The notes under the pieces are model-generated. The model searched no databases. It was not told the origin of the DNA and saw only the letters and a program-made list of their open reading frames with translations. A stretch of 64,000 nucleotides of DNA, taken from contig OX637393.1 of assembly GCA_951799425.1 (NCBI GenBank), positions 8,626,244 to 8,690,243 of the forward strand. Reading direction: 5' to 3'. The stretch is from Ilex aquifolium (taxonomy: Eukaryota > Streptophyta > Magnoliopsida > Aquifoliales > Aquifoliaceae). The stretch's first letter is position 1. The number at the start of each line of letters is the position of its first letter. The translations under genes and the position numbers were made by a program. Below are positions 1-64,000 of this stretch, piece by piece.

Positions 1-365
1 CCCATAAAAAGTATTGTGAAAATATTTTTTTATTAAGCTTGTCAATTGGGTGAGCTAGGTTCGTGTTGAGTTTTAGCAGGTTTGTGTCAAAAAATATTTA
101 ACTTATACCGATTTGTTTATTAATTTGTGTCTAACGAATTGTGTTATATCGAATTTGTGTCGTGTATGAATTGTATATAACTGGTATATATACATGAGTC
201 ATATCGTGTATTTTTTTTGATTGGTTTCACCTATACTCGATTAATTTATTAATTGTGTCGTATTAGATCGATCTGTTTACTAAACGGATGGTTTAAAGAA
301 GATTCAAAGTCTCTAATTTCGTGTCGTGTAACACGAATCGTGTTATATTTTGATACCTCTAATTT
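1..365 (-). repeat. TAGRGGTRTCAA-ended dispersed repeat, copy 1 (partial)
   Basis: AT-rich, with many short GTGTCGTGT/ACACGA motifs. Its right end, read on the minus strand, starts TAGAGGTATCAAAATATAAC. This resembles the start of a second copy at 51327 on the plus strand (TAGGAGTGTCAAAATGTGG). The two also share an internal block containing a TCAAAAGAAATACATGACACGA-like stretch. The other end lies outside the window. The termini suggest a non-autonomous hAT-type family; that assignment is inference. Confidence 0.45.
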
Positions 366-544
366 TTATACTCAATTGATAGTACCCAAAAAAGAAAAAG
401 AAAAAAAGAATTAGCATTGAGATTGAATCCAATCGGTCAATCCGTTTAATAAATGGGTATTTTTCCGGGTCTTCCACCTTCTAGAGTCTCGTCCGTTGTT
501 TTTGAACGAAGAAACATAAAACCATCAGCCAAACTCCCATCGTT

Positions 545-601
545 TCTCTCTCTCTCTCTCTCTCATTTCCCACCATTTTCTTCGTTTTTTTCTCTATAAA
601 A
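545..601 (+). promoter_or_regulatory. ERO1 core promoter: CT microsatellite and TATA box
   Basis: A (TC)n tract covers about 545-564 and is followed by TATAAAA at 595-601, roughly 150 bp before the ERO1 start codon. The arrangement fits a plant TATA promoter with a pyrimidine-rich leader. I looked for a CCAAT-N-CACG unfolded-protein-response element upstream and did not see a clear one. Confidence 0.45.
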
Positions 602-752
602 TCCTTACAAAGCAGCAACAAAATCAATTGAAATTCGTCAATTCACTCCTAAACCTAGAATCTCACACTGTTAAAAGACTTCCCAACACTTTTTCGTTAC
701 GTTTCTCTGCAATTTCTCAGCAACCAAACACATATAAAACGTTAGATTACCG

Positions 753-3700
753 ATGGTGGAACCGGAGATTGACAACAAGCGCCGTGGGAACCGATGGAAT
801 TGGACAATTGGTGCTCTCATCGCGATATTCTTCGCAATTGCACTTGCTTCGAGGAATTTTCCGACTATTTCTATGTTCAATCGACATAACAGACCTTGTC
901 AGTGTGCTGAGGTAATGGTATAATCCTATGGTATTTCTTCTTCTTTTTTTTTTTTTAACTGATTGGTTTCCTTGAAAACAGAGGAAACGGAAAGAAAATC
1001 AATTCCTTATATCGTTATGCCTTCTATTCGAATGAGACACAGTTGCATATAGTTGTAGAGTTTAATTTTGTTTGATTTCTTTTCTCTATTGTTGGCTAGA
1101 TTTGAATTCTATTTCTTACTTATATTCTTGATATTTATATAAAAATTGAACAGAATATGAAGACTGAGTGATCACTTTGAAATTTAAATCGATATTAATT
1201 TATTGAATGGGATATAATTTGAGCAAATATGTGCAGGACGCACATAGATATAAAGGGACAGTGGAGGATTGTTGTTGTGATTACGAGACTGTAGACCATC
1301 TTAATCAGGAAGTTTTGCATCCATTGCTCCAAGAGCTTGTCAAAACCCCATTTTTCCGATACTTCAAGGTATGCTGCCACTGCCCATTTGCTTTATAATG
1401 TTATTTGCGAGAAAAATGTGTTTTTTGTGTGCATTTGTACTAGTAAGTAGCTAAGTTACACTTGAGATAAGTTGCAGCAGACAGTGTTCCATGGAATTAA
1501 ATGATTTAAGTAGTCCAAGATAGCGATCTAGGGCTTGAGAGTTCTTAAGCTGCAATAGGTAAAATGGGATTGGAAGAAAACTAATTCAAGAATTTTACTA
1601 ATTTTGGTCCACTTTGGAATGTAAGACCAAAATATAATGTACCAAATGCAGCATCAACGTCAAGTAACAAAAGCTAAATTTTGGGTGATTAACTTCAGGT
1701 CAGGGGTTAACCATAGTTGATAACTGAAAATGGATAGACATTTTTCTATTCTTATGCATGCTTGTAAATCCATTTTACACACAAGGAAATGCAGAGAGCT
1801 CAACTGGATTATATGCTACCAAGATTTTAGAACTAAATTTAGCTTGTTGGATGTATTTTATATTGAGTAACAATCAGTGGAAAATAGTGATTCTATAAAT
1901 AGAAAGCATGAGGGGTTTTGGAAGAGAGTAGAGGCAGCAAAACTTGACTCCAGCAAACAAACATTGGTGGGTTAGACATAATTACTGTCCAGTCTTATCT
2001 AGGACTTGGTCGCCTGAGGAATCACAAACCATTAAGTCTTTTAGCAACGCTTCAGCTCCCATTTTTCATAGGTTTTGTCCTTTGCTATTAAACCCGTCTA
2101 CATCTCATTTACTTTCCCTCGTTTGATGCTTATCTGCTCGTAATTGCTTTTTTTTTTTTTTCATTCTTCATTTTTCTTTTATTTTCCTAGTTTATTTACA
2201 TGTTTTTAATAACTTCCCTTTATCTTTCCGACCTTTTAATTTAATCTAGTGACCACCCAATATGATAAAGTGAAACTAGCCTTGGGGACACCTTGTAAGA
2301 AGTTACACTTTTACTAGTTACGTATTTACAACCACTCAACGCTCTTTATGCACTATTGTCCTTAATTCTGTGGCTATTATCTTCTTCCATTTTTTTTTCT
2401 CTTGGAGTACCTACAAGTTGATAAAAATGGCAATTTTTTTTTATTTTAATGTGCAATTTGGAATTACATCTTCTATACTTCTAGAATGGACATGCGGATG
2501 TTAGACCCATGGATTGAGAGAATTTCTTGAAATTCAAACTTAAAAGCGCCTTATAGGTTAGTTCTATCTGCCACATTTACTATCATTAACGATCCATTTC
2601 CACTAGGAGACTGTTGGAGATTTATGACATGAGACAATTTCAGTTGACTAATGTTAATATATTATTGACTTTTTTAGGTGAACTATTTTTTTGTATATTT
2701 TTCTGGTAAGTCCTTCAAACTCCAAGCATGGAGATGCTTGTGGCTAATCTATAAAATTGGTGAGTTATACCTGAGATGCATATTTCATTTGAGCCAGAAT
2801 TTTGTGATAATTTTCCTAAGTCTAATGATCCGGTAGTTTCTTATTCAATCCCCCCCCTTCCTTCCTTCCTCCACACTTTCTCTTCTTTCCTGTTGTCCTT
2901 ATTCGATATTTTGTTAAACAGTGAACCCGAATCTAACAAACAAGCCTTATTTTACTAGTAAATTTGCTTTCAGCTATGCTGACCTTTGTCTGTTCTTTCT
3001 GGCACCTGGTTGGTTTGTCCCTGTGGTAGGTTAAGCTATGGTGTGATTGCCTTTTCTGGCCTGAGGATGGCATGTGTCGTTTGAGGGATTGCAGTGTCTG
3101 TGAATGCCCAGAAAAAGAGTTTCCTGAACCATTTAAGAAGCCCTTCAGGAATGGCCTTTCATCGGATGATCTTATTTGTCAAGAGGGAAAGCCGGAGGCT
3201 TCTGTTGACCGTACTATTGATAGTAAAGCTTTCAGAGGGTGGATAGTAGTAGACAACCCATGGACATATGATGACGAGACAGACAATGGTGCTTCTTATT
3301 ACTTTAGCTGCACTCTAGACTTTGTAATTGTTAGTTATATGATTATTTCTTTATCTCTTAGTCAATGCTTTTGAAGTCACTTTGTCTATTATCCTTGAAA
3401 TTGATATTCATGCCCTAATAGTCGAGATTAAGTCAAATGCTAACTATGCCCTGGGAGTGGGATCTGTCAAAGAATTCCTCTACCCACTGATTTCTTTATC
3501 TTTTACTGCTATATAATGCGGTTTTGGAGGTCACATTCACTGAGAGTTCAATAAGACAGAGAGTCTAGGTCAACGATATTCCTTGTGTATCGTCTCTTTT
3601 GACAAATATAGTATTATGGTGAAATTGTGCTTCAATCCTATGGTTGTTCAGCAGTTAATGGTTATTATTACTTGCAGCTGAGATGACATATGTAAATCTT

Positions 3701-5800
3701 CAACTGAATCCTGAACGCTATACTGGCTATACTGGTCCATCTGCCAGAAGAATATGGGATGCTGTTTACACAGAGAACTGTCCCAAATGTGAGTTGTTTT
3801 ACTTTCTGTTGTTGAGGGAAATTGCTCTTTTTCCTTTACTTCCAAAAGCGTTATGTTTTTTTTTGTTCAATTACATTACACTATATTCATCATTAAATCC
3901 ATGCCAACATGCCTAATCTCTTTTAGCAGCATAAACTGCTACATTGTGAAATAGGATATGGGTTTTAACTTTTAACATCTTTGCTTCAAGTGTATATGGG
4001 GTTTCTTTTAGTTCCAAATCCATTTGTTTTGCATCCTTTACCCTTGTCTTATGTGGGAATAGTCCGAGTGCTGATGGTGGACATGACATCTTTGTGCCTG
4101 ATAAAGCTTAGAGCTAGGGAAATCAATGAACAAGTACATTAAGTATAAATTTTCATGATGCCCACTTCTGATGTTGCATTTTGTAGTTAGACATGGATGT
4201 CATGTGTTAGGCTTTTAAGATTTCGTTCTAGAATAAATTGATAAACCTTTAGCAATAAGTACAGACATAAGCGTCAAAACATTCTCTTGTGCATGTCCAA
4301 ATGACCTTCTAATTTCTTTACTCGAAATAACATAAAAAACTATCTGGTGGTGTTCTCTATCTTTGTACTCCCTCTTCCCCCCCCCCCCCCCCTTTTCTCC
4401 TCTTTTATCCGTGTATTTTCAAAAAGAGGTGGAAAGATGACAATGCCATGCCCCATGCATACGAATCATAGGAGATAGCAAGCTTGAAACAGATTTTAGA
4501 TCGATCGGTTGGGCTGTCCTGTCTCGTTCTCGAATCATTGTGTATCACAAGATGACGAGGAAATGAAGGTTTTCTTACAAGCACGATCTTATGAAAAAAA
4601 TGCTCCATTTGGATATCCCGTGCCAAGGGGATGTGAAATAACCTCTCCTTCCCTCACCTCCACCCCCATGGTGGGTTTGCTATCTCCTTCTCCAAGTTGA
4701 TACATCAAACAGATAAAATACATATGTGGGCCTCTAATTGCGTCTCCAATCAGTGGACAGGACATTTTTATCCCATCTGGCTCTTCGATCTGCTTATTTA
4801 AATGCTGCCTCTAGGGTGTAGGAATATCGTCATCTTAGCCTCAACTTTCACCCCAGTTACTGTAGACTGTAGAGTTGTTAATATTGACCGAGTTTTGGAA
4901 GTTAAACTAAAAGTAGTGATTGTTCAAAGTTTTTGGGGAAATGAAATCAAGTGAGGACCGTGGTCCTACCTCAGTGGTCAAACACCCCACTTATATTGTG
5001 GTGGTCACTGGTTCGAATCCCCCTCCCCCGTATTAACACTGTCCCAAAAAAACAACTGAGTTTTGAGGAGTTTGATAACGGCAAATGCTACCTGATTTAC
5101 CATCCTATAATTTTGTTAGGGCTTCAGATTGGAATAAAGGAAAGACCCATCTTGCAATAATTTCCAGCAGGATAGTTTGGCCAACTAAAACCTCTGACTA
5201 TTGTAAACTACTATGAATATAGATCATCAGGTAGTGATACTTTTCAGTTGTTGATTTAGGTATACTTAAATCTTTTCTTAGTGTTTTGATAAACTATTCT
5301 TGCACCCTAAAAGTTGTTTAAGAAACTATTTAGTTCCCAGTTTCTTAAAAGATATTCTCCATATGTTGTAATTTCAGATTTTCTTGTAAACTAGGAAAAC
5401 CCTGATGAACTATCCACCCTTGTTGTGGCAATTCCTTTGTTAATTGTCGACATGTTCTGCAGATGCATCAGAAGAGCTTTGTCAAGAGAAAAGAATATTG
5501 TACAAATTGATATCAGGTCTTCACTCCTCCATTTCAATTCACATAGCCGCTGATTATCTACTTGATGAAGCTACAAACCTGGTACTATTTCTAGTCATAA
5601 CCTTGAACACTTGCACTATTAGTGAAGGGGAATAAGCTTAAGCTAGTGGTTCTTTGATTTGACTTCCGTAGACCTCGACTTTTTTCAAGCTTGGTAACCT
5701 CTAGTTTGATCAAGAAAACTAGTTATTCGACGAGGTAACAACTATTCAACCGGAATCAGAAGTCGTGGATCATTAAATGTGCCAATTCGAATGTAGCCTA

Positions 5801-5831
<31 letters not shown>

Positions 5832-8338
5832 CCCCCCCCCCCAAAAAAAAAAAAAAAAAACACCACAAAAACCCAATCCCCCCCAACAAAAAAAAACCCT
5901 TTCTTCTTGATGATAGTATCTGGTTGGACTATTGGATACGGAACATAGAACTAGCAGGTGAATGAGAGAAACTTGGGATCGGGTCTCATCTAGTCTCTAG
6001 CATTAGTAGCTTACTAGTTTCTAGAAAATTGACCTTCCTTGCACCACATATATTGTACTGACCATTATGGACTCGGGCACTTGAACTGATATCTAGTTCT
6101 TGAGCATGTTTGACTCTCTAAGCCATCATTTCTAGAACTTAGAATAATCACTTGGTTGAGGATTGTCAACGTCGTTCTTGTGACACACTTGCACACTTAT
6201 TTAAAAGTTTGCATTGACAGTAGGTGGTCATAATCAGGGAAGCGGCCTAAAATGAATCTGAATAACTACTGCACATTTATCTAACAGGTTTCTTTCTCTG
6301 AATTGCTTTTTTAAATTTCAGTGGGGTCAAAATCTGACGTTGATGTATGACCGGGTCTTAAGACACCCAGAGCGTGTCAGAAACTTGTACTTCACTTTCC
6401 TCTTTGTCCTACGGGCTGTAACAAAAGTGAGTAGGGACTCAAATTTGTACTTTACCTTGTCTTGCTAAATGTGCACCTTGATAGCTGATCCTCGTGGTGT
6501 CCTTTAGGTAGCAGATTACTTGGAGCAGGCTGAGTATGACACTGGTAACCCTCAGGAGGACCTGAAAACAAAATCCTTGATGGGGCAGCTTTTACATAAT
6601 CCCAAATCACAATATGCTTGCCCGCTCCCATTTGATGAAGCTAAGTTATGGAAAGGCCAAAGTGGACCTGAATTGATGCAGCAAATACAAAGACAGTTCA
6701 GAAACTTCAGGTTTTGCTCTATGTTCTTTTACTAAATCTCTTTTATGTGACATATGTATACATACCTAGCAAATGAAGAAAACACGGGCCTTTTCTTTTT
6801 AATGACACCCCCCCCCCCCCCCCCCCCCCCGGCGCGCGCGGGGGGTGAAGTTTCAATTTATCCCCAGGCCTAAACAACAAATTTTCTCTATTGGATCCCT
6901 GTTAAAACATGTAGTGATGTGATATCATCGATGGTAATGCGAGACAAAATTACCGTACAATAGAAAATATGACGCTTGACAGAGCACAATGAAGGAACAT
7001 GATTCATGTAGTGAATACCAAAGAGATTAAAACATGACCCATGGTACAAGGGTGATGGTGTTTTACCCTTTCGTTTTTTAAAGAAAGTCTATTTAGTCTT
7101 CCAAGACACTTCCTGCACACACCCTTGATTTGGTGTTGTTACTTGTCCTAAGAGGCTAAATGAAGAGCATGGGATCGCAAAAGGCTCAAATTTGTCTTGT
7201 AGAAGAGACTTTGGTTTCATGTGTATACAAAATCAATCTATATTGTGTAGCATTAAGAGAAACTGTTTTTTTTTGGCATATGTTACCTTCTTCTTTTTGG
7301 GCTCAATTTCATTTTCTTCTCTACATATTACCTACTTCCTCACACAGCATCTCCATGTGGGGGTAAGGTCTGTATATATTTGACCCACAGCACACCCCGC
7401 ATGGGACTTCCCCAACTTCCCTTCAACAAATCTACTGTTAATTTTGACAGAAGATTGTGGTGGCAATGACATAACTGTGTTGGTATACGTCAACATTGCA
7501 GTGCATTGATGGACTGTGTGGGATGTGAAAAATGTCGTCTTTGGGGAAAGCTTCAGGTTCTTGGTCTCGGTACTGCATTGAAAATCCTTTTCTCTGTTAA
7601 TGGCCAGGACCGCTTTGGACAGACTGTAAGTTTCTATCACCTGAATCGAGTTCAAAAAATAATTTCCATTTTACTGTATGCTCACATTATATTTTTGCAG
7701 TTGACATTAAAATCATGTGCTTTCATTACATATATCTATACTATTGTATGAATAAGAACATCCTGAAGTCTTTCTGGATTCTCTCCAAAATTTTCTTAGC
7801 AGATGACTGGTTGGATTTTAACTATGAATATATGGCTTATTTTAGTTTATTCGATGGCGTTGTTAAACTGTCCTTTCAAACTCACGCTTTGGTTAGTCAT
7901 GTTGACAGATTCATTATGCAGACAAATGTTAATCTCTTCGTTGACACTATTTTCCATTTGTTTCATCATGGCCAAGCCAAAATGTTACATCAAATGCAGC
8001 ATTGTTTGGATGAACAATTTTTAAAATGCCTTCATCCCTGTGAGACTTACAGTATCACCATTCACCAACTGACCCATTTAAGAGTCAACTTCTTAAGCTT
8101 CTATTAATTTTAGGTTAAATCTTGTGTCCATGCTATGATTTGTTTGGGTAACTTCCATCCTTTTTTATTTTGCATTGCCCTTCAGTTGGAATTGCAACGA
8201 AATGAAGTGATTGCTCTGATGAACCTGCTCAATCGGCTCTCAGAATCTGTTAACTATGTCCATGAGATGGGGCCCTCTGTCGAAAGAATCATTGGAGGAG
8301 AAATTTCTACGCCTAGCGATCGAAGAACTGTTCAATAG
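753..8338 (+). CDS. ERO1: Endoplasmic reticulum oxidoreductin 1 (ERO1)
   Basis: FAD enzyme of the ER membrane that reoxidises protein disulfide isomerase with molecular oxygen, driving disulfide formation. Nine exons read through in frame: 753-911, 1237-1368, 3030-3288, 3678-3788, 5463-5581, 6322-6426, 6508-6710, 7502-7625, 8186-8338; 454 residues. All introns have GT/AG borders. A hydrophobic signal-anchor (about residues 16-33) follows a short charged N-terminus. The shuttle disulfide is the C-x4-C of CRLRDC (C113/C118). The active-site CVGCEKC motif is at 368-374. The ISGLHSS segment fits the FAD-binding helices. Length agrees with plant ERO1 proteins (about 450-470). The first ATG after the TATA box gives the membrane anchor, so I chose it. 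Introns hold poly-C tracts and SINE remnants. Family assignment is firm; exon borders are inferred from frame. Confidence 0.95.
4377..4392 (+). repeat. Poly-C tract, 16 nt, in ERO1 intron
   Basis: Uninterrupted run of 16 cytosines within the intron between exons 4 and 5. Confidence 0.9.
4962..5060 (+). repeat. tRNA-derived SINE in ERO1 intron
   Basis: Contains a box-A-like CCTCAGTGGTCAA and a perfect box B GGTTCGAATCC at 5010-5020, the internal RNA polymerase III promoter of a tRNA-derived SINE. A C/A-rich tail follows. It lies within the fourth intron of ERO1 in sense orientation. Its ends are not sharply defined. Confidence 0.55.
5801..5860 (+). repeat. C28-T-C13-A18 homopolymer block in ERO1 intron
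   Basis: 28 cytosines, one thymine, 13 cytosines, then 18 adenines. The apparent Pro/Lys-rich reading frame across it is an artefact of the homopolymers. Confidence 0.9.
6808..6846 (+). repeat. C23 tract followed by a GC-alternating block in ERO1 intron
   Basis: 23 cytosines run directly into GGCGCGCGCGGGGGG. The C-run facing a G-run could form a hairpin. It could also be a sequencing or assembly artefact. Confidence 0.8.
7290..7430 (+). repeat. Decayed Au-type SINE remnant in ERO1 intron
   Basis: The block GGGGTAAGGTCTGTATATAT...GACCC...CCCCGCATGGG (about 7358-7410) resembles the body of the plant Au SINE. A better preserved copy lies at 63280-63400 on the other strand. No clear box A/B or tail remains here. 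Confidence 0.4.
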
Positions 8339-9540
8339 CCAAGGATTTGGACAGTTGTAGCTAGACATAGGTGACACACTGGTATTTTTCAAGCATCAAT
8401 TTACTCTTTCGGGATACATGGTAAGCAGGAAAATTATCTTTGTTGAGCTCTACTTGCAGGTATGGGTACCCTGTATCCAACTACCAAGATTTTGCTTCAA
8501 CATTAACATTACGTCCAAGAATATAGAGGTAGGAAACTGCAGACAAGTCCTCCAGAACTACACACTCAAATTAAGTTCCTTTGGAACCCCAGCCGGATGC
8601 CCATCATCTTGTATTACCTTCAAAAGCACAAAGGCAACTGAGAATCCTCAAAAAGAAGAAGTTAGGAGAGTACATATGGAAAGTACACAAGGTATATCTT
8701 TATGAAGAAATTTGATAAAGGAGGCATTATAAATGTATGTTTTTGGAATTAGAGCTTTTGCATTTTCCAAAACTTATTAAGAGTAGTAACCAAGGTTTAT
8801 GAGGTGGTTGCTTTGCTTATGGTATATGATGTTTTCTTCTGCTGAATCTCTTTCTTCATCCAAACTGCAATACTAAAGGGGGAAGAGATGATGTTTTGTT
8901 ACTAGTAACTAAGTTATCTTAAATATATGTTATGTCAAGGTGAAGCGTCATCCCCCTCGTCTCAAGGGGGAGATGGTTGACATTAGATCTTAGAATAAAG
9001 GGTATTTAAATTTTCGATTACCTAAATATTCTGATCCTATCATACTCTATTGACCGGCTACCACAAAAATTGAGTAGGTCAACAGAAGAAATTTTGTATT
9101 CTGCAAAAAATCAGGTAGGAATGCAGAATATTCATAAAAAATTTGTTTTCTTATATGATCATACCCGCATATGTGTGTGTGTGTGTGTTAAATTTTTAAC
9201 ATTTTAAAACTGTTAATGTGTGCAGAAACCACAAATCAGAAACACTGTTAATGTGTTAAATTTTTAACATTTTTAAAATTATTGTGTCGGTTAATTGATG
9301 CGTGTTATTTAATTGAATTATTAAAATGATCTAAAAATTAATAACTAAAAAATATTGTGTTCACTTAATTTTCTATTTGACTTATTGCTCGATTATTTTG
9401 AACGGAATTCGAGTAGAAATAGTTCACTTGATCGGGTAGGGTGGGGTAAGAAATTTTTTTTTTTGACAAAATATCGGATAAAAAGATAAAATATCATAAT
9501 TCTTACCCGTAGAGTTACGGAAACACCACTACCTAGAACG
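8339..9540. other. ERO1 3' flank, no gene seen
   Basis: The probable 3' UTR runs into AT-rich DNA. A (GT)n microsatellite lies at about 9173-9189, and a short duplication around 9186/9250 shares GTTAAATTTTTAACATTTT. I see no coding frame with recognisable content. Confidence 0.6.
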
Positions 9541-9564
9541 AACTCATAGTTTTATTTTTGTTGG

Positions 9565-9775
9565 TTCAAGTTTGAAAATTAGCCTCCCTTTTTTTTTTTT
9601 TTTTTTTTGCTCTTGAAAAAAGGGGTGGGGGCAAGAAAGAGCACCCAGCGACCACCCCGATAGGTCCTCACCGATGGGATCATAAGGCCCCTGATCGCGC
9701 CTGGAACACCTTTCGGGACCAGACCTAGCTAGGCTAGCATAGCGGCCAACCACCAAGCCCCAATGAAGTAAGATT
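9565..9775 (-). repeat. tRNA-derived SINE family copy (T-rich tail)
   Basis: On the minus strand it reads GGCTTGGTGGTTGGCCGC..., then a TAGCTAGGT...CCCGAAAGGTGTTCC block, and ends in GCCCCCACCCC plus a T-rich tail at about 9590-9608. The same 3' body (TAGCTAGGT...CCCGA...CTCACCCATTTTT) appears at 38035-38262, so these are two copies of one roughly 220-bp family. The small open frame here is incidental. Confidence 0.6.
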
Positions 9776-10830
9776 GTCTATTATTTATCTTCCTCGGACC
9801 ATTTCAAAGGTGAGAGCCTAGGGAACTGGTGGACCCCCTGTTGGTCTTGTTGCACTCCTAACATCCATGTGGAGGTCTCGATAACTCCATTTCACGATCC
9901 AAGGTTCCGGTCAAATCAAGGTGCAAAATGTCTAAGTTACACTTCAAGTTAAGTTTGACCTACTTTTTGACAGAAATTGACCAAAATAAATTGATAATCA
10001 TTTTAAATAATTAAAATGTGTAAGTGTGAAGTTTCTTAAAAAAAAATAGCTTTGTTTTATTATTGTTTGTTTGGGATTGATACGCATATTAAGATAGGTT
10101 TTCTCAATTTTAGAACGGGTAAGACTTTTACAAATGATTTAAGGCCATTAATGGGCCTATAAGCCAAGGGATAGACACTGGCCACCATTTTCTAGTCATT
10201 AGAATTGGTCTTTTATATTATACTAATCAAATCCATTCTAAAGATTAGGAATCATCAAAAGAGAATAAAATAAAAAGGTTAGTGGGTCTGACTCATTGAA
10301 TAATTGATTGTATCCGCTATTCTGATATTAAAAAATGAGATTATGATAGTTAACTTTCTCGATCATAACTTTTAGAACTTGATTATCAGAAACAGAACAA
10401 GGAAAAATCAAAGGGAAAATTTCATACAAGAAAATGGTTGCCAGAGAGGAGCAAGTAAAACTCTAAATTTTGATAAACATTTTTCATATTTCTTAAGGGT
10501 TAATTACATTTGTTTCTCCGGAGATATGTTTTAAACCCGTTTGGATTATGATGGTCAGTATCTGAGTTTGAAGGAGTAATCGATGTAAATCTAAATATCC
10601 TGTAACAAAAGAAAACTCTTAAGATTTTGATGAAGTTAGGTGTAAAAAACCTTTGACTCACCAATCATCAGCCTCCCAACAATCTTCTCGATTGACGGAG
10701 TGATAGGAACTCCAATTGACTTCCATATTGCTGATTTTGGGCTTCTCACCAAGCCCAGAAAATCCGTCTTTCTTTAAGGGCAGCATACGAGTACATGTTG
10801 GCCCGACAGATCAATCCCATAACATATTTT
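9776..10830. other. AT-rich intergenic DNA, nothing recognised
   Basis: No coding similarity, terminal repeats or RNA gene seen in this stretch. Confidence 0.5.
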
Positions 10831-11397
10831 TTAGGGTTAATTACTTTTTACCCTATGTAGTATTTGATAGAAATATCTTATTTACTTAATGTTTAAAATT
10901 ATGTATATTTTCTCTTTATAGTTATGTACTAAAGTGAAGTAATTGATGTCGTTAATGGAATTATAAAATTACCATAATTCGCTCCTTTTAAAATTAAAAT
11001 TTTCTTTTGATTTATTCTTGATCATAAAACTAATAAAATATGACAACAAAACAACACATTTCAATCAAATATGTTGAGTCTCTTTTTCTCTCAAGTGAAG
11101 TTTTGTTTCGAGGCCGAAAATTACTTATGTTTTTCTTACTGTTAATCTGGGACCGATGTTCTACTTATTTAGGTGTTATACCATATATTATAAAGGGTAT
11201 TTTAGGCACTTTGACAATGTTCTTTTTGAAGGAAACAATGGAAACAAAGTCCACAACATGATTTGAGCGTGCGAAGTATACTCTCCGTTAACTTGAATGA
11301 CAAAAGTAACTATTTCACTTTGGTACATAATTACAAGAAGATAATGTGAATAATTTTAAACATCAAGTAGCTAAAGTGTTTTTAGCCGAAACCCTAT
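10831..11397. mobile_element. Foldback MITE-like element
   Basis: Left arm from TTAGGGTTAATTAC to about 10945; right arm from about 11295 to the mirrored AAACCCTA near 11390. The arms share the inverted blocks ACTTAATGTTTAAAATTAT / ATAATTTTAAACATCAAGT and TATGTACTAAAGTGAAGTAA / TTTCACTTTGGTACATAATT. Arms are about 110 bp and diverged. No target duplication was identified. The 73-codon frame inside (11040-11261) has no recognisable content. Confidence 0.5.
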
Positions 11398-11590
11398 TTT
11401 TTACCACACCCATATTGATTTGGAGTGAACCTTAGGTCAAGAGCCCCAACTCCTAGTTTTTATATATGTTGATCTATAATATAAAACAAGAAAGCTTCAA
11501 TAAGCTCATCCAAAGACCACCAACATCCCTCTTAAAATCATTCACATTGTATTGTACCTTCAGACACAGATTAACCATAGGATATATATA

Positions 11591-12493
11591 CTAGTTATTT
11601 CTCGTGCTTGAAGACACGAAATAATAAAAAAATGATCAACAATAAACATATTTGTATTCACACCCAAAATCAAATTATAAATATAGAGGAGAGAGAAAGA
11701 AATTTAAGCACCGGTCGTAGTGGTGGTGGACAACAGTGGTGGTGGTAGGAGATAGTGATGGTTGTGATGGGTGACGACGACCGATTGTGATGGTGGCAAC
11801 TGTGGGTGGCAATGGTGATAGTGGTGGTGGGACGGGTGTTAGTGGGACAGTAGCAATGGTTGTAAGGTGGGGACAACAGTGGTAGCGGTGGTGGTGGGGT
11901 GGCAGTAGTGGTGGTGGTGGGGGCGGTGGTAGAGCGGTTATGATGGTTGTTGTGGAAGAGGTGGTGGTAGGGTGACAGCAGTGGTGATGGTGATGATGGT
12001 GAGGTGGAGGTGGGGATGAGGGGTGGGGCGGTAGCGGTAGTGATGGTGGTGGTAGAGCAATGGGGGTGGTAGTAGTGGTAGTGGTGATGGTGGTGGGGGT
12101 GGGGCGATAGTGGTGGCGGGATGATGAGGGTGGTGGTGGTGGTGGTGGTGATAGTGATGGTGGTGGGGTAGTGGCGGCAGTGGCGACGGTAGTGGTAGTG
12201 ATGGTGGTGGTGGTGGGGCGGTGGCGGTGATGGGGGTAGTGGTGGTGGTGGGGCAGTTCCAAACACTATTTTTTTTTTATATACTTATGAAAAATTATAA
12301 ATTCTATAAGCACTTTCAAAAAGTTACTCCAAACACACCCTTAGGGACCTATTTTTTCCATTAAATTTGAGATGTTAATATTAACAATCAGATTAACTTT
12401 AAAGTAAAATTTAAAGAGATCTCAACCGCGAAAAGTAAAAGTCATTTTGTTTATCTTTTGATATTTGAATTGTATTGTACTTTATTATATAAA
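11591..12493 (-). mobile_element. Non-autonomous Helitron A of a tandem triple
   Basis: The 3' end is CTAG at 11591-11594, preceded on the element strand by the hairpin TCGTGTCTTCAAGCACGA and followed by host T. The 5' end reads TATATAATAAAGTA (12478-12491) with the initial TC lost. Between them lie conserved flanks and a minisatellite, about 11715-12255, of CAC/CCA-type triplets on the element strand. It encodes no Rep/helicase, so it is non-autonomous. The long His/Pro/Thr-rich frames on the minus strand are translations of the triplet tract, not genes. Confidence 0.85.
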
Positions 12494-12497
12494 TATA

Positions 12498-13807
12498 CTA
12501 GTTATTGTTTGTGCCTGAAGACATAAAGTAATTAAAAAAATGCTCAACAATAAACATATTTGTATTCACACCCAAAATCAAATCACAAACATAGAGAAGA
12601 AAAAAATGAATTTAAGAACAGGTTGTAGTGGGGATGAACAGTGGTAGTGGTGGTGGTAGGAGACGGTGATAGTTGTGGTGGGTGGCGACAACCGTGGTGA
12701 TGGTGACAGTCGTGGGTGGCAATAATGATGGCAGCGGTGGGTGGCGACTACCGTGGTGATGGTGACAGTCGTAGGTGGCAACAATGATGGTGGTGGTGGG
12801 TGTGGGTGACGGTAATGGTGGTTGGTAGTGGTGGTGGGCGGTGAACGATGGTGGTGATGGGCGACGACAGGTGCTTTTGGGCAATAGTGTGGTGGGTGGT
12901 GGCAAATGGCGGTGGTGGTGTTGGTGATAAATGTGGTAAGGGGTGGGTGACAGTGGCTGACGACGATGGTGGGTGACAACGGTTGATGATGGGTTGTGGT
13001 AGTGGGTGGTGATGGGTGGTGGTGAGCAACAATGATGATGGTGGGTGTTGACGGTGGGGGACAGTGGTAGTGGTAATAAATATAAGAATGAAATGACAAT
13101 GATGATAGATGGTGGTGGTGGACGACGGTAGCAGCAATCGGTGGTGGGGCAGTGACGACGATATGGTGGTAGTGGGGTGGGATGGGGGTGGTGAAGGTGG
13201 GGTGGGATGGGGGTGGTGGTGGGGCAGTGGCGGTGGTGGTGGGGTGGCGGCGATGGTGATGGGGGTGGTGGTGGGACAGTGGCGGTAGGGCGACGACAGT
13301 AGTTGTGGTGGTGATGTTGGGGTGGCGATGGTGGGGTTGAGAGTGGTTGTAGTGGGAATGGTGGTGGTGGGGCGATGGGGGTGGCGGTGGTGATGGGGGT
13401 GGGGGTAGGGGTAGCGATGGCGGTGGGGCGGTAAGGGTAGTTGTGGTGGTGATGGGGGTGGGGGTGGGGCGGCAGGGGTAGTTGTGGTGGTGGTGATGGG
13501 GGTGGTGGGGGTAGTTGTGGTGGTGGTGGGGCGATGGTGGTGATGGTAGTGGTGGTGGTGAGGTGGTTCCAAACATTATTTTTTTTTTTTTTTAAAAGTA
13601 CTTATTAGAAATTATAAGTTCTAGAAACACTTTTAAAAAGTCATCTCAAACACACCATCAGTGACATATTTTTCCTATTAAATTTGGGATGTTAATATTA
13701 ACTGTCGGATTAACTTTAGAGTAAAATTTAAAAAGATCTCAACTGCGAAAAACAAAAATCATTAGTTTATCTTTTGAGATTTGAATTGTATTATATTTTA
13801 TTATATA
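12498..13807 (-). mobile_element. Non-autonomous Helitron B of a tandem triple
   Basis: CTAG 3' terminus at 12498-12501 with a hairpin remnant (TTGTGCCTGAAGACATAA as read on the plus strand). The 5' terminus reads TATATAATAAAATA (to 13807) without its TC. The internal triplet minisatellite, about 12625-13565, is the longest of the family. Flanks match copies A and C. No transposition genes. The 332-codon His/Pro frame is low-complexity and rejected as a gene. Confidence 0.85.
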
Positions 13808-13809
13808 TA

Positions 13810-14537
13810 CTAGTTATTCTCTGTGCCTAAAGATACGGAATAATAAAAAAAATAATCAACAATAAATATATTTGTATTCACACCTGAAGTCAAATCACAA
13901 AGATAGAAGAGAGATAAAAGAATTTAAGCACCAATTGTAGTGGAGGCGAGCGGTGGTAATGGTGGTGGTGGGAGACGGTGATTGTTGTGGTGGGGGCGTT
14001 GTGGGTGGTGGTGGTAGTGGTAATGGTAGGGGTGGCAATTGTGGTGGTGGTGGGGCGATGAGGGTAATGGTAGTGGTGATGGGGCGGTGGGTGTGCCGAT
14101 GGTGATGGGGTGGCAACAGTGGTGGTGGTGGTGGTTTTTGTGGCAAAGGTGATGGTGGGGTGGCGGCAGCGGTGGTAGTGGTGATGGTGGTGGTGGTAGG
14201 GGTAGTTATGGTGATGATGGTGGTGGTAGGGGTAGTTGTGGTGGTGGTAGTAGTGATGGTGGTGGGGTAGCGGTGGTGGTAGTGGTGGTGGGGCTGTTCT
14301 AAACACTTATTTTTTTTTTTTAAAGTATTTATGAGAAGTTATAAGTTATAGAAGCACTTTTAAAAAGTTACCCCAAAAACATCCTTAAGAGTTTATTTTT
14401 CCTATTAAATTTGGAGTATTAATATTAGTCGTCGGATTAACTTTAAAGTAAAATTTAAAAAAAAATTAACCTCAAAAAACAAAAGTCATTTTATTTATCT
14501 TTTGAGATTTGAATTGTATTATACTTTATTATATAAA
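13810..14537 (-). mobile_element. Non-autonomous Helitron C of a tandem triple
   Basis: CTAG 3' terminus at 13810-13813 with a degenerate hairpin. Triplet minisatellite about 13935-14295. 5' flank as in A and B, ending near TATATAATAAAGTA at about 14522-14537. On the element strand its CTAG is followed directly by TATATAATAAA of copy B. Confidence 0.85.
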
Positions 14538-15003
14538 TATAATTTTTTACTACAATGAACAACCATTTTGATCAATTAATTTTTATGACGAGCAAAAATA
14601 CGTCTCTAACATAAAAGAAAGCACCCTAAACAGATAAACAAACCATTGAAAATGCTTGAGAGTACCACAATTGAACTCTAAAGAGGGGCATAAGAAATTA
14701 AAAATTATTTTCTCACAATCTAAAATTTTAAAAAGGCAAGCCAATATTTATACGGAGTCAAATATTTTTAATATATTTTTCTTCCATTTTTTATGGCAAA
14801 TTATCTACCGTGAATCTAAATAGGACTTATAATCAATAAGTGAATCTCTCACTAATACACAGTCAATGATGTAACCAAATAAAAATAGCAAACTCATTGA
14901 AAGTGATCTAGATCATAGAGAAGATTACAATAGCGAGAAGAAAAAAAAATATCGGTATTGTACTACCATGTACAAATTTTTAAGTTTTTTATTTTTTTAC
15001 AAA
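14538..15003. other. AT-rich intergenic DNA, nothing recognised
   Basis: No gene or defined repeat seen between Helitron C and the Helitron 3' end at 15004. Confidence 0.5.
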
Positions 15004-15060
15004 CTAGTTGATGTACACGTGCGTTGCACGTGAACTATTTTGAATTTAAATATTGTATAT
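15004..15060 (-). mobile_element. Helitron 3' terminus (orphan or end of a large element)
   Basis: Read on the minus strand, a strong palindrome CACGTGCAACGCACGTG is followed by TACATCAACTAG and host T, the textbook Helitron 3' end. The matching 5' TC end is not certain. A candidate is TCTATATCTATCTATAC on the minus strand at 23874, which would make an 8.9-kb element enclosing the kinase fragment and the hAT insertion. That pairing is inference. Confidence 0.6.
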
Positions 15061-15526
15061 TATTAGTATAAAGTTTATCAACTATTTCACTATTTAGATT
15101 TTAATAACATAAAGTGACCATCTATACATTATACTTGAAGCAAGGTATGAGTTGGCCTAAAAATTAGTCACTGTAACAACAAACCTTCTTCACTTGTGTC
15201 ATATAAGACAAGTGAACAATTAATAAAACATTTGGTAGATTATAGATCTCATACTCAAATAGCAATGTGCTAAGAGACAATAACATTTGAGAGGGCTGAG
15301 AAGCTTGAATATGACAAATTATGAAAAGAAAGAAATCTATACATGAAATCATGACTAACATAAAGTAAGAAAGAACGTGATAGAAATGACAAATCGACTA
15401 TAAATTAATTTTTTTTTCTTTTTTTTCTTTCTTTTTCCCTGGTAAATAAAGGCTTCTATTGATTGGTGAAGAGTGAAACGTATGACCACATAGAGCTTTT
15501 CCTTATGGTGTCCCCGCAATTCCAAT

Positions 15527-15682
15527 GCTAAGGTAAGTCCTATCAGTAGCAAAACACCGAGCAAGTCCAAAATCATCAACCTTTGGAGCGAGATTGACAT
15601 GAAGAAGAATTTGTTGATGGGTAATTCTAATATGAGCCCACCCATGAAGATAGGCAAGCCCTTTGACTATCCCTCTGTAGTG
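15527..15682 (-). pseudogene. Receptor-like kinase fragment lacking the HRD loop
   Basis: The minus-strand frame reads RGIVKGLAYLHGWAHIRITH, then QQILLHVNLAPKVDDFGLAR, then CFATDRTYLSIGIAGTP. This matches the catalytic-loop to activation-segment region of cysteine-rich receptor-like kinases. DFG is present, but about six residues of the HRDIKASN segment are missing after ITH, so the catalytic Asp is gone. No kinase sequence is recognisable on either side, and the frame after AGTP does not continue the fold. This is a dead fragment, possibly carried by a transposon. The CRK-type label is from motif memory and less sure. Confidence 0.7.
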
Positions 15683-15689
15683 TGAGACT

Positions 15690-16985
15690 AAATGCTAACT
15701 ATTCTTAATTTTAAATTAACTCATTCCAGATCTAAACATATATAGAGTGAATAAGAAATAAAAATATTACGAATATAAAAAATTCACCAATTTTGGCTTG
15801 AAGTCATTGTTGAGTGTTATTACCATGATTTGCTTCAAAGAATCCAAAGGCCACAACAGCGGATCAAAAAAAAAAAAAAAGGGAACCAAAAACCATCACA
15901 CCATTAACAAGCAGTACTGAAACACAAGGGAACTAAGTCTTTGATACTCACAGACACCAAGTTTATATCCGTAAACCATTTTTAGCATCTGTCTTCTAAA
16001 AAGAACGGACATGGCTCGAACCTTGATTGATTCCATTGTTCTTGCCATGGAAGGTGAATCTTGTTGTACTCATGTGGAATTTAACATTATCATTTTTATT
16101 TTTGTCTTAGTTTTGCCATTGTTATTTCGAAAGAACGGATCGGTTGGGATGGTGAAAGAGGCAAGTGCAGAGAAAATGAGAAAGTGTTTGACATTCTACA
16201 ATTATTAAGGAGAAGGTGAAAGATTAAGAACAATTATGCTTCTTAACTCATTGAGTGTGACTCTAGAGAGTACATTAAAGACCACTACATTTGGGTTACT
16301 TGATTTTGGACTAAGTTGCATTCAAATGTTGATTGCTTAACTCAAGTAAATAGATACAATGTGAACACTAACAATCTGTATACCAACAAAAAAAATTGAA
16401 AAGATTGGTATCTTTTTCTATTTTTTTAAGGGCAATACAGTCAATCAAAAACTTTACACTTTTGTTAACATTTAGATTAGAAGTAGCATAGATTGTTGGT
16501 AATTAATTAGGGTAATTAATCTAACACCAATATGAATTTATACAAATGTTTTTGGGTTTAGTAGCCTTTTAGGAGTAGTATAAATATAATACAAATAGTA
16601 GTAGTGCTCTCAATGAATCAACGGTACACTAAGTTATCACACTTGAAGAAGAAGTAACCCTACAATCGAATAAAAAACTTCTCATTGAATTCATCTATGA
16701 CCTCTACAACAAATTAATTAATTTTCTCCTCCAATCCCAACCATTATGCTAACATAACCTCTTTGAAGCCAATAATCTTTTTCACTTGGAGATCACAAAA
16801 TTTTGATCTCGGGACAAGCCAGTAAATCAAACATTGGAATGACTTATGATCTTATCAGGCAAAACAACATTTAACCACAATGTATTGAGAATTGAAGTTA
16901 AACAAAAAACCATGCAAGCCCAAATGGAGGAAAAATGAATTCACATATAAAAAGATAAATCAAGCACATGACAAAGTCCTAATCC
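15690..16985. other. AT-rich DNA, nothing recognised
   Basis: Only short frames without recognisable domains. No defined repeat ends seen. Confidence 0.45.
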
Positions 16986-17720
16986 TCCATATAATAAAGT
17001 TTTCATTACCTTTTTCTGCTAGTGTGTGCCTTTTCTATTGGAAGTGTTCAAATTTCTCTTTACAGGCTAGCATTGGAATCAAATTAAAAAACAAAGAAAA
17101 ATAGGATGATAATATAAGTGCTCATGACAGCTAAATTAAGCCTACCGATGAGTTCTTTCCTTAATAAAGTTTTTATTGGCACCTTCTATATTCATGCACT
17201 TTTTGCTTTTCCAGTTGTATAACTTTCTGTCATAGGCTAGCTTGTAGAAACACAAAAAGCTAACTGCTATTGTACACAATAGAAGAGATTTTACCTATGA
17301 AGAATAAACTAAACACACCCATAAAATTCTACATCATAGTGCCAATCTATTTTTCCTCTTTTTTTTGGGTTAATCTATTTCCTCGTTAGGTTGCATTTTC
17401 GTTGCCACTTTTTATATTTGTGCATCCTTTTCATTATGTAGTTCTTTAATGTCCCTTTCCATGACTAATTATGGAAGCCCAGAAAAATTTCAGCACATGC
17501 ATATTAAACTACTTACTTACAAAAAGAAAGAGAAGGTTTTGTATAGCAATAGCAACAACTACCATCTAATACTCGTGTCTCTATTTTCTTTTGTAATTGT
17601 TCAACTTTCTCTTGTAGGCTAGCGTATAGAAGCCCAAAAAGTTACTATTGCTTCAGTATAAACGTTAATGAAGAAATCAAACTCTGGAGAAACTCAAAAT
17701 TGAAGAAATGAATACTACAA
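16986..17720. repeat. Four diverged tandem units of about 170-230 bp
   Basis: Units start near 16990, 17160, 17380 and 17560. Three share AATAAAGTTTTNATT or a related start; the units share a TTTTC-rich middle and a TTNNACTTTCTNTNNTAGGCTAGC box (17045-17068, 17220-17243, 17605-17625; degenerate near 17455), followed by AGAANCNCAAAAAG. The divergence indicates an old tandem duplication. No coding potential. Confidence 0.5.
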
Positions 17721-20342
17721 GTACAATCTAAAAGCAAACAAAATAGTTATGAAGAATTGAGACCCTATTCATACCACTATGGCCAGCTCACATTCTTTCT
17801 TCTAAAAAAAAATTGACTACAAAACAAGATTGAATTAGGTGGGAAAATATTTATACTGGAGTAAAGAGAACCCAAAGAATTTGGGTGGTAAAAAATGTTT
17901 AAAAGACTCCAACAATGTAGAATGGATGGGACAAATCATATGACTGCTCTTTGCATGAGATAAAGAAATGTTATGCGAATCAATTAACTAAAGAAACACA
18001 CGATGTTTAAAGCTAGAGCTCATATAACTATAAAGGGGATTACAAATCTGAATAAGAGGGTTTTAAAAAAGCACTGTTCACTCATAAATCAACCAATTTT
18101 CGTCGTGACTCAATTTCAAAGTTGCCTGAATATTATTGTCCATAATCCCCAAAACCCCTATATATTGTCTTGTGCACTACCTTTTGAAATCATTGCTTAA
18201 GAGACGCATGTTTTAACAACTCATTACTCCTACAAAATACAAACATTTTTTTTTCCAACAAAATTATTGTTACTCCATAAATAACATCCTAATACAATAA
18301 GATTTTAACCACGTTCCAATGCCACAAATATTTCTACAGCCATGTCATGAGATAAACAAAATTCATGTTTTTTTAATCAGGGTTGTCTGTCTTGCAAACA
18401 CTCTTTCCCTATAAATAAACAAAATTATCAAACATGACAAAAGAGAATGAGCAATTTGTGAGGAGATGAGATTTGGTGAGATTAGGAGAGTATATTGGAT
18501 ATGAAAACTATATTGGATTCCAACATAACAAATGATGGACAATCTCTGTCCCATGTATGATAGTCATGGAAAATAATTCTACCTTCCCACGGAAGTAGTG
18601 CAATTTATCTTCAATGCCAAAAGAAGATTAATGCTATAAGGGGAATGATGTAAAAGTCTATCACTTTCAACTAAGTACAAGTGCATAAAACCCTTTTTGT
18701 TGTAAGTCCCAAATTGGAGAGTATTCCTATAAATATAATGAAATCCATTTGTGACAGTTAGCATATATCATAATGACAACACTAAACATCATACTTTATT
18801 ACCATTACTAAAAAAAATAAGGTATTTTCTTTCAGTTTTGTTTTAGAATTAAAGTTCCTTAGGATTTTAAGGTACTCAACCTTGTAAAAATTTTGAAGTC
18901 ACAAGGAAATTGAAAATCTATGGGTTTAATGAAAAGAGTTATAAAGTGACAGACCAATTACCATAAACCCCAAAAGAGAGCAGAAGTTAAATAAGTGGGA
19001 CAATTCAATATTCAATGAAGCTATTTATACTTCTCCCCAACCAGAGTAAGCAAAGTAATCCATGTTTATAATCGGCTACAAAGGTTCCACACCCATTTTA
19101 TACAAAAAGACTATAAGGAAATCCCCTTCTAAAGACACTATCAGTAGCATTAGATGAAGTGATACTTTATATCTTAATTGATTCAAGTAACCTATGTGTA
19201 CTACCTTGGCAGGAATTTCTTGATTTATATTTAGAGTCTTGAAACTTGTTCCATTGATCTGTATGAAACAAGCACCTGTTTTGCAGAAAACTATAAATCA
19301 ATAGAAAAATACATATGCATCCAATCTTAAATATTCTCTATTTTTAAAAAATGGATAAGTAACCCAATCTTTACCATTGAGTTGTCAATCTTCACCATTG
19401 TATATCATATATGGTACATACCATTAGTGTCGTGGATGGTCCACCATTTTGAATTTTGAACATAAGTAGCAACAATGGAATTCCAAGAAGCCACATCTCC
19501 TACCCCTCTATGTGATATTTCATCAAACATCAGTCTTGAATCATCCAAATCACATACATATATATAATGCCATTACATACAAACACATTACCATCGCACC
19601 GATGACTACCAAGTAAACCAAAAGACAATAGAAGAGCAAAGTCATTAACAGTACAAGAGAGGTAAAACAAGGTTGACTCGGTTACTCAATTGAAGGCACC
19701 AAATGTATTCGTAAGACAATAAATTAACATATAACAAGAGCTCATTTCATCAAACACCTCACATCCATGTGCTGGTGGCTGTGATGGTGCATGTTGTCCA
19801 ACTCAAAAATTGTCACCTCTACAACTTAAATATTGAATCAAAACATCAATTTCGATCTAGAATTCAAAATTCAAAATCATAATCAAATATTGATGTCAAA
19901 ATTAAAATCGAACTCTCAATTGAAATCCTATTAAATTGAAAGTTTGGAAGGAGGTTGGATGAGGGTTTGGGGCAGTGGTGATGACAAATAGTGGGGGTGT
20001 AGTGGTGGTAGATGTGGGCTAGCTGGTGGCTCTGTTCAATAGTGCGGACAGAAGGAAAGGTGGGGTGAAGGGAATGAAGGCATTGCGGTGGTGGTTATGA
20101 GGCTGTGGGTTGGTGTCGTGAAGAGAAAAATGGAAAGAGTTACATAAGAGACTTACCATGAGAGAGAGAGAGTGTGTGTTGCGTGTTGGGCGCAACCGGA
20201 GGTTCGCCGTCACCAAAGCTCAGAGCGAGAGAAGAGGAGACATCAGAGATGTTGGATAATAACGTGTGTAATTAAAGATGCATGAGACTGTTTACTTGTC
20301 TGTCTATTGGCGTTACAATTTCTGTAAACAGTTGCAATTTCA
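17721..20342. other. AT-rich DNA, nothing recognised
   Basis: No gene recognised. The 65-codon frame near 20019-20216 (minus) lacks features. The interval ends at the hAT target duplication. Confidence 0.4.
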
Positions 20343-20350
20343 TTAGCAGG

Positions 20351-23300
20351 CAAGGGCGGAGTCAGGATTTTTGTTTATCCCGGGCTAAGCTAAGCATTCA
20401 TACGACTAACAAAATACAAATGTAAACTCATAAACATATATACAATAATACAAATGTAAACTAATAAACACTTACTAATGAAATTGGACTCTTCGATCCT
20501 TCCTAGAACAAAAGGCATCTATTATTGAATCTGTATCGATTGCTTTCGTTTTTTCTCTTTCAATGTAGACAAGTAATGAATCAGTCAAATACTCATTTTC
20601 CATCTTGTTACGAAGAGTACTTTTGACATGTTTCATGACTGAAAATGCTCTTTTTGAAGTTGTCGTAGAAACGAGAAGAGTTAAAATAAGACGAATCAAC
20701 CTATCAATCAAATTGTAGGACTCTGTCATATTTGTTTCTACTAAACCACGACATAATTCTGAAATTGTAGACATACTTTGAAACCTCTCATGGTGAACCA
20801 CATAAAATCGATAATGATCCAGTTGACATTTCAAATGATGCATGTCTTGTCTGTCAAAATCAGTTGCATAAAACTTCTCAGCAAGTAAACAAATGCGATC
20901 AGGATTGAAAGATTTAAAGTTGTCCCGAGGATCTAAAGCAGAGCTGAGCATAAGCAATTCTATTGTCTCTTTATTGAATCTACTATGTACCTCTTCTAAC
21001 TGATGATCAATCATAGCATTAAATATGTCCATGTGATAGTGATGATCAACTGTAATGTTATCATTCTGTTGACATGAACGTCTTGCCCTTTTGTACTGAG
21101 TGCTCATATCATGTATATCGACATCAAATTTCATGCAAACTGATTTCACATGGTCAAGGAGATAATCAAAACCTTATGGTCGCAAGGTTTGAAGCAATGA
21201 TTTTGTCGATGAGACTAAATTCATTGCATTCAAAATATCTAATGATTTGTGCTGCAATGCCCGACAAAGCATATATGTAATATTGTGCATAAGATGCAAT
21301 ATGAATATGAAATCGAAGGATTTCATTGCCATTAAAGAACCACCAGCTTCCCCACGAATTGTATTTGAAGATCCTTCGTTAACCATACATTCAAACACAC
21401 TAATGATAGCATCATACATATCTATCAGACCGCAAATGGATTCAAAATGTGAGCTCCAACGAGTAGTACCAGCTCGATGCAAAGTACCCATCTGATTAGC
21501 CCCTTTACCAATCTCTCATTCACCACTAGCTATCCCCCTTTCAATCTCAGTAGCTTGGGCAGATCGCAGCTCTGTATGACGCCTAGGAGAAACACTAATA
21601 AGATTGACAATGCATGTCAATTTGGAAAAGAATTGCCATATTGAAATCTCATCTTCAGCAGTTGCAACTAATGCAAGTTGTAAACGATGAGCAAAGCAAT
21701 GAACATAGTATGCATACTCACAATTATTGCGGAACAAAGCTTGCAATCCATTAAATGCACCACGCATGTTGCTAGCACCATCATATCCTTGACCTCGTAA
21801 ATCTCGAATGTGCAAATTGTGTCGAGTAAGAACTTTTGATATTTTCTTCTTAAGAGTTAAAGAAGTGGTATCTTTAACATGCACAATCTCAAAAAATCTC
21901 TCCTGCAAAAAACCCTGAACATCAACAAATCTCAGAACAATTGTCATTTGTTCTTTATTCGATGCATCCTTTGCTTCATCAACCAAAATACAAAACTTGA
22001 CATTTCCAACTTCTTCATGGATTTTTTCTCTTACTTTAGTAGCTAAAATATGCAAAATATATTTTTGGATCATAGGAGACGTATACTTTGCATTTCCTGG
22101 AGCTTTCTCTAAGACAACATCATTTATCTCAACATTCAACTTTGTCATCAAACTAATCATCTCAATTAGATTACTACGGTTCTTTGACATTACAGATTCA
22201 TCACGACCTCTCAAGGCACATCCATGTAAAATAAGTCATTGAACACTATCAATGGTAGCCTTAAGACGCAATCGATTTCTCTTTATTTCTTCTGAACTTT
22301 GAACATTCATAACTTTATCAATGTGTACTGATATATTCTTCAATGCCTCAACATTTCTCACATCATTATTGTGTGTGGAAGTAGGACCTCCCATATGTGA
22401 CAAGAAAACACATTTGGCCCCATTATTCACTCTCTTACAGCTACTAAAATCATCAACGGTAAATGCAGGATGTAGAGGTTCACGACCTTGAAAAATAAAG
22501 CACGGAAAGCAAAATGCCGCATCTTTTGAAATAGAATACTCTAGCCATGGAAATTTTTTGTACCAACTTTCTTGAAATCTTCGATTTTGAACTCCAGTTT
22601 TAGTCCTCAAATACTCAGCCAAGATAGGTTGATTTGGTCCCCAATTTATATAAACACGTCTAACTTCATTTTGATTATAAGCAGGATGTTTCCATATCGG
22701 AATACGCAATGCGGGATCTCGTTCAAGTTCATTCTCATCAAAATGAATCATTGGAACTTTTGTTTAAGGTTGAGGACCTTGAGGTTCAACAGCCGCAGGA
22801 ATCATAGGAACATCAACACTTGTTGATGTTTCTACTAGACTCAAAGGTTCAAGAGTAAAATTTGATGTTTCTTCTCCACTTTTTTTTTTGAAGAACGAAA
22901 AAATTGTTTTTGCTGTTTTTCGTTCTTGATTTTCCATCCTAATAAAGTAGAGAAGAGCTGAAAATTAGAGAAACAAACCAGAGAAACAAATCAACAAGAC
23001 AACAATGATTCTACTATTCCAGTTAAAAAATAATCAACAGAAAATCAGAGAAAACAACCCAAATAACGTCTGAATATATGATCAAGGAGACAAGGAATGA
23101 GTCATGGTACCTCACACAGCTTAGGCGTAATTCCTGTTTGTGGTTCTTGGAAGAGGATTAGTCGAGTAGAACTAGAGGACGAATGGACGATACAGACGAA
23201 ATCGAGGTGCTTGGCGTTGGCGTAATCCCTTTTCTGTTCAAAAGCCTGAAAAGCCTGAAAAACTCTTTCTTTCTATGATTATTGGGGCTTAAGCCTTAAG

Positions 23301-23429
23301 GGCTTTGGGAAATTGGGCTAATGATTAGTGATTTAGTGGGCTGGTACTGATAGCCTTGTATAAAAGTGGTAATTTTTTTTTTTACTCTGGGATTCAGCCT
23401 ATCGTAGCCCACTAATGGCTCCGTCCTTG
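20351..23429 (-). mobile_element. Complete hAT (Tip100-like) transposon with 8-bp target duplication
   Basis: Target duplication TTAGCAGG at 20343-20350 and 23430-23437. Terminal inverted repeats CAAGGGCGGAGTCA and CAAGGACGGAGCCA (2 mismatches in 14), of the type ending Tip100-like hAT elements. The 3,079-bp element contains one transposase frame on the minus strand. Identical target duplications argue for fairly recent insertion. Confidence 0.93.
20475..22937 (-). pseudogene. hAT transposase (zf-MYM1/DUF4371 type), four internal stops
   Basis: From ATG at 22937 to the stop at 20475 is exactly 821 codons with no frameshift. Four in-frame stops interrupt it: TAA at 22766-22764, TGA at 22238-22236, TGA at 21518-21516 and TAA at 21176-21174. 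N-terminal TTF-type zinc-finger region (about residues 65-170, with DAAFCFPCFIF). DUF4371 core (about 230-470) with ILVDEAKDASNKEQM and GYDGASNMRG. C-terminal hAT dimerisation region (about 725-800) with STTTSKRAFSVMKHVKSTLR. At codon 234 the family expects Trp (TGG to TGA). The element is complete but its transposase cannot be made as one protein. Homology is strong; the age is inference. Confidence 0.92.
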
Positions 23430-23437
23430 TTAGCAGG

Positions 23438-24355
23438 AGATGAAACGATACATACAAGTAGTATTAGATATTTCTTAAAGGATATTATAGTAGGATATAG
23501 ATGGTATTAGGTAATTTGTTAAGGTAATTGTAGTGATCTAAAATTTTTTCACTTTTATTCACGTTTTAGAGTAGTATAGTATAATATATGTAACATATAA
23601 CAAAACAGAGGAAAGACAGAATGGGAGACAGTGAAGATGATCAAGGTAGAGGTGCTTTTTTAATCAACAAAGAGATTTATTTATTGTGGAAGACAATGAG
23701 TTATAAACATTTTAGAGGTAATTAAAAAAATTAAATATAATTAGTTTCATACTAAAGGAAGACCAAAAGACATTGTGGATATAATTGACTTTATATCAAT
23801 AGTTAAGGGTAATAGTGGAATATAAATATTTTTCAAGTATCTCCACTTTTTTAAGTAGTATAGATAGATATAGATTTTGGGGGTCCTTAATAACTTTTGA
23901 TGTATTTGATATTAATCTCAAAAAGTTATATCTTGACACTTAAAAGTAATAACTTGAACAATAAAAATTATAAAATAACAAAAAATTATAATATTTTTTT
24001 AGGATCGAGCTTAATATTTTAAGATCGGTCATTTTTGTTGTTGTTGTACATAAATGTAAAAACTTATATCTCAATTAGGGATGTCAATTCGTGTCGTGTC
24101 AAGACTCATGAATTTTTTTTTATTTAATATGTTTTAAGTCTCAAACATTAAACTAAATTATTTATTATACATATTAATAATCGTGTCAATTTTAAAAATC
24201 ATGTCGTGTCAGATTCGTCCCTATAAGTTAGAGTTGAGAGCACTAATCTCAAGTCACAAAACATGTAAAACCGCTTGAATTTTTTTTATTTTTATTTTTG
24301 GATGTAGTCTTCTCCTAGTTTACAACTCATTAAGGATAAATATTGTGAACTCTAA
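23438..24355. other. AT-rich DNA with a short TAGGG...CCCTA element
   Basis: At 24076-24223 a roughly 150-bp unit begins TAGGGATGTCAATTCGTGTC and ends GATTCGTCCCTA, giving inverted ends TAGGGA. It looks like a short relative of the GTGTC-rich repeat family. A possible minus-strand Helitron 5' end is at 23874. No gene seen. Confidence 0.4.
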
Positions 24356-26568
24356 TCTATATAATAAAGTAGAACGAATTTGAATTTTGGAGACAAAGAG
24401 TGGCCCAGATCGTTTCGTAATCAAAAAAGTCATCATCCAGCGGATGACGTTATCCTAAACTGTCTCAAGCTATTGACGTTTCAGATCGTTTCGATCCGAC
24501 GTACCATATTAGCTCTTGAAATTTTTTTACCGCTCAAAACTTTTAGTTTCCAAAACTAACATCCCTAAATTTAATTCCCCAACCCAATCAAATCCGACAA
24601 TTAAGCGATCTCTCATTCCTCAACTCTGTCTCTCTCTCCCTAAAATACAGATTACAATTATTATCATTATTTTCCTGATTTTATTTCCTATGTTAAATGA
24701 TCACTTTCTATACTGAGACATTGACTGTCTCTCACACTCTCATCTTTCATGATTCTCTTTCCAACTTGAGACATGTTTCCCCAAAATTTTATCCTAATGC
24801 AGCTGCTCTCAATCTTTACTGTTCATATCACACACACATCTTTACTGTACATATATATATAATACAAAGATCAAGACATACTAGATCTACATGTTATATC
24901 TAGGGAAAGTTTCATCTAAACACCATGTAGTTGAAATAATTATTTAACTAAATATTTTGTGAAAATATTAAAATTACCCTTTATTATGTAAATAGACTAA
25001 AATGTCATCAATTCTTTTCCCATTATATATGCGTTAGTCAGCCAACAAACGTAATTTCAATCATTATATTATCCTAATAAATTTTTTATTTAAAAACGTT
25101 GTATTATAACTTTGTTATAATATTAGTCATCATATTATCACTCATTTGGTTACATAATCAAGTTTTTATAATTTTTATATTTTTTTATCATAATAATTTT
25201 TATAGTTAAAAACGATTTTTCTATAATAAAAATTACAATTGATAAAATCAATGTCAAAATCTCATCCATTTCTAATTCTTTTGCTATCATATGTCCTCCA
25301 CAACGTTGCCTGACCGCTCCTCACACATCATACTTCATATATAAAATTTAAAATTATTTGATAAAATTTAATATTACTTGAATAAATTTGATCTTAATTT
25401 TGATAAATTTAAATATTAATTTAGTTTTAATTTGATAAAATTAAATATTAATTTAGTATTAATTTGATTGAATTTAATGTTAATTGAATAAATTTGCATG
25501 TTGTTTTAATAAAATTGAATGTTCATTTGGTGTTAAATTAAAGAAATGACATTAATTTGATAAGGTTAAAATTTAAATTAATGGAATTTAATATTCTATT
25601 TAATAAATTAAATAGTTTAATTTAATAAAATTGAATGTCAATTTGATATTGATTTGATAAAAATAAATAATAACTTAATATTAAATTAAAGAAATAATAT
25701 TAATTTGATGAAATAAAATATTAAATTAATATAACTAAATGCTAATTTGATAAAATTAAATATCAATTTTGTGTTGATTTGATTTGATTTGATGAAATGT
25801 TAATTTAGTTTAAATTAAATAAAGAAAATTAATTTGATAAAATTGAATATTAAATTGATCAAAATAAAGGCTAATATAATAAAATTAAAAGGGAGTGCAT
25901 TGAAATTTTAGAATCAAGAGATGGTGTTGTTAAAGTTAGGTCTATTTACAGGAGGTGTTGTTAAAGTTAGGTTTATTTATAAGGGGTGTGGATAAAATTT
26001 ATCCTATAAAATACTCGGAGATATTTCTATAAATCAACCGTCACCATTAACGGTGTAATCCGACAATCACTAACAGGGAGTGATAGTGAAATTTCAAAAT
26101 CGGAAGGAGATGTCATTGAATTTAGACCTAACTACAGGAGATCTGAATGAAATTTTCTCTTATATCTATACAAATATATATAATAAAACACATAGGAAGT
26201 AAAAAAAAAAACACATAAGAAGTTGAATTTTATCCCCTATACATTTTCCTCCCCCCAAAATCACCACATCACTCATTTCTATCACATGCTCAACCATTTA
26301 ATATTTGATTAATTTGTAATTTAACATAATTTTTATTTCAGATATTATCTATGAGCGATAATATAGATCTGTTAAAAAAATTTATCGAATTATATATTTT
26401 GAGAAAATTTTATCAATATCTTTAAGAAAATAATGGGTAAAAATAAATTTTGAATGATTTAATCCAATAAATGAAGGAAAGAAAAATTATTATTTAATAT
26501 AGTGATATCGATTTTTTAGGACTCAAATTTTTTGTTCTATCGGGCCTTCAGTCACGGGTTATGACTAG
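24356..26568 (+). mobile_element. Non-autonomous Helitron upstream of the proline-rich gene
   Basis: The 5' end TCTATATAATAAAGTAGAAC follows host A at 24355. The 3' end TTATGACTAG stops at 26568 before host T, preceded by a degenerate hairpin (CGGGCCTTCAGTCACGG). Inside, many short ATTAATTTGATAAAAT-like repeats fill 25350-25890. No replicase frame. A smaller nested element starting near 26165 (TCTATACAAATATATATAAT) and sharing this 3' end is an alternative. Confidence 0.6.
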
Positions 26569-26632
26569 TTAATACATAAAGTACTAAACCCAAAGGTTTG
26601 TTAAACTCATTACACATAATCAGCAAAGCCAA

Positions 26633-29044
26633 ATGGGTGAGGTGCAAGACGACTCTGTTCTTCCTCTACCTCCTCCTCCTCCATCTCCAACGTTACCTGA
26701 TGATCATCCTCCGCCGCCGCCCGAGTCACTTGATGACCCTCCTCCTCCACCCCCTCCTAAATTCGACCCTAGCCGAAGTAACCCTCTCTCTCTCTCTCTA
26801 TTGTGTTTGTGCGTGTGTGAATTTTTTTTGACATACCCATAATTTTTTTTTGGGCACTATGAATTGTAATCAGGTTTGCAAGATACCCATTTGGTTATAT
26901 CCCTTTATGGTACAACTTTTTAGTCCGATTGTCTAATTGTGGTGGATCTGAGTCATTGTATCTAATCGTCTTCCTTGATGGTATTGGGTTGATTTTGTGT
27001 CTAATTTATGCCTTTTCTTTTCACATTGTTATACCTAAAGGATTGGAATTTTGTTTTTTTTAGTTATTCATGAGTAATTTTTTCTTGTTTGCCATTGGTG
27101 ATATTTTAGGGTTCAATTTAGTTACATTGTGTGAGGAATCTAGGGTTTGGTGATTGGAAGTAATTGATTGTGACTTGTGAGTGAACATTGTTGACTCTCA
27201 GTAAGATTTGTATTTTAGGACCTCAAATGGTAGATTGTTCTTTTTCATTTATTTGTTACTCTTTAGTAGACTTATGATTTGGTATTTGTGCTTAATTGTA
27301 CGGTTAGATTTGATAAACTTTGTAGAACATGGTCTTCTGCTAATGAAAAAAGGGAATGCAAATATATTTCTAATATACTGTTGAGTGCGTATGGGATTTG
27401 GTAGAAATCGAGGGAAGAAAGGAAAAATAGGTTTTCAAGAAATAGGAAGCAAATAACACACGCTATGGTTGTTATTTAAACAAATCTCACAGCAAATTCT
27501 CCTCAACTTTTAGCAGTGATCTGAAAAATGGATTGTTCTTGTGTTTCGATTAATCTAGGGACCACAGTGGGAATTTAGAATCATAAATTAGGACATTAAC
27601 TTTCCTAAACTCGTTGAATTTTTATACAAGATGTCTGTGGAAGATTGTGCGATTTAAGTAGTGACTCAGGCAAAAAATATCTTAACCAACAATGAGCTGT
27701 TTGGCTTATTTTTTGCACTAAGAATAACTTTTATGTTTGTAACAGCGGGATACTTTAAAAGGTTTCCATTAGTTATTTCGTGTTTTGTTTTAGCTCACAT
27801 GTTTTTATCTTGTTTCATTTGAAGTGATTGGTATTATCAGAAGAAAGGCCTTGATAAAAGACTTGGCTGCTGTATACCATTCGGAGTGCCTTACTTACTG
27901 TCAAGAACTTTTGGAACTTCAAAAGAAATTCGAAGAGGTCAGAGTAGCACACATTATTTCATTTAAGAATTCTTTTCTTGATGGCACTTATATATTCTTT
28001 GAAGTGACCTTGTTAGTTCAAACACACAGTTTATTGTGAAGTATCTTTTTCCATCTGCTCTTGGCTGTCACTAATGGCTTGGCGGGGGTGTCCCTATGAC
28101 TGCAGCATGTCTACTGTGTGCTTTATAATAGACCACTTAGATGCTTCAAGGTCCTAAATTTGAAGGAGTCCCAGATTCTGGTTGATAAAGCAAAATATTA
28201 CTTCATCTTTTACACCTCATAGCAAGACATTGAGTATGTTATGACACAGTGAGCAGTAGTTAGATCAGAATCAGATATGTGTCAGTGTCACTGATAAGCA
28301 TATTTAAGTGCTTTCTAGGCATTAATCACCTCTTAATGGGATCTGTTATATTAGGAATGTACTTGGTTTTATTGCCCATAATGGTAAGTAAAACTTGCGG
28401 GTCCATTGGTATGGATTCCTTACAGTTTATCTTGTTAGCAATATGAATGTACGATCTAAGAGGGACAAAAGATAGCTCTGGTTTAACATGGTAGTTGGAG
28501 TTGGGGAATTAGGCAAATACTTTGCGTCCCTCTTTGTCTCTCTCTATCTCTCTCAATTCTTTTTTTTTTTTTTTTGAACAGGTCTCTCTCTCTCAATTCA
28601 ACCCATGGGAAAATCTATCATAGTTAATTGAAGTGTCACTGTGAGAGTAGACAAAAATAAGATTTTTGGACTCAACAGGACACATAAGAACCTAGAATTT
28701 ATCTTCCCACATGGCTATAAATTGTCCTTGTTTAAAACTCCATCTACAGTCCTAATCAACTATTCGACATATAAATTGCTGGGTGAGAAGTACATATTGG
28801 AACCAAAAGAGAGTAGAATAGTATTGTGTCACTTCAAAGAATCGGGTACTGATACATTGATTGCTGGTGCATATGTGGTGTGTTATGTATTGATCCCTGG
28901 TTTTTAGAATGATTTATTTCTTAAGCATTTCCTCCTTACAATTGTTCTTCCAAATGTTTGCAGCCATTTACAGACATGAAAACTCCAGACAATCCTAGAA
29001 AAGAAACAAGGAGGCCACCCAAACGTCTGAAGAAGTCCCGCTAG
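26633..29044 (+). CDS. Small proline-rich protein with basic C-terminus, unknown function
   Basis: Three exons join in frame: 26633-26777, 27825-27937, 28964-29044; 112 residues. The acidic proline-rich N-terminus (about residues 10-43) holds runs of 5-7 prolines. A central helical-looking segment (about 48-86) reads RMIGIIRRKALIKDLAAVYH and then CQELLELQKKFEE. The tail is basic, ending RRPPKRLKKSR, and could be a nuclear localisation signal. The codon split A|TG across intron 1 and the clean GT/AG borders support the model. I do not recognise a named family; it looks like a conserved plant protein of unknown role. The start lies 64 bp after the 3' end of a Helitron, which may supply the promoter or leader. 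Confidence 0.75.
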
Positions 29045-29378
29045 TATCAATGTCAATGTAAGATTCACATCTTAATCCGTTTTTTTTTTTTTTTTTTGTG
29101 GAAATCTAGCAGCCTTCTTATTGGTCAACATTTTGAATATTAAAACCCTAAAGGGTCAGAATATTCTGATAAATATAAATTTACTTAATCTATATTATTG
29201 TGGATAGAGATGTGCTCCTTGTTTGCTTGGGCCCAAGTATTTTGGCACAACCAAAAGCTGGGATTTCACTAAGTTCACCTTTTGGAAGAATCCTTTGCTG
29301 GCTGAACTCTTATGGTTCAAAGTTCAAACCAATCATCCTGTAAAATTGGAATTGGCGACTATACACAAGACTGATGTG
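29045..29378. other. 3' flank of the proline-rich gene
   Basis: Probable 3' UTR, then AT-rich DNA. The frame at 29223-29621 runs through a foldback repeat and shows no domain, so I do not call it a gene. Confidence 0.45.
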
Positions 29379-29504
29379 CTTACCAAAATAGTTTATGAAA
29401 TGAACGTGTATAGTTGGATTAAGTGGGTTTCAATAACTTTTTTCAATAGGACTAATCCAACCTTACACGTTCCTTTGGTAAACGAATATAAACTTTTTGG
29501 TAAG
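29379..29504. repeat. 126-bp foldback hairpin (MITE-like)
   Basis: Left arm CTTACCAAAATAGTTTAT... to AACGTGTATAGTTGGATTA pairs with the right arm TAATCCAACCTTACACGTT ... AAACTTTTTGGTAAG. Arms are about 45-50 bp with a loop of about 25-30 bp. It could be a minimal MITE or, if transcribed, a precursor-like hairpin. Confidence 0.6.
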
Positions 29505-30043
29505 TGTAGCAATAGTCGACTTTATAATTTGTTAAACATTTCAGCTATAGCCTGCTGGATCTTGACAGTAGTATGTATGTATGCAACATTATTGTATGTG
29601 CCTGTTTCCTTACAGATGTGATGGACCATCTACTATCTTGTGGAAATCAATCCCTAAAGCTGAAAGGAGATGGGCGTGGAGCACAGAGAAAGTCATCCTT
29701 CTGAAATATGTTGTATATATATCATATTTTTCTGGCCTAGTGGTTCTTAGTTGCTTCCATGTTAGTACATACAATTACATTTGTATCCTAGTGTAGTATA
29801 TGTAACTTGGGAAGCCAATGTGCACACTACACTGTCCCTCATTCCAATCGCTCGGTGAAGTGTGTGTGAAATGCATTATAATCGTGGAGTTTTAGACTTT
29901 TATTATACAATGCATTTTAAAGTTATGACGGGCATAGTCCAAATTAATTTATCTTTGAATTCAATAAATTTTAATAGCAATCTCTTCTTTTCAAAAAAAA
30001 ATAAAAAAATAGCAATCTCTTCACACGAGAACACTCATCCACA

Positions 30044-30057
30044 CCCCCCCCCCCCCC
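30044..30057 (+). repeat. Poly-C tract, 14 nt
   Basis: Uninterrupted C run in intergenic DNA. Confidence 0.85.
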
Positions 30058-30148
30058 TCCAAAATACATTTTTAATTTTTTTTTTTAAAAATATTATTTT
30101 TTGAACACGGCCATTATTATCAGACGATTCAACCAACCCAATTAATTA

Positions 30149-30446
30149 CTCTCTCCGTTCTTAAATATCTGTTGTTTTACACAATTTTTTTTGTTCCATA
30201 ATATCTGTCGTTTAATGAAACCAAAGTACAATTAATATTTTTTCTTCTAAATTTACCCTTAACTCTTCAATGTATTAGATTAGGTGTAGGCTAAGTGTCT
30301 TTCATATTCCTTTATTTCCCAATACGTATTGAATAAGGATATTTTAGTCTTGTGCAATTATTTTTTACTCATATTAGAGCTATTTAATAGCTTCCTTAAT
30401 CTCTGTGCAAAAACCTTAAACGACAGATATTTAGGAACGGAGGGAG
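30149..30446. mobile_element. Stowaway MITE
   Basis: Terminal inverted repeats CTCTCTCCGTTCTTAAATAT and the complement of ATATTTAGGAACGGAGGGAG, flanked by TA dinucleotides (30147-30148 and 30447-30448). The CTCCCTCCGTTCC terminus and TA target are diagnostic of Stowaway (Tc1/mariner) MITEs. Length 298 bp. Confidence 0.93.
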
Positions 30447-30975
30447 TAATACTTATCTTTTTCCTATTTTTCTCTATTTATTTTTATTGTAAATTATGTA
30501 ATTAAGAAAAAATAAAAATAAATTATTATTTAAAACATAAATGTTATATCATTAATGTTTGATTTTTGGTATTATAGAGTGTTTTCAGGTTATTTTTAGT
30601 GTCTAAATGTATAGAAAAATGTATATTTTTAATTTCTATGATTTGGGTAAAATAAAAACAATAATCAAAATTAGTGGTGTAATGTAGAAACGTGATAATT
30701 GAAGAGGAAGTGTGAAAATAATAACTAAATGTACAACGTGAAAAATAAGATAATTAAAAGAGTAATGTGAGACAAGAGACGTAATTGAGGAGATGTAAGT
30801 GTAATTTTTCCGAATGACAATTGATTCCCAGCTCCGCTTTCCGTGGCATTTCGGTAATTTCACTCCTAGCTTAAACCCCAACCGAAACCTCTCTGTCTCC
30901 TTCCTTTCCTAGGGTTTTCAGAAACTCAAAGCCCGAAAAGTCTTTCAACCTCCATAACCTCACTTACTCTGTGTC

Positions 30976-31025
<50 letters not shown>

Positions 31026-31069
31026 TCACTGTGTGTCTGTGTGAGAGAGAAAGGCCAAACTCCAGAACC
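30447..31069 (+). promoter_or_regulatory. Promoter and leader of the WD40 gene
   Basis: AT-rich DNA to about 30820, then a CT-rich stretch with CTAGGGTTTTC at 30909-30919, resembling the telo-box found near plant ribosome-biogenesis genes. A (GT)10 tract (30971-30990) and a (GA)16 tract (30991-31022) lie in the probable 5' UTR just before the ATG. Regulatory roles are inference. Confidence 0.45.
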
Positions 31070-34000
31070 ATGAGCCTAATCGCAGGCTCATACGAACGTT
31101 TCATCTGGGGTTTCAAACTGAAATCCCCAAAACACTCGGAAACCCTAACCCTGACCCCACTTTTCTCCTACCCTGCCCACCTCTCCCCCATCAAATCTGT
31201 CGCCGTTTCCCACTCCGCCGCCGCCTCCGGCGGTTCCGACGACACCATCAAACTCTACGACCTCGCTTCCTCCACCGAAATCGGTTCTGTTTTCCATTCC
31301 TCCACCGTCACCTCCCTCTCCTTCTTCACCCCACCCTCTCTCTCCTTCCCACGAAACTTAATCTCTGCAGCCGATGATGGGACTATCTCCCTCTACGATA
31401 CTGACCCTTTTGTTAATCTCAAAACCCTAAATGTTCATAGAAAGGGAGTGAATGATATTTCGGTGCATCCATCTGGGAAGTTGGCGTTGTCAGTGGGAAG
31501 GGATGATTGCTTGGCTATGGTGAATTTGGTGAGAGGGAGACGTGGTTTTTACTGTAGGTTGGGGAAGGAAGCCTCAATTGTGAGGTTTGATGAAAGTGGG
31601 GAGAAATTCTTTATGGTTATGGATGAGAAAATCTCTGTTCATGAGGCTGAAGATGCGCGGTTAATTTTTGAAATGGATAATAAAAAGAGGGTTTTGTGCG
31701 CTGCACCGGGCATGGTTAGTTTTCTTCTTTTGTGTGTGTGTGTGTGTGTTTTATTATTCAGTTATTTCAATATGTGATTGTGTTGTACCAAAAATAGCTT
31801 TGAAGAAATTGAATGTATTGTATAATGTGTTATGGTTGTGTATGAATTTTGGCCCCTTATGTTGTGAAATGCTCAGTTTTATAAATGTCATGAGTGTAAG
31901 GAGGAAGATAATCCATACCTCACCAAAACAGCCTGAATCAGCCAAATGTTCGCTCCACTGTTCAGCTGCACCGTTTCGGCCTGACAGCCTTTCAACAGCA
32001 TTATTTATGTTATTTCTGGTTTTACGAAAACTTGTGGATATGTGATGCATCTTTCTCTTGGGTGTGATATACTAGAACCCTAGGTGTGAACCAATGGTTG
32101 CAAGGTGTGATGCCCAGTTTCTACTGACCTTCAGTTAAATGCTGCTGTTTGAAGCTTTTAGAAGCACAATCAGATCTGATTTGCTAATCTCAATCACTTT
32201 ATTCCTTGAAAGGCAGCAGTTAGCAACTAAACAATCCCAATCACAGTTCTCTGGTTCTGTGCTACTCACCCAGAGCAGCCCCTGAACCTCTCCTTTCCTT
32301 GCCCATCTCAAGCATCATACTCTTACATCAGTAAAGCCCAATACTCCCCTTCCATTTAGCCACCAAAATACAGTTTAATCAGTCCCAATGATCCTTTTTA
32401 CCACTGCTCAAAATCAGTCTGTGGCATCCAAACTTGTAGAAAGGAGCCCCTGTCCTTGTCACGTATCAGTTTAAGATATAAAGGCTTGGCCAGGACATCG
32501 AGATTTTTAGTTCAGTTAGTTTTTGCCACTATGTCAAATAATGTTCTAACTCAGTTTCTCGCCAATTTGTTAGATCGTGTAATATCTGGAGCTCTTAGCC
32601 ACTTCAGGGAATCTGTGTGTAACTTAACCTCTACCTACTTGCACCCCTGGTCGTGCCCCTGTTCACTTGGATTTAACCTGTTCATTTTTTATGCCATTTA
32701 CTCAATCCTTCACAAATTCTTCAATTATTTACCATTTGTGAAGAAATATCAGAGGAATATACAGGAGGATTAACCTGAGTGAATGTTATCAAGGGTCTGT
32801 TTCTACCTTATTGATTACTTGTTGGAAAAGACAAAAAAATCTGTCTAATCAAGAAGCACCGACCCCCTCAAAAGTTGTTTTACCATTTTTGTGCATGTGG
32901 CTCGAATTGGACCCTCCTAATGAGTTGCATACCAAATTTGTGGGTGAAATTGAACATGCCATGGATTGGTTAACTATCCCTCAAGGACCATTAACTGTTT
33001 GAACTTGACTGTTTCTTTCTTAGGGTAGTATTAGGACTGTAGACACGTGCTGAATCAATGGATAGCAATCCTGAGACCTTTTAGTATTCTCAAAGGTAGG
33101 AGATTAACATCCGGTCCCTCATCTATCATGATTCTTGTTATCTCCAATCCATTAAGGTATCCTGAAATGAACAAAGACCTATTATGCTTAATGAGTCCTG
33201 GTTGCAAGTAATCGTCCGTAGAAGTGATCAAAGTCAAACACTCGGCATAAGTTGGTTCACTACTCATCTCAACTTGGTTAACTTCATTAGAAAACTCTTA
33301 TGGGTTTGTTAATGTATATACTAGGGACATCCTTAGTTCTGCAGACATGATTTAATGAGTGAAATGATTACACTGAACTACACTCAGCCATATAGCTCTT
33401 ATCTTCACATGAGTTAGTCGGTAACTTCAGACAGTCCTCTTTAAAATTCTGATACTGATGTAAAACTTTTTGCAGAATGGAATGTTGTTCACTGGTGGAG
33501 AGGACAGGAATCTCACAGCATGGGACTCAACCAGTGGGAAGGTTGCATATTCTATTCAGGATGCACATTCAGCTCGTGTGAAAGGTATTGTTGTGCTTTC
33601 TAGGAATGATGGTGGCTCCGCTGATGATGATCCATATATTGTAGCATCTGCATCGTCAGATGGGGTCATTCGTGTTTGGGATGTTCGAATGGCTAACAAG
33701 GACAAGCCAAATCCATTAGCTGAGGCCAATACAAAATCGAGACTCACTTGTCTTGCTGGATCCTCTCTCAAATGTAAGTTTTTGGTTGGTTTCACTTCCT
33801 GCTTTCATTCTTCTCTGATTATTAAACCATTTAAAGAAAATTTTGCTTACCACAAATTAACTTTTGCTTATCACTTACTTACTGCAAATAAGCTTTTGCT
33901 TATCATTTAGTTCAAGTGGCATTTCAGCCTTATCCACAGCCCATCATCTCGTTTTTCAACATCTGTTGGTTGGACTGAGTGTTGAATTATCTTTATTGAT

Positions 34001-34527
34001 GGTTCCACTGAATTTTATCTTCCATTAACCCCTTTAGATTAACATTATACGTGATAGTCTATAGGGACAGATTGACTTGCTACTTAAAAGTCTCTGGATT
34101 GGGAAGCAGGCTGATCCACAACTACAAGACCTGTGATCTATGATGTAGTTTATATAAGGATGTCAAGAAAATATTTGACGGCATGCTTGTGGATTGTTGT
34201 ATTTTTCTATCTGCCAACTCAGGATTGAATGAGTGGCTTTTTTCAACATAAAAATCTCACTCTCTGTCACTTTGAAAGGCACTCAACTCATCTCAATTCA
34301 ACAAATCCTTAATCCAACTATTTGGCTCCATTGCCCTCTATCAAGGGATATATGTTCCGTTAGTGCAGTGGACACAAAAAAAATTAATGGATACATATGA
34401 CATATGGATTTTCTTATGCAATAGATATTGCCCTTAATCAGTCATGGTTTTTTATTCTTTTTCCTCTTCTTCTCTTCCAGCTTTCAGACGCCTACAGGTT
34501 TTAAATACTCACGTGAATGAAGAGTAG
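31070..34527 (+). CDS. PAK1IP1: WD40-repeat protein, PAK1IP1/MAK11 family
   Basis: Nucleolar WD40 scaffold of the MAK11/PAK1IP1 family, known to act in 60S ribosomal subunit assembly. Three exons join in frame: 31070-31714, 33476-33773, 34481-34527; 329 residues, close to family length. WD-type blades are visible: GGSDDTIKLYD, ISAADDGTISLYDTD, VHPSGKLALSVGRDDCLAMV, FTGGEDRNLTAWD and ASASSDGVIRVWDVR. The N-terminal LIAGSYERFIWGFKL and the SRLTCL segment near the C-terminus are typical of this family. The upstream in-frame ATG at 30971 would translate the GT/GA microsatellites, so I prefer 31070. Intron 1 is 1.76 kb and carries retroelement debris. The short third exon is supported by a codon split and a GT/AG border, but is the least certain part. 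Confidence 0.9.
33058..33267 (-). pseudogene. Ty3/gypsy-like retrotransposon protease relic in intron 1 of the WD40 gene
   Basis: A minus-strand 70-codon frame reads LFISGYLNGLEITRIMIDEG then PDVNLLPLRILKGL. This matches the retropepsin region of plant Ty3/gypsy polyproteins, where (I)D-x-G-x-x-x-N-(I/L)-(L/M)-P is conserved. The active-site D is present but the context is diverged (DEG). No other polyprotein domains or LTRs were seen nearby, so it is an isolated fragment. Confidence 0.65.
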
Positions 34528-34919
34528 GATGCAGCAGTGGGTGGAGGCTGAGATGTTCGGCATAAAACAAACGTAGGCGTGCTTTTCTTTTTCAACGTTA
34601 CGTTTATCTCCTGTTGCCATGAATATGCTTTGGCTTGTTGGTCCATTGCTTCAATTTTGACAGTTGAAAAGATGAATTCATATGTTTATTGTTCTGATCA
34701 AAGATGTTTATATATTTGGTTTACATTCGTGAAATGTGTATCATTTATTCTATCGGAGGATTACTTTCCCTGTACCGTTCATCTCTTTTGTTCCGGAATT
34801 CCTTCAAAACAATGGTGAAGATTGAATTGTTGTGCTTTGCTGTGAATTTCTCTCATATGTTTAGGCTACTACGATTCTGCTGATAGTTACACAATCCTGT
34901 GCAACCTTAATCACGTCTC

Positions 34920-35010
34920 TGCTGTGAAAATTTTAACCTTTAAATCACAATTTAAATTTAAAACTCAACCCATGTATTAAAAAAGCGTGCTTTGTACGGG
35001 AACATACTAG
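34920..35010 (+). mobile_element. Helitron 3' terminus behind the WD40 gene
   Basis: GCGTGCTTTGTACGGG (degenerate hairpin) is followed by AACATACTAG ending at 35010 and host T. This matches a common plant Helitron 3' end. The 5' end was not found and may lie within the WD40 gene's 3' region; the listed start is arbitrary. Confidence 0.5.
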
Positions 35011-35540
35011 TATAAAATACTTTAGAGATGATCTGGATCCTTAGTTCACCTTAATACCAAGAAACATTGCACAAGGAGAGAGGAACATATGCATTGCCAT
35101 ATGAATTGATTGATTTTTGGACTTATTAGTTAGAGTATTTCTGATTTTTACTCAAATTGTGACTCAAATTTAAATTTGAGTAAAACTAGATTAAAATAAG
35201 TTCCGGGTCTTTATTCAAACTCATATTTAACGAAGAGCGGTTCAATTTTTTACTCAAATCTCTTATGGTCAAATTTTATATTCTTTTAAACATTCAATAA
35301 TCATTTTTTACCATTTTTAAAATTTGGATTAATCTTTATTTAAATTTTGTCTTTATCCATTAAAATATTTCGTATCAAATCAAGTTTTTTTACTCAAATT
35401 TGAATATAAATTTGGGTCGAAGCTGGAAATGACCTTAGGTCTTCGACTTTTCTGGAATGGGCTCTTCAGCCATTCTTGTTAGAGTACCCTTTACTTGATA
35501 TAGTAAATCAATCCGACACTAAATTATTAAAAGAATATTA
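35011..35540. other. AT-rich DNA, nothing recognised
   Basis: Short repeated TTTACTCAAATTTGA-type motifs (for example 35148-35180 and 35388-35405). No gene. Confidence 0.4.
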
Positions 35541-36462
35541 TGGGTTTGTTTGGATGGATTTTTGGGGAGAGTTTAGATTAACTTTTTCAAATCCTTCCAA
35601 ATCCAAACTCCTGTTTACAAAGATGAGATTCAATATTGAATCTAGTTCATATCCATGTTTGGTATGCAATATATACACATGTAAAACTCACAGATATATC
35701 ACAATTATTAACAACCATTTATCCTGTAAATGACTATTTTATCCCTTGATCAATCCAATTTATACCTATGTTAAAGGGTATAATTGTCTTTTGCATCTTT
35801 AATCCGTTAACCCATTAACATGTATCTTTCGAAACCCAACACCCTTTTGGGGCTGTTTGGTAAAGGGGTATGAGGGGGCTTGGTAAGATGGGTTTGAAAA
35901 AAATAGTTCAAAGGACCCTCAAATCTTATGTTTGTATGAAAAATTCAGTCCCGGATTCCCAAACCTGGCCCGTAGTTGGCCCGAAGATTAAATTCATGAT
36001 CATGAGTTTTGTCAAATCTAAGGGGGGTGGGTTTGAGAAAAATAGTTCAAAGGACCCCCCAAATCTTATGTTTGTATGGAAAATTTAGTCCCGAATTCTC
36101 AAATCTGGCCGGTAGTTGGCCCGAAAATTAAACTCATGATCATGAGTTTTGTCAAACCTAAAGGGGGTGGGTTTGGGAAGGGGGATGGGTTTGGGAAGAT
36201 GGGTAAGGGGTTAAGATCTCAAAGACAATTGTACCTCTTAATATGGATATGAATTAGATTGATCAATGGTAAAATAGTCATTTATATGACAAATAGTTAT
36301 TAATAATTATGATATATCTGTGGGTCTTACATGTGTATGTGTTGCATACCAAACATTAGTATGAACCGAATTGAATGTTAAATCTCATATTTGCAAAGAG
36401 GGGTTTGAGTTTTGAGAAACCAATCCAAACCCCTCTCCGAAATTCATCCAAACAAGTCATTT
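35541..36462. mobile_element. Long foldback element X (inverted arms about 270 bp)
   Basis: The left arm, about 35541-35818, begins GGGTTTGTTTGGATGGATTT. The right arm, about 36197-36462, mirrors it and ends AAATTCATCCAAACAAG. Matching inner blocks include TCACAGATATATCACAATTA / TAATTATGATATATCTGTGG and TATAATTGTCTTTTG / CAAAGACAATTGTAC. Arms are diverged. No convincing target duplication was seen. The arms enclose two 139-bp direct repeats. Confidence 0.6.
35890..36168. repeat. Two tandem 139-bp units, with a third inverted copy at 36465-36595
   Basis: Unit 1 (35890-36028) and unit 2 (36029-36168) both start GGGTTTGA and share AAATAGTTCAAAGGACCC, AAATCTTATGTTTGTATG and CATGATCATGAGTTTTGTCA. 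An inverted copy follows outside the X right arm: its GGGGTCCTTTAGACTATTTT and TCTCAAACCC are the complement of the unit start. Confidence 0.7.
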
Positions 36463-36639
36463 TAGGTTTAACAAAACTCCTGATCATAGGTTTGATATCC
36501 GGACCAGTTGCAGGTTGAGTTTAGTAACCCAGAATTGAAACTTCAGTCCAAATATAGAGTTTAGGGGTCCTTTAGACTATTTTTCTCAAACCCTATATAC
36601 CAATCCTCAAAACCCACAAAACAAATAGGCCCTATGAGG

Positions 36640-38030
36640 CATGAACTTAGTCATAACAGGCTCAGTTCAAAACCAAGTTGGTCAATCTGAACAGCTTATG
36701 GGTCGACATAAATTCGGTGATAAGATACGAAAAAATTATACATGACAATATATTTATTAATTACACAAAACTTAATTATATACGAGTATGGGTATGTATG
36801 GTACGAATTGACCAAATGAAAGGACTCATTCATATCCCAGACATGTGAAGAAAGAAGCAAAGGCTCTGGAAGGATCATAGGGACCAACAGCATTTTGAAA
36901 TGTGGGTGAATGTGAACCTTACTTGCTCTGTGGTGTCTGTTCATGCCCTGGATAAGAGGTAAGAGGTTACTAATATGAGAATGAGAGAGAGATGGGGAAT
37001 CAGACCCCTTTGTCATATTTTCTTTCAATTTTTTTTAATGGTAAATTACCCATTAAAAATTCAAATAAAATCGATAATATATATGTGGTCACACACAAAT
37101 ACACGATAGGTGATTTACTATTTAAAAAAAAAAGGTGAGAAGTGTATGACAATAAATCGGGACCAATGAGGAAGAGGGAGAAAATTAAGCCAAATTTGAG
37201 TTTTTTTTTTTTTGGTTCAACAGTTAGAAATGTTCGGGTTAATTTACGCATATCTTGATTAATTTCATTTCCAGTCTAATTAAAAATAGATCATCCACAT
37301 CAAGATTAAAATATTTATAATTAAAAAATTATCAAAATTCAAATTTAAATCGTGAAAATAAGCCTAGGAGAGTTAAGTTTAAATTTTGGAATGGACAATG
37401 GGATGATAACAATGTCACATCATCCATGGTTAGGTTAGGGAGATGTCAATATCTTTGGACATTCATGTAATAGTGGGCATGTGCTTTGCAGGGTCCATTA
37501 CTACATAGTGTCCCTTTCAGTCATGTTGATACACGTGTCAACGGATCGATTCGTACCAAAAATTTAATTAAAAAAAAAGTTTCAATTCAATTAATTAATA
37601 ATTTTATTTTTATAATCTATATCCAAAATTCGATATAATAATTTGATACAATTGAAATAACTAAATTAAATTGTATTTAGCAAATTAAATATGTATTTTA
37701 ATGAAGTTTTATCAAATAATCATTTAGTTTCAGTATATAATTATGTAAATATAGATCTATGTTTTGAATCGAATCATAATTAAATCAAATATTGGTATAT
37801 TCAAATCCAAATACATTAAATATGCTATAACATATTTGAATTCAGATTTAGATTATCGATACAAAATATCAATTCATATCTAAATATTCGAATTTAAATT
37901 TAGATTCGATTCAGATCAAAATTCGATTTGTATATCTGCATGTTGGCATCTATAAATTAGTTAAACGAAAACTCTTGACGTTGTTTACATGAATCTAAGC
38001 AACTTTTGGTTTTGCCCAACTTCAGCCTCA
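36640..38030. other. AT-rich DNA, nothing firmly recognised
   Basis: 37505-37960 is dense in ATTCGAAT/AATTCGAT motifs and may be a decayed element. No gene seen. Confidence 0.4.
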
Positions 38031-38034
38031 TGGA

Positions 38035-38275
38035 CCACCGAGTGGGGGTGGTCAAGTGGGTACTAACCGAACTCCTTACCTTGAAGTTAGAAATTTGAGT
38101 CTTGAAATTCACATTGAGATTTGATAGTTGATCATTATACTAGTTTAGCTAGGTTTTTTCCCGAGATGTGCGATAATAGGCCTCATAATCTCACCAATGA
38201 AGATCTATCGGAGTGGTATTTGAGTACTTTTCTTTGCCCTCACCCATTTTTTTTTTTTGACAAAAAAAAAAAAAC
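38035..38275 (+). repeat. tRNA-derived SINE family copy
   Basis: Begins near GTGGTCAAGTGGGTACTAAC (box-A-like). A degraded box B GAAATTTGAGTCTTG follows. The body TAGCTAGGTTTTTTCCCGAG...CTTTGCCCTCACCCA ends in a T12 tract. The body matches the minus-strand copy at 9565-9775, and the head resembles 43788-43950. Confidence 0.6.
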
Positions 38276-39150
38276 TTTAGCCTCATGGATTTTCCAGTAT
38301 TTCCACATTTTCCTGAGGATATCAGAATGTTTGTCTGAATTTATGTCACCTTGGATCGACAACATTATACCCTTCCACAAAATTTTAAAAAAAAAATTGT
38401 ATAAATATGTGAGCTCTGAATCCCTATTACTTATGTCCAAAACAAAATCAGAACGATCTGTCTACACCAAAAAAAATTCTAAGAAAATCGGAAAAGGTTG
38501 GCTCGCCTCCTCCTTTATCACTAGTTTAAAAACCTACCCGACACAGAAATGAGGAATTTGATTGACTTAAATTGCATCATCAGAAAAATGAAACGAAAAC
38601 AGCAAACAAAGTTGGCAAAATCATAACCATCCACTCAAAACCTAATAACTATTGTTTCCTCGTTCTATTTTCCTATAACCCGTTATAAGCAAAAGTCTTG
38701 TGTGCTAGTTACGATTTTCCTATTTTTTTAAAGTCCAATAACTTTTGAGTTATATATAATTATCCCCTATCGACAACCTTTCAACCTCATGTCTCTCTCC
38801 CAAGACTTATACCCTGCTGTTCATAAGGTGTTTAATAAACATAGATCCCATAGAACTCAGCACAATTTTTAATAATTGCAGGAAATTAAAGACCTAAATC
38901 TTGGTGTGCTTTGAAAGATTTACAGATATGATTTGCAATCGAATACTTACAATAGACCCACTGTGAATACATTCACTACAGAGCATTGACATCTTGATGC
39001 GTTGCACTTGCAGGTCCCGAAAAAAGTAAACTTTCGAAAAGATAGTGGTCTGCCTTCCTACCAAAATGTCACCTTGATAGGAACCATTTGTGTATGAGTT
39101 ACAATTAATTTCAATCAATATGTAGATTCGACAAAATTAATAGAAAACGA
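38276..39150. other. AT-rich DNA, nothing recognised
   Basis: Short frames only, without recognisable domains. Confidence 0.4.
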
Positions 39151-40670
39151 CTAAGTTATTTGTTAGGTACCAGGACAATAGTTTGTATTCCACATAGGGC
39201 TCATATTATTATTCTCGAGTGTTACTACCTGTAATATCACAGATGAAAAGTGTAGGTGGGGAGTTAAAAGAGGTTGACACGTGTTTATTCTAAGAATAAT
39301 CGAAAGAAATGAATAGGATAAGTAGATAGAATGAAAGGAATTTGAGTAGCCTGTTAACAAAAGGACTAACCAATTGGACAGAGTGTAGGTGAATAGAGTG
39401 AAAATACTCTCTCACTAGCCAAAAATTTTCTTTGCAGCAAGCAAGTAATGTGGGTATTTATAGCACAATGTTTGGGTAGTTTGGGCTACCTAAAGGACTG
39501 CCCGTTGCGACCTCTAACACTCGCATCAATCCACAATAGTCTCGACCGCGACGATATCAGTGGCAGCTACCATGAGCCACATGTCCCAACATTAATTAGG
39601 GGGATGCAACGTTTCTCCAAACACAATTTGGACGCGGCCCCGGAGAGGGTGCGACAGTAGAGGCAAAAAAGGATTCCTAAGATTAATGATTGCGATTGGT
39701 CACTGCGTGACCATGACCTCGTGAGGACCATGACCAATGCGCTCCTCCCGGGGTCCTCCCTTTTATCTCTGAACCCTTCTTTGAGACCTTTGTCAAGGTG
39801 CCTAATTGAGGATGCTCACATAGTTTCGGTCTTTCAGCCACCAATTTACATGTCTCATCATCTCATATGTTGATTCGGACCAATAACCGCAGTTACATTA
39901 GGAGTCCATGTGGATCCCAGTCAAGCATATTCCAGTGGGCAGTGAGCCATGCACTGGGAAGCCTACTTGAACAAACTAAATCTTCAAGACACTGTCCTAG
40001 GCCGAGGTTGACAATTATGTTCATCCATCCATGTTGCTCACTTCTTTCTTGAGAAGGGTCATATTGCCCAGTTCTAAGTGGGGACCCTTCCTCCTAGTCC
40101 AGTGAGCCAGTCGAGCAACACTATCTATATAGGTTAAGGATATCATTCGGTAGTGGGGGAGACGAGTCTCGCCGAGGTTGCCCCCAGACTTCTACGGTTC
40201 CATTTTTGTCCATCTTTAGTGAATGGTCCATTTTGTCACTTCCAAAGCGATGGGAATGTGTTTCGCTCTGTTATGGTGTTGCACCTGAGGACGTCACACC
40301 TGGGGGTGTTGCACCTTGGGTGTCGCGCCTGGGACATCGCACCTTGCACTTTGGTTGTTGTGCCTGGGGCATCGCACCTGCCCCAGGGGGGAGTCACACT
40401 TGGGGGTGTCGCGCCTGACACTGCTATCCATACTATTCCAATTGAACTTTGTCGGGGCCCACTTCCATGGCAGCTGCTAATTGATGCCACTTGTCCTATT
40501 ATGGTGTGGACATGTGTCCTAAATTTATCAAGTACTACAAAAAGTAACCTCATTGAAGCAAAATTCAACCCATACTCCCTGCTAATCTATCTACACACCC
40601 TCACACATTGTGCATTACAATTGAACTGACCTCAACAAAGTCTTGATCCCGTCTATTTGGGATCAACTAC
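39151..40670. other. GC-richer block, possible retroelement remnant with minisatellite
   Basis: Markedly higher GC than its surroundings from about 39480. A TATTTATAGC motif at 39457-39466 could be a buried LTR promoter. A minisatellite lies at 40275-40430. The end (CTTGATCCCGTCTATTTGGG, then ATCAACTACGCGAATCTT) matches a tail common in plant interspersed repeats. I could not define LTR ends or target duplications. Confidence 0.35.
40275..40430 (+). repeat. GC-rich minisatellite, units of about 18-21 bp
   Basis: Variants of GGTGTYGCRCCTGGG / ACRTCGCACCT repeat about seven to eight times with length variation. The reading frames across it are incidental. Confidence 0.65.
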
Positions 40671-41109
40671 GCGAATCTTATTAGAAAACTTCCAACTTTA
40701 CCTCTCTACTAAAATATTTTCCTCTCTAAAACCAACAAAATTCAATTATGAAGAAAAAGAAAGCATTTTCATTTATCTCACCTAATCTGTTTAAAAGCAG
40801 TGACACTCTCACAAAAAGAAGATGGACACACTCATGAAACCAAGAAAATACATTGTGCCCTGAACGAGTAAAGTGAAAATAATTGTTCAGAAAACATTTC
40901 AACTTCGACAGATATATCACAAATTTCTTTTAAAAATCATTAAAGAGAGAGGGAGGGAAGGAGAGAGAGATTTGAGTTAAAGATGACAAATTGAAGTTCT
41001 ATCTAATAAATGAGTAGAGATAAAAGTTGTATGACCAACGGATCTTTGATTTAATGATACTTCTTACATTGTGAAGATTTTATCTTCTCGAGGTTAAGGG
41101 TTTAAGTTT

Positions 41110-41360
41110 CTTAAGTGACAAAAAACGTGGTTAGTTGGTAGGACAGACCTCAGTTGCTTGGACGAACTGTATTCAAATCTCTAGTGTGGGTTCGAATTCC
41201 CACCGAAGTACAAATCTTGATTTAAGTAGTGTATGAGAATATGAGTTAAAGAACCGATTTATGCACTCGGAGTTTGGTTTCGAACTCACAAGCCTGAGTG
41301 ACATAAGAGTGTTTTTATTCGCCGGGATAGACCAAGGATTTTCCCTTTACCCAAAAATAA
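41110..41360 (+). repeat. tRNA-derived SINE-like repeat
   Basis: GTGGTTAGTTGGTAGGACAG resembles a box A, and GGGTTCGAATTCCC at about 41189-41202 is a box B. A second GGTTTCGAACTC-like box occurs at about 41276, suggesting a dimeric or composite SINE. It ends in an A-rich run near 41355. Confidence 0.5.
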
Positions 41361-42480
41361 AAAAGCTGTTTGACACCGGTAATGTTAACATTTTATGCAT
41401 CCCCTCATAAGCCAAATGAAGTTCCATGCACGTCCAAAATTTGTAACACATGAAGGTTTCTCTATGGCTTTTTGTGCTTTTTTCATTTCAGAACTTATAA
41501 TAATTTAGGCACAATTGTTGCCATGTATGAAAATTTCAGTCTTATTTAGCTGCCCTCACTCAAATACTCTAAAGGCTAAATCTCTTCGGTGCCATACTGA
41601 AAGATAATAGACATATCTCCTTAATGATTCGAAAAAATAAATGCTTGTTTTTTCCAACTCACACTCCTCCAAACGATTATCAAATCTCAGAAATCCCCCC
41701 CCCCCCCCCCCCCCTTTAAAAAAATGAAAAAAATCATATCCTAGATAGGAAAATTTTACAAGAAACACAATGCCCATTTGGTCATCTTCTATGCAACAAA
41801 CATGACAATTCATTGATGTAGGATTTCTTAGGCAAACAGACCTCTTCTTAACATTCTACTCAACCAGATACAGCCAGTTTTGCACACCATAACCTACCTA
41901 CACCTGGCATTTACCCAATAGCTTCCGGGTGAACCCTGCAAAGTCAAAATTGGAGACTTTCAATAGCAACAAAAAGCTTATCTCTAATTGATATCATACG
42001 TTCCACTCATGCATAGACACATAGCACTCTATGGCCCCCACCAATGAGGTTATCTCACTTTAGCATCACATATGTGGTCCTACTGATAGGTCTTAATCGA
42101 AACCAGTTACTCGAATTCGATTCGAATAAAATTTAGTTCGATTTTGACTTGTGTTTTAAATAAGTTGAATTTGAATAATTTTTTAGACTCATTTAGAAAA
42201 ATGAGTCTAAAAATTTCAACTCAAACTCGTAAAATTCGGCTCGTTTATATATAAAATAGTCAAGTTACTCGAACACAACTTAGAAAACTCGGCTCAATTA
42301 ACACGTTTACATATGTGATTTTCTCTTTGAATTGAGCTGGGAACATCAATGTCCATGCAATAAACACCAAAAGCAAGAGGCGGCACTAGCAGCTAAACAT
42401 GATTTAAGACCTTCTGATCAGGACTGGTGATTCAATTTAAGCCCTCAGAAATCTCATCCACTGACTTAACTTAAGCCAAC
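41361..42480. other. Intergenic DNA with a C20 tract
   Basis: A run of 20 cytosines lies at 41695-41714. The rest is AT-rich with ACTCGAATT/AATTCGA motifs around 42100-42290. No gene seen. Confidence 0.5.
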
Positions 42481-42489
42481 CCATACCCC

Positions 42490-42496
42490 TATAAAT
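42490..42496 (+). promoter_or_regulatory. TATA box of the serine-tract gene
   Basis: TATAAAT, 115 bp before the start codon at 42611, followed by a pyrimidine-rich leader. Confidence 0.5.
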
Positions 42497-42610
42497 TTCA
42501 ACATCAATGTGAGTTCTTGCTCATCCACAACCCTTTCTTCTTTCCCTTCAGCATTTTCTCTAGTTCCTACTGAACCTTTTCGCTCATAAAACCTTCAAAA
42601 GTAAAAAAAA

Positions 42611-42892
42611 ATGGCAAGCTCTCGTATTGCAAGGTTTGTCACTGAGGTTGCACCACCACAATTTGTTGGTGTCATGAGGCACCACCGACCATCAAAGATG
42701 TTAGATACAATAAATGAAGACGAGAGAGAATTTAGCACAAACGATTCTCTTACTTTGGCTCCAAAGAGTTCAGCCTCTTCATCATCTTCATCGTCATCGT
42801 CATCGTCATCGTCATCTTCATCTTCGAAGACAAGTACTTGCAAGCACTTTCTCATTGATGTTCAAAGATCTTACTCAATCTTGGGCAACTAA
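42611..42892 (+). CDS. Small protein with serine tract, unknown function
   Basis: Single-exon frame of 93 residues starting MASSRIARFVTEVAPPQFVG. Residues 1-50 are well structured in composition (basic and hydrophobic, then an acidic TINEDERE segment). An uninterrupted run of 17 serines at about residues 56-72 follows, then a short tail with KTSTCKHFLIDVQRS. A TATA box 115 bp upstream and an A-rich Kozak context support expression. I recall plant proteins with a similar N-terminus but no established function, so I give no name. The serine tract is encoded by mixed TCA/TCT/TCG codons. The Asp/Glu-rich frame on the opposite strand is its shadow. Confidence 0.75.
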   Translation: MASSRIARFVTEVAPPQFVGVMRHHRPSKMLDTINEDEREFSTNDSLTLAPKSSASSSSSSSSSSSSSSSSSKTSTCKHFLIDVQRSYSILGN

Positions 42893-43787
42893 AAAACCTA
42901 CTTTCCGGGTGGTATCTCGAGATTGAAGAGTTCGAATTCCTCCCAGGCACATTTAGGAGCCAATTAAAGCTGCACTTTTTTATGACTAGTCTGTTATTTT
43001 GTTGTTCTTCTAAGCTATGGAGTCCGGGGATCTTGGCTGAAGCCCAAGACTTGCTGAGACTGTAGTCACTGTATAAAGATAGATTATTGTACCAAGCAAT
43101 AGTGTAATGGAGTGAAAAGTTATATTGCAGCTCTTTCTCTCTGATGGATTTTCAGATTTTTCTGTAAATATTCCAGTATGAGTTTCTCTATTTCTTTGGC
43201 TGAGCAACTATTCATAAAATAAAATGGCAGCCCAATGCATGACGATCCCGGCACATTGGGGTCAAGGGAGAGTCAGATATTCGTAGTCTTAGCCCTCGTA
43301 TGAAGAGGATATTCGATGTCCAAAACAAAGTAATCTTACTGCTATGATAAAGCCCGCCCTCTAAATTGTATAATTTGTCATGACAACCAAAAATCAATTC
43401 TAATACCTAACAGATAGAAGCGTGGCTGAGAAAATATTGTCCCCAAACATTGAAAGACTCAAACCCAAAAAAAATAAAATTATATTTATTCTCTATACTT
43501 TGTCTTATTTTTGAAAGAAAAACAACACCAAACCACATGAATCATGTGTCTTCCTTCTCTTCATTCATACTTTTTGGTTTGATATGATGAAAGAGTACTA
43601 TGATTCCTGACCAAGAAGGTAATTCTGTAGGTTTACTCTAAGATGGACATTCCATTTGAGTAAGTTTTCTGATAATTCATGCAAGTGGGAGACATAAAAG
43701 TCATCAAACGCATGCAAAAGCTAATGGATTCAAGCTGCATTACTGCCCTAACATGTTTTTAGGATTTAGTGCTTTTCAAATCCAATC
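42893..43787. other. 3' flank of the serine-tract gene
   Basis: Probable 3' UTR to about 43140, then AT-rich DNA with no recognisable feature. Confidence 0.45.
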
Positions 43788-43950
43788 TAACCACCAAGTG
43801 GGTTGGTCTAGTGGGTACCAGTCGAATTTCTCACCTGAGATTGGAGGTTCTAGTCTGGGAGTCCACATTAAGACTCAGAATTTGTTCCCGAAAGGAGTAA
43901 CGAGTACAGTCAGAAACCTAATGATCCTACTGAGGGAAATTGAATGAATT
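43788..43950 (+). repeat. tRNA-derived SINE family copy
   Basis: ACCACCAAGTGGGTTGGTCT and AGTGGGTACCAGTCGAATTT resemble the head of the 38035 copy. GGAGGTTCTAGTCTGGGAGT stands at the box B position. The downstream TTCCCGAAAGGAGTAACGAG matches the CCCGAAAGG body of the 9565 copy. Confidence 0.5.
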
Positions 43951-44587
43951 TAATTTTTAATTAGTGAATATGAATGGGTTGTGTGCGGTGGGTATAGATG
44001 AAGTGAACTTAATAGTTTGTAGTAAAATGATTAAATAGGGTGAGAAATGAGATTTAAGGAGTGAGAATAACTCGACCCTATTACAAATCAGGATGGCGCT
44101 TATTGGGCTGAGCTAGGCTGGGCCAGAAAATGGAAATAAACCTATTTACTAGGCCCAACCTAGACTCCTATTGCATCTCCAAAAAGGCAGAGAGGGAAAT
44201 ATATATATATATATATATATTTCTTTGGTATTTTTTCCCCTACTAAAATCTTTTAAAGGGGTATCTAATTCGAAACACGATCTATAGTCAAGTATTATCA
44301 ATTGTATAGTGGGTCTTTTTTCATTTTCTTTTCATAGTGAATTAAATATATCATTATACAATAACGAAATAAAATTTTATGGGTCTTTTGGTTGGATTTT
44401 AGAAATTGTCATTATCAAGGAAGAGGGAAGAGTTGGGTTTTTACCTCTATTTTTGCAACTCGTAAATCCCTTAATCACCTATTACTGTTTATTACTTGTC
44501 TCTTCTCATTCTTATATCTCTCTTAAAGTCTATGTATCTCACTCTTTTACAATCGCACACATAAGTTGTCATGTGGAGAACTCAATA
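43951..44587. other. AT-rich DNA with (AT)n microsatellite
   Basis: (AT)n at about 44200-44220. A 101-codon frame (44309-44614) shows no domain and is not called. Confidence 0.45.
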
Positions 44588-45020
44588 GTAAGGGTGTCAA
44601 TCGTGTCGGGTTAAATAAGTTTGTGTCGGGTCTAATCGGAGTCAGATAAAAAATCATTTAATTCGGTACATAATTTGTTTAATTAAACGATTGAAATCTA
44701 AAAACTGAACATGATTCGTTTATTAAACAATTTATCTGACACGATTTGTTTAACCTGTTTAATAAATATTTTTATAATAAAAAATAATTATTAAATTTTT
44801 TAACTGATCTAATTACTAAATTACATATATTATTCTGACTATTTTTTTTTTGAATAATTATTAAATTTATTTAAATGGGTGATAAACGGGTTGACATATC
44901 TCAGTCGAACACGATTGGTTTATTAAACGGATCATTCGTATCAGTTAAGATCTCACCCAAATTCACTTGACTTCGTATCGATTCATGTTGTGTCGCATTT
45001 CATCATACTTACTAGTTATA
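44588..45020 (+). repeat. AAGGGTGTCAA-ended GTGTCGG-rich dispersed repeat
   Basis: Begins AAGGGTGTCAATCGTGTCGG. It contains ACACGATTTGTTTAA and TTTATTAAACGGATCA motifs shared with the repeats at 1-365 and 51327. Ends are approximate. Confidence 0.45.
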
Positions 45021-45124
45021 CCATGAGCATGAGTGAAAGAGATTTGAAATGGGCCAGGTCTCCCGAGGTACATATGTGGTTAGCCCGGACACCCTTGACA
45101 ATTGAATAAAAAAAAAAAAGGGGA

Positions 45125-45400
45125 TGAAGCAACATAATGACGTCCATGTTTTGAAAATAAAAAAAAAAATTAAATGCATAATTTATCATTTCCTCAATAA
45201 AAAAAAAATTGCATTATTGGTGCAACACCTACCCTGCTTATTTTTTAAAGCAATAATTGAAGTTTTTTTTTTTTATCTATGACGATGATTTACGTAATTT
45301 GTCATTGTCCTTTACAATATTACTATTTTCTTGTCGATAAGATTTGTTTGTTCCTCATATTAAAGTTTCTAATCTCGTAACAATTTGATACTATGTAGAT
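45125..45400 (+). repeat. Diverged duplication, copy 1 (partner 46552-46790)
   Basis: Starts TGACGTCCATGTTTTGAAAA and shares ordered blocks with the partner: GCATAATTTATNATT, GCATTATT...CACCTA/ATACCTA, GCAATAATT, TTGTCCTTT/ATCCTTTCT, CCTCATATT and the ACAACAATCTGA-like end. Non-coding. Confidence 0.6.
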
Positions 45401-45614
45401 CAGTTTTTAACTTTTTATGTTTATTAAACGTGATTTTAAAAAATATGCAATTATGAATTTGGACTGTCAATTAAAAAAGTTTAAAATTTATTAATGCGTC
45501 CATCCTAAACAAATCTATTGGGACTACAAAAATTATCCACAAATATAATAAAAAATATTATAAATATAATAAATTTTGATATAATACTAAAATTCAAAAT
45601 TTCGGTATAATACC

Positions 45615-46209
45615 TAGGGGTGCAACTCGGGCGGATTGGGCGGGTTGGACAGTCAACCCTAGCCCGATTCTAGGATATAATCTTCAACCCTAACTCTAAC
45701 CCTACCTCGAGTTGAGGGACTTAACTCAAGCACTGCCCAAGTTTAATTCGGACGGGCTCGGGTTGAATTCGGGTTAATGATTTCGGCTTGATTTCGGTTT
45801 ACTTTACTGGTTCAATTCGAGTTGAGTTCGAGTTGAGCCCAAAATAGATTTGTTGTTCTAAACCTGATGCACTGTCTCACAATCTAGTTGCAGCATACAT
45901 GCTTGCTAGAATCACATAGTTTACTGATTTCTCAGGTTCTATATTAAATAGGTGTCTGACTGCAATTTCTCCAATAAACATATTGTCATAGTTACTACAT
46001 GCCATAAGAATTGAACCTCAAAGTGAGACATTAATTCGGGTTGAACCCGCGAACCCTATGACTCAACCCAAGCCCAACCCAAATTGAATTTAGGTTGAGG
46101 TTTTTTGACCCAAGCCTAACCCAAGTATTAAAAACCTTAACCCAAGTCCTAATTTTTTCGGATTAGACTCGGGTTGAAATCGGGTTAGCCCGTCCAAGTT
46201 ACACTCCTA
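45615..46209. mobile_element. Non-autonomous hAT-like element
   Basis: Inverted ends TAGGGGTGCAACTCGGGCGG and TAGGAGTGTAACTTGGACGG (reverse strand), with AATACC on both outer sides. The interior is rich in CGGGTT/AACCCGA repeats. 595 bp and no transposase. The TAGGG(G/A)TG terminus is typical of hAT elements; the target duplication is imperfect. Confidence 0.6.
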
Positions 46210-46551
46210 ATACCGAAATTCACCGTACTCAACTCCCTTTCTTTTTGTCCTTGTCCATAAAGTTTTGTGACAGTGTTGAGCCAGTGATGTGAGGTGAGTG
46301 TCCCAGGTGCTGTGCTGATATTAAAGTGGCTGTCTAAATCTAAATCCAAGCCCCCTTAGTTTATTGTTGAATAGACTTAAAAACTTATTATATATATATT
46401 TTTAATTTCATTAATTAAGCATTCTAGCCAATTATATTTAAATCAATCCAAAAAATAAATTCTTTTATTTATAATAAAAATATTTATCCATCAGGAATTT
46501 ACATGATAAAAGATTTTGTTCATTTGGCCAGTAATTAAAGAAGTTAGTCAA

Positions 46552-46790
46552 CATCTTGACGTCCATGTTTGAAAATAAAATATCAATTGCATAATTTATT
46601 ATTACCTTAATAAAAAAATCTGCATTATTTTGCTATACCTAACTTTGGATTTTTTTTATGCAATAATTCAATTCATATATTAAAAATTATTATCCTTTCT
46701 CCTCTAAAATAATATTATTTTTTGCCGATATTATTTATATTATCCTCATATTCAAATTTCTGGTCCCACAACAATCTGACCCCTTTCAGT
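46552..46790 (+). repeat. Diverged duplication, copy 2 (partner 45125-45400)
   Basis: Begins TTGACGTCCATGTTTGAAAA and parallels copy 1 in order. The segments 46210-46551 and 46791-47073 around it are AT-rich with nothing recognised. Confidence 0.6.
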
Positions 46791-47073
46791 AAGGTAATTT
46801 TACGATACCCAAAATAAATTTAATACTATACCAAAAATTATTATTTTTTGAAGTTAAGTTATAACTGTATGATCGATTTTTAAAATTGTAACTTTTATCT
46901 CAAAATATTAATACTTGTATAGTCAACTAAATCTTAGATTATTATATTTGTATAGTCAATTATTTAGTAATTTAACTCCGGAATAAGATTACTATCGTTA
47001 TCTAATTCTCAATAATGGTGAGTATCTTAAACTCATGATTAATGGTAGTAATCTCATACCTACATTAATTATA

Positions 47074-47530
47074 TCTATATAATAAAGTACAATACAATTC
47101 AAATCTCAAAAGATAAACAAAATGACTTTTGCTTTTCGCGATTGAGATCTTTTTAACTTTTACTTTAAAGTTAATCCGACGACTAATATTAATACTCTAA
47201 ATTTAATAGGAAAAATAAGCTCCTAAGGGTACGTTTAGAGTAATTTTTTAAAAGTATTTTTAATACTTATAACTTCTCATAAATACTTTAAAAAAAAATA
47301 ATATTTAGAACCGTCCCACCATCACCTTTATCACCGCCACCCCCCCCCGCCCCACCATCACCACTACCATCACCACCATTGTTACCGCCACCGCCACTAT
47401 CACCACCCTACCACACCCATCGCCCCCACCACCACCATCACCACCCACACTGTCCCACCATCACCACCACCACCGCTACCAACACCCCCACCACCCCCAC
47501 CCCCACCCCCACCCCCACCACCATCATCAA
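47074..47530 (+). mobile_element. Helitron D, 5' portion with CAC minisatellite, 3' end missing
   Basis: The 5' end TCTATATAATAAAGTACAAT follows host A at 47073. The flank (TTTTGCTTTTCGCGATTGAG, AAAGTTAATCCGACG) matches the family. A CAC/CCA minisatellite covers about 47315-47525. The conserved 3' flank and hairpin-CTAG found in the other copies are absent after the tract. The copy is truncated or recombined there. Confidence 0.75.
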
Positions 47531-47837
47531 ACACTAAATATGAGATGATTATGGTAATTGAAATCGAGATATCTCTTTACTAGGAATAAGATATCTATTT
47601 TCAATTAAATTTAATGTCATTCAACCGTGCACTCAATCTTTTATTTAAAGAAACACAACTTAAACCAATCACCGATAAGCATAATCTGCAAACTTTGAGC
47701 CCTTGCCCAAAGGCATAACTTTCAGATATAATATATTTTTTTTATAAAGCTCTTTTATATTCTATTTATTTGATTTATTATTTTATTGAAGTATTTAAAA
47801 ATCAAAGGATTAAGATCATAATATAAAAAATTGAAAA

Positions 47838-48400
47838 TAGTGGTCCACGGACTAGAGTCTAGACCGGGGCCAAGGGAGATGAATCTGGCTCATGTTTTCT
47901 TTTTTATTCCCCGAAAGGTAGGGAAAAGTTAGGAGAATTATACTTTGTACTTTAAAAAAATTTTAAATTTTTATTTTATATTTTTAAAGAATAATTTTTT
48001 TACATTGCACCGTTAATAAATTAAAAGTATTATAATATAATATTTCTGTTAACTTCCGTTTTTTCTTCCGTAAAAAATCACCCCGTTGATGTTAACGAAA
48101 TGGGCATCAAAAGTTTACAGAATGACCATATTACAATATTTTTAATATATTAAAAGTGTAACATAAAAAAATTAATCTTTACGAGTATAAAAAAAAAATT
48201 CTTAATTTTTTTTTGGATCCATAATATAATTCACTAGAAAAGTTCAAAAACAAAAAGGTGAATGTGACCCACATTGACAAATAGCATCATTTAATTTTTA
48301 GAATTGGGTCCCAATTGGTAGGTAATGGGTTAGGCACCATTGACCATATGCCATGTGTTAATTAATAATGATTAAAATTATTGTCAAAATATAATTTAAA
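47838..48400 (+). repeat. Diverged duplication with MITE insertion (partner 48785-49060)
   Basis: Shares GTGGTCCACGGACTAGA, GATGAATCTGGCT, GGAAAAGTT, TTGACAAAT...ATCATTT, ATTGGGTCC and TTAGGCACCATTGACCATA with the copy at 48785. It differs mainly by a 306-bp MITE. Confidence 0.75.
47931..48236. mobile_element. hAT-type MITE with 8-bp target duplication
   Basis: Target duplication GAAAAGTT at 47923-47930 and 48237-48244. Inverted ends AGGAGAATTATA and TAGTGAATTATA. The interior folds back in AT-rich blocks. The paralogous duplicate at 48865-48872 has a single GAAAAGTT without insertion, i.e. the empty site. Confidence 0.8.
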
Positions 48401-48784
48401 AATGTTATTGCTACCTCATTTAGCGATTTAATAATGTTGATTGACTTCTGATAATACCAAAACTAAAATCGTCATATAAGACAGATCTGCATCATAGCAA
48501 AAGAATTATTGGCTCTAGGGACAAAGTAACTAACCTATAAGCAAAGGGACAAGACAATCCAAATGATAATCCGGCACGGTCACAACTGAAAGCAGGTCAA
48601 TTATTCTTAAACGAGCTCGACTAGTTTAAAGTAATTTGGCCCACAAGAAAAAGAGGGATAAAGATAAATTAAGGAAAAGACTTCGCCATCGAATCTCTCT
48701 TGCAAAACGGGTCAGATGAGTATAATATTAACTATTTTTAGCACCAAAGATAAATTATCTTAAGTTAAAATAATTAAACGGAAT

Positions 48785-49060
48785 CGAATAGTGGTCCACG
48801 GACTAGAAACAGGGCAGGGGCAGGGTGGGATGAATCTGGCTATTTTTTACATCCAAAAGTTAAGGAAAAGTTATAAAAAGGTAAATTTGGGTCATGTTGA
48901 CAATTTGTATCATTTGAACAAGTCAACAAAAAAAAAAAACTTACTTTTAGTATTGGGTCCATTGTGTCGGTTTAGGCACCATTAACCATAATGTTCATTG
49001 TTTATGGTTAAAACCATTATCATAATTTAATTATATTATTATCATATACACTTTCCTTTG
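48785..49060 (+). repeat. Diverged duplication carrying the empty MITE site
   Basis: Partner of 47838-48400. Contains one GAAAAGTT at 48865-48872 where the partner has the MITE. Confidence 0.75.
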
Positions 49061-49920
49061 ACCTTCTACCTAAAGTCAAGGGTAATTAAGGTCCTAATAC
49101 ACTCCAATGGAGAGTGAATTTCCCATTCCTTAATTGAAAAGATGTGTGGTGATGAAAGAAAAAATAGGGAATTGAATTGATTGGGTGGTAGGGTTGTGGA
49201 AATGTTTGTTTATTCCATATTTTTGAATTTAACTCTAGAGAACAATATGATATTATTATAAAAATATAGAAGAATTAAATTTTTAGATAAAATCATTATG
49301 TATGGATGATATGAATTACTTAAACAAGAATTTTTAAATAATAAACAACTAATTCAAATTTCAAGACCAAGAAATAGTTGGATTCTCTTTTTGGATAAGT
49401 CCTCGAAGGCACCTAGGTATTTTTGGCCACAATATCCATTATCTAATTTTCTTAGAAAATCAATTGTTATGGATATTTCAGTGGTTAAGTCTAGTTTCTG
49501 GTAATACAGAGGTCTCAGGTTTAACATTGTTCATACCCTCTAAAAATTATTCACTTTTGTTCCTCATGAGACATGTTTTAAATCCGTTCAGACTATAATG
49601 TTCAGAATAACTCGCTCGTGTTACCACTGTTCCTCAGAGTATATGACTTCACCATAACTAAGTTCACTAGACTAAGTGTGAATTAATAAAAAATTCTTAT
49701 AAATAATACGAATCTAACTATAAATGACTAGAAATAAAGTTGGTTATATCTTCATGAAATATGACGTAACCTAAATTTGGCATGATACGATTCATTTCAT
49801 GTCTTTGTTTAATGTGTTATTAAAGGTAATTACATGAGTATACTAAAAATTTCGGTGGTCTCGACATCATTTTTTTTAACCATGAATATGTTGTGAGCAA
49901 ACATTGAGATGGGTCGGGAG
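49061..49920. other. AT-rich DNA with a possible decayed SINE
   Basis: At about 49470-49535, TTTCAGTGGTTAAGTCTAG and GAGGTCTCAGGTTTAAC are in box A/box B order. No gene. Confidence 0.35.
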
Positions 49921-50160
49921 TAGGCGCGTCAACGAATCGGAATCGGACGGACTTAAGTCTATTCGATTAAAAAAATCCATTATCTAACCCAATCCGTTGA
50001 CTCAACATATAAAAAAATATTAGTCAATACCCAAATTCGTTTATAATCAGACATCTGGTTCGATTGCCCGATCTGATCCAAAATGGTATTCTATCAAAAT
50101 TTCAACAAATAATCTTTTTTTTAGATCAAATACAAATAATCAATATATTTATATGTATAT

Positions 50161-50876
50161 ATTAACTTAATCAAATTTTTATAAGATCAAATATGTATAT
50201 ACCCATATATATATATATATATAATAAAGTAGTTTACAATTCAAATTTCAAAAGATAAACAAAATGATTTTTGCTTTTCGCGGTTCAGATCGCTTTAAAT
50301 TTTACTTTAAAGTTAATCTAACAGCTAATATTAACACTCTAAATTTAATATGAAAAATAGGCCCCTAATAGTGTGTTTGGAGTGATTTTTTAAAAGTACT
50401 TTTAAAAATTATTTCTCATAAGTACTTTCAAAAAAATAATAGTGTTTAAAACCGTCCTACCACTATTTCTACCACCACCACCCCCACCCCCACCACCACC
50501 GCCACTACAGCAGTCGCCGCCACCACCGCCGCCACAACGGCCATCACCACCACGACTCCGCCATCGCCGCCACCGTCGTCGCCACCATCATCGTCATCAC
50601 CTCCACTACGGTCATTGCCACCCACTACAATCATCACCGTCTCCTACCACCACCACTGCCGCCCACTACTTCTCACCCCCATTACAAACTGTTGCTTAAA
50701 TTACTTTATCTCTTCTCTATGTTTGTGATTTGATTTTAGATATGAATACAAATATGTTTATTGTTTACCATTTTTTATTACACTGTGACTTCAGACACAG
50801 CCAATAACTAGTATATATATAGATATTAACTTAATCAAATTTTTATAAGATCAAATCTGTATATACCCATATATAT
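50161..50876 (+). repeat. 52-bp direct repeats flanking Helitron E
   Basis: 50161-50212 and 50825-50876 both read ATTAACTTAATCAAATTTTT, then ATAAGATCAAAT(A/C)TGTATA and TACCCATATATAT. One mismatch in 52 bp. Too long for a Helitron target effect. Confidence 0.85.
50209..50811 (+). mobile_element. Helitron E with CAC minisatellite
   Basis: The 3' end CAATAACTAG stops at 50811 before host T, preceded by the perfect hairpin CTGTGACTTCAGACACAG. The 5' end is merged into an (AT)n run before ATAATAAAGTAG, so the start is approximate. CAC/CCG-type minisatellite about 50455-50690. The Pro/His-rich frame there is not a gene. Confidence 0.85.
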
Positions 50877-51326
50877 CCAATTTAAGATATTTCAATAAAT
50901 TCGAATCAAATTCAAAAAATAAATTAAAATATTAATCTATATTTAATTAAACAAATTCAAATTCAGATCGAAATTCGAACTGAAATTTGGTTCATTGAGA
51001 AGTCTAGTCGTAAGTTCTACTCTCATACCCACGCAGTAGTCAATATGGGTTTAGGTGGTTTTTCCAATTCATTGTTTTCGACCAGTATTTTCTATGTCCT
51101 CGTGCTTTATGAGGTTCTTTGTCAGTTTGATCACGTTAGTAGTTAATTGGTCACATTTTTTTTTTTCCCTAACAAAAAATGAGTCCAAGTAATATGGGCC
51201 CCAGTTTGTTGGCGCCGTAATAAGTTGACATGTCGTAGGTTTTAGGCATGTTACATTGAATCATATTATTATTATTGTTATTATTTTTTGATATTGTGGT
51301 CGGGATGTTTGAGTGAACTTTTATAT

Positions 51327-51590
51327 AGGAGTGTCAAAATGTGGTACGACTAGTTAACACGATACGAACACAACACAAAATTAGATCGTTTGCACTTTTT
51401 TTAAGTCACTCGTTTTGCAAATGAGTGGACTTGACACGACACGACATGATTAATAAACGAATCAGGTATGAGTGAAGCCAATCAAAAGAAATACATGACA
51501 CGACTCGTTTATATATTAGTTATATACGATTCATATACGATACGAATTTGATATGATACGACTCATTAGTTAACATGATACAAACTTTTT
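51327..51590 (+). repeat. TAGGAGTGTCAA-ended dispersed repeat, copy 2
   Basis: Begins TAGGAGTGTCAAAATGTGG. Rich in ACACGAC/GATACGA motifs and shares GCCAATCAAAAGAAATACAT with the complement of 212-231. The right end is undefined. Confidence 0.5.
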
Positions 51591-53155
51591 TTGTGTGTCA
51601 ATTGAGCCTCTGAACTCTCTAATTGTGTCAATTGAGCCTTTCTGTTTGTCTCTGTTATAGTGTGGACTTAATTAACATAATTAAGGAGTTTAGGGTCTCA
51701 ATTGACAAAAAAAAAAAAAAAATAGGGGCTTAATTGACACAAGAGTCATAGTTTGAGAATCATATGTTTAGTTTACTCTAACCATTTGTGTAGCGTGAGT
51801 GATATACTTCGCCATTTTTTGTTATAAAATCTAACGGAGACAGACAGAATGACACAATTGATATAATTAGAGAGTTTAATGACTCAATTAATAAAAATAT
51901 CATAATTTGAGAGTCATATGTGTTGTTTACTCAAATTATTTTATATTATGCCATAAACAAAGTGTCACACCACGTCCCAAGAGACCTATTTGGCTTCTCT
52001 AGGATAATGTGTATACGATAACTTCTATACTTATATGCAACCATGCAAAAATATATAATAGTACAACTAACCACTTATTAAATAAAAATTAACGAAATAT
52101 CCGACCGAGTACACAACGGAGTAGCGCTAGGGTTTTTACCCTTAACAACAAGAAGGAAACACACACTATTGTACCACATGTACGTGATTAGTTTCCTTAA
52201 CCTCCCCTCTCTATTGTGCTAATGTTGTAGTAAACTCAACTCTAAATTTCAGTTTCCTGAAATCAAATATTTTTTCAGTGTATTGCGCATCATAATAAAT
52301 GAAAATATAAAAAAAAATGTAGATCAAATATCATTTCATCAAGATATGTTTACAACTTGAGGAAAACGACAGAATTAAAGTGTTTCAACGCACTTTGTAA
52401 TCTCAAAGCACTACCAAGTATCAACATAATAAATAGTCCACATGTGCTATGAGTCAATAATAATATTTAAGCAATGTATAACAATCAACAATATTTAAAC
52501 AATGTCAAACTATCTATAATATTTAAGCAATGTCAAGTTGTCTTACGACAACTGCGCAGTGTCCAAATCAACAACATTCAAATTATATCAAACTATCAAA
52601 CAACTCTGACATAGTTGATACTATTCAAATCACAAACTTTTCAACAAAACATATTTGATCAATTATTTGCTCAACTCAACGCAAATCAAATTATCGAAAC
52701 TTCATTTCATATAGCGAAAGTAATTCATATGTCATATACTTTTATTTTCAATTATAATAAAATAGTACACTTCACCGATCACAACCAATCAACATACGAC
52801 TCTGATATATGCTTGATCCCTAGGTGGAATTGGTACATTTTCTTCTAGACCTAATACATGGAAAATGATCATGATACACATGAGTATAAACTCTCAACAA
52901 CTCAATGGATGTAAATGAATGCATATGAGCATGTTTAACTTGATTTCGTTTTCTCTCCAACACGATTCAACTTTTCAAGTCAATTCTAACCCAATTTCAC
53001 AAATTAATTTAAAATCGACGTCTATCCTTAATAAATCAATATAAAATATATTTTATACAAAATTAAATTTCCTAAGCTTTCTAACGGCTGGTCACGCACT
53101 CAAAACGGTACTCCGTAGAACATTTGTTGATTATTTTTTGACAGGATATTAAATA
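51591..53155. other. AT-rich DNA, no gene
   Basis: TGTCACACCACGTCCC at 51963 resembles an LTR start, but no matching end was found. Three units of about 33 bp around AATATTTAAGCAATGTCAA lie at 52457-52540. The 77-codon frame at 52615 has no domain. Confidence 0.4.
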
Positions 53156-53701
53156 CTAGTTATTGCCTGTGCCTGAATGCACAAAGTAATAAAAAATGAT
53201 AAATAATAAACATATTTGTATTCATATTCAAAATCAAATCACAAACATAGAAGATATATAAATGAATTTAAGCATCGGTTGTAGTGGGGGTAAGAGATGG
53301 TGGTGGTAGAAGACGGTGATGATTGAGGTGGGTGGCAATGACGGTGGTGGTGGTGGCGGCGACGACGGTGGTGGTGGTGTTGGCGGTGGCGGCGACGACG
53401 GTGGTGGTGGTGGTGAGGTAGTGGTGGATGGGGTTGGGGGTGGTAGAGGTAGTGGTGTGGCGGTTTCAAACACAATTTTTTTTTTTTTAAAGTACTTATG
53501 AGAAATAATTTCTAAAAGTACTTTTAAAAAGTCACTCCAAACACACCCTTAGGGGCCTAGTTTTCATATTAAATTTGTGGTATTAATATTAGCCGTTAGA
53601 TTAACTTTAAAGTAAAATTTAAAGCGATCTGAACCGCGAATAGCAAAAGTCATTTTATTTATCTTTTGAGATTTGAATTGTAAACTACTTTATTATATAG
53701 A
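53156..53701 (-). mobile_element. Helitron F with CAC minisatellite, both termini intact
   Basis: On the minus strand: host A, then TCTATATAATAAAGTAGTTT (from 53701), CAC minisatellite (about 53285-53462 on the plus coordinates), a hairpin around TTGTGCATTCAGGCACAG, and CAATAACTAG ending at 53156 before host T. At 546 bp it is the cleanest copy and defines the family. Confidence 0.92.
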
Positions 53702-54250
53702 TGTTCCAATAAACGTCAGTCTTCATTTTTTTTTAGCTACTTTGTAACAAAAAATTATATTTCTACAGATATAACCTAATATCCTACCATATACTGTTAC
53801 AAAGCTCTCTGAGTTTACTTTCCAACAAAATTGACAGTACATCAATCCAAGTTTTTTTATAAAATGTTATGCCTGTTTTATTATAGGGTATCAAAGTTAT
53901 TTAATACACCTCATACCCGAAATTTTCAATATATTTTTCTTTGATCCGAACAAATCCAATTCATTTTACACCACAACCATATCATTATATTATCAATGAA
54001 CATCCATAAATCAATATCTAAGTTATTTAATAGCATATCTAACAAATAATCGACTAAAAAAAATAGTTTGTTCTATGCTACATGCAAACATTTTCTTCTA
54101 ACATATAACTTTCATACTATAATTTATCACCTCTAATAGTTATACTTGTACATATAGATCTAAACTCGTAGACCTTGATTCAGAAATTCAAATTCATAGT
54201 AACTTCATTGAAGAAATATTATCTTTTCAACCGAATTTTAACTTATGAAC
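53702..54250. other. AT-rich DNA, nothing recognised
   Basis: No gene, no defined repeat. Confidence 0.45.
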
Positions 54251-54255
54251 CAATC

Positions 54256-54825
54256 TGATGATACTTGGAAAGAATTCTAAGTATGAGCTCGGGAAGTGAG
54301 GTCAGTAAATGAGGTTAGCCAAGAGTTCAGAGGTCCAGACCTCGGGCTCTCTCCAGACGAAGCAATAAAGGAAGTGAGAAGGAAACAACTAATTAACAGA
54401 AGGCGTCCCCGAAGCAACGGTAAGCTATAGTTAAGACACAAAACTCTCAACTAATCAAGATCCTCTCCTAAAATCAAGGAAGATCTTGCGGAGGAAAGAC
54501 AAAGATCTCGTTGTCGATCCCATAGAATTAGGAATTAGGTTATAAATATTGTACTATGACCTCCCTACAGAAAAAAAAATAAAAATAAACAAGAGGCTGT
54601 GTCTAGCATTCTGTAATATGGACAAATTCATCAATATAGATCCTCGGAGCAAGAGACTCCATTACAGAGTGGATTAGCCGAGCTCCCGAGCCGATGAACC
54701 ACTATAAATTTTCTGTGTACTTCTTGCCCCATCGAAGAATCATCCAATCATTCCAACGAGCCACGTAGCTCGGATCAAACCCCATCAAACGAATCATATG
54801 CTCAAGCGTCTTTTAAACACCATCA
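54256..54825 (+). mobile_element. Solo LTR, 570 bp
   Basis: Starts TGATGATACTTGG and ends AACACCATCA (inverted TGATG/CATCA), flanked by 5-bp duplications CAATC at 54251-54255 and 54826-54830. Inside, TTATAAATATTGT (about 54540) fits an LTR promoter, followed by an A-rich stretch. No internal domains or second LTR adjoin it, so it is a solo LTR left by recombination. The orientation is taken from the TATA position. Confidence 0.85.
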
Positions 54826-54830
54826 CAATC

Positions 54831-55330
54831 TATATCATTTTTTCTATCCAAAGAATTATCAACTGGAAGAAAATAAAATATAAACAAAACAACTTTATTT
54901 GAAGAAATTAAATCAATAGATATGAAATTTAATCTATCATAAACAACATACTTAAATTTAGTAAGAATCAAAGTTACACTTTCACCCCCTTATTTCAAGA
55001 AATTCAACTAAAATCCACAACTTTTATACAATAGCTTCTATTTCTCTAAACTATTTTTTAAAAAAAATATTAATCAGGATCTCACACAAATTGTGTTGGA
55101 TTTTACAAATTCGAACGTCAAATATTTGACTTGAATATTAATAATGTATGAAAATTTAATTACACTCAATTCATGAACAATATTATAGATATTTAATTTG
55201 AAGATCTAATTACGGACTAAATTTATTATAATAATTGAATTAATTATAAATTTTGATATCGGATAAAGACACTTTGTTGGGGCTTCACTAAAAAGCAATG
55301 GACCGTACCTCACTGAATCATCTCAACTCT
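54831..55330. other. AT-rich DNA, nothing recognised
   Basis: No gene, no defined repeat up to the Mutator-like element's target duplication. Confidence 0.45.
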
Positions 55331-55426
55331 TCCAGAACTCGAATCTATTACCAATATACAGTCAAAATAAAACATATTTACCAATCTACCGCCGTTTTCA
55401 ACATATTTACCAAACTACGGCAGTTT

Positions 55427-55587
55427 TAAAAGCGGAAACAAGAAATCCGACTTCATTTAAAAGCGGAATTAACAATTCCGACTTTATGGTGTAAAGCGGA
55501 TTTGGTAGAGCCGGCTTCATATAGAAAACGGATTTGGGAAAGCCGCTTTCACCTGGAAAGCGGATATGGTACATCCGTTTTTTGTTG
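55427..55587. repeat. Tandem 31-34-bp mini-palindromes in the left arm (mirrored at about 56692-56852)
   Basis: About five units of type AAAGCGGA-N-TCCGNCTT. One contains GCGGAATTAACAATTCCG, a near-perfect palindrome. The right arm carries the complement. Confidence 0.85.
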
Positions 55588-55834
55588 AACATATTCTTTT
55601 GCTGTTTTCTCCAACTTTGGCTGTGAAACAAAAACAATAAAGAATACCAGTAGATCATGCACGGACATATAATATTGTATCAGAAGCAGAAAGGCTAGCT
55701 ACTGGAATAGGTATAGGTAATCATGAAATGTAACCTTTTAATTTTGGGGAAACTCTACAACATTAAATTTTTTTTTTTGGTATAGGTATCATTGATTATT
55801 ATTTTTTATGATAAAAAATTATAATTTGTAAAAA

Positions 55835-56345
55835 ATTATAATTTTTTTAAGGTGTAAATTATAATTTTTTTAAGATTAAATTATAATTTTTTTAAGGTGT
55901 GAATTATAATTTTTTTAAGGTGTAAATTATAATTTTTTTAAGATTAAATTATAATTTTTTTAAGGTGTAAATTATAATTGTTTTAAGATTAAATTATAAT
56001 TTTTTTAAGGTGTGAATTATAATTTTTTTAAGGTGTAAATTATAATTTTTTTAAGATTAAATTATAATTTTTTTAAGGTGTAAATTATAATTCTTTTAAA
56101 ATTAAATTATAATTTTTTTAAGGTGTAAATTATAATTGTTTTAAGATTAAATTATAATTTTTTTAAGGTGTAAATTATAATTTTTTTAAGATTAAATTAT
56201 AATTTTTTTAAGGTGTGAATTATAATTTTTTTAAGGTGTAAATTATAATTGTTTTAAGATTAAATTATAATTTTTTTAAGGTGTAAATTATAATTATTTT
56301 AAGATTAAATTATAATTTTTTTAAGGTGTAAATTATAATTTTAAA
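55835..56345. repeat. AT-rich tandem array of 22- and 23-bp units
   Basis: More than 20 units alternate between AATTATAATTTTTTTAAGGT plus GTA and AATTATAATTTTTTTAAGAT plus TA, in an irregular order. It forms the centre of the foldback element. It is not CRISPR: units are contiguous with no spacers. Confidence 0.9.
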
Positions 56346-56949
56346 GGATTTAATTGACCACAGAAAGTTGGGATCGATACTGCAAATTCATGATTAATTA
56401 TAGGTGTTTATGATCGACCATAACTTTTTTTTAAATAGTTATTTTTTTTTAAATTATAATTTTATCATAAAAAATAATAATCAATGATATATACCAAAAA
56501 AAAAATTTAATGTCGTAGAGTTTCCCCAAAAGTAAAATGCTACATTTCATGATTACCTATACCTATTCCAGTAGCAAGCCTTTCTGCTTCTGATACAGTA
56601 TTATATGTTCGTGCATGATCTACTGTTATTTTTTATTGTTTTTGTTTCACAGCCAAAGTTGGAGAAAACAGACAACTGCAAAAGAATATGTTCAACAAAA
56701 AACGAATGTACCATATCCGCTTTCCACGTGAAAGCGGCTTTCCCAAATCCGCTTTCTACATGAAGGCGGCTCTACCAAACCCGCTTTACACCATAAAGTC
56801 GGAATTGTTAATTCCGCTTTTAAATGAAGTCGGATTTCTTGTTTCCGCTTTTAAAACTGCCGTAGTTTGGTAAATATGTTGAAAACGACGGTAGATTGGT
56901 AAATATGTTTTATTTTGACTGTATATTGGTAATAGATTCTCCAGAACTC

Positions 56950-57700
56950 ACGTTCCAAAGTTGAGCATACACGGAGTCAACGTCGATTATCTCTATATTA
57001 TGGCTGATTCTCTCGCATTATTGAACATTCTCCTCAATTTCGCCTCACATTCAGCTTTCGTACCAAGCCCATTCTCTCTCTCTCAATCATCCATTTGGTA
57101 TCTCTTTCTTTCTCTCTCAATCATCCATTTGGTATCTCTGCGGGAGCAAATCCAAACTCAAAATCTAACCGACAAACATGTAAAGAAAACCCAGAGAAAT
57201 CCGACGATTTTCCGTACTCAAATCGTCCTATTCCGATCGCAAATCTTTTAATTTTTCAGCCCCTTAAATGGCCTCTATCGGTTTCAAAACGCTTTGTCAT
57301 CAACAACATCGCCGAGGTTTCGTTTTCTCCGTAGTTGGTATTGAAGTTAACGAAGCGTGATCTGGGTGTTCAAGTTTCTTTTTGGGTTGTTGGGATTACC
57401 AAATCTTTTTTTTTTTTTTTCCTTTCAAATTCGGGAAGATGAATGTTGCGAAGTCTCAGGTTTGGCAGCCTTGTAAGAAGAAGAGATCTTGAAATTTCAG
57501 TTTGTACATATCTACGGAGAAATTGATACAGAAGCAATGGATGGTTTTTGCGTAATCAGATCTTCAATTCATTAGGGGAGGGAGAGAGAAAGGGATATAC
57601 ACAATGGATGGTATCTGTATTGAGGTTTGAATTGATATAAAGACATAGAAAAAGGTATAAACAGAGAGGAGGGGAGAGAGATTGAGAGAGAGAGGGAGGG
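56950..57700 (+). promoter_or_regulatory. CIPK promoter and 5' leader
   Basis: CT-rich tracts (57074-57120) and a T14 run (57407-57420) precede a GA-rich leader (57570-57700). The leader is probably transcribed, as long leaders are usual for CIPK genes. The short frames at 56961 and 57095 show no domains. Confidence 0.4.
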
Positions 57701-60700
57701 ATGGCGTCGACATCAAGTGGTGGGAGTGCGAGGACGAGAGTGGGAAGGTACGAGCTGGGGAGGACTTTAGGGGAAGGGACGTTTGCGAAAGTGAAGTTTG
57801 CGAGGAATATAGAGACTGGTGAGAATGTTGCCATCAAGATTCTTGACAAAGACAAGGTTCTCAAGCACAAAATGATCGGTCAGGTATATTCGAAACTTTC
57901 CCAACTCTCTCCCCCCCCCGCTCTCTCTCTCAGAATCTATTTGGGTGCTTGGGAAAGTGGTGAATAAAAAATATAGGAAAAGTAAAATTGGACCTTCACA
58001 TATTATTTTTAAGAAGAATTTTGATCAGCATATATATATATATATCTGTGTGTGTGTGTGTGGGTGTGAAATTGCAAATTTTTTTTTTTTTGGGGGGGGG
58101 GGGGGGGGGATTGTAGATGTTTTGATTACTGTCTGTATGGAATCTTTGGATGCCAAGATATGTAATGAATTGTGACGACAGGAAAATGAAATTTGAAGCT
58201 TTACAGGCAATTTGTAAAGAGGACAACTGAGCTGAAGTGTCTGGGGTTGTATTGTATGGGATGAAGATGAGGATTTGAGTCCAGATTTATGCTATTTCTA
58301 CAGTTTAATTCAGTAAAAGGCAAAGAATAGTTGGCTGAAGTTATGTTTTAAGGGACTGGAAGGCAAAAGTTATTTGGTGTCTCATGCATATTGTTGTTGT
58401 TTAATCAACTAAATAAGTGTATTAGGCCAAGGATGGGAGAATGCTTGATCTAATCAACTTTATTATAGGATCTGTTGTTGTTGGTACAAACAACTCGGTT
58501 TTATTCATTCCCTATGCGATTCTATTAACTTGTTGGCCTTTTTAATAAACTTTATGGATTGCCTGGTCAATAAAGGAATAACAAATTATGAATGTTCTGA
58601 CTGCTCAGCCAGTTTCTTCTTCTTTTGGTTTCTCTGTTGCTCTATATTGACTATACCCCAATGATGAGACTATACTGCTTGAAGAGTTATATTTAATTTG
58701 GATGTAAACATAAACTTGTTATAGGTTTTTTGCCCATAATGTTTGCGTTAACGCTTTAATCCTGTATTGACTTTGCAGATTAAACGTGAAATCTCAACCA
58801 TGAAATTAATCAGACACCCAAATGTCATCCGTATGTTTGAGGTTAGAATGCGGTTCATTTTATTCTTTGTTCTCTCTCCCTAAATTTTTGGCACAGGTTA
58901 TTAGTTGGTTTGTCTCACTTACGTGTTCGTTTTCTAGGGGGTATATTCTATCCTTAGTCTCTTACCTTTTACATCCAGATTATTCTCATGTGATTATTTC
59001 TATAACTATGTGTCTAACAATTTTTCTTTTTTTTTATTATCTTTCTTTGATTCTCTTCCCCCCCCAAACAAAAAAAACAACAAAATCATCATGCTATTTA
59101 CACCAGTGGACTTGTAATTCAATATGATTTGAGATTGTTTGCTCTGTGCTCTTTGCCAGAGCATACCAATTAGCAAGTTTCTGTTTCTTGATCATTCTGT
59201 ACTTCTTCTTCAATGACTCAAGGTCCTTTGGTGTAGGTTATGGCCAGCAAGACAAAGATATACATTGTTTTGGAATTTGTTACCGGTGGTGAACTTTTTG
59301 ACAAAATTGTAAGAAATTAATTGCTTCACATATGCAATTGCTGCTGATGCAATCTTGTTTTATGCAATTGTAAAGAAGGGATTTTGTGCTATTCTATTTG
59401 ATCTAGGCTACAAAAGGGAGGCTGAAAGAAGATGAAGCCAGAAAGTATTTTCAGCATCTCATTAACGCAGTGGATTACTGCCATAGCAGAGGCGTATTCC
59501 ACAGAGACCTCAAAGTGAGAAGTTTCTGTTTAGTTGCTTTTGAAATCTTGCAATGGTGATTCAAAAGTATTAAATACGCAGAACTGATGTATAATACAAA
59601 ATCAATACTTTTATATGCTTTGTCATTATAGCCGGAGAATCTCCTACTGGATGCCAATGGAATTCTTAAAGTTTCGGATTTTGGATTGAGCGCACTACCT
59701 CAGCAAGTGCGAGTGAGTATGATGATCACCTGTCTCGTGTGAAAGGGATTTGATAGTAAATATGTTCCACATTCCACACTAGAAATTTTTGCAAACTTAA
59801 TGAGCACCACACCATTCTTTTTGGCCTTTGTAACACAGTAGTGCTTCATTAGCAAATTTTTTATTAACATTTTATGTGATTTGTTTTCCAAGATAGTCAA
59901 ATAAGTTTATGAAACCTTTTCGTGTAGGAAGACGGATTACTACACACAACGTGTGGTACACCAAATTATGTCGCTCCTGAGGTACGTTAGTAGTTTGTGG
60001 TACTATTTATTGTATTTTTTTATTGCTCAACCCCAACTGTTTCTCACATTTTTGGCTGTCTCTTTCTAGGTGATCGACAACAAAGGTTATGATGGAGCGA
60101 AGGCAGATCTATGGTCGTGTGGTGTAATCCTTTTCGTCCTTATGGCAGGCTATTTGCCTTTTGAAGAATCCAACCTCATGGCCTTATACAAAAAGGTGAG
60201 GAACAACTCTATTTTGTTTAAAATCCCATCTCCAGTTCATTGTTCTTTCCTAGTTTTGTGAAATCTCTCTTTTCTACGATTTTTTTAGGCGAGGCTAACT
60301 TCTGATGTACCCATTGACCTTTTATGATGGTTTTGAGATCTGGGCCAAAAACATTTCATTTGATGTCCTAAATCTGTGATGATTGAAAATACCCCCACTG
60401 CAGACTTAACCTTTCTTGACTTCAAAAATGCTTCAATTGCTCAATGCTAGAAAGAAGAAATACAAATAGAAACTCTAGTAATACTATTCTAGTAATACTA
60501 TTCTGTGTGTAAGCTTACTGAGCATTGGATTCTATCTACAATGTTAGTGGAGTTTTTGACATCAAAATGCTAGTGGAGTTGAATACATGGTTTCTCTTTG
60601 TTTATGTATATATACAGTGGCTATGATAAGCTACGTAATCATGTAGCTGCAATCTGAAATTTAACAAAGCTCCCAGGAACACCATATCTGTGATATCTTC

Positions 60701-63237
60701 AAAATTAAATTGGGTAATGGCCGCAACAAAAGAAAGAGAAAAGGAAGAAGAAAAAGATAAAAGACGTGAGATGCTTCTTCATGGTTTACATGTCCAAGCG
60801 TCATATATGAATTATGTATTATATAATCTATTTTTTGCTTCTGCAAGTATAGTTTATCTTCTGCTATTTATGTCTTACATTTAAACTTGGCTCCATAAAT
60901 ATTTTTCATGATTGCAGATATTTAAGGCTGATTTCACGTGTCCTCCATGGTTTTCCTCGAGTGCAAAGAAACTGATCAAAAGAATCCTGGATCCTAATCC
61001 ATCGACAGTATGTCGATTTGTTTCCAGCTTATATAATTGAAATATATTCATTCTTCTATTATTATAGTGTCTTGGGTAAATAATTCAGTCCATGTGATTG
61101 TGTATTTGAGAGTGCGAATGACTCTGAGTAAAATTGTTGGTAATGTCTCATACATTTGAAGTCATGTAATCAATATATGATCTCATTGTGAAACAGCGAA
61201 TAACAATTGCTGAGGTCATTGAGAATGAGTGGTTTAAGAAAGGATATCAGCCTCCTGTTTTCCACCAAGAAGACGTCAGTCTCGCTGATGTGGATGCTAT
61301 TTTTAATGAATTGGGGGTAAGAAATTTTCGTGTGTTTTGTGATTCCCTCGCAAAAGCATGCCTTTTAATTGTTAATGATGAATTTTTTTTTAATTTAATG
61401 TCTTGGGCATATAGGGTTCTCCAAATCTTGTCGTAGAGAAGCGGGATGAGAGGCCTGCGGCGCCTGTCACTATGAATGCATTTGAGCTTATCTCTACTGC
61501 TCAGGGTCTCAACCTCAGTTCTCTTTTTGAAAAGCAAATGGTACGTTTGGGTCTTTGGTGATTTTGTTAATTTCAGATCATCACTTGCCTGTTTGGTGAC
61601 GTTTTGGGTGTATTTTTCAGAATTATTTTATGATAGTATAGTCTACTGTTATCTTGTTCAAGGTGGATATTGCTTCACAATCATGATTCCTATGTTCAAG
61701 CATCATATATAAGGACCCCATCTGATCCTGTGCCTGTTACAGATTTTTAAGCTTTTAAACAGCTGACATATGTTTTAATGACCAGGGGATTGTCAAGCGG
61801 GAAACAAGATTTACTTCCAAGTGTCCTGCCAATGAGATAATCTCTAAAATAGAGGAAGCTGCTGTGCCTTTGGGTTTTGGTGTGAAGAAAAGCAATTACA
61901 AGGTGCAATTAGTATTCTGTTTTGGGTCTCACTCTTAATTAGTTTAGCCTCGCCTTGTTTCTTTTGTAAATATTAGGCTTAGGTTTACTGCATCTTTGTG
62001 AATATATAACCCAATTTCATTGCCTGGAATGGTTCTGTCATTTTGCTTCGCTGCTTGCCAACTACTTTGTTTTGTTTGATTGCTAGAACTGATGAATCAG
62101 TGGTAAACTTTGTTTTATATTTTCTCATCCCTTTCAAGCAAAGTCATTATTACATTACATCAGGGTTTATTCAGCTCTTTTGGCCTCGATTTACTTTGAT
62201 TCAACAATCTTCATTGAGTTGTGCAAGGCTTGATTTTTAAGTAGTGGAGAGACAATGGAATACATTTTGATAAAAGTTGATTTATGAATTTGATTTTTGG
62301 GATTCTCGACTGGTCCATCACTTCTAAAAAAAAGAATCCCTTTTTCTTATTTATCTCAGATGAAGCTTCAAGGGGAGAAGACTGGACGTAAGGGTCATCT
62401 GTCAATTGCAACAGAGGTTTGTTTCCTCCAAGCACCTTCTTCAGGGAAATCTTTATTAGTAGAAGAATTACATGAAATTTTTTTGGATATGACTTCTTTT
62501 TCAGATCTTTGAGGTGGCTCCCTCGCTTTTCATGGTTGAGGTTCGCAAGGCTGGAGGGGACACCTTAGAATTTCACAAGGTATGGTATAGACTATAGAGA
62601 GCTCATTTCAATGGTGACACTCAATAAAAATGTCATTTATTGATTCCGTGTGAGGGCAGCAATTGGTTTCCTTCTGTCCACCAGGGTGCATCATGTAGGA
62701 TCTCTTTTATTTCATAAATCGCAAAACCAATGAGCATAACTAGGGTTAGGAGCTTTGCCCTTCTCCAGCAATTTTACATATGAATCATCCATAATAAACT
62801 CAAGGTCAGGTGTACCATAGTTTTAGTGTGCATGGCTTCAAGAAACCCAATGAGTACATCATGAGTGTGATCAGCCAATCCCATGCCTGGCCCAAAATTC
62901 AACTGTATTGGCTGAGATACCGGTTATATAGATTGTGGCCAGGGGGCTATTTTTTGGCAAATCAGAGGCGGGACCTATGATGGCCAGCCACATGGCATCA
63001 TTGTCCCATAATATGAAACTTTTTCCCTTGTTTCTTTCTATATAATCATTGGGCTAGAGGGAGAGGGGGAGAGAGTGTGTGTGTGTTTGTGCGCGTGTGC
63101 ATACTTGCATGTTGCTCACTTTACAAGCTCAATTTTGCAATCTGTCTATACAGTTCTACAAGAACATCTCAACTGGGTTAAAGGATATCGTCTGGAAATC
63201 AGGAGATGAAGCAAAAGAGGATATAACTGACGGTTAG
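57701..63237 (+). CDS. CIPK23: CBL-interacting protein kinase, CIPK23-like
   Basis: SnRK3-type Ser/Thr kinase activated by calcineurin-B-like Ca2+ sensors. CIPK23 with CBL1/CBL9 phosphorylates the K+ channel AKT1 and the nitrate transporter NRT1.1. Fourteen exons, all in phase 0: 57701-57883, 58779-58841, 59237-59308, 59407-59514, 59632-59712, 59928-59981, 60070-60195, 60918-61007, 61197-61316, 61415-61540, 61786-61902, 62360-62416, 62505-62579, 63154-63237; 451 residues. P-loop GEGTFAKV (24-31), VAIK Lys46, HRD 138-140, DFG 158-160, APE 185-187, NAF motif 320-322 in MNAFELIS, then the PPI region with RETRFTSK. All catalytic residues are intact. The closest match by memory is CIPK23, which has a longer C-terminus; a GTTAGT donor at 63234 could allow a further exon. 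Confidence 0.95.
58092..58109 (+). repeat. Poly-G tract, 18 nt, in CIPK intron 1
   Basis: Preceded directly by a T13 run and, at 58030-58062, by (AT)n and (GT)n microsatellites. Confidence 0.85.
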
Positions 63238-64000
63238 TAGTTTTTATTATTTCAATTACTGGGTATATGTTATGATTAAATAAAAAGGGGCACCAAGTGT
63301 ACGAGGCTCCCACCATTGCGAAGTTTGGGGAGGGTTAGATGTATGCAGCCTATTGCGGTAAGCAGAGAGACTCTTGTCATGACTCGAACCCGTGACCAGT
63401 AAGCAAAGAGGGTTAGATGTTATAGTTACTTATCCTACAATTTTTTTTCCAAATAATGCAGTGACTGATTTGAGGGACCAATTATATGTTCCAAGTATGC
63501 ACTAGAGAATCATTCATTGCACCCAACTCTGTGTTACCCATGCAATGAAAACAAACAAAACAAAAGTTGGATGCATTAGTTTTGTCAGATGAAAGGGGAT
63601 GTCCTCATTACGGTTTCTTCTTTGGCCTAAAAGGTTAAATGGGTCTGACTAGTCATAGGGCTGATCTTGCTCCCTCTTATGTGTTTACTGTGTGTGTATA
63701 TCTGTTGTCACACACCCACCCTGAGGTAATAATTTTAGGCTGGAGTGGACCGCACTCCTAATACAACCATGTTACCCAGTGCATTTATCTGATGATAAAA
63801 TATACAAACACCAGTCACAGACAAACATGTAACAAAACAGAAACAAAACCCATGCATATAAACATTAAGTACACTTGAAATATTTAGAAGAAAGAAAGGG
63901 ATACAAACCAATTGTAGAGCCCCCGTATATATAGTCAAAAATACATGTACAATAAAGGTAAAATAAGGAAAACCCTAACAAACTAGGAAATAACTCCAAA
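63238..64000. other. CIPK 3' flank
   Basis: Probable 3' UTR containing an Au SINE. TGTTGTCACACACCCACCCT at about 63702 resembles the TGTCACACCACG at 51963, but no element can be delimited before the window ends. The 67-codon minus frame at 63735 has no recognisable domain. Confidence 0.4.
63280..63402 (-). repeat. Au SINE, 5'-truncated
   Basis: Minus strand: GGTCACGGGTTCGAGTCATG (box B), then GTCTCTCTGCTTACCGCAAT, a CATCTAACCCTCCCCAAACT block, GCAATGGTGGGAGCCTCGTA, and a T-rich end. This is the conserved Au SINE body and tail. The box A part is missing. Confidence 0.85.

Follow-up and report, generated by a model that had tools for sequence, protein, structure and literature searches.

The locus studied here raises the question of how three copies of one Helitron-like family, each ending in CTAG, came to lie head to tail. 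The copies, named C, B and A in their order on the minus strand, were analysed within a single 64-kb window, by which we mean the whole stretch of DNA under study; both strands were covered, and all positions are counted within the window. A first-pass annotation had described three head-to-tail Helitron units in this order, and this description was confirmed, with 5' and 3' parts common to all three. It had also taken the lack of an initial TC at the junctions as a sign of a special mechanism, either rolling-circle transposition with read-through or the repeated landing of elements at the TA-rich 5' end of a copy already present.

Structure of the array

Units A, B and C share one plan: on the 5' side some 240 nt of conserved, AT-rich sequence starting around TATATAATAAAG, then a CAC-rich interior that is degenerate and varies in length, and on the 3' side some 130 nt of conserved sequence ending in AATAACTAG (Table 1). 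The terminal CTAG lies at positions 13813-13810 in C, 12501-12498 in B and 11594-11591 in A. Copy C is the outermost unit on the 5' side of the array and is preceded by the bases ...AATTATA. Profile searches returned E-values of 1e-67 to 1e-64 for the 5' parts of A, B and C and of 3e-37 to 6e-35 for their 3' parts, values that arise partly by construction because the profiles were built from these units. Support independent of the profiles came from a 27-base 5' stretch, which with up to three mismatches occurs six times in the window, compared with a mean of 0.00 in 100 shuffles. Joins in which CTAG is followed, after 0 to 12 bases, by TATATAATAAA occur only at C/B and B/A in the whole window on both strands.

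The CAC-rich interiors are open over 198 codons in A (11670-12266, minus strand) and 332 codons in B (12578-13576, minus strand), and these open frames most likely arise as a side effect of the repeat. The Pfam search took the five of nine ORFs that lie outside the array.

Table 1. Positions and ends of the family copies and of the spacer within the array.
Feature	Position in window	Strand	Length	Ends and interior
Copy C	13810..14537	-	728 bp	5' TT+TATATAATAAAG; CAC-rich interior; 3' AATAACTAG
Copy B	12498..13809	-	1312 bp	5' TA+TATATAATAAAA, immediately 3' of the CTAG of C
Spacer TATA	12494..12497	-		Separates the CTAG of B from the TT of A
Copy A	11591..12493	-	903 bp	5' TT+TATATAATAAAG; 3' CTAG, then TATATATATCC
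Solo copy s47	47074..47536	+		A-TC-TATATAATAAAG kept; truncated, no 3' end found; end approximate
Solo copy s50	50216..50811	+		TA for TC within a TA run; 3' CTAG-TATATATATAG
Solo copy s53	53156..53701	-		A-TC-TATATAATAAAG ... CTAG-TATTTAATATCC; both ends present

Solo copies and neighbouring elements

BLAST and profile searches revealed three further copies of the family in the window (s47, s50 and s53). The BLAST matches considered were the first 60, which take in some of those of copy C, and the profile search spanned the whole window, giving six strong matches to the 5' profile and five to the 3' profile; the next matches had E-values of 0.069 and 0.021, respectively. The second of these belongs to an element ending at 26568, which was not kept as a family member, its weak 3' match (E 0.021) being the only one. 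Copy s50, viewed by eye over positions 50150-50900, is bordered on either side by about 60 nt of AT-rich sequence, and the two flanks are similar, as if the copy had inserted in a local tandem repeat.

Several other elements were observed. At 24356 on the plus strand, an element of another family starts with A-TC-TATATAATAAAGTAGAACGAATTTG, which is an A-TC-TATATAATAAAG start as well; apart from weak hits, its first 300 bases match the array family over the first 15-19 only. At 15004-15045 on the minus strand, about 470 bp upstream of C, there is a different CTAGT end preceded by a palindrome (CACGTGCAACGCACGTG ... ACATCAACTAGT). Another Helitron family may have its 3' end here, and since this lies near C, the spot may be a Helitron cluster. 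The minus strand also carries pieces resembling a hAT-type transposase at 20475-22214, where DUF4371 and the hAT C-terminal dimerisation region fall into separate ORFs, and the Pfam search found a WD40 ORF in the window. Together with the Helitron type, these pieces and the WD40 ORF suggest a plant host.

Terminal features and target site

All five copies that have a 3' end terminate in CTAG, which conforms to CTRR; s47 lacks this end. The 5' flank ends in A in five of six copies, the exception being B, which is preceded by the G of C's CTAG, and the 3' flank starts with T in 5/5. Each of the five intact 3' ends is followed by TAT[AT]T, a context found at 398 of 12866 AT steps (3.1%) on both strands of the window; two of these ends lie within the array, so three of the five are independent. 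Runs of TA were present in the right flank of the array and in both flanks of s50.

DNA folds of the 34-base 3' ends were compared with 200 shuffles each. Hairpins stood out in A (z -2.88) and s50 (z -2.59), with 3/200 shuffles as good in each case, and less so in s53 (z -1.64, 17/200); in C (z -0.24, 71/200) and B (z +0.83, 200/200) no 3' hairpin rose above the shuffles. No target site duplication was seen by eye around s53, and the two flanks of s50 resemble each other. Judged by size, the elements look non-autonomous, and we filed the family as putative decayed, non-autonomous Helitrons of canonical type.

The TC position and the junctions

When the 5' ends were placed in register, the first two bases read TC in two of six copies (s47 and s53), TT in two (C and A) and TA in two (B and s50). 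The A-TC-TATATAATAAAG of s47 and s53 is the canonical Helitron start after A. In the same register A and C read A-TT-TATATAATAAAG, s50 reads A-TA-TATATAATAAAG and B reads G-TA-TATATAATAAAA, where the G is the last base of C's CTAG. Copies B and A thus have no initial TC, as the first-pass annotation had stated, but the two bases are altered in register and not cut off. The TC is altered in 4/6 copies. In two of these, C and s50, the 5' end does not form part of a tandem junction, and the first-pass annotation had left the altered start of C unmentioned.

This bears directly on the claim that independent insertions should keep a full TC and that its loss therefore calls for a special mechanism. 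The claim fails: an altered TC also in the solo copy s50 and at the outer end of C removes its main argument, and TC loss was rejected as a signature of tandem junctions. A one-base change, or slippage in a TA run, would be enough to alter TC. Where TC is altered at a junction between tandem Helitrons, this on its own is no sign of read-through, and solo copies need to be checked before such a reading is made.

At the C/B junction, CTAG is followed by TATATATAATAAAA, with no spacer if B begins at TA; this junction is unable to tell a consecutive insertion from a concatemer join. The B/A junction reads CTAG-TATA-TT-TATATAATAAAG, with four added bases before the start of A and the A-T step intact. 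The TATAT previously reported between B and A therefore holds as to its TATA, and in register it resolves into a 4-base spacer (12497-12494) followed by the first base of the altered TC position, TT. As they stand, the two junctions do not form a series of exact end-to-start joins of one template: B/A is spaced by TATA, and C/B lacks a spacer but reads TA for TC. The spacer would fit a landing of B four bases upstream of A rather than an exact join, and it helps to separate two published models of adjacent Helitrons.

Divergence and phylogeny of the copies

Sequence differences were compared among six copies from the one 64-kb window, three of them solo, after scripted trimming at fixed places; the CAC-rich interiors, not being alignable, were excluded, and s47 is absent from the 3' counts. 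The mean difference in the 5' part was 16.8% within the array vs. 16.3% between array and solo copies (bootstrap 95% interval of the gap, -2.2 to +3.1 points), and in the 3' part it was 16.9% vs. 17.9% (-5.6 to +3.2). The 5' differences ranged from 14.7 to 18.4% within the array, 13.4 to 19.3% between array and solo copies and 8.0 to 15.7% among solo copies; the 3' differences ranged from 14.4 to 18.8% within the array and 14.5 to 19.8% between the array and s50 or s53, with s50 and s53 differing by 14.5%. Transversions in the 5' part amounted to 4.7% within the array vs. 5.4% between array and solo copies (gap 95% -2.7 to +1.3), and in the 3' part they were somewhat fewer within the array, at 3.8% vs. 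6.2% (-5.4 to +0.2). The gap spans zero in all four comparisons, that for 3' transversions nearly excluding it in favour of the array. The units, whose equal divergence the first-pass annotation had proposed to check, are thus roughly equally diverged, and about as diverged from the solo copies too. In the 5' part, C differs from s47 by 13.4% but from B by 17.4% and from A by 18.4%; A likewise differs less from s53 (13.6%) than from B (14.7%).

Maximum-likelihood trees, inferred under K2P+G4 as a preset model rather than one chosen by test, placed C and s47 apart from A, B, s50 and s53, with a bootstrap value of 87 for the 5' part and 95 for the joined parts, in which s47 is represented without a 3' part. 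The grouping of A with B was weak (58 for the 5' part and 71 for the joined parts). The tree from the 3' part alone showed another, weak order, with B joining s50 and s53 (bootstrap 60). Constraining A, B and C to form a clade cost 2.7 log units, with an AU p value of 0.129 against the maximum-likelihood tree (5' and joined parts), and in the best tree with such a clade the branch separating the array was close to zero. Among all 105 topologies, nine contain the array clade; the AU test rejected six of these, all of which split s50 from s53, and left three.

At one column of the 5' part and at six of the 3' part, A, B and C have in common a state that the solo copies lack; of the six, three are biallelic and one is a gap, and they compare the array with s50 and s53 only, because s47 has no 3' end. 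Taken together, the distances, trees and shared columns, few as the data are, give no clear sign of a common ancestor of the array.

Origin of the array

We consider it probable that the array consists of three separate, old, non-autonomous Helitron-type copies that landed successively in the same TA-rich site. The anatomy, boundaries, spacer, TC states and divergence described above were observed directly; the order of insertion, the choice of target and the path of TC decay are our inference. Each copy would have inserted at an A-T step of the site, B four bases upstream of the first base of A, into A's TATA flank, and C at or beside the first base of B. The terminal TC would then have decayed to TT or TA through point changes or TA slippage, as in a solo copy. 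The TA-rich flank and start fit the apparent target context of the family, so the 5' end of an old copy would be a good target. The second route of the first-pass annotation, in which elements insert repeatedly at the TA-rich 5' end of an older copy, comes close to this explanation. A clean insertion inside the start of an older copy is held unlikely, as no TCTA remnant was seen by eye upstream of C; a decayed remnant of an older copy there is possible. Points that count against successive insertions are an array clade that the AU test leaves standing, the states particular to A, B and C, the somewhat fewer 3' transversions within the array, the spacer-free C/B junction and the small number of solo copies compared (three); three insertions in one place also need a target preference. 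In a more specific and tentative form, which we think rather improbable, the family would preferentially target the TA-rich sequence at its own 5' side, flank or start, and grow arrays by upstream addition of complete copies. If true, such self-targeting would build Helitron arrays in a way that differs from concatemer formation.

The alternative that survives best, although we judge it unlikely, is that read-through or circle-template rolling-circle replication produced a concatemer of one element, which was inserted as an array and whose units later diverged. Head-to-tail order, the presence of both ends in all three units and the spacer-free C/B junction agree with this, as do the 3' columns particular to the array, at least in comparison with s50 and s53, and an array clade that the AU test does not reject. 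Comparable arrays are reported from plants and bats, and the passages concerned ascribe tandem Helitron arrays to rolling-circle replication (PMC5876387; PMC12628747 on Xiong et al. 2016). Against it stand the TATA spacer at B/A, unless this grew by slippage after an exact join, array copies that are no nearer to one another than to the solo copies, and a best tree without an array clade; a concatemer would have to be about as old as the spread of the family. In many of the plant arrays of which PMC12628747 gives an account, moreover, several 5' ends go with only one 3' end, whereas here each unit has both. Read-through rolling-circle transposition, one of the two mechanisms offered by the first-pass annotation, is therefore not supported by the spacer or the divergence, yet the AU p value leaves it some room.

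It appears very unlikely that one or two insertions were followed by a duplication or unequal exchange that made the third unit, such as A from B. The weak grouping of A with B speaks for it, but the two differ by 14.7% (5') and 14.4% (3'), are unlike in length (903 vs. 1312 bp) and at the 5' junction (A has TT preceded by a spacer, B has TA and no spacer), and are not grouped by the 3' part alone. An assembly artefact is the least credible explanation, as the units differ by 14-19% and in length (Table 1) and so are not one copy repeated by error.

Comparison with known tandem Helitrons

Successive insertion has a close parallel in a pair of adjacent maize Helitrons (PMC2267711), in which, as in our array, the next element begins immediately after the CTAG of its neighbour and the units diverge; from this divergence its authors infer consecutive insertions. 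One option given in that account is insertion at an AT formed by a host A and the T of the element. The maize pair, as described there, differs in comprising two elements with different genes and in keeping TC at the junction, whereas in our array a single small family supplies all three copies, TC is altered and one junction holds a 4-base spacer. According to a passage of PMC3288121, which cites earlier work, maize Helitrons prefer to land near other Helitrons.

Fungal examples are similar in arrangement. PMC5148889 describes a Fusarium Helitron located 2 bp upstream of the 5' part of another, and three Helitron copies in tandem in Metarhizium, for which two explanations are given, namely two rounds of insertion into the 5' end or rolling-circle replication. 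By the same account these fungal elements are non-canonical and have terminal hairpins or inverted repeats, unlike the family studied here, with its canonical-type ends (TC in two of six copies, CTAG and A-T insertion). The centromeric arrays of plants (Xiong et al. 2016, as summarised in PMC12628747) likewise consist of plant-type Helitrons in tandem, but that summary describes partly decayed, truncated units in several to several hundred repeats, with several 5' ends to one 3' end in many arrays, in contrast to the three two-ended units found here. The array is thus a modest new example of a known and fairly ordinary arrangement, triples and both explanations having already been published, and one more case that fits insertion beside existing Helitrons.
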